Shown here: positions 1-34,891 of the stretch, piece after piece
Layout: the number at the start of each line of letters is the position of its first letter
Numbering within the stretch: position 1 is the stretch's first letter
From: Oscillospiraceae bacterium
GTDB lineage: Bacteria; Bacillota; Clostridia; Oscillospirales; SIG530
Assembly (NCBI GenBank): GCA_015067075.1
Contig: SVND01000027.1
Coordinates: 1 to 34,891, forward strand
Direction: 5' to 3'
Length of the DNA stretch: 34,891 bases
Made by a program: the position numbers and the translations under genes
The notes under the pieces: generated by a model
What the model was told of the DNA's origin: nothing
What the model saw: the letters and a program-made list of their open reading frames with translations, nothing else
Database searches by the model: none

Positions 1-138
1 TGACGGTAAGAAGTTGAAATGTACATTAAGGTCGGCGATAAGGTTCTTACAAGCAAATATTCAGGCACAGAAGTCAAGGTTGACGGAAATGAATACATCA
101 TCGTTCGTCAGAATGATATTCTTGCAATTGTTGAGTAA
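1..138 (+). CDS. groES: GroES co-chaperonin, C-terminal fragment with broken frame
   Basis: This is the last third of the 10-kDa co-chaperonin that caps GroEL rings. From base 10 to the TAA at 136-138 the frame reads EVEM, then [20 protein letters not shown] and a tail ending NDILAIVE, which is the typical GroES C-terminus. The codons just upstream in that frame are TGA CGG TAA, whereas the adjacent frame gives DGK (bases 2-10), the residues expected before EVEM. One base therefore appears to be missing near base 10. The start lies outside the window. groEL follows after 22 bp, so this is the usual groESL operon. The break sits at the window edge and may be an assembly-end error rather than a mutation. 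Confidence 0.85.
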
Positions 139-154
139 TTTTTAAGGAGATTGA

Positions 155-1798
<1,644 letters not shown>

Positions 1799-1810
1799 TC
1801 GCTTAATTGA

Positions 1811-1849
1811 AAAAAAGTCAATGAGAAAAGAATTCTCATTGACTTTTTT
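1811..1849. terminator. Terminator of groESL
   Basis: A perfect 17-bp inverted repeat (1811-1827 with 1833-1849) has a 5-base loop, an A-tract on the left and a T-tract on the right. It begins 12 bp after the groEL stop. It is symmetrical enough to act in both directions. Confidence 0.9.
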
Positions 1850-1860
1850 GTATGACGAAC

Positions 1861-1930
1861 ATTTCAGGGGGGGGCGCCCTGCCAGTAACATGCCCTTATA
1901 GGGCTGAGTAAGCCACCGGTGGTTATGACT
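1861..1930. repeat. Possible orphan right end of an IS200/IS605-family element
   Basis: This 70-bp GC-rich island lies between two terminators. It holds an 8-G run (1867-1874), the hairpin TGCCCTTATAGGGC, and the palindromic CCACCGGTGG followed by TTATGAC. It codes for nothing. Paired short hairpins with an ACCGG/CCGGT core resemble the subterminal palindromes of IS200/IS605 elements, and the element at the right edge of this window has a left-end hairpin with the same core. Assignment as a leftover right end is from memory of such ends plus inference. It could instead be an unrelated intergenic repeat. Confidence 0.4.
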
Positions 1931-1940
1931 TTGTTTGAAA

Positions 1941-1968
1941 AAACCGTGTATCCGAAAATACACGGTTT
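1941..1968 (-). terminator. Terminator of the parAB-mnmA-htrA block
   Basis: A 10-bp perfect stem (AAACCGTGTA at 1941-1950 with TACACGGTTT at 1959-1968) has an 8-base loop. Read on the minus strand it is followed by a T-run. It lies 11 bp beyond the htrA stop. Confidence 0.85.
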
Positions 1969-1978
1969 TAATTTTAAG

Positions 1979-3352
1979 TTATGATGCTGACGGAACAGAT
2001 TCGCCGAGCGTTACTTTAACTGTAATATACTTTGCTTGGCTTGGACGGTATACCTCAAATTCAACAACGTCGCCTGCTGTGTACTTATTTTTTGCAATTG
2101 TAAGCTCTGCGGAGCTCGTTACGCTGTCTTCACCGAATTTTGTGATTATATCACCGACCTGTAATCCTGCGTCAGCGGCGGGAGTTCCCTCACCTACTAC
2201 TCCAACGTATATACCTGCGGGGATTCCGTATCGTTTCTGTTCGTATTCAGAAATAACGTCATAATTAATACCGACGTAAGGTCTTCCGCGTACGTATCCA
2301 TATTCAAGAAGATCGTCGATAATGGACTGAACCTCATTGATGGGAATAGCAAAACCGAGTCCTTCAAAGGAGCCCATGCCGTATTTAATGGAATTGATGC
2401 CGATCACCTGACCGTATTCATTGATAAGCGGTCCGCCTGAATTACCGGGATTTATGGTGGCATCCGTCTGAATAAGCGTCATTGTTCTGCCTGTTGTGCT
2501 GTCGATGACCATAACGCGATTTACAGCAGAAATGTAACCGACAGTTTGCGTGCCGATGAAATCAAGGCTGTACGGCGTACCGATAGCGACAACCATTTCG
2601 CCAACGGAGCATTCACTGCTATCGCCAAATTCAGCAACAGTCAGCTCGTAATCTTCGGGCTCTATTTTGATTATAGCAATATCAGCCTCTTCGTCAGAGC
2701 CGATGACCTTTGCTTCAAATTCGTCGCCTTGCATGAACACAACTGTGATCTTCGTTGCACCGTCTACAACGTGGGCATTTGTAAGAATATAACCGTCTTC
2801 GCTCATTACGATGCCTGAGCCGACAGAAGTGCCGATCTGATATCCTGATTGGATCTCACAGCTTATGCCGACAACTGCATCAGAGCATTTTTCGTTGATC
2901 TGCTCGGGAGAAAGGACTTTTTTACCGTCGGCACTTTCAGTTTCAAAAATGGAGCTGAGTCCTGATCCTGAATTTTCAGTTTTATCATCCGTTTTAGTTT
3001 CATTATTGTCTTTTTGAACTTCAGTAGGAGTAGGCGCAGTTGTTGCTGTAGGCTCTGTTCTATGAACATCACCGCTTAAAGGCGGCTGATTATAGCTGTT
3101 TATAAGGTTAAATCCTGCAACAAACACATATATCAGGCAAGCGGCGGCGAGCACGCCGATCGTTGAGAAAAACGCTATCTTATATCCGTTTCTTTTCGGC
3201 TTTTGATTTTTCGGCGGCTCGGGTATATACTGATGAGGTCTTGTGTAATACACGATCTGTCTGTCACCTGTCTGAGGCTGAACAGGTTCATTTTGTGCAC
3301 GGTTTTCGGAAACATCGTTAAACCCATTGTTATTTCCGTTATAGTTGTCCAT
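1979..3352 (-). CDS. htrA: HtrA/DegP-type serine protease, membrane-anchored, one PDZ domain
   Basis: A 457-residue trypsin-like (S1C) quality-control protease facing the outside of the membrane. Residues 1-56 are a polar, Asn/Pro/Gln-rich cytoplasmic tail. About 57-82 is a single membrane segment, and about 90-145 is a Thr/Pro/Glu linker. The protease domain has the triad H194 (TNAHVV), D224 (EADIAI) and S305 (GNSGGPL). One PDZ domain occupies about 345-450. The family is known to degrade misfolded exported proteins. AAGGAG precedes the ATG. It has its own likely promoter upstream, and that leader contains three CGATT direct repeats (3368-3383), a possible but unproven regulator site. It is the last gene before the terminator. 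Confidence 0.95.
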   Translation of the reverse strand: MDNYNGNNNGFNDVSENRAQNEPVQPQTGDRQIVYYTRPHQYIPEPPKNQKPKRNGYKIAFFSTIGVLAAACLIYVFVAGFNLINSYNQPPLSGDVHRTEPTATTAPTPTEVQKDNNETKTDDKTENSGSGLSSIFETESADGKKVLSPEQINEKCSDAVVGISCEIQSGYQIGTSVGSGIVMSEDGYILTNAHVVDGATKITVVFMQGDEFEAKVIGSDEEADIAIIKIEPEDYELTVAEFGDSSECSVGEMVVAIGTPYSLDFIGTQTVGYISAVNRVMVIDSTTGRTMTLIQTDATINPGNSGGPLINEYGQVIGINSIKYGMGSFEGLGFAIPINEVQSIIDDLLEYGYVRGRPYVGINYDVISEYEQKRYGIPAGIYVGVVGEGTPAADAGLQVGDIITKFGEDSVTSSAELTIAKNKYTAGDVVEFEVYRPSQAKYITVKVTLGESVPSAS

Positions 3353-3392
3353 ATGAAAACTCCTTCACGATTCGATTTCGATTATATATATT

Positions 3393-3420
3393 ATTATACG
3401 CATTTTCTTTCGCTTTTCAA
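3393..3420 (-). promoter_or_regulatory. Likely promoter of htrA
   Basis: On the minus strand: TTGAAA (3415-3420), a 16-bp spacer, and TATAAT (3393-3398), about 40 bp before the htrA start. This suggests htrA is not only read through from mnmA. Confidence 0.6.
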
Positions 3421-3466
3421 GACGTTGTCTTCGGCTTTAATGCAAGATAAATGTGGCAAAAGTGTG

Positions 3467-4495
3467 TCAAACGATAAATCCGCCGCCAAAAAGCATATTA
3501 TCAATATAAGCTACGAGGGATTGCCCCGACGTTACGGCACGCTGCGGCTTTTCAAAAATTATTTTCGCATTTTTTTCATCCATAGGATACCATACGGCTT
3601 TTTCAGGCTTTGCCGCGTATCTTATCTTGGCAAAAACCTGTGTCGGCACATCGGGCATCTGCTCTGACATATAAACTGCATCGGTAATATTTACCTCACA
3701 GCTGAAAAGATCGTCGTTATCCCCTAAAGTCACCGTATTCAATATGGGATCATTTTTTATAACATAAGCAGGCTTTCCGAGAGCGATTCCCAATCCTTTT
3801 CTTTGACCGACTGTATATCTTGCAATACCGCTGTGCTTGCCGAGAATATTCCCCTCTATATCAAGGAAATCTCCACATTCAAATCCTTTATCGGTATGCA
3901 TTTTAATAAACGAAATATAGTCATCGTCGGGAATGAAGCATATCTCCTGACTCTCTTTAGCTTCGGCTGTAAAATGAAATCCTGCATCCGCGGCAAGCTG
4001 TTTAACTTTGGATTTTTCCATTCCGTAAAGAGGAAAAATAAGCTTCGATAGCTGTTTTTGCGTCAAACGGTATAAAAAATAAGTTTGATCCTTTGGATTA
4101 TCGTCACGAATAAGAAAAAAACGTCCGTCTTTTTCCCCTAAATTAGCATAATGCCCCGTGGCAATCTTTTGTGCACCGTTGATTTCCGCAACCATTTCAA
4201 GCCCTTTTATTTTTGTGGTCGGGTTACAGATTATGCACGGATTCGGCGTTTTTCCGCTTACATATGCATCAATAAAAGGCGCAACGACGTTTTTATTAAA
4301 AACATCGCGCATATCGTGCATATATAGTGGGATATCAAGCATATCGCAAACGCTTTTCGCTTTATCAAAGCCCGATACGTCATCTGTCATGCGAAGCCAC
4401 GCACCCACAACGTCGTATCCGCTATTTTTAAGGATCAGCGCAGAAACGGTGCTGTCAACGCCGCCGCTCATGCCGACTACTACCCTTTTACTCAT
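3467..4495 (-). CDS. mnmA: tRNA-specific 2-thiouridylase MnmA
   Basis: A 342-residue ATP-dependent enzyme that thiolates uridine 34 of Glu, Gln and Lys tRNAs, taking sulfur from a cysteine desulfurase relay. The PP-loop GMSGGVDST is at residues 8-16. The nucleophile region reads NPCIICNP, and the second catalytic Cys lies in SQEICFIPDDD, near residue 185. GHYA and the GQRKGLGIA block are typical. The NPC variant (an extra Cys two residues before the usual one) and the short length resemble a clostridial subtype, though this is from memory. The ATG overlaps the parB stop by 8 bp, implying translational coupling. Confidence 0.92.
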   Translation of the reverse strand: MSKRVVVGMSGGVDSTVSALILKNSGYDVVGAWLRMTDDVSGFDKAKSVCDMLDIPLYMHDMRDVFNKNVVAPFIDAYVSGKTPNPCIICNPTTKIKGLEMVAEINGAQKIATGHYANLGEKDGRFFLIRDDNPKDQTYFLYRLTQKQLSKLIFPLYGMEKSKVKQLAADAGFHFTAEAKESQEICFIPDDDYISFIKMHTDKGFECGDFLDIEGNILGKHSGIARYTVGQRKGLGIALGKPAYVIKNDPILNTVTLGDNDDLFSCEVNITDAVYMSEQMPDVPTQVFAKIRYAAKPEKAVWYPMDEKNAKIIFEKPQRAVTSGQSLVAYIDNMLFGGGFIV

Positions 4496-5345
4496 CGTAA
4501 ACTCCTAAAAGCTCCAAAAGCTGTGAAAGATCATCGTTACCGTAATATTCCAAAGTAAGAGTACCCTTTTGCTTCGTATAGGTAAGCTTGCATTTTCTGC
4601 CGACAGACTCCGTAATTTTTCGTTCAAGGGCAGATATATAATCAGGTGTTTCGTCTTTTTTCTCAGATTTTGTCTTCGGCGGCATATTACAAAGACGAGC
4701 CTCTGCTTCCGCCTGACGCACGGACATACCGTTTTTCACGATTTTTTCCGCAAGCTGCTCTGCCACATCCGTATTTTCAACGGCAAGCACAGCTCTTGCG
4801 TGACCCGCGGAAAGAAGTCCGTCAGAAACGTACTGACGTGCTTTTTCAGGTAAATTCAAAAGACGAAGGCAATTTGCAACGGCGGAACGTGATTTACCAA
4901 GCTTTTCCGCAAGCTGCTCCTGCGTCATATTGCACTGCTCCATAAGGAATTTGCAACCGTCAGCCTCTTCGATAGGATTGAGATCCTCTCTTTGAAGGTT
5001 CTCGATCATCGCGATCATCATCGTCTGCTCCTGCGTATAATCACGCACGATTGCAGGAACTTCAACAAGTCCAGCTATGCGGGATGCGCGCCAGCGTCTT
5101 TCACCTGCAACTATCTCATAATTTCCGTTTTCCTTTTGACGAACGATAAGCGGCTGGATAACACCGTGCTCTCTGATGGAATTTGCAAGCTCCTCAAGCT
5201 TCTCCTCATCAAAAATACGTCGAGGCTGTTGAGCGTTAGGCTCAATTTCACTTATACGCAACGTTCTTATATCAGCATTTTCAAGCTCTTCTATATTGTT
5301 ATCAAAAATCGAACCAAGTCCTTTGCCCAATCCGCCTTTTTTCAT
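4488..5345 (-). CDS. parB: Chromosome-partitioning protein ParB/Spo0J
   Basis: A 285-residue CTP-dependent DNA clamp that loads at parS and organises the replication origin for segregation. It starts MKKGGLGKGLGSIF, the ParA-stimulating N-terminus. The CTP-binding GERRWRAS is at residues 81-88, with ENLQREDLNPIEEA just after it, and the helix-turn-helix is near 130-155 (QLAEKLGKSRSAV). A C-terminal dimer domain closes the protein. It lies 16 bp downstream of parA and overlaps mnmA. I saw no sequence matching the parS consensus in the window. Such a parAB pair usually lies near oriC. Confidence 0.96.
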   Translation of the reverse strand: MKKGGLGKGLGSIFDNNIEELENADIRTLRISEIEPNAQQPRRIFDEEKLEELANSIREHGVIQPLIVRQKENGNYEIVAGERRWRASRIAGLVEVPAIVRDYTQEQTMMIAMIENLQREDLNPIEEADGCKFLMEQCNMTQEQLAEKLGKSRSAVANCLRLLNLPEKARQYVSDGLLSAGHARAVLAVENTDVAEQLAEKIVKNGMSVRQAEAEARLCNMPPKTKSEKKDETPDYISALERKITESVGRKCKLTYTKQKGTLTLEYYGNDDLSQLLELLGVYDE

Positions 5346-5361
5346 TTCATTTACCTTCCTG

Positions 5362-6126
5362 TTATCTGTTCTTTTTCAAAAATTCATTTGCAAAATCTAT
5401 GTATGCGTGACAGCCCTTGGATCTGCTGTCGTACAGCGTTATGGGCTGTCCAAAGCCCGGCGCTTCCGAAAGTCTTACAGAGCGCGGTATCGTAGATTTA
5501 TAAACCTTACCCGGGAAAAACTTTTTGACCTCCGTTACGACCTGTGCAGTTAAATTAAGGCGCGAATCGTACATCGTCAGCAAAACACCCTCCACATCCA
5601 GGGTGGGGTTAAGCTTTTGCTTTACGATACGAAGCGTATTCATAAGCTGCGAAAGTCCTTCAAGGGCGAAAAATTCGCATTGTATGGGAATAATTACGGA
5701 GTTTGCCGCAGTAAGCGCATTGAGATTTAAAAGTCCAAGTGACGGCGGACAATCAATAAAAATAAAATCATAATCGGAAAGGATAGGCGCTAAAGCATTT
5801 TTTAAAAGCTGTTCACGGGATTGAAGCTGAGCAATTTCAAGCTCTCCACCTGCTAAAGCTATCGCCGACGGAATAATATCGACATTCGGCGCTTCCGTTT
5901 TAATTACAGCTTCACGGGCTTTCGCCTTCCCTATTAAAATATCATAGGAGGAATATCTGACTTTCTTTCGATCAATTCCGTATCCGCTTGTGGAGTTGCC
6001 CTGCGGATCAAAGTCAACGAGTAAGGTCTTTTTGCCAGAAAGTCCGACGCATGCAGAAAGGTTCACTGCCGTTGTGGTTTTTCCGACTCCGCCCTTTTGA
6101 TTTGCTATAGCTGTAATTTTCCCCAT
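5362..6126 (-). CDS. parA: Chromosome-partitioning ATPase ParA/Soj
   Basis: A 254-residue deviant Walker-A ATPase that binds DNA non-specifically and moves ParB-parS complexes. KGGVGKTTT is at residues 11-19, with the signature lysine at the start. Walker B is FIFIDCPPSLG near 120-130, and DFDPQGNST lies near 38-46. It is the first gene of the parA-parB-mnmA block. It has a consensus promoter upstream and AAAGGA before the ATG, and it is isolated from the upstream esterase genes by their terminator. ParA-family plasmid proteins look similar, but the parB and mnmA company and the short N-terminus favour the chromosomal type. Confidence 0.96.
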   Translation of the reverse strand: MGKITAIANQKGGVGKTTTAVNLSACVGLSGKKTLLVDFDPQGNSTSGYGIDRKKVRYSSYDILIGKAKAREAVIKTEAPNVDIIPSAIALAGGELEIAQLQSREQLLKNALAPILSDYDFIFIDCPPSLGLLNLNALTAANSVIIPIQCEFFALEGLSQLMNTLRIVKQKLNPTLDVEGVLLTMYDSRLNLTAQVVTEVKKFFPGKVYKSTIPRSVRLSEAPGFGQPITLYDSRSKGCHAYIDFANEFLKKNR

Positions 6127-6160
6127 AATAATACTGTCCTTTTCATTTGCATTATTTTAT

Positions 6161-6189
6161 ATTATAGCATATATACTCGCTTATTGCAA
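6161..6189 (-). promoter_or_regulatory. Promoter of parA-parB-mnmA
   Basis: On the minus strand: TTGCAA (6184-6189), exactly 17 bp, then TATAAT (6161-6166), about 35 bp before the parA ATG and just past the upstream terminator. Confidence 0.75.
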
Positions 6190-6194
6190 GAGAA

Positions 6195-6228
6195 AAAACA
6201 TCCGCCGAAGCAATTCAGCGGATGTTTT
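6195..6228 (-). terminator. Terminator of the SGNH esterase pair
   Basis: An 11-bp perfect stem (AAAACATCCGC at 6195-6205 with 6218-6228) is followed on the minus strand by six T. It starts 12 bp after the stop of the SLH-domain esterase. Confidence 0.9.
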
Positions 6229-6239
6229 ATATATAAGGT

Positions 6240-8543
6240 TTATTTGAGAGCTTCGTCAGCAGCCTTCTGCCAATCTGTTGTATCGGTTGCACCGATGATG
6301 CTCTTTACAGCGTTGAGAAGGTTCTGACCGTATGTGTCGTGACCTGCGCTGGAGGGATGGATCTCATCCTCGTCGGGGCAGAAATCATAGCAGTCGATTA
6401 CAGTAACGTCGCTGTATCTTGCGTAAACTTCCTTCATCTTGTTAGCTACGTCCTTAAGGCTGTAGTTAACGCCGGCTGCATCGTGACGGTGAATAGGTGT
6501 AAGACCGATTATCTTCGCTTCGGGGAATATCTTATGGATAGCTTCGACAACCGTTACGATACCGTCTTCGATTTCCTTATAAGCGGCATCCTTGGAAGCA
6601 ACACCGCCTGCGAAGTTGTTCGTACCGTTACCGATAAATACATACTTCGGAGACCAGCCTTCGTATTCGCCCATAATGTTGAGGCGAGAGAAAGACCAAC
6701 CGGAAACAGCCTGATTGAGAAGCTCAAGGTTATAAGCGCGAGCAACGTGATTGATATATACAGAAGCTCCAGAGATGCATCCCGATCCCTCTGTAATCGA
6801 GTCGCCGATGCAGATCATTTGACCCGCTTTAGGAACTGCTACATATTTTGCGCCGTCGTCGATCTTAATGTCGGAAAGTGCCGCAAGGATCGTGGGCGGG
6901 AAGTAAACTGTAAGACGGTTATTTTCAGCTGCATTTTCGGGAAGTGTATAAGTGAACGTGTAAGTATTGTTCTTTACAACGCGAGTGTATTCAACATTCT
7001 GCTTTACGCCGTTGAGAAGAACGTCAAAGCCTGCTGTCCAGCCCGACGGATAGCCGCTTTCCATTACCTTATAGGAAATAGATATGTTGCGTGTGTTTGT
7101 GAACATATCAACCGTCATGCAGGTATTTACCATTGTGAGAGAGCTTGTGCCGTAGCCGACCTTCTGCTCGTGAGAAAGACGGTCAAAAATAAGTCCTTCT
7201 TTTGTTACGTGATAATCAAGGTAGCCGGTAATGCAGTTTGCATCCATAAGCTTTTTGATGTTTGCGGGTACTTCGTATGTGGGCATAGCGCTTGTTGTAA
7301 TGCTGAAATCGTCAAGAAGCACTGTTACGCCTGTACGAGTGTAAAGGCAGAAATCGTTGATGCCGTTTCTTGCGTTACCGAAGTTTGCAGTATATTTGCC
7401 GCCGTCCATGCTGATGTAGCAGCGTTCAGGCTCAAATGTGATCTCAAAATCATGAGTTTCGTTGATGTTGAATACGGAGTTTCTTTCAGCGTCCATTACC
7501 ATGGAGTCAGCCGCATTGACATCGGTAAGATAGCCGAAATATCTTACAGTAGAGTCAGATTCCTTGAATGCACGGAATTTTGCGGACCAATAGTTACCAG
7601 AGCCGATTCTGCCTGTTTCATCAGCGCAGATGTGGAAAATTTCATTATCGAACTGGAAATTCTGATCAGCTTCCAATGTTGCGGGCATTTCTGTAATGCG
7701 CATTTTAAATTTAAGAACGATCTTTTCATCAGTCATAGATGAAGACGGAGAAAGATAAAGTCGCTCGCCGCCTGCAAGCTGGATAGCCTTCTGACCGCCC
7801 ATAAGGTTTGTATCAATTACGTTAATATCAGAGAAAGAGAATATCATATCGTCGTTGTAGCTCCCACTTTCAAAATTGTCGTCGAGAATTACTTTCTCAA
7901 CAGGTGCGGCAGTTCCGCCTACAGCCTTGAACAAACGAAGGACTGTGAGAATGGACTGCTCTCTTGTGTATGTGCGCAGAGGGCTGAAGTTCGGAGGAGT
8001 CGTTGTGCTCGTACCCTTCATAACGCCGATTCCGTTTACATAGTAAATGAAATCCTTAGCCCAATCGTAGATAGTGCTTGCATCGGCAAAATCAACTGCA
8101 GTTGCCGTTATATCCTCGCCGAGAACCTTTGCGCCGAGAGCGAGCATCTTAGCAGCTTCCTGACGTGTAATATTTGCGGAAGGATCGAACGCACCGCTCG
8201 CTCTGCCGTTTACGATTCCGAGCTTTGCGGCGGCAATGACGTTAGCGCTAGTTGTATCGGGGAAAGATACGTCAGCCTTTGCATCGGCGTAGCCTGCAAT
8301 AACGTCAGCGATAGCCTTGCCTGCTTTTTTCTCGATCATATTGATGATAAGATCGCAGAAATCAGAACGTGTGATGTCGCTTTGGTACTTGCTGTTGATG
8401 TGTTCGGGGACAAGTCCTGCAGATACAGCCTCGTTGACCTCTGTAACAGCCCAATCGGACGGTGTATCAGCGCTTACGTATATGCCCGAAAACAGCATGG
8501 CGCACATTGCAACTGTGAGAATGATAGATAAAACTTTTTTCAT
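6240..8543 (-). CDS. SLH-domain cell-surface SGNH/GDSL esterase (CE2-like)
   Basis: A 767-residue exported protein. The signal peptide covers residues 1-25 (KKVLSIILTVAMCAM, then VSA before the cut). Three S-layer-homology modules occupy about 27-210 and should bind secondary cell-wall polymer. The middle third looks like beta-sandwich carbohydrate-recognition regions. The C-terminal SGNH hydrolase has GDSITEG with nucleophile S582, NGTNN, and DEIHPSSAGH giving D726 and H729. Likely role: deacetylating plant or microbial polysaccharide at the cell surface; substrate unknown. The ATG at 8543 follows AAAGGTGA; the longer frame to 8591 lacks a signal peptide at its start. The upstream paralogue ends 14 bp away, so the two form an operon. 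Confidence 0.88.
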   Translation of the reverse strand: MKKVLSIILTVAMCAMLFSGIYVSADTPSDWAVTEVNEAVSAGLVPEHINSKYQSDITRSDFCDLIINMIEKKAGKAIADVIAGYADAKADVSFPDTTSANVIAAAKLGIVNGRASGAFDPSANITRQEAAKMLALGAKVLGEDITATAVDFADASTIYDWAKDFIYYVNGIGVMKGTSTTTPPNFSPLRTYTREQSILTVLRLFKAVGGTAAPVEKVILDDNFESGSYNDDMIFSFSDINVIDTNLMGGQKAIQLAGGERLYLSPSSSMTDEKIVLKFKMRITEMPATLEADQNFQFDNEIFHICADETGRIGSGNYWSAKFRAFKESDSTVRYFGYLTDVNAADSMVMDAERNSVFNINETHDFEITFEPERCYISMDGGKYTANFGNARNGINDFCLYTRTGVTVLLDDFSITTSAMPTYEVPANIKKLMDANCITGYLDYHVTKEGLIFDRLSHEQKVGYGTSSLTMVNTCMTVDMFTNTRNISISYKVMESGYPSGWTAGFDVLLNGVKQNVEYTRVVKNNTYTFTYTLPENAAENNRLTVYFPPTILAALSDIKIDDGAKYVAVPKAGQMICIGDSITEGSGCISGASVYINHVARAYNLELLNQAVSGWSFSRLNIMGEYEGWSPKYVFIGNGTNNFAGGVASKDAAYKEIEDGIVTVVEAIHKIFPEAKIIGLTPIHRHDAAGVNYSLKDVANKMKEVYARYSDVTVIDCYDFCPDEDEIHPSSAGHDTYGQNLLNAVKSIIGATDTTDWQKAADEALK

Positions 8544-8557
8544 TTTAATCACCTTTC

Positions 8558-10519
8558 TTATTTGAGAGCCTCGTCGGCCGCGGCTTGCCAATCCGTAGTA
8601 TCAAGCTCGATACCCATATGATCCTTAACCGCGTTGAGAAGGTTCTGACCGTAAATGTTATGACCTAAAGAGGACGGGTGAAGCATGAAGCCGAAGAAGT
8701 TTTCAGCTACACCGGGACAAAATTCATAGCAGTCGATAGCTACGACGTCGTCGTATGCGCCGTAATACGTCATAAGAGCATCGTTTACATCGCGGAGATT
8801 GAAGTTTGTGCCTATTTCGTCTTCACGGTAGATAGGTGCAAGACCGAAGATCTTTGCATCTGGGAATTTTTCATTGACAATGGTGAGCAATTCATCAACA
8901 AGTATCTCAAGCATACCGACAGTATTTTCCTTGTCGGAATGACCGCCTGCAAAGTTATTTGTTCCGTTTGCGATGAATACGTAATCAGCCTTGAAGTTTT
9001 CATAGTCGCCCATGATGTTGCAATCATCGAAGGACCAGCCGGAAACAGCCTGATTGAGAAGCTCAAGATTATATGCACGGGCAATATGGTTCATGTAAAC
9101 AGCCGCGCCAGAAATACATCCTGAGCCTTCTGTGATGGAGTCGCCGACACAGATGATCTTGCCGTTTTTCGGAACAGGAGCAAATTTTGCACCCTCGTCA
9201 TATCTGATGGAAAGAAGTGCCGCTGTAATTGTGGGCGGGAAATAAATCGTAAGACGGTTGTTTTCAGCAGAGCCAGCAGGCAATGTGAAGCTGAAGGTGT
9301 AGACGTTGTTCTTTGTAGTCGTTACATAAGGAACGTCCTGCTGTACACCGTTGACGAATACGTCAAATCCTGTTTCCCAATGTGCGGAATATCCGCTTTC
9401 CATTACCTTATATGTAAGCTCAAAATTCTTCGTGTTTGTAAATACGTCGATGGTTGAGCAGGTATTTACCTGTGTAAGCGTGTTTGAGCCGTAACGGATA
9501 CGCTGTTCATGAGAAAGTCTTTCAAGGAAGACACCGTGTTCCGTTGCGTAATAGTCAATAAATCCCGTCATAAGGTCGTTATCGAGGAAATACTGAATAT
9601 TTTCGGGAATCTCATATTCAGGCATATCAGTTTCGTAAACCTGAATATCGTCGAGATAAATGTCAACACCTTGACGAGCGTAAAGAACGAAATCATTGAT
9701 ATTGTCACGTGTATTGCCAAAGTTTGCCGTGATCTGACCGTCGTTTATGTCGATAAAGCAACGCTCAGGCTCAAATGTAAGCTCAACGTCGTAGGTTGCA
9801 TACATATCAAAAAGAGGATTTTTGTCAGCATCGTATCCCATGGAGTCAGCGGCGCCGATATCCGTAAGATAACCGAAAAATCTGATCTGCTTTGCGTTTT
9901 CCTGCAAAATTCTGAATTTAGCAGAATAGTAATTGGAAGAGCCAATTCTTCCGCTTTCATCGGCGCAAAGGTGGAAAATCTCGTTTGCATACTGGAAATT
10001 TCCGTCGACAGGAAGCTCTTCCGCTACCTTATCGATCTTGATCTTAAATTTTACGACAACTCTTTCGCCGCTATATGCCTTGGAGGGAGAAACTATAATA
10101 CGCTCACCGCCTGCAAGGTGAATAGCCTTATTGCCGCCAAGCTCAGTCGTATCAACGATATTGATATCGCTGAAGGAAAAGATCACGTCATCATCGTAGT
10201 CTTCGCCCTCAAAATCTTCGGAGAAGTCTGTATTATGTGCAGGCTCGTCACCGATCATATTGAGCTTTTTTACCTGTTCCGCTTCGGGAAGCTTCGGATA
10301 ATCCGTGGGCTTCGGCTCTTCAGTCGGAGTCGGCTCAGCGGTAGGAGTATCCGTCTCTGTAGGAGCTTCAGTTTCCGTAGGTGTATCCTGCTGTGTCGGC
10401 TGTGCGCTCTCAGTAGGAGTCGGGTCGTCTGTTGCGGGCTGCTGCTGGCAAGCTACGAAAGTAAAGCAGAGCATTACAGCAAGCATACACGCAAAAATTC
10501 GTGTTAAGGTTGTTTTCAT
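8558..10519 (-). CDS. Lipoprotein SGNH/GDSL esterase (CE2-like), paralogue of the next gene
   Basis: A 653-residue lipoprotein. The signal peptide ends in FVAC, so C24 should be lipidated. A Thr/Pro/Glu-rich linker (about 28-75) spans the wall. The remainder parallels the downstream SLH protein almost block for block: a GGERI.SPS beta-domain, HLCADESGRIGS, then the SGNH domain with GDSITEG (S461), NGTNN and HPSSLGH (H614). Where the paralogue has DEIH, this one has a five-residue-longer loop ending FMLH, so the acidic member of the triad is missing. CE2 enzymes with only a Ser-His pair are known, so activity is still plausible. The start at 10519 is chosen for its signal peptide and AAGGA site. 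Confidence 0.87.
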   Translation of the reverse strand: MKTTLTRIFACMLAVMLCFTFVACQQQPATDDPTPTESAQPTQQDTPTETEAPTETDTPTAEPTPTEEPKPTDYPKLPEAEQVKKLNMIGDEPAHNTDFSEDFEGEDYDDDVIFSFSDINIVDTTELGGNKAIHLAGGERIIVSPSKAYSGERVVVKFKIKIDKVAEELPVDGNFQYANEIFHLCADESGRIGSSNYYSAKFRILQENAKQIRFFGYLTDIGAADSMGYDADKNPLFDMYATYDVELTFEPERCFIDINDGQITANFGNTRDNINDFVLYARQGVDIYLDDIQVYETDMPEYEIPENIQYFLDNDLMTGFIDYYATEHGVFLERLSHEQRIRYGSNTLTQVNTCSTIDVFTNTKNFELTYKVMESGYSAHWETGFDVFVNGVQQDVPYVTTTKNNVYTFSFTLPAGSAENNRLTIYFPPTITAALLSIRYDEGAKFAPVPKNGKIICVGDSITEGSGCISGAAVYMNHIARAYNLELLNQAVSGWSFDDCNIMGDYENFKADYVFIANGTNNFAGGHSDKENTVGMLEILVDELLTIVNEKFPDAKIFGLAPIYREDEIGTNFNLRDVNDALMTYYGAYDDVVAIDCYEFCPGVAENFFGFMLHPSSLGHNIYGQNLLNAVKDHMGIELDTTDWQAAADEALK

Positions 10520-10567
10520 AACTGTACTTCCTTTTCCTGTTTTTTTACGCAAACGCGAATTATCGAA

Positions 10568-10596
10568 ATTATAACATATATATATCAAAAAATCAA
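10568..10596 (-). promoter_or_regulatory. Promoter of the SGNH esterase pair
   Basis: On the minus strand: TTGATT (10591-10596), 17 bp, TATAAT (10568-10573), about 50 bp before the lipoprotein start. No clear terminator separates it from the histidine phosphatase gene upstream. Confidence 0.65.
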
Positions 10597-10614
10597 TAAT
10601 AATTTTTTGTTTTT

Positions 10615-11253
10615 TCAGTCTACGATTCTGCTTTTATGCGTTACGTCGTTAAGGCTCTCGCATATAGCTCGTACATAGGGGCTTATGCCTTCCTGATAGA
10701 ATACGAACTTTGTCACCGACGTTGTAAACAAATTGAAGCGAAGATAACCGTATTCAGGCGGCATGCCTAAAAGATGTGCTATCCACGCACTGCCAAAGCC
10801 CGCATGGCAAAAAACTGCAATTTTTTCGTTGGTGGGCGCTACGGGCTCGTAGACGATACCCTTTCTTACGTAACCGTGTCTTGCCAAAAACTCATCGGAG
10901 CCTTTTACAAGATTGCTTAAAACCTCTTCCCTGCCGATCGTACTGTAATCGTAAAAATCGGTTACGCCGTTTTGCAGATCAAATTTAAATCCGCTTTTAT
11001 CCTTATCGTAATCGGGAAACTGCATATAAAACCAATGCTCTGCCGTCCATTCCTCAACCGATGACGTCATATTAAGCGCCTTCAGCGTCGGCTCTGCCGT
11101 TTGCTTGGCTCGTCCCATAGGTGAGGTGTATATTTTGTCGGGCGCGATTTTCGCCATGGTCTCACCTAATGCTCTCGCCTCTTTCCATCCGCGCTCTGTC
11201 AAAGCATCGTTTTCATAATCAGGATCGCCGTGTCTTATAATGTATAACTCCAT
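10615..11253 (-). CDS. Histidine phosphatase superfamily protein
   Basis: A 212-residue member of the phosphoglycerate mutase/acid phosphatase fold. IIRHGDPDY near residues 5-13 supplies the phosphorylated His and the first Arg. TSPMGRAKQTAEP (about 44-56) supplies the second Arg, and FCHAGFGS near 148-155 supplies the second His. The ALTERG segment is typical. The substrate cannot be told from sequence; broad sugar- or nucleotide-phosphate hydrolysis is common in the family. Its ribosome site CTCCTT (plus-strand reading) overlaps the GH43 stop codon, and the ATG is 11 bp beyond that stop, so it is the last gene of the murI-GH43 operon. Confidence 0.88.
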   Translation of the reverse strand: MELYIIRHGDPDYENDALTERGWKEARALGETMAKIAPDKIYTSPMGRAKQTAEPTLKALNMTSSVEEWTAEHWFYMQFPDYDKDKSGFKFDLQNGVTDFYDYSTIGREEVLSNLVKGSDEFLARHGYVRKGIVYEPVAPTNEKIAVFCHAGFGSAWIAHLLGMPPEYGYLRFNLFTTSVTKFVFYQEGISPYVRAICESLNDVTHKSRIVD

Positions 11254-11264
11254 TTTGCTCTCCT

Positions 11265-12989
11265 TTATTTTACCTTCAAAACTTCACTGTTACATATTCC
11301 CGCTTTATTAAAGCTGTCTACCCTGAAAAAGTAAGAAATTCCGTTAGTCAACGTACGTATTTCCGCCGTTTCTTCATAGACCTGATACTGATTGTAAAGC
11401 TTGTCGGGCGCAATACCGTATCTTACTATATAGCCGTCTGCATTTTCAGCCTTATCCCATGTAAGAGTGCAATTTCTGTTATCGCTCTCATCGCGTACGG
11501 CAACTGCGTTTTTTGGCATAGCAGGCACATCTTCGTCGGACAAACCGAAAATACGCAAATCGGATATTGCCGCAAAGCCGCCTCCGGCGACATGATAAAA
11601 CGTCACTTTAACGTACTGCGCCTTAATATCTGTTTCATAATATGCGTGAGGATCAAAACGCATCTTACCTCTCGTATCGACAACAGCGGTATAATTTACA
11701 TCATCCGATGAATACTCAACGGTGTACTCGTGATACTTTTCCTGTGCGCTTTGCGTTTGCACGTTATACGTTGGAATATTAAGCTGGATAGCCTTAACAT
11801 CGTATTCTTTGCCTAAATCAGCCTTGAGCCACTCGCCTGCATTTCGCGAAGATGCCGCCCAAAGCGTTCGTATATCCTCATCGAAAGCAAGCTCAGCTCT
11901 ATGGTCATAGCGGCTTTCAGGCACTTGTGTTGACAAAACCGCTTCGCCGTACATAGCATTTTCGGGCATTGCCGTTTCAACGGAAGATGCAGTCGCCTTG
12001 CAGTCCTTCGACAAAAGCATATAAGGCGTATTCTGCGCACGGTGGTCTCGCTTACCACATGGCAATGTTATGGGATAATCAGACAAAGACGTGTTAACGT
12101 AAAGCAGACCGTCCTCGTCAAAGCCTGCGGGGTACATATTTACTCTTCTTTCAAAGGGATGCGATACGTAAACAGATGCACACGTTACATTCCACCAATT
12201 TCCGTACTTATCCTCAAAAAGACAGCCGTGACCTGCTCCGCCGATAAAGCCTGTATTTTTATGGGAAACAGGATTGTTTTGTGCGTATTCATACGGCCCT
12301 GTCGGTGAATCAGATACGTAAACTCCGTTTGCATAGCATTTATGCAGGCTGTAGCCTGAATACGTCAAATACCACTTGTTGCCTCGGCGCAAAATCTGTG
12401 AGCCTTCCGTATAGCCCCAGCCTTCCGACGTATGGTTATCCTCGGGACGCTCCCAGCCACGGTTTTTCTGATCGTAGAAAATGCAGTTATATATCTCACC
12501 CATCGGCTCCATAGTCGTCTTATCTATCTCAACGACCTTTATGTATTCTTCCGTGCCGTCGCCGCAACCGTAGGACGCCCAGATGCGGTCGTCTATCACA
12601 TCGTAATACATGAACGGATCGTGTCCAAGATAGCAGTTATCGGTTACAAGCTCCCAAGTGTTCGGGTCTTTAGGGGTTTTATTTCTGAAAAGGTTCTTAT
12701 CGTGATAGCCTTGATGAAAGTATATTGCGCCATCATATACCATAACGGCAGGCGCATAACCGAAGATATTGGGGAGCTTGCTGTTATCGCATTCGATAAA
12801 TTCCCAGCTTACAAGATCATCGGATACCCAATATCCGTTCGTTACAGAGGAAAACAGATAGTAATCATTTTCGAAGGTGACAACAACAGGGTCTGCCGCT
12901 TCAATGCAGACGGGACCGCCCTCGTCATATACGCGGTACTCATAATTGATATCAAGAGGATTGCAAAAAGTTTTAACATTCTTTTTCAT
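11265..12989 (-). CDS. Glycoside hydrolase family 43-like protein with F5/8C and Fn3 domains
   Basis: A 574-residue protein whose first 320 residues form a five-bladed propeller. Candidate catalytic residues are D33 (AADPVV), D124 (HDPFMYYD) and E195 (YTEGSQI), the order expected in GH43 arabinofuranosidases and xylosidases. About 330-480 is a discoidin/F5-8C-like carbohydrate-binding region (ELAFDEDIRTLWAA, EWLKADLG), and about 485-574 is a fibronectin type III domain. No signal peptide is visible, so the enzyme is predicted cytoplasmic, acting on imported oligosaccharides, which is unusual for a protein with such accessory domains. The ATG at 12989 with AGGAG eight bases upstream is preferred over a GTG nine bases earlier that overlaps that site. 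It lies 11 bp after murI. Confidence 0.85.
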   Translation of the reverse strand: MKKNVKTFCNPLDINYEYRVYDEGGPVCIEAADPVVVTFENDYYLFSSVTNGYWVSDDLVSWEFIECDNSKLPNIFGYAPAVMVYDGAIYFHQGYHDKNLFRNKTPKDPNTWELVTDNCYLGHDPFMYYDVIDDRIWASYGCGDGTEEYIKVVEIDKTTMEPMGEIYNCIFYDQKNRGWERPEDNHTSEGWGYTEGSQILRRGNKWYLTYSGYSLHKCYANGVYVSDSPTGPYEYAQNNPVSHKNTGFIGGAGHGCLFEDKYGNWWNVTCASVYVSHPFERRVNMYPAGFDEDGLLYVNTSLSDYPITLPCGKRDHRAQNTPYMLLSKDCKATASSVETAMPENAMYGEAVLSTQVPESRYDHRAELAFDEDIRTLWAASSRNAGEWLKADLGKEYDVKAIQLNIPTYNVQTQSAQEKYHEYTVEYSSDDVNYTAVVDTRGKMRFDPHAYYETDIKAQYVKVTFYHVAGGGFAAISDLRIFGLSDEDVPAMPKNAVAVRDESDNRNCTLTWDKAENADGYIVRYGIAPDKLYNQYQVYEETAEIRTLTNGISYFFRVDSFNKAGICNSEVLKVK

Positions 12990-13000
12990 AATACGCACTC

Positions 13001-13816
13001 CTAAAATTTTTCAATATCTATGGTTTCTATTGTGTTTTCAAGCTCCATTTCCAAAAATGCAGATGCCAAGGATTCAAACACACCCGCTGAATAATCGCTG
13101 ACATACAGCTTCAATTCACCATTGTTTTCCCTATCAGAAAGCATATCGCGCTCTTTTAAAAATTCACCCATGGCTACTGCCGCCTGCGCGCCGCTATCGA
13201 TTAAAACAGCATCGCCCATGAAATCTGCAATTGCTTCTTTTAAAAGCGGATAATGGGTACAGCCTAAAATAACAGTATCTGCGCCAAACTGCTTTATCTC
13301 GCTCATATATTCTTCTACCAAGGTTTTAGCAATTATATCATCTTTACTTGTATGACCATTTTCAACGATAGGTACAAAAAGCGGACACGCTTTGCTTATA
13401 ACCTTTGCAGAGGGCAAAAGGCTCAGTATCTCTTTTTCATATGCGCCGCTTTTGATAGTACCTGCCGTGCCGATAACAGCTATACGGCCGTTTTTTGTCG
13501 CCTTTACCGCCGCGCTGCACGCAGGCTTGAAAACGCCCATTACAGTTACATCGTTATCAAGCTCGATTTTAGGCAAAGCAACTGTGCTTGCCGTGCCGCA
13601 TGCCGCCAAAACAGCTTTTACGTTAAATGCAGATAAAAAATTTATGTCCTGTTTTACATATTTGATTATTGTTGCTTCCGAGCGCGTTCCATAAGGCACT
13701 CGTCCCGTGTCACCGAAATATATAATGCTTTCATTCGGCATCAGATCAGCAATCCTTTTAACAGCGGTAAGTCCGCCAAGTCCCGAATCAAAGACAGCTA
13801 TTGCTCTGTTGTCCAA
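13001..13816 (-). CDS. murI: Glutamate racemase
   Basis: A 271-residue enzyme making D-glutamate for peptidoglycan. It has FDSGLGG with base D10, the first catalytic Cys C73 in AACGTAST, and the second C186 in GCTHYPLL. The usual CNTAS motif reads CGTAS here; I recall this as a recurrent clostridial variant. The start is TTG at 13814-13816, placed by AAGGAGGG six bases upstream. The in-frame extension to 13867 would run through that ribosome site and the promoter. It is the first gene of an operon with a GH43 hydrolase and a histidine phosphatase, which is not a standard cell-wall setting. Confidence 0.93.
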   Translation of the reverse strand: MDNRAIAVFDSGLGGLTAVKRIADLMPNESIIYFGDTGRVPYGTRSEATIIKYVKQDINFLSAFNVKAVLAACGTASTVALPKIELDNDVTVMGVFKPACSAAVKATKNGRIAVIGTAGTIKSGAYEKEILSLLPSAKVISKACPLFVPIVENGHTSKDDIIAKTLVEEYMSEIKQFGADTVILGCTHYPLLKEAIADFMGDAVLIDSGAQAAVAMGEFLKERDMLSDRENNGELKLYVSDYSAGVFESLASAFLEMELENTIETIDIEKF

Positions 13817-13857
13817 AACAGTCCCTCCTTGTTTTGTTAGCACAACCATTGTATTAT

Positions 13858-13886
13858 ATAATACCACACAAAATGCAGGTTTTCAA
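13858..13886 (-). promoter_or_regulatory. Promoter of murI-GH43-histidine phosphatase operon
   Basis: On the minus strand: TTGAAA (13881-13886), 17 bp, TATTAT (13858-13863), about 40 bp before the TTG start of murI. Confidence 0.6.
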
Positions 13887-13937
13887 CTGTTTTTTTGTTC
13901 TATTTTCACCTGTTATAAATAGAATTATAGCAAAAAG

Positions 13938-13962
13938 AAAAGCTGTGCTATTGCACAGCCTT
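13938..13962 (-). terminator. Terminator of the AbrB-like gene
   Basis: A 10-bp stem (13938-13947 region AAAGCTGTGC with GCACAGCCTT to 13962, one G-U pair) has a 4-base loop and is followed on the minus strand by TTTCTTTTTG. It lies 11 bp after the stop at 13973. Confidence 0.8.
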
Positions 13963-13972
13963 TGAATTTGAT

Positions 13973-14224
13973 TTATTTGCTTGCAGCCAAGCCCATTTCC
14001 TTTGCACACTGACGGCAGATGTTCTTGCCCTTGTAAGAGATAACATCGTTATATTCGTTGCAGAAAATGCAGGAGGGATTGTACTTTTTAAGGATGATCA
14101 TTTCCTGGTCAACAAAAATCTCAACGGGATCCTTAACATTTATATCGAGTGTGCGACGCAGTTCGATGGGAAGAACGATTCTTCCAAGTTCATCTATTTT
14201 TCTTACCATGCCAATAGATTTCAT
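13973..14224 (-). CDS. AbrB/SpoVT-family transition-state regulator with zinc-ribbon-like tail
   Basis: An 83-residue DNA-binding protein. The swapped-hairpin AbrB domain (about residues 3-50) contains VRKIDELGRIVLPIELRRTL, the family signature. The tail has CIFC and CRQC (two CxxC pairs about 19 residues apart), suggesting a bound zinc. Clostridial AbrB-like proteins control the switch to stationary phase and sporulation, which fits the divergent spmAB genes. AAAGGAG precedes the ATG. A promoter upstream contains an inverted repeat that could be its own operator. It is monocistronic, ending in a hairpin terminator. Confidence 0.92.
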   Translation of the reverse strand: MKSIGMVRKIDELGRIVLPIELRRTLDINVKDPVEIFVDQEMIILKKYNPSCIFCNEYNDVISYKGKNICRQCAKEMGLAASK

Positions 14225-14268
14225 ATTTTTTTCTCCTTTAATTTAAAATTTTCCCCAATTACGGATTT

Positions 14269-14300
14269 TTTATAATGATATCACATTGTAAAAGCAATGT
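14269..14300 (-). promoter_or_regulatory. Promoter of the AbrB-like gene with overlapping inverted repeat
   Basis: On the minus strand: TTGCTT (14292-14297), 17 bp, TATAAA (14269-14274). The perfect inverted repeat ACATTG-N6-CAATGT (14283-14300) covers the -35 box and half the spacer, an ideal place for a repressor. Confidence 0.55.
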
Positions 14301-14536
14301 AAACCGCATTTTGTCACTTTTTACGCAGAAGTATAAACCTTTTTGACGAAAATTTTTACACATAGTTCACTCTTTGAAAAAAAGTCGGTTTTGCTTTATT
14401 ATCAACGCTTTTCATACATTTTATTTATAAATATATATATAAATATTTTTAAAAAAACAACTATTTTTACTCTGCAAAAATTTACTTTTTTAATTGCAAT
14501 AAAATATTGTTTCATAAAAAGGGGCTTAATATAATC
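14301..14536. other. AT-rich intergenic region before spmA
   Basis: This is the rest of the roughly 310-bp gap between the divergent AbrB-like and spmA genes. It is strongly AT-rich with homopolymer runs and no open frame that looks coding. I found no convincing housekeeping promoter for spmA; sporulation sigma-factor promoters are possible but not recognisable with confidence. AAGGGG stands about 12 bases before the spmA ATG. Confidence 0.6.
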
Positions 14537-15106
14537 ATGTTAAATAAAATTTGGTTTTTTATGATAATTGCATCTGTAGTTATCGCGGTATTTACAGGAC
14601 GTATAGATTTTGTCAGCAACGCCGTTACAGATGGCGCTAAAAGTGCAGTCGAGCTTTCAATAGGAATGATGGGTATGATGGGACTTTGGTCAGGCATAAT
14701 TAAAATTGCAGAAAAAGCAGGAATAATTAAATCCATAACAGCAAAAATTAAGCCCATTCTTTTTTGGATCTTTCCCGATGAAAAAAACAATAACGAAGCG
14801 ATCGAAGCTGCAGCTATGAATATTTCAGCTAATTTTTTAGGAATCGGCAACGCCGCAACACCGTTGGGGCTCAAAACTATGAGAGCATTAAAAAAAGACG
14901 GTTCACACATTGCAACTAACTCCATGGTGTTATTCGTTGTAATGAATACAGCTTCCATTCAATTGGTTCCCACTACAATGATAGCTTTACGCAGTGCGGC
15001 AGGTTCAGCTTCGCCTACTGCAATAATTCCTGCGGTGTGGTGCACTTCTGTTTTTTCATTTATTTGCGCCTTTACAGCCGAAAAGCTTTTGGAGAAAAGG
15101 AAATGA
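14537..15106 (+). CDS. spmA: Spore maturation protein A
   Basis: A 189-residue polytopic membrane protein of the nucleoside-recognition/Gate fold. Known spmA mutants make spores with poorly dehydrated cores. Hydrophobic segments run from about residues 4-20, 42-60, 133-155 and 165-182. GMMGMMGLWSG and AANFLGIGNAATPLGLK-type motifs (NFLGIGNAATPLGLKTM near 99-115) are signatures of the family. The ATG at 14537 is preferred over a TTG 30 bases upstream. The stop overlaps the spmB ATG (ATGA), so the pair is translationally coupled. It supports a spore-forming host. Confidence 0.93.
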   Translation: MLNKIWFFMIIASVVIAVFTGRIDFVSNAVTDGAKSAVELSIGMMGMMGLWSGIIKIAEKAGIIKSITAKIKPILFWIFPDEKNNNEAIEAAAMNISANFLGIGNAATPLGLKTMRALKKDGSHIATNSMVLFVVMNTASIQLVPTTMIALRSAAGSASPTAIIPAVWCTSVFSFICAFTAEKLLEKRK

Positions 15107-15621
15107 ATTATATTTTTTCAGCAATTATCCCTGTTTTAATTTGTGTAATTATTGTTTACGGTGTCTCAAAAAAGCTTCCTGTATTCAATACTTTCGTTGA
15201 CGGAGCAAAAGAAGGGATAGAAACATCATTTAATCTTATACCAACGCTCATTTGTATAATTTTCGCCATATCAATGCTCCGTGCAAGCGGATTTTTTCAG
15301 CTTATTTCATCTGCCTTATATCCTGTTACTTCATTTCTGCATATTCCGTCCGAGGTAATTCCCCTTGCGCTAATGCGTCCGTTTTCAGGAAGCGGCAGTA
15401 TCGCCGTTGTAAATGATATAATCACTTCCTGCGGTGCAGACAGTATTGCCGCCGTTACCGCTTGTGTTATGTGCGGTTCAACGGAGACAACATTTTACGC
15501 TATAGCCGTATATTACGGAAGCGTTGACATAAAAAAAACTCGCCACACAGTTTTATCAGCCGTTATCGGTGATATAGCCGCCGTTATCGGCGCAATATTT
15601 TTTTCGCAATTATTCTTTTAA
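15103..15621 (+). CDS. spmB: Spore maturation protein B
   Basis: A 172-residue membrane protein, partner of SpmA in spore-core dehydration. It contains FVDGAKEGIETSFNLIPTLI, LMRPFSGSGSIAVVNDII and CGSTETTFYAIAVYYG, all hallmark SpmB blocks, separated by about four to five hydrophobic segments. The ATG is at 15103, with GGAGAAAAGG directly upstream, and overlaps the spmA stop by four bases. The next gene has its own promoter. Confidence 0.93.
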   Translation: MNYIFSAIIPVLICVIIVYGVSKKLPVFNTFVDGAKEGIETSFNLIPTLICIIFAISMLRASGFFQLISSALYPVTSFLHIPSEVIPLALMRPFSGSGSIAVVNDIITSCGADSIAAVTACVMCGSTETTFYAIAVYYGSVDIKKTRHTVLSAVIGDIAAVIGAIFFSQLFF

Positions 15622-15636
15622 GCTATAATTTTGTTA

Positions 15637-15665
15637 TTGTATTCAAGGGAAGAATGTAGTATAAT
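15637..15665 (+). promoter_or_regulatory. Possible promoter of the DUF4091 gene
   Basis: A weak -35 TTGTAT (15637-15642), 17 bp, then TATAAT (15660-15665), about 45 bp before the ATG at 15710. Confidence 0.45.
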
Positions 15666-15709
15666 ATATACATATACCGCCGATAAGGCAATTGAAAGGC
15701 ACTGTTAAT

Positions 15710-17311
15710 ATGAAGATCACTCTTTGCAGTTCTCTTGAAAAAATTTTTCCCGACTCCCCTGCGCCCAAACCGTTCACTTCCGCCTCTTGCTTATGCGGAG
15801 AACGCTTTTCTTTTCAAGCCGTTGTTTACTCCGAAAAAAAATCAGACGTTGCCATATCCGTTTCATCAACGCTTGATATATCAGTCAGGCGCGTTGGCTT
15901 TGTACCGAGCAAGCTTCCCGCTTACCTTGACAAACACGATGCGGATTACATATCAATTCAGCCCGGCAATTTTCCAGATGTTCTCTATCCCGTAAAACCC
16001 TTGGAGCATATTCCGTCGAAAACTGCCGTCGCTTTTTGGTTCACCGTTGAACCTACGGATTTTTTCGGAAATCACGATATTTCAATATCTTTTTCAAGCG
16101 GTAAAACAGAAACGGTTAATTTTATGCTGACCGTTTTGCCTGTAAGCTTGCCGAAGCAAAAACTCATTTGCACCCAGTGGTTTCACAGCGATTGCTTAGC
16201 CGTTCATTACGGCTGTGAGGTCTTTTCTGATGAATATTGGCGCATTGTTGAAAGCTTTATGCGCACTGCGGCAAAGCACGGTCAAAATATGATCTTGACG
16301 CCCGTTTTTACACCGCCTTTAGATACGGAGATCGGCGGCGAACGCCCAACGGTACAGCTCGTAAAGGTTATTAAGTCTGACGGCGGATACAGCTTTGATT
16401 TTTCCCTTTTAGATAAATGGATCGACCTTTCCCTTTCCTGCGGATTTGAATGGTTTGAGATATCTCACCTTTTCACCCAATGGGGTGCACTTCACGCACC
16501 GAAAATTATGGCTTACGAAAACGGTGAATATAAGCGCATTTTTGGTTGGGAAACCGATGCAAGCTCCGAGGAATATTCTTCTTTTTTAAAGGTCTTCCTT
16601 TCCGAGCTCGTATCTTACCTCAAAGATAAAGGAATTGCCGACAAGTGCTTTTTCCACGTTTCCGACGAGCCAAACGAGGAAGATATTCCCGCTTACAAAA
16701 ATGCGTTGGATATTGTTTTGACAAGTACAAAGGATATGCGCCGTTTTGATGCGCTTTCAAAATATGATTTTTATCAAAAGGGTCTTGTTCAAACGCCCGT
16801 CGTCTCCTTAAATCATATCAAACCGTTTTTGGAAAACAGAGTTTCACCTCTTTGGGCATATTACTGTTGCGGTCAAAACAAATTCGTTCCAAACCGCTTT
16901 ATGGCAATGCCATCATACAGAAGCCGCATTTTAGGTACACTTCTTTTCAAATTTGATATTGAAGGCTTTTTACAATGGGGCTACAACTTTTGGTTCACCC
17001 AGCTTTCAAAATCTGCAATCGACCCGTACAAGGTGACAGATGCAGGCGAAGCGTTTCCGTCGGGTGACAGCTTCGTGGTCTACCCCGACGAAAACGGCGA
17101 GCCTATTGAATCACTTCGTCTCGTTGTATTTGGAGAAGCACTTCAGGATATGCGCGCTTTACAGCTTTTGGCTGACAAAAAGGGTGTTCAATATGCAAAG
17201 GAATTTTTAGACCGCACCTTAGGCGCAGAGCTTCATTTCGACGAGTATCCAAAAAACAGCGACGCCATACTTAATATGCGCGCTCAATTAAACAAAGAAC
17301 TTTTTGCCTGA
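15710..17311 (+). CDS. DUF4091 / GH123-like putative glycoside hydrolase
   Basis: A 533-residue protein with no signal peptide. The first 145 residues look like beta-sandwich domains, followed by a barrel. FFHVSDEPNEED holds an adjacent Asp-Glu pair (D319, E320), as in the substrate-assisted GH123 N-acetylgalactosaminidases. WAYYCCGQ, RILGTLLFKFDIEGFLQWGYNFW and a C-terminal region with a conserved RLVVFGEALQDMRA match DUF4091 proteins. Family placement is from motif recall; the substrate is unknown, and amino-sugar glycans are only a guess. The ATG at 15710 is preferred to an upstream TTG at 15692. It stands alone, with its own possible promoter and a terminator shared with dxr. Confidence 0.75.
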   Translation: MKITLCSSLEKIFPDSPAPKPFTSASCLCGERFSFQAVVYSEKKSDVAISVSSTLDISVRRVGFVPSKLPAYLDKHDADYISIQPGNFPDVLYPVKPLEHIPSKTAVAFWFTVEPTDFFGNHDISISFSSGKTETVNFMLTVLPVSLPKQKLICTQWFHSDCLAVHYGCEVFSDEYWRIVESFMRTAAKHGQNMILTPVFTPPLDTEIGGERPTVQLVKVIKSDGGYSFDFSLLDKWIDLSLSCGFEWFEISHLFTQWGALHAPKIMAYENGEYKRIFGWETDASSEEYSSFLKVFLSELVSYLKDKGIADKCFFHVSDEPNEEDIPAYKNALDIVLTSTKDMRRFDALSKYDFYQKGLVQTPVVSLNHIKPFLENRVSPLWAYYCCGQNKFVPNRFMAMPSYRSRILGTLLFKFDIEGFLQWGYNFWFTQLSKSAIDPYKVTDAGEAFPSGDSFVVYPDENGEPIESLRLVVFGEALQDMRALQLLADKKGVQYAKEFLDRTLGAELHFDEYPKNSDAILNMRAQLNKELFA

Positions 17312-17313
17312 TA

Positions 17314-17349
17314 AAACCCCGTGGGTGTAGAAAATCACTCACGGGGTTT
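17314..17349. terminator. Shared terminator between DUF4091 gene and dxr
   Basis: A 14-bp stem (17314-17327 with 17336-17349, one G-U pair, core AAACCCCGTG) has an 8-base loop and lies between convergent genes. T-rich flanks are modest on both sides. Confidence 0.8.
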
Positions 17350-17370
17350 AGTTTATCCATAATACACTTA

Positions 17371-18531
17371 TTATTTTATAAAGCTTTTTGCTACAGCGCG
17401 AGCATTGGCGTCAGCTTCCAAAACGTCCTCAAGACAGCTTATGCTGTGATTTTCAACGTTTTCAAGAACGTATGCCACAATATCGGCAATTTTTGCAAAG
17501 GAAATCTGACCCTTTAAAAACGCATCAACTGCAACCTCGTTTGCGCCGTTAACGGTAGCAGGCATTATGCCGCCCATCCTTGCCGCTTCAATGCAATAGC
17601 CAAGGCACGGAAAGTTTTCCCTGTCATGCTCTGCAAAGGTCAGCGCTGACAGCTTTGTAAAATCAAGTCTTCCGTTTAAGCCTTCCATTCTTTGCGGATA
17701 CGTCATGGCGTATTGAATTGCCGTTCGCATATCAGGCGTACCAAGCTGTGCAATAACGGCGCCGTCCTCATATTCAATCATTGAATGAACGATGCTTTGG
17801 CGATGAATGGTTACGTCGACCTTCGATATAGGCATATCAAAAAGGTGCATTGCTTCGATAACCTCGAAGCCTTTATTCATCAGCGTTGCACAGTCAACGG
17901 TTATTTTTTTACCCATTTTCCAAGTGGGATGCAAAAGCGCATCGTCAGCAGTCACATTTTCAAGCTCGCTTCTCTTTTTGCCGTAAAAAGCTCCGCCCGA
18001 CGCCGTTAGAATAATTCTTCTCACGTTTTCGCTTCCACCCTGCATACATTGGAAAACAGCAGAGTGCTCGCTATCTACAGGCAGAATGATACTGCCGCTT
18101 TTTTTAACGGCATTTTTAACAAATTCGCCGCCTGCAACAAGCGTTTCTTTATTGGCAAGGGCAATAGTTTTACCCTTTTCTGCTGCGCGCATAGTCGGTA
18201 AAAGCCCCATCATGCCAACAACGGCAGTTACAACCGTGTCCGCATCCGTATCGGCGGCAACGGCACAAAGTCCGTCCATTCCGTACATTATCTGCGGTTT
18301 GCTGCTACCTAAAAGATTTTCAAGCTCTTTAGCTGTTTTTTCATCGGCGACCGATACAAGCTGCGGTGAAAATTTTTCAATTTGCTTTGCTAAAAGCGTT
18401 ATATTTGTTCCTGCGGCAAGGGCAGTTACCTTTAAACCAAGATGCTCCGCAACCTCAAGAGTCTGCGTGCCAATTGAGCCTGTGGAGCCGATTATTGAAA
18501 TTCTTTCTGTTTTTTTTGTTCTGATAGGCAT
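17371..18531 (-). CDS. dxr: 1-deoxy-D-xylulose 5-phosphate reductoisomerase
   Basis: A 386-residue enzyme of the MEP isoprenoid pathway, converting DXP to MEP with NADPH and a divalent metal. The NADPH loop GSTGSIG is at residues 15-21, ALANKETLVAGG and PVDSEHSAVFQC lie near 125-165, and the metal and substrate loop ILTASGGAFYGKKR follows. MNKGFEVIEA and VHRQSIVHSMIEY-type blocks (IHRQSIVHSMIE) are present. It is the last gene of pyrH-frr-uppS-cdsA-dxr, 14 bp after cdsA. The usual next gene rseP is absent; a terminator follows instead. Confidence 0.97.
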   Translation of the reverse strand: MPIRTKKTERISIIGSTGSIGTQTLEVAEHLGLKVTALAAGTNITLLAKQIEKFSPQLVSVADEKTAKELENLLGSSKPQIMYGMDGLCAVAADTDADTVVTAVVGMMGLLPTMRAAEKGKTIALANKETLVAGGEFVKNAVKKSGSIILPVDSEHSAVFQCMQGGSENVRRIILTASGGAFYGKKRSELENVTADDALLHPTWKMGKKITVDCATLMNKGFEVIEAMHLFDMPISKVDVTIHRQSIVHSMIEYEDGAVIAQLGTPDMRTAIQYAMTYPQRMEGLNGRLDFTKLSALTFAEHDRENFPCLGYCIEAARMGGIMPATVNGANEVAVDAFLKGQISFAKIADIVAYVLENVENHSISCLEDVLEADANARAVAKSFIK

Positions 18532-18545
18532 CGTTCAGATGCTCC

Positions 18546-19397
18546 TTATTTTATAAGTGAAGTAAAATTGAGCACGCAATATACAAGCGGTGCTACAAAA
18601 AGAATGCTGTCAAAACGGTCCATAACGCCGCCGTGACCCGGCATCAGAGTACCAAAATCCTTAGCCTGAAATTGACGCTTGATAACAGATGCGGAAAGGT
18701 CACCTATCACACCTGCAATAACACAAGCGACTGCAAGAATTATCATTTTCCAGATAATAAAATCAACATTCCAGATAAGTTTTGCGACGAAAGTGAACAC
18801 AACAAAGCCCAATACAGTACCAATAAGTCCGCCGATAGCTCCTTCGATCGTTTTCTTTGGGCTTATGGTAGGTGCTAATTTATGCTTTCCGAAAAGCATA
18901 CCCGAAAACAATGCGAAAATGTCGTTGAGCCATGCTCCGAGAAAGATCAGCCAAAAATACACCTCTCCGTTTTCCAATCTTCGCACGAAAACTATGTTGG
19001 AAAAGAAAAACGGAATTATAATTGAAAGTAAAAAGATCGTACCTATCTGCTCAAGCTTATATCTGTTTTGGTTAAGCACCAGCATTGAAAACAGCGCAAA
19101 AACAAGCAAGAAAATAAGGAACATGAGCACCTTTGTCGTAGTTGAAGCTAAAAACGGTACAGCCGCCGCAAAAACAAAGCTGAGCACCATAAGCTCAATA
19201 TGCTTAATATATTTGGTGATGACAAACATTTCATACAAAGAAAGTATAGAAACGAGTGCCATTGCAAAATTCAAAACAAGCGTATTGGATACAAAAAAAA
19301 CAATTATTAAAATAACCGCGCCTACACATCCTGTAATTACACGCTTTAGCATTTGATTATTCTTTTTATCCATAGCTTCCTTTGTGCTACTTTGCAT
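18546..19397 (-). CDS. cdsA: Phosphatidate cytidylyltransferase
   Basis: A 283-residue integral membrane enzyme making CDP-diacylglycerol for phospholipid synthesis. About eight hydrophobic segments follow the short charged N-terminus. The C-terminal signature reads SASVIKRQFQAKDFGTLMPG followed by HGGVMDRFDS, with the metal-binding Asp residues, and SPKKTIEGAIGGL precedes it. Two starts fit: 19397 with GGAAGG ten bases upstream (used here) and 19373 with AAGGA four bases upstream. It sits 63 bp after uppS, and that gap holds a 9-bp hairpin. Confidence 0.95.
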   Translation of the reverse strand: MQSSTKEAMDKKNNQMLKRVITGCVGAVILIIVFFVSNTLVLNFAMALVSILSLYEMFVITKYIKHIELMVLSFVFAAAVPFLASTTTKVLMFLIFLLVFALFSMLVLNQNRYKLEQIGTIFLLSIIIPFFFSNIVFVRRLENGEVYFWLIFLGAWLNDIFALFSGMLFGKHKLAPTISPKKTIEGAIGGLIGTVLGFVVFTFVAKLIWNVDFIIWKMIILAVACVIAGVIGDLSASVIKRQFQAKDFGTLMPGHGGVMDRFDSILFVAPLVYCVLNFTSLIK

Positions 19398-19417
19398 CGT
19401 GCAATACCCTTCCTTTC

Positions 19418-19441
19418 ATGTAACGTCATCAAACGTTACAT
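19418..19441 (-). promoter_or_regulatory. Hairpin in the uppS-cdsA gap
   Basis: A perfect inverted repeat, ATGTAACGT (19418-19426) and ACGTTACAT (19433-19441), has a 6-base loop. On the minus strand it has no T-run, so it is not a simple terminator. It ends just before the GAAAGGAAGG ribosome site of cdsA, so an mRNA-processing, operator or translation-control element is possible. Confidence 0.5.
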
Positions 19442-19460
19442 ATTATGCGTTAAGTGCAGA

Positions 19461-20198
19461 TCATATTCCGCCGTAACGCCTTTCTCGATTGTTATAATCA
19501 GCAATAGCTTTATCAAGGTCTTCAGGCTTGAAATCAGGCCACAAAACATCGGAATACCAAAATTCCGTGTAAGCGGCTTGCCACAAAAGGAAATTCGACA
19601 AACGTTGTTCACCGCTGGGACGGATTATTATATCGGGGTCAGGCATACCTGCGGTATACATTTCCTCCGACAGCATTTGCTCCGTTATCATATCGGCGGT
19701 GATCTCGCCGTTTTTTACCTTCTCGGCAATTTTACGCATGACGTATGTAAGCTCTGCTCTTCCACCGTAATTAAGGGCGATATTCAAGCAAATGCTCGTA
19801 CCGTCCTTTGTTATTTCCATAACGTCAGCGATCTCCTTTTGTACGTCATCGGGAAAACGCGAAACGTCGCCAATGACCTTAACGCAGATATTATCCACGT
19901 TTCCGTCTTTTTTAAAATCACCTATATAAAGCTTCAAAAGCTTCATAAGATTATCGATCTCTTCCTTCGGCCGTTTCCAATTTTCCGTGGAAAAAGCATA
20001 GACCGTAAGGTATTTCACGCCTATCTCGCCGCAATATCTGGCAATACGTTTAAGAGTTTTTACACCCTCCGTATGACCCGCCATACGCGGCAATCCGCGT
20101 TTTTTTGCCCAACGGCCGTTGCCGTCCATAATAATTGCAATATGGGACGGCACGGCTGCTGAATTTAAGCTTTCTTCTTTATCCTTAAAAAGCTTCAT
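19461..20198 (-). CDS. uppS: Undecaprenyl diphosphate synthase
   Basis: A 245-residue cis-prenyltransferase that builds the C55 lipid carrier for peptidoglycan. MDGNGRWAKKRG starts at residue 24 (catalytic D25), GHTEGV follows, and TVYAFSTENWKRP and DIIIRPSGEQRLSNFLLWQ are signature blocks. The usual RTSGE reads RPSGE. The tail YNNRERRYGGI is typical. Its ATG shares one base with the frr stop (TGATG), so the two are coupled. Together with dxr and cdsA it links isoprenoid, lipid and wall synthesis. Confidence 0.97.
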   Translation of the reverse strand: MKLFKDKEESLNSAAVPSHIAIIMDGNGRWAKKRGLPRMAGHTEGVKTLKRIARYCGEIGVKYLTVYAFSTENWKRPKEEIDNLMKLLKLYIGDFKKDGNVDNICVKVIGDVSRFPDDVQKEIADVMEITKDGTSICLNIALNYGGRAELTYVMRKIAEKVKNGEITADMITEQMLSEEMYTAGMPDPDIIIRPSGEQRLSNFLLWQAAYTEFWYSDVLWPDFKPEDLDKAIADYNNRERRYGGI

Positions 20199-20752
20199 CA
20201 GATCTCCATAATTTCCTTTTCTTTTTTCGCTGTAAGCTCGTCAACAAGCTTCGTATACTTGTCAATAAGGTTTTGAGCTTTCTTTTCAGCGTTTGCAAGA
20301 TCGTCTTCTGTTATTTCGGACTTTTTCTTCATTGCTTTAAGCTTGTCTATCATATCTCTGCGGATATTTCTGAGAGCTACCTTGCCGTCTTCGGAAGCTT
20401 TTTTAACGGTCTTACTAAGCTCTTTTCTGCGCTCTTCCGTAAGCGGAGGGAATGCAAGGCGAATGCTCTTGCCGTCGTTTGTCGGATTGATACCGAGATC
20501 AGACGCCAAGATAGCCTTTTCAATAGCCTTAAGTGTGGATGCATCCCAAGGCTGAATAAGAAGTGTACGCGGATCGGGAGAGCTGATAGATGCTACCTGA
20601 TTGAGCGGTGTAACCGTGCCGTAATATTCAATAGTTATCTTATCGAGAACCTTTGCGTTTGCACGTCCGACACGAATCGTGCCGAATTCTTCTTCCAAAA
20701 CGGAATTTGCCTTTTTCATTTTGTTTTCAGCTTCTGTAAATACCTTATCCAT
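20198..20752 (-). CDS. frr: Ribosome recycling factor
   Basis: A 184-residue factor that splits post-termination ribosomes with EF-G. It has GTIRVGRANAKVLDKI near residues 25-40, the YYGTVTPLNQVASISSPDPR block, and PPLTEERRKELSKTVKKASE in the hinge and helical region, ending in a helix-rich tail. Length and motifs are standard. It lies 21 bp downstream of pyrH and is joined to uppS by a TGATG overlap. Confidence 0.98.
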   Translation of the reverse strand: MDKVFTEAENKMKKANSVLEEEFGTIRVGRANAKVLDKITIEYYGTVTPLNQVASISSPDPRTLLIQPWDASTLKAIEKAILASDLGINPTNDGKSIRLAFPPLTEERRKELSKTVKKASEDGKVALRNIRRDMIDKLKAMKKKSEITEDDLANAEKKAQNLIDKYTKLVDELTAKKEKEIMEI

Positions 20753-20773
20753 TATTACTTCTCCTTTAAAAAT

Positions 20774-21475
20774 TTATTTTACTATGGTACCTATTTTTTC
20801 TTTTTTAGCAGCTCTTACAATATTATGAGGATCGTCAAGTCCGAAAAGGAGTATGGGAAGCTTATTATCCATACTCAAGGATGTTGCCGTGCTGTCCATA
20901 ACGCCAAGACCGTTTTTAAGAATATCGAGATAGCTCATGCTTTCGATCTTAACGGCATCAGCGTTCTTATTTGGGTCGTCAGTATAGATAGCGTCAACGT
21001 TTTTAGCCAAAAGCACGATGTCAGCATCTATTTCAACGGCACGTAAAACAGCCGCAGTATCCGTTGAGAAAAACGGATTTCCCGTTCCGCAACCGAAGAT
21101 AACGACTCTGCCCTTTTCAAGATGGCGGACAGCCCTGCTTCTTATATACGGCTCTGCAAAAGCGCGCATTTCAATAGCGGTCTGCACTCTTGTAGATACG
21201 CCGACCTTTTCAAGGGAATCGGCAAGCGCAAGTGCATTCATAACTGTTGCAAGCATTCCCATATGGTCTGCTTTCGTTCTGTCCATATCCTGTCCCTGTC
21301 TGCCACGCCAGAAGTTGCCTGCGCCGACAACGATACCGACCTGTACTCCGAGATCTACACATTCCTTAATTTCAAGACAGACCTTTTTCATCAGATCAAA
21401 GTCCAATCCTGTTTTTTTATCGCCTGCAAGGGCTTCGCCGCTGATTTTAATCAGCACTCTTTTATATACATCCAC
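20774..21475 (-). CDS. pyrH: UMP kinase
   Basis: A 233-residue bacterial UMP kinase of the amino-acid-kinase fold, making UDP in a GTP-activated, UTP-inhibited step. It has the phosphate loop KISGEALAG near residues 9-17, [12 protein letters not shown]-type ([10 protein letters not shown]), [15 protein letters not shown] and [15 protein letters not shown]. The start is GTG at 21473-21475, placed by GAGGAG nine bases upstream; the longer frame to 21532 reads through the upstream terminator and promoter. It heads pyrH-frr-uppS-cdsA-dxr; the rpsB-tsf pair that normally precedes it is not here. Confidence 0.96.
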
Positions 21476-21510
21476 TTCACAAGACTCCTCTTTTAATATT
21501 CTCACCTTAT

Positions 21511-21539
21511 ATTTTATACAAAAAAAGAGCATTTGTAAA
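21511..21539 (-). promoter_or_regulatory. Likely promoter of the pyrH operon, nested in a terminator
   Basis: On the minus strand: TTTACA (21534-21539), 17 bp, TAAAAT (21511-21516). The -35 box is part of the distal arm of the preceding terminator hairpin. Confidence 0.45.
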
Positions 21540-21569
21540 GTATTATTTTAAAAAACTTTAAAAATGCTC
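21527..21569 (-). terminator. Terminator of the aromatic/ACT/PF06838 operon
   Basis: A 14-bp stem (GAGCATTTGTAAAG at 21527-21540 with 21556-21569, one mismatch) is followed on the minus strand by seven T. It lies about 15 bp beyond the stop of the PF06838 gene and isolates that operon from pyrH. Confidence 0.85.
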
Positions 21570-21584
21570 CAATTTTTTTTGATT

Positions 21585-22844
21585 TTATCTCGACATTATG
21601 GATTTTGCCGCTAAAAGCACGCCCGTTTTTCCGCTTTCATAGGTAAGACCGCCCTGTAAAAACGCAGTATACGGCTCACGCACAGGTCCGTCTGCCGAAA
21701 GCTCGATGGAAGCGCCTTGTGTAAAAGCACCTGCCGCCATGATTATAGGTGAGCTGTATCCCGGCATATCCCACGGCTCGGGACGTACGAAAGAGTCAAT
21801 GGGAGCGCCCATCTGAATGCCCTCGCAAAATGCAATAAGTCCGTCTGCCGTTTTAAGAGATATTGCCTGAATTATATCGGCACGCGCTTCATTATATCTC
21901 GGCAACGTCTCATAGCCCATAAGCTCAAAAAGTGCTGCCGCAAAAACAGCAGTTTTTACAGCCTGCGCAACTATATGAGGAGCCATGAAAATTCCCTTGA
22001 ACATATTCCTGTTTTGACCGAGGCTTGCACCGCAATGGCTTCCTATGCCCGGAGCTGTAAGTCTGCAAGCCGCAGCTTCCACAAGGTCTGCTCTGCCCGC
22101 TACGTATCCACCTGTATCAGCCATACCGCCGCCCGGATTTTTGATAAGCGAGCCGCATATAAGGTCAGCGCCAACCTCCGTAGGCTCGGAAAGCTCAACA
22201 AATTCACCATAACAGTTATCAACCATTATGATAATATCCTTGTCTATCGCTTTGACAAATTTGCAAAGCTTGCCTATTTCTTCAACGGTAAGCGTCGGTC
22301 GAGTTGAATAGCCGCGGGAGCGCTGAAGATATACCATACGAGTTTTTTCTTTAAGCTTTTCGGAAAGCCCGTCGTAATCGATGGTACCGTCGTTCAAAAG
22401 CTCAAGCTGGTCATATATCACGCCGTAGCCCACGAGAGAATGAGGGTCGTCGCCTGAAATGCCGATGACCTCTTCAAGCGTATCGTAAGGCTTACCTGTG
22501 ACGGCAAGCATTTTATCCCCCGGAGAAAGTGCGCCGAAAAGTCCAATAGCCAAAGCATGAGTGCCAGATACGATATTGTGGCGAACAAGAGCCGCTTCCG
22601 CAGCGAAGATCTCGGCGTAAACCTCGTCAAGAACCTCTCTGCCTCTGTCGCTGTAGCCATATCCCGTTGAAGGTGTAAAATGGCTTTCGGATACGCATTT
22701 ATTTCTGAATGCGGAAAGAACCTTCATTTGATTTGCCATGGCTATTTCGTCAATTCTGTCGAAATACGGACGTGCAAGTGTCTCCGCTTTGTCGCTCAAA
22801 GCCAACAGCTCAGGTGAAAATCCAAAATAATTTCTTACAGCCAT
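21585..22844 (-). CDS. PF06838 PLP-dependent enzyme (methionine gamma-lyase/aluminium-resistance family)
   Basis: A 419-residue fold-type-I PLP protein. SGTHALAIGLFGALSPGD near residues 95-112 and the Schiff-base lysine region CGSLIKNPGGGMADTGGYVAG near 233-252 identify the family often named aluminium resistance protein or methionine gamma-lyase. The physiological reaction is unsettled; carbon-sulfur lyase activity is the usual guess. The ATG overlaps the end of the ACT gene by 10 bp. Position as last gene of the aromatic-acid operon, coupled to an ACT sensor, raises the chance that it acts on an amino acid in the same pathway; that is inference. Confidence 0.85.
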   Translation of the reverse strand: MAVRNYFGFSPELLALSDKAETLARPYFDRIDEIAMANQMKVLSAFRNKCVSESHFTPSTGYGYSDRGREVLDEVYAEIFAAEAALVRHNIVSGTHALAIGLFGALSPGDKMLAVTGKPYDTLEEVIGISGDDPHSLVGYGVIYDQLELLNDGTIDYDGLSEKLKEKTRMVYLQRSRGYSTRPTLTVEEIGKLCKFVKAIDKDIIIMVDNCYGEFVELSEPTEVGADLICGSLIKNPGGGMADTGGYVAGRADLVEAAACRLTAPGIGSHCGASLGQNRNMFKGIFMAPHIVAQAVKTAVFAAALFELMGYETLPRYNEARADIIQAISLKTADGLIAFCEGIQMGAPIDSFVRPEPWDMPGYSSPIIMAAGAFTQGASIELSADGPVREPYTAFLQGGLTYESGKTGVLLAAKSIMSR

Positions 22845-23269
22845 CTGTTCAACTCTTCATGCTTCATAACGGGCACGTTGTTTGCAATCAACGCCTCAAT
22901 CGCCTTGTCCTTGTCGTCAACCTTGATAATAACATATGCTTTATGATCGCTTTTTGATACAAACGCATATACATATTCAATAGTAACGCTCTTTGCAGAT
23001 AAAATATGCAAGGGCTTTGCAAGTCCGCCGGGATTGTCATCAATACCAACAGCTATAACGCTTGTTATCGTTACGGCAAGTCCCGCTTCCTTTAAAACCT
23101 GTTCTGCTTTGTCAGGCTCATCGACGATAACGCGCAAAATACCGAAATCCGTAGTATCCGCAATTGAAAGCGCACAGATGTTAATATTGTTTTTACCGAG
23201 GATGTCAATTATCTCTGCAAGTCTTCCCTGTTTATTTTGAACAAAAATCGAAATCTGCTTAATTGTCAT
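22835..23269 (-). CDS. Tandem ACT-domain protein
   Basis: A 144-residue protein made of two ACT domains (about residues 2-70 and 72-140) with nothing else. The first starts IKQISIFVQNKQGRLAEIID; the second has IDDNPGGLAKPLHIL, a typical ligand loop, and ends in IEALIANNVPVMKHEEL. ACT pairs bind amino acids and change oligomer state. Similar stand-alone proteins commonly accompany paaK and ior genes. A role as allosteric partner or sensor of aromatic amino acids is inferred. It lies 32 bp downstream of the second paaK and overlaps the PF06838 gene. Confidence 0.9.
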   Translation of the reverse strand: MTIKQISIFVQNKQGRLAEIIDILGKNNINICALSIADTTDFGILRVIVDEPDKAEQVLKEAGLAVTITSVIAVGIDDNPGGLAKPLHILSAKSVTIEYVYAFVSKSDHKAYVIIKVDDKDKAIEALIANNVPVMKHEELNRWL

Positions 23270-23301
23270 AGTAGAAGCATTCCTTTCATTTTATATTAAA
23301 A

Positions 23302-24606
23302 TTACGCTTTGCGGTTATCAATAACGCGCTTTGCTTTGCCTTCAACTCGCGGCAAGCTCTTGGGCTCAACAAGTTTTACCTTAGCTGAAATGTTAAGTGT
23401 GCTGTCAAGGGCGCGCTTTATCTCAGCCTCAACGCTCTCAAGTCCCTTAACCTCGTCGGAGAACATTTCGTTCGTCATTTCAACGTCAACTTCAAGTGTG
23501 TCGAGATTGCCCTTTCTGTCAACGATAAGCTGATAATACGGCGTTGCGTAGCCAAGCTCTAAAAGTACGCTTTCGATCTGTGACGGGAATACGTTTATTC
23601 CGCGGATGATAAGCATATCGTCAGTTCTGCCGCTGGGCTTTTTCATGCGGACAAGCGTTCTGCCGCATTCGCACTTTTCGTAAGTGAGGCAAGAAATATC
23701 GCGAGTGCGGTATCTGAGAAGCGGTATGCATTCTTTCGTAACAGTTGTAAATACAAGCTCGCCCCAAGAGCCCTCGGGCAACACTTCGCCCGTATCGGGA
23801 TCGATAATTTCAGGAATGAAAAAGTCTTCATTGATATGCATTCCCTTGCCTTCAATACATTCAAAAGCAACACCCGGACCTGAAATTTCAGAAAGACCGT
23901 AAATATCACGGGCTTTTATGCCAAGTCTGCGCTCGATCTCCTCGCGCATCTGCTCTGTCCACGGCTCTGCTCCGAAAAATCCTGCCTTAAGGCTGAGAGC
24001 TGATTTATCAACGCCCATCTCCTCCATTGTTTCGGCAATGTAAAGAGCGTAAGAAGGCGTGCAGCATATGATAGAAGAACCGAAATCCTGGAAAATCTGA
24101 ACCTGACGCTTCGTATTACCCGTAGATACGGGAATTGTTATAGCACCCATTCTTTCAGCGCCGTAATGCAAGCCAAGACCGCCTGTAAACAAGCCGTAAC
24201 CGTAAGAAACGTGAACAAAATCATTTTTTCTTGTGCCTATGGAATAAAGCGCACGCGCAACGCAGTCGCTCCAATCGTTTATATCCTTTTGTGTATAGCC
24301 TACGACCGTCTGTTTGCCTGTTGTACCTGAAGATGCGTGAATACGGACAACATCCTCAAGGGGCGCGCAGAAAAGTCCATACGGATAGTTATCGCGGATA
24401 TCCTGCTTATATGTGAACGGAAGCTTAGAAAGATCCTCTATTCCGCGGATATCTTCAGGCTTAATGCCTGCTTCATCGAATTTTTGCTTATAAAACGGTA
24501 CGTTGTTATAAATACGTCTTACCATTTCAATGAGTCTGTACGACTGAAGAAGCTCCATCTCATGACGGGACATAGTTTCTTCTTTTTCATTCCAAAAACA
24601 GCTCAT
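23302..24606 (-). CDS. paaK: Phenylacetate-CoA ligase family protein, copy 2
   Basis: A 434-residue AMP-forming aryl-CoA ligase. The P-loop SSGTTGK is at residues 92-98, [15 protein letters not shown] near 140, [13 protein letters not shown] near 235, and the RTRDIS and VFPSQIE segments of the C-terminal domain follow. [11 protein letters not shown] closes the protein. The CRTL-type Cys-rich patch (YEKCECGRT) is typical of this family. It converts arylacetates to CoA thioesters, or in reverse could release the acid. The ATG is preceded by AAAGGA. It stands 21 bp after iorB, and a clear paralogue precedes iorA. Confidence 0.92.
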
Positions 24607-24627
24607 ATTATCATCCTTTCTCGTTGG

Positions 24628-25197
24628 TTATTTTGAATATCCAAGCTCAAACGCTTTAAGGTTTATATCTATAAACTTCGCAGGAACGCACATTTTGAGC
24701 GCATCAAGCCAGAGCTGCTTATCCATTCCGCTTTCAGCCGCAACCTTACCGAGAAGGACTACGTTTACAGCCTTAGGCTGACCAAGCTCAGTAGCAATAG
24801 TCAAAGCGTCAACTACCTCAACCTTTGCGCCCTTCGCCGCAAGCTTTTCGGGAATATCACTCGGATATTCCTTCGCACCCATTATAACTGGCATAGGGTC
24901 TATCCTCTGATCGTTGACAACGATCTGACCGCCTTTTTTAAGGTACGGAAGCCATCGCATAGCTTCAAGAAGCTCAAAGGAAATTATCATATCAGCTCCG
25001 CCAAAACCGATTATCGGAGAGCATACTTTGTTTTCATCGGCACGGATATATGTTACAACGGAACCGCCGCGCTGTGACATACCGTGAACCTCGGAGATCT
25101 TAACGTCAAGTCCTTGTGACATAAGGACGGTTCCGACAATACGGCTTGCAAGGAGTGATCCCTGTCCGCCAACGCCGACAATAAGTATATTTTTCAT
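24628..25197 (-). CDS. iorB: Indolepyruvate:ferredoxin oxidoreductase, beta subunit
   Basis: A 189-residue gamma-domain subunit of the two-subunit arylpyruvate oxidoreductase. It starts MKNILIVGVGGQGSLLASRI and has EVHGMSQRGGSVVTYIR, the family signatures. With IorA it oxidises indolepyruvate, phenylpyruvate or hydroxyphenylpyruvate to aryl-acetyl-CoA, CO2 and reduced ferredoxin, reversibly. The start at 25197 lies 19 bp after the iorA stop; an in-frame ATG at 25209 abuts the AAAGG site too closely. No iron-sulfur motif is in this subunit, as expected. Confidence 0.95.
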   Translation of the reverse strand: MKNILIVGVGGQGSLLASRIVGTVLMSQGLDVKISEVHGMSQRGGSVVTYIRADENKVCSPIIGFGGADMIISFELLEAMRWLPYLKKGGQIVVNDQRIDPMPVIMGAKEYPSDIPEKLAAKGAKVEVVDALTIATELGQPKAVNVVLLGKVAAESGMDKQLWLDALKMCVPAKFIDINLKAFELGYSK

Positions 25198-25216
25198 CTT
25201 ACATACCATCCTTTCA

Positions 25217-26947
25217 TTACTCTTCAATTGCACCGAAGGGGCATACATCGGCACAAAGTCCGCAGCCTACGCAAAGAGCATCGTCAATTTTAGCCTTACC
25301 GTCAACAAAGGAGATCGGTGTGCAGCCTATCTTCATACACATTTTGCAAGCCTTGCACTTATCGGGATTTACCTTGTAAGCAGGCTTTGCTTTGACGTAT
25401 TTCAAAAGTGCGCATGGACGTTTTGCTATTATTACAGAGGGAGCTTCCGTTGCAAGCGCCTCATCAAGTGCCTTTTCAAAGGCTTTAAGGTCATAAGGGT
25501 CAACGGACTGAACGTGAGAAATACCTATAGCCTTGCAAAGTGCGGGAATATCAATAGCCGTTGCAGGCTCGTTTTTGATAGTAAGACCGTTTGTAGGGTT
25601 ATTCTGATGTCCCGTCATACCTGTTATGCTGTTATCCAAGATCAAAACGGTGGAATTAGTTCCGTTATAAGCAATATCAATTAGACCCGTGATACCTGAA
25701 TGCACAAAGGTGGAGTCACCGATAACCGCAACGCTCTTTTTCTCGCTTTCGCCGCGTCTTGCAATATTTCTTCCGTGAAGCGCGGAAACGGATGCCCCCA
25801 TGCATATGGTGGTATCAAGAGCGGAAAGCGGAGCGCTTCCGCCGAGAGTGTAGCAGCCTATATCGCCGCTGACGTAAAGCTTCTTCTTTGCAAGGATGTA
25901 AAATACGCCGCGGTGCGGGCATCCTGGACAAAGAACAGGCGGACGGACAGGAGCTTCCTCGTCACATTCTTCAAATTCAGGCTTTTTACCGAGAAGCTTT
26001 TCAGCTATCATATCAGCAAATATTTCACCGCAGACGGGGAAAATATCCTTGCCGCAAACTTCAATTCCAAGAGTTTTTACATAATCCTCGATAAAGCTGT
26101 CAAGCTCCTCGATAACGTAAAGCTTGTCAACGTTTGCCGCAAATTCCTTGATCTTATTTTTCGGAAGCGGGAACGGCATACCTATCTTGAGATAAGATGC
26201 GTTTTCGCCCATAACTTCCTTTGCATATTCATAGACAGCACCCGAAGCAATAATACCGATCTTTTTGCTGTAATACTCAACTCTGTTAACATCGGACGTA
26301 TCGGAATATTCCGCAAGGTCCAAGGTTCTCTGCTCAACAACGGGGTGCTTTACTCTTGCCGCCGCAGGTGCCATTATGTACTTACCCGGCATCTTTTCAT
26401 AGGGCAAAAGCTCCCTTTCTTCGCGCTCGGACAGCTGAACGAGGCTCTGGGAATGAGCGACTCTCGTTGTGAGTCTGAGCAAAACGGGTGTGTCATATTT
26501 TTCCGAGATTTCGTAAGCAAGCTTTGTAAACTCACAGCATTCAGCAGAATCAGCAGGCTCAAGCATTGGGATCTTCGCCGCTTTCGCATAGTTTCTGGAG
26601 TCCTGCTCATTCTGGGAAGAATGCATGCCCGGATCGTCTGCAACGCCGATGACGAGACCGCCGTTGACACCCGTATAAGACAAGGTGAAAAGTGGGTCTG
26701 CCGCAACATTAAGTCCAACGTGCTTCATGCCGCAAAAGCTTCTTGCACCTGCAATAGATGCGCCTGCCGCAACCTCAAGAGCTACCTTTTCGTTAGGTGC
26801 CCATTCGCTGTAAAACTCGCTGTATTTTGATGCAAATTCAGTAATTTCCGTGCTTGGTGTGCCGGGATAGCTGGAAACGACCTTTACGCCTGCTTCAAAA
26901 ATACCGCGGGCAACAGCTTCATTTCCTATCATCAATTTTTTATTCAT
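25217..26947 (-). CDS. iorA: Indolepyruvate:ferredoxin oxidoreductase, alpha subunit
   Basis: A 576-residue TPP enzyme. The N-terminal pyrimidine-binding part carries SSYPGTPSTEI and CGMKHVGLNVAADP. CPGCPHRG and GDIGCYTLG near 345-375 and the GDSTFVHSG region form the TPP-pyrophosphate domain. The C-terminus is a two-[4Fe-4S] ferredoxin domain with Cys 531, 534, 537, 542 and 559, 562, 565, 569. It moves electrons between aromatic 2-oxoacids and ferredoxin in the anaerobic cytoplasm. ATG 26947 with AGAGG seven bases upstream is preferred to ATG 26962, which overlaps the paaK stop (ATGA) but has little ribosome site. Confidence 0.97.
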   Translation of the reverse strand: MNKKLMIGNEAVARGIFEAGVKVVSSYPGTPSTEITEFASKYSEFYSEWAPNEKVALEVAAGASIAGARSFCGMKHVGLNVAADPLFTLSYTGVNGGLVIGVADDPGMHSSQNEQDSRNYAKAAKIPMLEPADSAECCEFTKLAYEISEKYDTPVLLRLTTRVAHSQSLVQLSEREERELLPYEKMPGKYIMAPAAARVKHPVVEQRTLDLAEYSDTSDVNRVEYYSKKIGIIASGAVYEYAKEVMGENASYLKIGMPFPLPKNKIKEFAANVDKLYVIEELDSFIEDYVKTLGIEVCGKDIFPVCGEIFADMIAEKLLGKKPEFEECDEEAPVRPPVLCPGCPHRGVFYILAKKKLYVSGDIGCYTLGGSAPLSALDTTICMGASVSALHGRNIARRGESEKKSVAVIGDSTFVHSGITGLIDIAYNGTNSTVLILDNSITGMTGHQNNPTNGLTIKNEPATAIDIPALCKAIGISHVQSVDPYDLKAFEKALDEALATEAPSVIIAKRPCALLKYVKAKPAYKVNPDKCKACKMCMKIGCTPISFVDGKAKIDDALCVGCGLCADVCPFGAIEE

Positions 26948-26958
26948 ATTCAAACCTC

Positions 26959-28281
26959 TCATTTTTTTCTTAAATCTACGATACGTTTTGCTTTTCCTTG
27001 GAATCTTTCAATAGTTCTCGGCTCAACGAGCGATACCTTCGTATCAAGTCCGAGCACAACGTGAAGCTTTGATCTTACCTGCTTCTGAAGCGCTTCAAGC
27101 TCGCTGTAGCGTTCAAGCACTGATGCATCCGCAAGCTCAACAACGACTTCAAGCGTATCGGAAAAGCCCTCACGTCTGACGATAAGCTGATAATGTGGGC
27201 TTATCTTGTCAAGACCCATAATTACGCTTTCGATCTGTGACGGAAATACGTTTACACCTTTAATTTTAAGCATATCGTCGCTTCTGCCCGTTGTTTTGTC
27301 CATACGTGCATGAGTTCTTCCGCATTTGCACGTTTCATAATTCAAGCGAGTGATGTCCTTCGTTCTGTAGCGAAGAAGCGGAAACGCCTGTTTTGTAAGT
27401 GTTGTAACTATAAGCTCGCCCTTTTCACCGTGTGCTTTTCTTTCAAGAGTGTCAGGATCGACGATTTCGGGAAGGAAATGATCCTCCGCAAAGTGCAAGC
27501 CCTCGCGATACAAGCATTCACCCGATACACCGGGACCTATCAGTTCGCTCATACCGTAGTTATCGGAAACGAATATACCGATATTCTCCTCGATCTGCGC
27601 TCTCATTTCGGGAGTACAGCCTTCAGAGCCGAATATACCCAAACGAAGCTTGAGATCTTCCCTTTTGATACCCATATCGCGGGCAACCTCAGTCATGTAA
27701 AGTCCGTAGGATGGCGTTGCAATGAGAGCCGTCGTTCCGAAATCCTTCATGACCATTACCTGCTTTTCCGTATTTCCGCTGGAAATAGGAACGACGGATG
27801 CACCGATTTTTTCAAGGCCGTAATGAAGGCCAAGCGCCCCTGTGAAAAGACCGTAGCCGAAGGATATCTGTGCCACATCCTCATCCGTAGCGCCTGCCAT
27901 AGTGGCTACACGCGCAACGCATTCGCTCCAAGTGTCAAGGTCCTTGCGGGTGTATCCGACGACCGTTGGCTTTCCCGTCGTACCTGAAGATGCGTGGATA
28001 CGCACCACTTCCTTTCTCGGAACGGCAAACAAGCCATAGGGGTAATTTGCCGTAAGGTCAGCCTTTGTCGTTGGCGGAATACGCTCAATATCCTCAAGTG
28101 CGCGTATATCCTCAGGCTTTACGCCTGCATCGTCAAGACGCTTTGTGTAAAACGGAACGCGCTCATAGCAATATTTAACTATCGCCTGCAAGCGTTCAAG
28201 CTGAATTTTTTCAATTTCTTTGCGGGAAAGCGTTTCCATTTCCCTGTCCCAAAAACGATTTTCGATTTTTATATGCTCCAT
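26959..28281 (-). CDS. paaK: Phenylacetate-CoA ligase family protein, copy 1
   Basis: A 440-residue paralogue of the ligase downstream of iorB, with the same motif order: SSGTTGK at 98-104, FGYGLFTGALGLHYG near 145, DNYGMSELIGPG, RTKDITRLNYETCKCGRTHA and a C-terminal RFQGKAKRIVDLRKK. The two copies differ in many substrate-pocket positions, so they may prefer different arylacetates (for example phenylacetate against indoleacetate or hydroxyphenylacetate); this is inference. It lies 27 bp after the symporter and abuts iorA. Confidence 0.92.
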   Translation of the reverse strand: MEHIKIENRFWDREMETLSRKEIEKIQLERLQAIVKYCYERVPFYTKRLDDAGVKPEDIRALEDIERIPPTTKADLTANYPYGLFAVPRKEVVRIHASSGTTGKPTVVGYTRKDLDTWSECVARVATMAGATDEDVAQISFGYGLFTGALGLHYGLEKIGASVVPISSGNTEKQVMVMKDFGTTALIATPSYGLYMTEVARDMGIKREDLKLRLGIFGSEGCTPEMRAQIEENIGIFVSDNYGMSELIGPGVSGECLYREGLHFAEDHFLPEIVDPDTLERKAHGEKGELIVTTLTKQAFPLLRYRTKDITRLNYETCKCGRTHARMDKTTGRSDDMLKIKGVNVFPSQIESVIMGLDKISPHYQLIVRREGFSDTLEVVVELADASVLERYSELEALQKQVRSKLHVVLGLDTKVSLVEPRTIERFQGKAKRIVDLRKK

Positions 28282-28308
28282 GCCTGTTTTTCGTCCTTTC
28301 GTCAGACA

Positions 28309-29838
28309 TTATTTATTTGCAGCAAAAACTGCATCAGTATGTTCTTTAGAATATTTTTTTGTAAAAAGGCTTACTATCGGTGTTATAGCAAAGGATACAG
28401 CCATTGCCGCAACGCCAAGCTGAGGCGCAAAGCTCTTTGCCGCATCAAAGCCACTTACGCAGGTTATTGCTATTACGGCGATGCCGACAACGGCAAGTCC
28501 CGATACAAGCCCCGTCCAAGCACCTGCCTTCGTTATCCACTTTGCGTATATACCCCAAATAAAAGGTCCGATAAACGAGCCTGCAACTATGCCCCAAGAG
28601 AAGGACATAAGATTTACTATAAACGAGACGTTCATCGTTGCAAATATGTATGAAAGCGCGACGAACGCAAAGCAAAATAATCTCGTCAAAAGCACCGTGC
28701 TTTTTTCGGACATTTTCGGCTTTGCTTCTTTAATAAGGTCAACTGTTACGGCAGAGCTTGAGGTAAGCACGATTGATGCCAGCGTTGACATAGACGCGGA
28801 AAGCAATAAAAGAAGGATCACGCTCAAAAGTATATTCGTTGCCATGCTTCCGCCCAGTGCTGTAATAAGCATATTGGGAATTACGTTATCAAACAATACC
28901 GTGCCGTCCTCTTTAATAACCTGCAACACGCCGTTTTCTGCAAAAAATCTTCCGAAAAGTCCGATAAAATATGCGCCAAATCCGATGATGAACGCAAATG
29001 CCGTTGCAACGATTCCTCCGATTTTGATGGATTTTTCATCCTTTATAGCGTAATACTTATGTACCATCTGCGGCAAGCCGAAAACGCCGAAGCTTGTCAG
29101 CGCTATATTCACAAGCAAAAAGCTTGCGGAGTCACCGCCGAAGACGTTGAGCAGATCTGCATTTTCTACAGCGGCAAGCTTTTCAAATCCCGCCGCAAGT
29201 CCTCCAACTTCGGGGCGCATAACGATAGCGAAAACAAGAATTATTATTCCCGCAATCATGATTATTCCCTGAATAAAATCGTTGACAGACGTTGCAAAGT
29301 AACCGCCGAGAATAAGATATATAGCCGTTAAAACGGCAACGATGAGCATACAGAGGTTTTCGTTCCCGCCGAAAACTGCGCTAAAAAGCGTGCCAAGTCC
29401 TTTATATACGCCGGCGGCATAAGGAACGAGGAACACGAAAATTATAACTGCCGCATACATTTTCATGCCGCGCGATACATATCGCTTTTCAAAAAAGCTG
29501 GGCATAGTTTTCGTATCCAACGTACGGGTCATGCTTCTCGTTCTTTTAGCCAAAAGAGCCCAAGCGCAAAGACAACCGATAAGCGAGTTTGCAATACCTA
29601 TCCAAAGTGCACCTATACCGATATTCCAGCCGTGCATTCCTGCATATCCAACAAAAACAACGGCAGAAAAATAAGCCGTGCCATATGAAAATGCCGAAAG
29701 CCACGGTCCGATATTCCTGCCGCCCAGTAAAAATCCGTTGAGTGTTTTCGCTTTACGCGATGATATTACGCCGATAGCAATCATTATCGCCGCAAATATC
29801 ACAAGGAAAATTGCGCAAATAATTTGTGTCTGTGTCAT
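28309..29838 (-). CDS. Sodium:solute symporter (SSS family)
   Basis: A 509-residue transporter with about 13 membrane segments. LNGFLLGGRNIGPWLSAFSY near 33-53, the LGGYFATSVNDFIQG block and FGLPQMVHKYYAIKDEKSIK are SSS signatures shared with proline, pantothenate and acetate carriers. The sequence gives no substrate. As first gene of the ligase-ior operon it probably brings in, or exports, an aromatic acid; this is inference from context. A perfect-consensus promoter stands about 90 bp upstream. GGAAGGAAAG precedes the ATG. Confidence 0.93.
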   Translation of the reverse strand: MTQTQIICAIFLVIFAAIMIAIGVISSRKAKTLNGFLLGGRNIGPWLSAFSYGTAYFSAVVFVGYAGMHGWNIGIGALWIGIANSLIGCLCAWALLAKRTRSMTRTLDTKTMPSFFEKRYVSRGMKMYAAVIIFVFLVPYAAGVYKGLGTLFSAVFGGNENLCMLIVAVLTAIYLILGGYFATSVNDFIQGIIMIAGIIILVFAIVMRPEVGGLAAGFEKLAAVENADLLNVFGGDSASFLLVNIALTSFGVFGLPQMVHKYYAIKDEKSIKIGGIVATAFAFIIGFGAYFIGLFGRFFAENGVLQVIKEDGTVLFDNVIPNMLITALGGSMATNILLSVILLLLLSASMSTLASIVLTSSSAVTVDLIKEAKPKMSEKSTVLLTRLFCFAFVALSYIFATMNVSFIVNLMSFSWGIVAGSFIGPFIWGIYAKWITKAGAWTGLVSGLAVVGIAVIAITCVSGFDAAKSFAPQLGVAAMAVSFAITPIVSLFTKKYSKEHTDAVFAANK

Positions 29839-29935
29839 TTTTTACTTTCCTTCCATTCTACTGTCTTTTTGCTTTTTAATTTTGCTACAATTCTGCAAAT
29901 TCTACATGGCTATGCAACAGCGCACATTCTTTATA

Positions 29936-29964
29936 ATTATATCATTTTCTTTTCTTTTTGTCAA
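29936..29964 (-). promoter_or_regulatory. Perfect-consensus promoter of the symporter/aromatic operon
   Basis: On the minus strand: TTGACA (29959-29964), 17 bp, TATAAT (29936-29941). The leader to the ATG is about 90 nt and contains two copies of a TTGCA-TGTAG motif pair (minus strand; plus-strand 29885-29917). Confidence 0.85.
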
Positions 29965-30004
29965 CATAAATATTATTTCTTTACATCTATTATATTTACC
30001 AATA

Positions 30005-30061
30005 TTGACAATCAAAAAAAACCGTGCTATAATCAAAAAAACACCTGCAAATGTTGCAGGT
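30005..30061 (+). promoter_or_regulatory. Perfect-consensus promoter and leader palindrome of the MBL-crp operon
   Basis: TTGACA (30005-30010), 17 bp, TATAAT (30028-30033). About 10 bp further starts the perfect palindrome ACCTGCAA-ATG-TTGCAGGT (30043-30061), covering the expected first bases of the transcript. It may be a repressor site or an RNA hairpin. It is not followed by a T-run. Confidence 0.8.
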
Positions 30062-30074
30062 ATCGGGTGATATT

Positions 30075-30851
30075 ATGAAAATTACAGCTTTGATGGAAAA
30101 CACTTCTTCTCATCCACGCTTTAAAAGCGAGCACGGTCTTTCTCTTTATATTGAAGCATCATCGCATCGCATTCTTTTTGATATGGGACAAAGCGAAGCT
30201 TTTGCCGATAACGCAAAAGAACTCGGTATTGACTTAACCGATGTTGATATTGCTATCCTTTCCCACGGTCATTACGACCACGGCGGAGGTCTTGCTCATT
30301 TTTTAAAGGTAAATCAAAAAAGCAAAGTCTACATCAACAAAAACGCTTTTTTACCGCATTATAATGGCTCAAATAAATATATCGGTCTTGACGTTGCTTT
30401 ACGAAGCAGCGACAGAATTGTTTTCACCGACGATTCATATATTATCGACGAAAACATATCACTTTTCACCTGCAACGAAAAGCCGCGCAAGCACTCCTTT
30501 GGCAGCTTCGGATTAACGGAAAAGGTCGGCGACGATTTCATTGAAGACGATTTTCGCCACGAGCAGTATCTTTTAATAACGGAAAATGAAAAGCGTATAC
30601 TTTTCAGCGGCTGTTCTCATAAAGGCATCATTGATATTACCGATTGGTTTAAGCCAACGGCGCTCATAGGCGGCTTCCACTTTTCAAAAATTCCTCTCGG
30701 CTCTTCCCTTTTAAACGCTGCGAAAATACTCGAACGCTTTGACACGGAATATTTTACTTGTCATTGCACGGGAAAGGAACAGTTTGATTTTATGAAGCAA
30801 TATATAAGCAAGCTTCATTATCTGTCTTGCGGAGAAGTAATAACGATTTAA
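30075..30851 (+). CDS. MBL-fold metallohydrolase (COG1237 type)
   Basis: A 258-residue metallo-beta-lactamase-fold protein. SHGHYDHGGG gives the metal ligands H64, H66, D68 and H69. LFSGCSHKGIIDI near 180-190 and the C-terminal FTCHCTGKE are typical of the COG1237 group related to archaeal methanopterin-precursor synthases. The bacterial function is not established. The ATG at 30075 is set by GGTGAT three bases upstream, which matches the 3' side of the anti-SD pairing region. It is first of two genes with a Crp/Fnr regulator 14 bp downstream. Confidence 0.88.
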   Translation: MKITALMENTSSHPRFKSEHGLSLYIEASSHRILFDMGQSEAFADNAKELGIDLTDVDIAILSHGHYDHGGGLAHFLKVNQKSKVYINKNAFLPHYNGSNKYIGLDVALRSSDRIVFTDDSYIIDENISLFTCNEKPRKHSFGSFGLTEKVGDDFIEDDFRHEQYLLITENEKRILFSGCSHKGIIDITDWFKPTALIGGFHFSKIPLGSSLLNAAKILERFDTEYFTCHCTGKEQFDFMKQYISKLHYLSCGEVITI

Positions 30852-30865
30852 TTTCAGGAGTTAAT

Positions 30866-31543
30866 ATGGACAACAAAGAAAAAATCGAGCTTTTTGAAAA
30901 AACATTTCCCTTTTGGGATAAAATGAGCGAGGACGATAAAGCGACCTTTATTCGCTCGTCAAGCAACGTATATTTTAAAAAAGGCACGAATATTCACAAC
31001 GGCGACAACTGTACGGGCGTAATTCTCGTTAAAACAGGCGCTTTACGGCTCTATCTTCTTTCAGATGAAGGAAAGGAAATAACGCTTTACCGACTGTTCC
31101 CCGGTGATATGTGTATCATGTCTGCATCATGCGTTCTCAGCACCATAACCTTCGACGTTTTCGTTGACTCCGAGGAAAACAGCGAATGCTTCGTTGTGGG
31201 CGGATGCGCTTATGAGGATCTTGCAAACCGTATGCCCGAAGCTAAAATATTCGCACTTGAAACTGCCGTAAGCCGCTTTTCCGACGTTATGTGGGTCATG
31301 CAGCAAATTCTGTTTATGAGCACCGATAAGCGTCTTGCCATTTTCCTGCTGGATGAAACGGCTAAAACAGGCTCCGATACTGTAAAATTAACTCACGAGC
31401 AGATCGCAAAATACATGGGCTCTGCTCGTGAGGTCGTTTCCCGAATGCTGAAATATTTTGCATCCGAGGGAATATTGACTTCATCCCGTAGCGAGGGAAT
31501 CAAAATACTTGACAAGAAAAAGCTTCGCCAATTAGCTCTCTAA
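30866..31543 (+). CDS. Crp/Fnr-family transcriptional regulator
   Basis: A 225-residue regulator. The cyclic-nucleotide-binding-like sensor domain is about residues 10-120 (GVILVKTGALRLYLLSDEGK, LFPGDMCIMSASCVL). The C-terminal winged helix has LTHEQIAKYMGSAREVVSRM near 175-195. Several cysteines (CIMSASC, ECFVVGGC) lie in the sensor, but not in the Fnr [4Fe-4S] arrangement; redox or thiol sensing is possible. The usual cAMP-binding residues are not evident. The ATG follows CAGGAG by five bases. Its last 12 bp overlap the end of trxA on the other strand. It likely controls neighbours through GTGA/TCAC half-sites. Confidence 0.9.
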   Translation: MDNKEKIELFEKTFPFWDKMSEDDKATFIRSSSNVYFKKGTNIHNGDNCTGVILVKTGALRLYLLSDEGKEITLYRLFPGDMCIMSASCVLSTITFDVFVDSEENSECFVVGGCAYEDLANRMPEAKIFALETAVSRFSDVMWVMQQILFMSTDKRLAIFLLDETAKTGSDTVKLTHEQIAKYMGSAREVVSRMLKYFASEGILTSSRSEGIKILDKKKLRQLAL

Positions 31544-31840
31544 CATTGCAAGTATTTGTGCTTTAGGTCTTGCGCCTACTGCCTTGTTTACGATTTTTCC
31601 ATCCTTGAGCACCACGAGAAGCGGTATGCTGAATACACCAAACTTTTCTGCAAGCTCCGGCTCATCGTCCACGTTTATCTTTCCAACGAGTACGTCGTCA
31701 CGCTCCTCGGAGATCTCGTCAACTATGGGCGATACCATGCGGCAAGGACCGCACCAATCGGCGTAAAAATCAAGCAAAACGAGCTTTTCACTTTTCTCAA
31801 CGGATTCAAAATTATTTTTATTAACACTTAATACTGACAT
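31532..31840 (-). CDS. trxA: Thioredoxin
   Basis: A 102-residue thioredoxin, the cytosolic dithiol donor to reductases and repair enzymes. FYADWCGPCRMVSP gives the redox pair C30 and C33. DEPELAEKFGVFSIPLLVVLKDGK contains the cis-proline. Length is standard. AAGGAGA precedes the ATG. It is monocistronic, running into the tail of the Crp/Fnr gene. Its promoter has a good -10 but a poor -35, with a palindrome at the class II activator position, so it is probably activator-dependent. Confidence 0.97.
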   Translation of the reverse strand: MSVLSVNKNNFESVEKSEKLVLLDFYADWCGPCRMVSPIVDEISEERDDVLVGKINVDDEPELAEKFGVFSIPLLVVLKDGKIVNKAVGARPKAQILAMLES

Positions 31841-31873
31841 TTTATTTATCTCCTTTTCTTTAGGTTTGTCTGT

Positions 31874-31914
31874 ATTCTACCATATTTTTTGCTCTGATTC
31901 CGTGATTTAGTCAC
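31874..31914 (-). promoter_or_regulatory. trxA promoter with Crp/Fnr-like palindrome
   Basis: On the minus strand the -10 is TAGAAT (31874-31879) and no good -35 exists. GTGA-N5-TCAC (31902-31914) is centred at 31908, about 41 bp from the start site predicted near 31867. A one-base narrower centre than the classic CRP site is a caveat. Confidence 0.5.
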
Positions 31915-31969
31915 AAAATAAGCAGTTTAGCCGCAATTTTTTTACCGTGCAAACGAGGGTAAATATTTC

Positions 31970-31998
31970 TTGCAAATATTTCATATTTGTTGTATAAT
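31970..31998 (+). promoter_or_regulatory. Promoter of hisI-cysK-dtxR-sdr
   Basis: TTGCAA (31970-31975), 17 bp, TATAAT (31993-31998), about 40 bp before hisI. GGAGG (32025-32029) is the hisI ribosome site. Confidence 0.75.
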
Positions 31999-32037
31999 AG
32001 ATATAATGTACATTTTACTGCTATGGAGGCATAATAA

Positions 32038-32355
32038 ATGATCGATAAAATTTTCAACGGCCGTGAGCTTGTCCCCGCCATCGTACAGGATTCCGATACA
32101 AACGAGGTTCTTATGCTTGCTTACATGAATCGTGAAAGCTATTCCCTCACCCTTAAAACCGGCACGGCGTGGTTTTTCAGCAGAAGCCGCCAAAAGCTTT
32201 GGAACAAAGGCGAAACAAGCGGCAACTTTCTTTACATCAACGATATAGCAACGGATTGCGACTACGACACCATCCTTTTGAGAGTTACCCCAAAAGGTCC
32301 TGCCTGTCACACGGGAAGCCGCTCTTGCTTTTTCAATAAAATAACAAAAGCTTGA
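32038..32355 (+). CDS. hisI: Phosphoribosyl-AMP cyclohydrolase
   Basis: A 105-residue metal-dependent enzyme that opens the purine ring of PR-AMP, third step of histidine synthesis. [27 protein letters not shown] and [10 protein letters not shown] supply the Mg- and Zn-binding Asp and Cys residues. It is only the HisI part; no HisE domain is fused. GGAGG is eight bases upstream. No other his gene is nearby; the gene instead heads an operon with cysK (19 bp gap) and a DtxR-type regulator, so it is either a displaced pathway gene or used outside histidine synthesis. Confidence 0.95.
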
Positions 32356-32374
32356 TTGATCGGAGGAAAACAAA

Positions 32375-33307
32375 TTGGTATATAATAACGTTTTAGAAGC
32401 TATAGGACACACTCCTATGATCCGTCTCAATAAAATATGCGAGCCAGATTGCGCAGAAATTCTTGTTAAATACGAGGGCGTAAATATCGGCGGCTCGATC
32501 AAGACAAGAACTGCCATGAATATGCTTGCTGAGGCTCGCCGCCGCGGCGATATCAATGAAAACACTATTATTGTTGAGCCTACAAGCGGAAATCAAGGTA
32601 TCGGTCTTTCCCTCGTCGGCGCCGTTATGGGCTACAAGGTGCGTATTATCATGCCCGACTCCGTCAGCGAGGAGCGCAGATTGCTCGTCAAGGCGTATGG
32701 CGCGGAGGTCCATCTCGTCCACGATGCAGGCGATATCGGCAAATGCATTGAAGAGTGCTTGCAGACTGCACTTGATATGGCAAAAGCCGACCCGAACGTA
32801 TACGTTCCTCAGCAGTTTACAAACCCCGATAATCCTTTTGTACATAAGTATCACACGGGCTTGGAGATCCTTGAGCAGGTCGGCGGTCCCATCGACGGCT
32901 TTTGTTCAGGCGTTGGCACAGGAGGTACTCTTTCAGGCATCGGCGAAACGCTTAAAAACCAATATCCCGATATAAAAATTTGGGCTGTTGAACCCGAAAA
33001 CGCCGCGATCCTCTCAGGCGGCAGTATCGGCACGCATCTTCAGATGGGTATCGGAGACGGACTTATCCCCGACAACCTTAATACTGAAATTTATGAGCAT
33101 ATTTGCATAATCAGCGACGCTGAAGCCATTGAAACAGCTCGCAAGCTTGCACGGCTTGAAGGTCTTATGTGCGGCATTTCCAGCGGTACAAACGTCGCCG
33201 CCGCCATTCGCCTTGCAAGAGTTTTGGGCAAAGGCAAGCGCGTTGTAACAGTGCTCCCCGACACAGGCGAGCGTTATTTCAGCACCGAGCTTTTTGAGCG
33301 CATATAA
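32375..33307 (+). CDS. cysK: Cysteine synthase family PLP enzyme
   Basis: A 310-residue fold-type-II PLP enzyme, expected to make cysteine from O-acetylserine (or a related ester) and sulfide. The PLP lysine is K43 in NIGGSIKTRTA, where classic enzymes have NPxGSVKDR. The substrate loop is PTSGNQGIG (71-74) in place of TSGNTG. The phosphate-binding GVGTGGTLSG lies near 175-184. PDTGERYFST closes the protein. The start is TTG at 32375 with GGAGG eight bases upstream. Motif changes leave room for a different acyl donor such as O-phosphoserine. Confidence 0.92.
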   Translation: MVYNNVLEAIGHTPMIRLNKICEPDCAEILVKYEGVNIGGSIKTRTAMNMLAEARRRGDINENTIIVEPTSGNQGIGLSLVGAVMGYKVRIIMPDSVSEERRLLVKAYGAEVHLVHDAGDIGKCIEECLQTALDMAKADPNVYVPQQFTNPDNPFVHKYHTGLEILEQVGGPIDGFCSGVGTGGTLSGIGETLKNQYPDIKIWAVEPENAAILSGGSIGTHLQMGIGDGLIPDNLNTEIYEHICIISDAEAIETARKLARLEGLMCGISSGTNVAAAIRLARVLGKGKRVVTVLPDTGERYFSTELFERI

Positions 33308-33334
33308 CAAATATAAACGATTGGAGCTTTTATA

Positions 33335-33694
33335 ATGAATGAATCAGGCGAAATGTATTTAGAGACCATATTCATTCTTCTTCAGCGCAAAGAGGAAGGT
33401 CTGCACGCCATTGATATCGTAAATCATACAGGCTACAGCAAACCGAGTATCAGCCGTGCAATGGGCATTTTAAAGCGTGACGGCATGATAGATATCGACG
33501 ATCACGATCATATCACCTTAACTGAAAAAGGTAAAAAGATCGCATGCCGCATTTACGAGCGGCACAGCATTATTACCCGTTTTTTGTGTTCTATCGGTGT
33601 AGATGATGAAACTGCAGATGCAGATGCATGCAAGATCGAACACATTATAAGTGATGCCTCCGTTGAAAAGATAAAGGAGTTTTTATCAAAATGA
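33335..33694 (+). CDS. DtxR/MntR-family metal-dependent repressor, short form
   Basis: A 119-residue repressor. A winged helix occupies residues 1-65 (KPSISRAMGILKRDG recognition helix), with a dimer and metal domain after it. There is no C-terminal SH3-like or FeoA domain. Candidate ligands are M7, E10, H77, C99, E102 and H103. The Met and Cys at positions 7 and 99 correspond to the iron-type DtxR set (M10, C102, E105, H106) and not to the Asp and Glu of manganese-type MntR. Iron sensing is inferred. It is 27 bp after cysK, and its stop overlaps the next ATG (ATGA). Confidence 0.92.
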   Translation: MNESGEMYLETIFILLQRKEEGLHAIDIVNHTGYSKPSISRAMGILKRDGMIDIDDHDHITLTEKGKKIACRIYERHSIITRFLCSIGVDDETADADACKIEHIISDASVEKIKEFLSK

Positions 33695-34418
33695 ATAAAA
33701 CCGTTATCGTCACAGGTGCTTCCCGCGGAATCGGCAAAGCTATCGCTACAGTTTTCGCTCAAAACGGATATAACGTCGTAATCAATTATAACAAAAGCGA
33801 AGAGCAAGCAAAGGCACTTGAAATCTCTCTTTCCGAATACAATGTATGTAGCTTCAAGGCTGACGTGTCCGACCCCGACAGCGCCGCGTCTTTGTGCGAT
33901 TTTGCGCTCTCCGCTTCGGTAAAATAGACGTTCTGGTCAACAACGCAGGTATCGCAAAGCAGTCTCTTATAACTGACGTGTCTTTCGAGGAATGGTCGCG
34001 TATTTTCAATGTAAACGTCGGCTCTTGCTTTAATTGCAGTAAGTCTGTTTTGCCTCACATGATAAACAGAAAAAGCGGTTCAATAATAAACATCTCTTCG
34101 ATTTGGGGAATTTGCGGCGCTTCCTGTGAGGTTGCATATTCCGCATCAAAAGCTGCAATAATCGGATTTACAAAGGCGCTCGCCAAGGAAGTTGGTCCGT
34201 CGGGAATCACTGTAAACTGCATTGCACCCGGTGTTATTGACACAGAGATGAATTCCAATCTTTCCTCCGACGATTTAGCCGCGCTTTGCGATGAAACTCC
34301 CCTTTGCAGAATCGGCTCATGCGACGATATTGCGCAGACTGCCCTGTTTCTCGCCTCACAGGGGGCAAGCTTTATCACAGGGCAAGTTATAAGCCCAAAC
34401 GGCGGTATAGTAATTTGA
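33691..34418 (+). pseudogene. FabG-like short-chain dehydrogenase/reductase split by a one-base frameshift
   Basis: The first frame (33691-33927) gives VTGASRGIGKAIA, the NAD(P)-binding glycine motif, and ends early at TAG. The second frame continues RFGKIDVLVNNAGI to the stop at 34418, with the catalytic Ser in NISSIWG, AYSASKAA (Tyr and Lys), and the PGVIDTEM and GQVISPNGG blocks. Joining them near 33912-33915 restores a normal 241-residue protein like 3-oxoacyl-ACP reductase, so one base is missing. I saw no -1 slippery heptamer there. It may be a true pseudogene or a sequencing error. It is coupled to the upstream DtxR gene (ATGA), and a terminator follows. Confidence 0.85.
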
Positions 34419-34423
34419 TAAGT

Positions 34424-34452
34424 AAAAAAGAGCTGTAAAACAGCTCTTTTTT
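34424..34452 (+). terminator. Terminator of hisI-cysK-dtxR-sdr
   Basis: A 12-bp perfect stem (AAAAAAGAGCTG at 34424-34435 with 34441-34452), a 5-base loop and a T-run lie right after the SDR stop. Confidence 0.92.
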
Positions 34453-34560
34453 TGTTATTGGTAGTCGAAATAAACCCCCGGTTCTACCGGGGGAGCGGTA
34501 AACCGCTTTAGTGAAAATAAATCCGGCGAGCTTTATGCAAGCCGAAGAGAACAAAAGGAC

Positions 34561-34629
34561 TTGAAATCAATTAAACCTCCAAGTATAATGGTAGTGGTTT
34601 GGCGACCGCATTACCAAAATACAAGGAGG
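34561..34629 (+). promoter_or_regulatory. tnpA promoter and ribosome-site-hiding hairpin
   Basis: TTGAAA (34561-34566), 17 bp, TATAAT (34584-34589). Arms 34576-34593 and 34612-34629 pair at 14 of 18 positions, including CCTCC with the GGAGG ribosome site. The left arm lies mostly upstream of the start site of the element's own promoter, so only read-through RNA can form the full hairpin. Confidence 0.6.
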
Positions 34630-34637
34630 CATAATTG

Positions 34638-34891
34638 ATGAAAAAAGAAAATAATGAAATTCGTAGTACAGCCCATAGCAAATACAGATGCCAGTATCAC
34701 ATCGTGTTTGCTCCAAAGTACCGGAGAAAAGAGATCTACGGAAAATTGAAAAAGGATATAGGAGAGATTCTGCGTAAGTTGTGTGAACAGAAAGATGTGG
34801 AAATTCTTGAAGCAGAAGCATGCCCAGATCACATTCATATGCTTGTGAGTATCCCACCATATATAAGTATAGCACAATTTATGGGATTTAT
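34638..34891 (+). CDS. tnpA: IS200/IS605-family transposase TnpA, 5' part
   Basis: The first 84 residues of a Y1 HUH single-strand transposase. KYRCQYHIVFAPKYRRKEIY near residues 15-34 and ACPDHIHMLVSIPP carry the metal-binding HxH (H65, H67). The catalytic tyrosine helix lies beyond the window end. GGAGG is eight bases before the ATG. The enzyme excises and inserts the element as a single-stranded circle at short target sites. A tnpB partner, if any, would be outside the window. Confidence 0.95.
   Translation, partial: MKKENNEIRSTAHSKYRCQYHIVFAPKYRRKEIYGKLKKDIGEILRKLCEQKDVEILEAEACPDHIHMLVSIPPYISIAQFMGF

Follow-up and report, generated by a model that had tools for sequence, protein, structure and literature searches.

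A probable Crp/Fnr operator of odd spacing at thioredoxin promoters of Clostridia, and its cysteine-containing neighbour

Class II CRP-dependent promoters have their activator site near -41 and a poor -35, and the operator of FNR is TTGAT-N4-ATCAA. HcpR1 and HcpR2, like the regulator discussed here, belong to the Crp/Fnr proteins and govern stress regulons in anaerobes, but their main target is hcp, and their operators, as given in excerpts of PMC1274295, are evenly spaced (wTGTGAnnnnnnTCACAw in Desulfovibrio, TTGACnnnnGTCAA and GTAACnnnnGTTAC). The same excerpts name residues 180, 181 and 185 of CRP as DNA contacts and give position 181 (CRP numbering) of HcpR2 as mostly Pro, with Ser or Gln in a few species. 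CooA binds heme through Cys75 and His77 (numbers as quoted in excerpts of PMC6955866). According to that excerpted text, PgRsp of Porphyromonas gingivalis binds heme, affects oxidative-stress genes and was modelled on PDB entry 3DV8, likewise the best match of our regulator; no operator for PgRsp is given there. For the 3DV8 protein itself (EUBREC_1222), we found no published regulon or operator, its literature mention being its use as a template.

On the side of the target, the thioredoxin genes of Clostridioides difficile offer a likeness in being induced by oxygen stress and a difference in that their reported control is through promoters of sigma-B, sigma-A and sigma-G; the main text of PMC10880999, from which both statements come, does not contain crp or fnr. 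Among the matches listed, titles and abstracts yielded no Crp/Fnr protein in control of clostridial trx or desulfoferrodoxin genes. The 13-bp operator described below, written as letters, was not found in the open-licence literature, and PMC8457756 contains no occurrence of crp, fnr, thioredoxin or gtga.

The locus studied here lies in a stretch of 34,891 nucleotides from an Oscillospiraceae bacterium, which was analysed as a whole and is called the window. Its relevant features are the following:

30051 to 30851, plus strand: gene of an MBL-fold hydrolase, with 14 bp between its end and the regulator gene
30866 to 31543, plus strand: Crp/Fnr-family regulator of 225 aa, convergent with trxA (Pfam, PDB 3dv8, residue alignment)
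31532 to 31840, minus strand: trxA, thioredoxin of 102 aa with a WCGPC active site (PF00085, 1.1e-27; TIGR01068)
31850 to 31854, minus strand: Shine-Dalgarno sequence AGGAG of trxA, from the sequence
31867, minus strand: inferred transcription start of trxA, an A preceded by C, 7 bases past the -10
31874 to 31882, minus strand: extended -10 of trxA, TGG-TAGAAT (hexamer 31874 to 31879), starting 35 bases from the palindrome start
31898 to 31900, minus strand: kept GAA in the -35 region (alignment columns 14 to 16), asymmetric to the palindrome
31902 to 31914, minus strand: putative operator, 13-bp palindrome GTGAC-TAA-ATCAC, centre 31908, at -41 from the predicted start
31970 to 31998, plus strand: TTGCAA-17-TATAAT, a promoter-like element of the divergent hisI that lies outside the conserved unit

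Read on the minus strand towards trxA, the palindrome GTGACTAAATCAC (31902-31914) is followed by ggaatcagagcaaaaaata, TGG and TAGAAT. A sequence-only reading of the window had placed a GTGA-N5-TCAC palindrome about 41 bp before the predicted start of trxA, together with a TAGAAT -10 and no -35. Coordinates and geometry prove correct, with the centre at -41 from the predicted start at 31867, and the hexamer is present. It belongs, however, to a -10 of the extended type (TGG), and a kept GAA sits in the -35 region; thus, the absence of a -35 holds only in part. TrxA scores 113.2 bits against TIGR01068 (cut-off 96.8). The 3′ ends of the regulator gene and trxA overlap by 12 bp (31532-31543), and their transcripts should therefore be antisense at their 3′ ends; close or overlapping tails of the two genes are also seen in relatives. 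The MBL-fold hydrolase gene is probably co-transcribed with the regulator. An MBL-fold match upstream of the regulator occurs in 5 of the best 80 of 386 loci, within about 50 bp in three of them (L064, L069 and L090) and at about 500 bp in two (L098 and L116). Divergent from trxA, the plus strand at positions 32038-33694 carries hisI on its own (phosphoribosyl-AMP cyclohydrolase), then a cysteine synthase-like gene and one for a DtxR/MntR-like regulator.

Within the window alone, the palindrome is only mildly unusual: GTGA-N5-TCAC occurs twice, the shuffle mean is 0.25, and two matches were reached in 5 of 100 shuffles. The other match, at position 2142, also has the form GTGAY-N3-RTCAC and was set aside, as it falls inside an open frame of 461 codons. 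By eye, positions 1800-1975 of the window show two perfect hairpins followed by T-rich stretches, with a G run at about 1869, a terminator-like arrangement. The classic CRP operator gave 11 matches in the window with up to two mismatches against 12.2 expected from shuffles, and there is therefore no CRP signal. In the scan of the organism's own genome that had been proposed earlier, GTGA-N5-TCAC occurs 27 times against 3 for the pattern read backwards, but with two sites in the window and 27 in the genome, the palindrome alone is not convincing. Of the full arrangement, GTGA-N5-TCAC-nGAA-N16..20-TAnnnT, the 2.26 Mb contain two exact copies, one at trxA and one at C14:679. A stricter architecture (Y-N3-R, fixed spacing, up to two mismatches) returned 24 rows, of which the trxA palindrome accounts for two (one per strand) and a ccdA promoter for one (C67:29470-29510). 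The open frames at these two places reach at most 55 codons, while the remaining 21 rows, C14:679 included, lie in stop-free frames of at least 200 codons; the ccdA site is thus the sole intergenic match besides trxA. A further GTGAY-N3-RTCAC site, C41:36533, was discarded for falling within a long open frame. The genome also contains six near-identical 41-base copies, all on separate contigs (C23:6002, C24:308, C47:14172, C51:23694, C52:604 and C73:14203). Each is part of a frame that runs for 398 to 655 codons without a stop, and several of these frames begin like a signal peptide, which suggests a multi-copy gene family, probably of exported proteins.

What carries the case is conservation among relatives. 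Relatives of the regulator came from one contig scan (the best 80 of 386 confirmed loci) and from a second sample of 117 genomes including the window's own, 43 of them with the regulator. Together they provided 86 trxA upstream regions of up to 220 bases each: 68 from the best 80 of 386 loci, 17 from 29 further loci drawn from the 117-genome sample, and the window. The spacing is N5 in 80 of the 86, N6 in one and N3 in two. Regions without an exact N5 site are L021 (N6, with the -10 arrangement unchanged), L074 and L110 (one mismatch), L038 (a half-site plus GAA), L108 (no site at all) and L023, which ends at a contig end. Leaving out two duplicates and the contig-end region gives 83 distinct upstreams, of which 78 carry GTGA-N5-TCAC, whereas in 200 rounds of shuffling the count averaged 0.11 and never exceeded 2; the five others comprise two one-mismatch sites, one N6, one half-site and one without any site.

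The promoter is kept along with the palindrome. In 73 of the 78 distinct trxA promoters, the first base of a TAnnnT comes exactly 35 bases after that of the palindrome, whereas the ATG may follow the palindrome centre at anything from 63 to 174 bases. Because of this fixed -10 and the 78 of 83 upstreams with a site, we regard N5 as a property of the family. The sequence-only reading had remarked on the departure from the classic N6 or N4, and this departure now appears as a family rule, with the consensus GTGAY-N3-RTCAC. In the motif-anchored alignment, the eight GTGA/TCAC bases reach 2.0 bits by construction. Beyond them, the GAA in columns 14-16 stands out (G 2.00, A 1.61 and A 1.54 bits), as do the T, A, A and T of the -10 at columns 35, 36, 38 and 40 (1.51-1.73 bits), while columns 17-25 (0-0.44 bits) and 26-34 (0.29-0.77 bits) are poorly conserved. 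The GAA has no mirror copy on the other side and is therefore part of the promoter rather than of the palindrome; by its position, it would be a degenerate -35 at 17-base spacing. Column 47 is a purine (A/G) in 92% and column 46 a pyrimidine (C/T) in 89% of the 80 aligned promoters, duplicates included, which suggests a start at this place and hence a centre at -41. With a site at about -41 from this predicted start, a usable -10 and a poor -35, the arrangement is that of a class II promoter.

The same geometry recurs upstream of the regulator. GTGA-N5-TCAC lies within 260 bases upstream of it in 24 of the best 80 of 386 loci, and at 22 of these 24 sites, the best -10 within the range 15 to 70, with at least 5 of 6 positions matching, sits at +35, facing the divergent gene and away from the regulator. 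The GA lies towards the promoter in 20 of the 24 and never towards the regulator. Together with the trxA promoters, these sites agree with the class II activator arrangement that had been proposed. In one genome pair (L275 and L276), the regulator and a divergent OsmC gene are separated by a stretch with two adjacent sites, which points to possible autoregulation.

Site and regulator also travel together. A convergent trxA accompanies the regulator in 68 of the best 80 of 386 loci, and of the 12 loci without it, two end at a contig end within 1 kb. Regulator, trxA and site all occur at locus L107, for example. The strict architecture matches in 34 of the 43 genomes with the regulator against 3 of the 74 without (Fisher 9e-18, phylogeny ignored); of these three exceptions, one genome is 60% complete, and another has its site at about 400 bases from the end of a contig. 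Class-wide, among 393 genomes, the match occurs in 57 of 106 with and 10 of 287 without the regulator (Fisher 9e-29, phylogeny ignored). Against this stand 21 of the 66 class genomes with a strong regulator match (E<=1e-60) that have no strict architecture match. The regulator loci of nine of them are covered by one set of seven (about 3.6 kb each, none with GTGA-N5-TCAC) and one of five, with three genomes shared: eight have no GTGA-N5-TCAC in the stretch and one has such a site without the -10 spacing. L286 to L289 have no site with N4 to N6, and L290 has one site without the -10 spacing. By eye, several regulators of these genomes resemble the 3dv8 sequence around Cys83-Cys89; the closest 3dv8 homologues may thus use other sites or act on targets located elsewhere.

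The regulator has the sensory domain and helix-turn-helix of the Crp/Fnr superfamily, a cNMP_binding-like domain plus HTH_Crp (PF13545, 61.2 bits, cut-off 27; PF00325, 35.4, cut-off 21; PF00027, 29, cut-off 27.5). Its best solved sequence relative is PDB 3dv8 of Eubacterium rectale (4.3e-59), which is also the best Foldseek match (6.5e-22, TM 0.54 over both domains). An AlphaFold2 model of the regulator has a mean pLDDT of 82.1, a pTM of 0.59 and pLDDT values below 50 at residues 87-95. In a residue alignment of 110 rows, two duplicate pairs included, Cys49 and Cys89 are kept in all 110 rows and Cys83 in 109, which bears out the earlier description of a cysteine-containing Crp/Fnr regulator. 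The recognition helix (A187-R188-E189-V-V-S-R193) has the R-E...R pattern of CRP, with R188 and E189 kept in all rows and R193 in 109 of 110. We take these three to be the positions of R180, E181 and R185 in CRP, which would fit GTGA half-sites. No other protein of the window genome (95.9% complete) passes the HTH_Crp_2 cut-off, and one weaker match lies below it. A distant member of about 24% identity (L279) still has the Cys-x5-Cys and four N5 sites within 6 kb, two of which immediately precede a thioredoxin match and the regulator, respectively. Synteny, co-occurrence, helix residues and the lack of a second Crp/Fnr protein above the cut-off all favour the neighbour as the likely regulator of trxA, in line with the original suggestion.

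By the membership tests applied, this protein is outside CRP, FNR, HcpR and CooA. It shares with E. coli CRP the fold, the helix-turn-helix, the GTGA half-sites and the recognition helix, yet it differs in an N5 site with a 13-bp core and an odd centre at -41.0, in the conserved Cys-x5-Cys of its sensory domain and in redox targets. The equivalog model of the CRP (cAMP) subfamily in NCBIfam gives 38.4 bits (cut-off 266), and N6, the spacing of the CRP operator TGTGA-N6-TCACA, is the exception noted above; the FNR subfamily model gives 32.1 (cut-off 228), and the putative operator here has the form GTGA-N5-TCAC. Assignment to HcpR2, going by the excerpted description, needs GTAACnnnnGTTAC and Pro, Ser or Gln at position 181, where the regulator has GTGAY-N3-RTCAC and the invariant Glu189. 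CooA is its second-best PDB sequence match (1ft9, 1.5e-10), but in our own reading of the alignment, Ile84 and Ser86 stand opposite the ligands Cys75 and His77.

The predicted targets fit a redox function. Over all collected loci, a non-random sample since some were chosen for having the pattern, the architecture scan found 162 sites, with trxA (assigned by match to the TrxA of the window) as first downstream gene in 80. Next come NapH-like 4Fe-4S membrane proteins (21, preceded by a small ferredoxin gene in all four examined), desulfoferrodoxin (16), thioredoxin reductase (9), rhodanese/CoA-disulfide-reductase-like proteins (7), ferritin (5), CcdA (4), and rubrerythrin, short-chain dehydrogenase and PepSY-domain proteins (2 each). 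Ten are singletons; rubredoxin, peroxiredoxin and ferredoxin are among them, and several of the rest look like chance sites. Four sites have no open frame. Groups were formed by BLAST, with Pfam run on one member per named group (for CcdA, the copy of the window genome). Loci from 30 of the 67 matching genomes among more distant Clostridia give 33 rows, and trxA follows in 8 of these; rhodanese, CoA-disulfide-reductase-like, CcdA, glutaredoxin, OsmC, rubredoxin and ferredoxin genes also occur, as does the regulator itself in one genome pair, and a few rows (N4, N17 and N32) are without such a gene. In the window genome, the site at C67:29470-29510 (GTGACTTAGTTAC) has two mismatches, a perfect TATAAT and the spacing seen at trxA. 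It precedes ccdA and a redoxin gene, an operon that is probably under the regulator as well. The target genes and the three conserved cysteines support the redox control of thioredoxin that had been put forward, with the signal itself as the more conjectural part.

Taken together, the palindrome is probably the operator where the neighbouring cysteine-rich regulator activates thioredoxin and other oxidative-stress genes. That the regulator binds here, that it acts positively and what it senses, we infer from sequence. A dimer of the convergent regulator would bind the 13-bp GTGAY-N3-RTCAC centred at -41, overlap the poor -35 (nGAA) and, as a class II activator, recruit RNA polymerase at the extended trxA -10. 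Cys49, Cys83 and Cys89 of the sensory domain would probably sense thiol/disulfide, oxidant or related reactive-sulfur stress, and control would cover trxA and probably ccdA-redoxin in the window genome, and a wider oxidative-stress set in relatives. We hold this combination of operator, class II activation, cysteine sensing, ccdA-redoxin and a wider set in relatives to be highly probable.

The alternatives differ in how much of this they touch. Chance has a vanishingly small probability: the 27 sites in the genome speak for it, but conservation in 78 of 83 trxA upstreams, against a shuffle maximum of 2, refutes it. A role of the palindrome for the divergent hisI, or for a different regulator, is very improbable. 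It does lie in the trxA-hisI intergenic region, yet the 109 other regulator loci searched contain no hisI match, for which hisI was rejected as a target, the site stays with trxA, and no second Crp/Fnr protein of the genome exceeds the cut-off. A repressor is a more serious but still unlikely reading, in which the protein covers the -35 region, leaves the DNA on oxidation and thus derepresses trxA. The overlap with the -35 region suits this reading, the sign is not fixed by sequence alone, and a fixed -41 site could serve a repressor. Repressor sites, however, usually vary in position, and the base-pair-exact placement at trxA and at the divergent promoters, along with poor -35 hexamers and kept -10 elements, fits activation.

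The activator reading has its own variant in a CooA- or PgRsp-like heme or gas sensor whose cysteines bind a cofactor, which we consider doubtful although the likeliest of these alternatives. The CooA match, the use of 3DV8 as a model for heme-binding PgRsp and the alignment of the Cys83-x5-Cys89 segment with the part of CooA that contains its heme ligands all speak for it; against it are the Ile84 and Ser86 found opposite the CooA ligands. Given the kept cysteines, the CooA-aligned segment and the PgRsp likeness, a thiol switch is favoured as the most likely sensor, and the cofactor is a live rival.

The observation is real and larger than first reported, comprising a conserved promoter rule and a predicted regulon. 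Its best reading is a redox-stress regulon of Clostridia under a Crp/Fnr protein that would act as a class II activator from a 13-bp operator of odd length. With somewhat less confidence, we consider it likely that this is a widespread, undescribed regulon of the class, in which a Crp/Fnr lineage with Cys-x5-Cys and Cys49 uses GTGAY-N3-RTCAC at exactly -41 to activate redox targets (thioredoxin, superoxide reductase, ferritin, rubrerythrin, CcdA, rhodanese/CoA-disulfide-reductase-like proteins and ferredoxin), possibly as a disulfide or sulfane-sulfur sensor. It may be a case of sulfane-sulfur or general disulfide sensing in strict anaerobes, and it would extend to family members as remote as L279, with their cysteines and N5 sites kept. 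In strictly anaerobic gut Clostridia, the sensing of oxygen and thiol stress is known mainly through PerR and sigma-B of C. difficile. The present finding names a regulator and its likely operator, gives a rule for the promoters and lists targets, all open to direct test in many gut commensals, and it suggests what the protein of the structural-genomics entry 3DV8 is likely to do. To our knowledge, an operator spacing one base shorter would be unusual among Crp/Fnr proteins, and it bears on the placement of the two DNA-reading heads.
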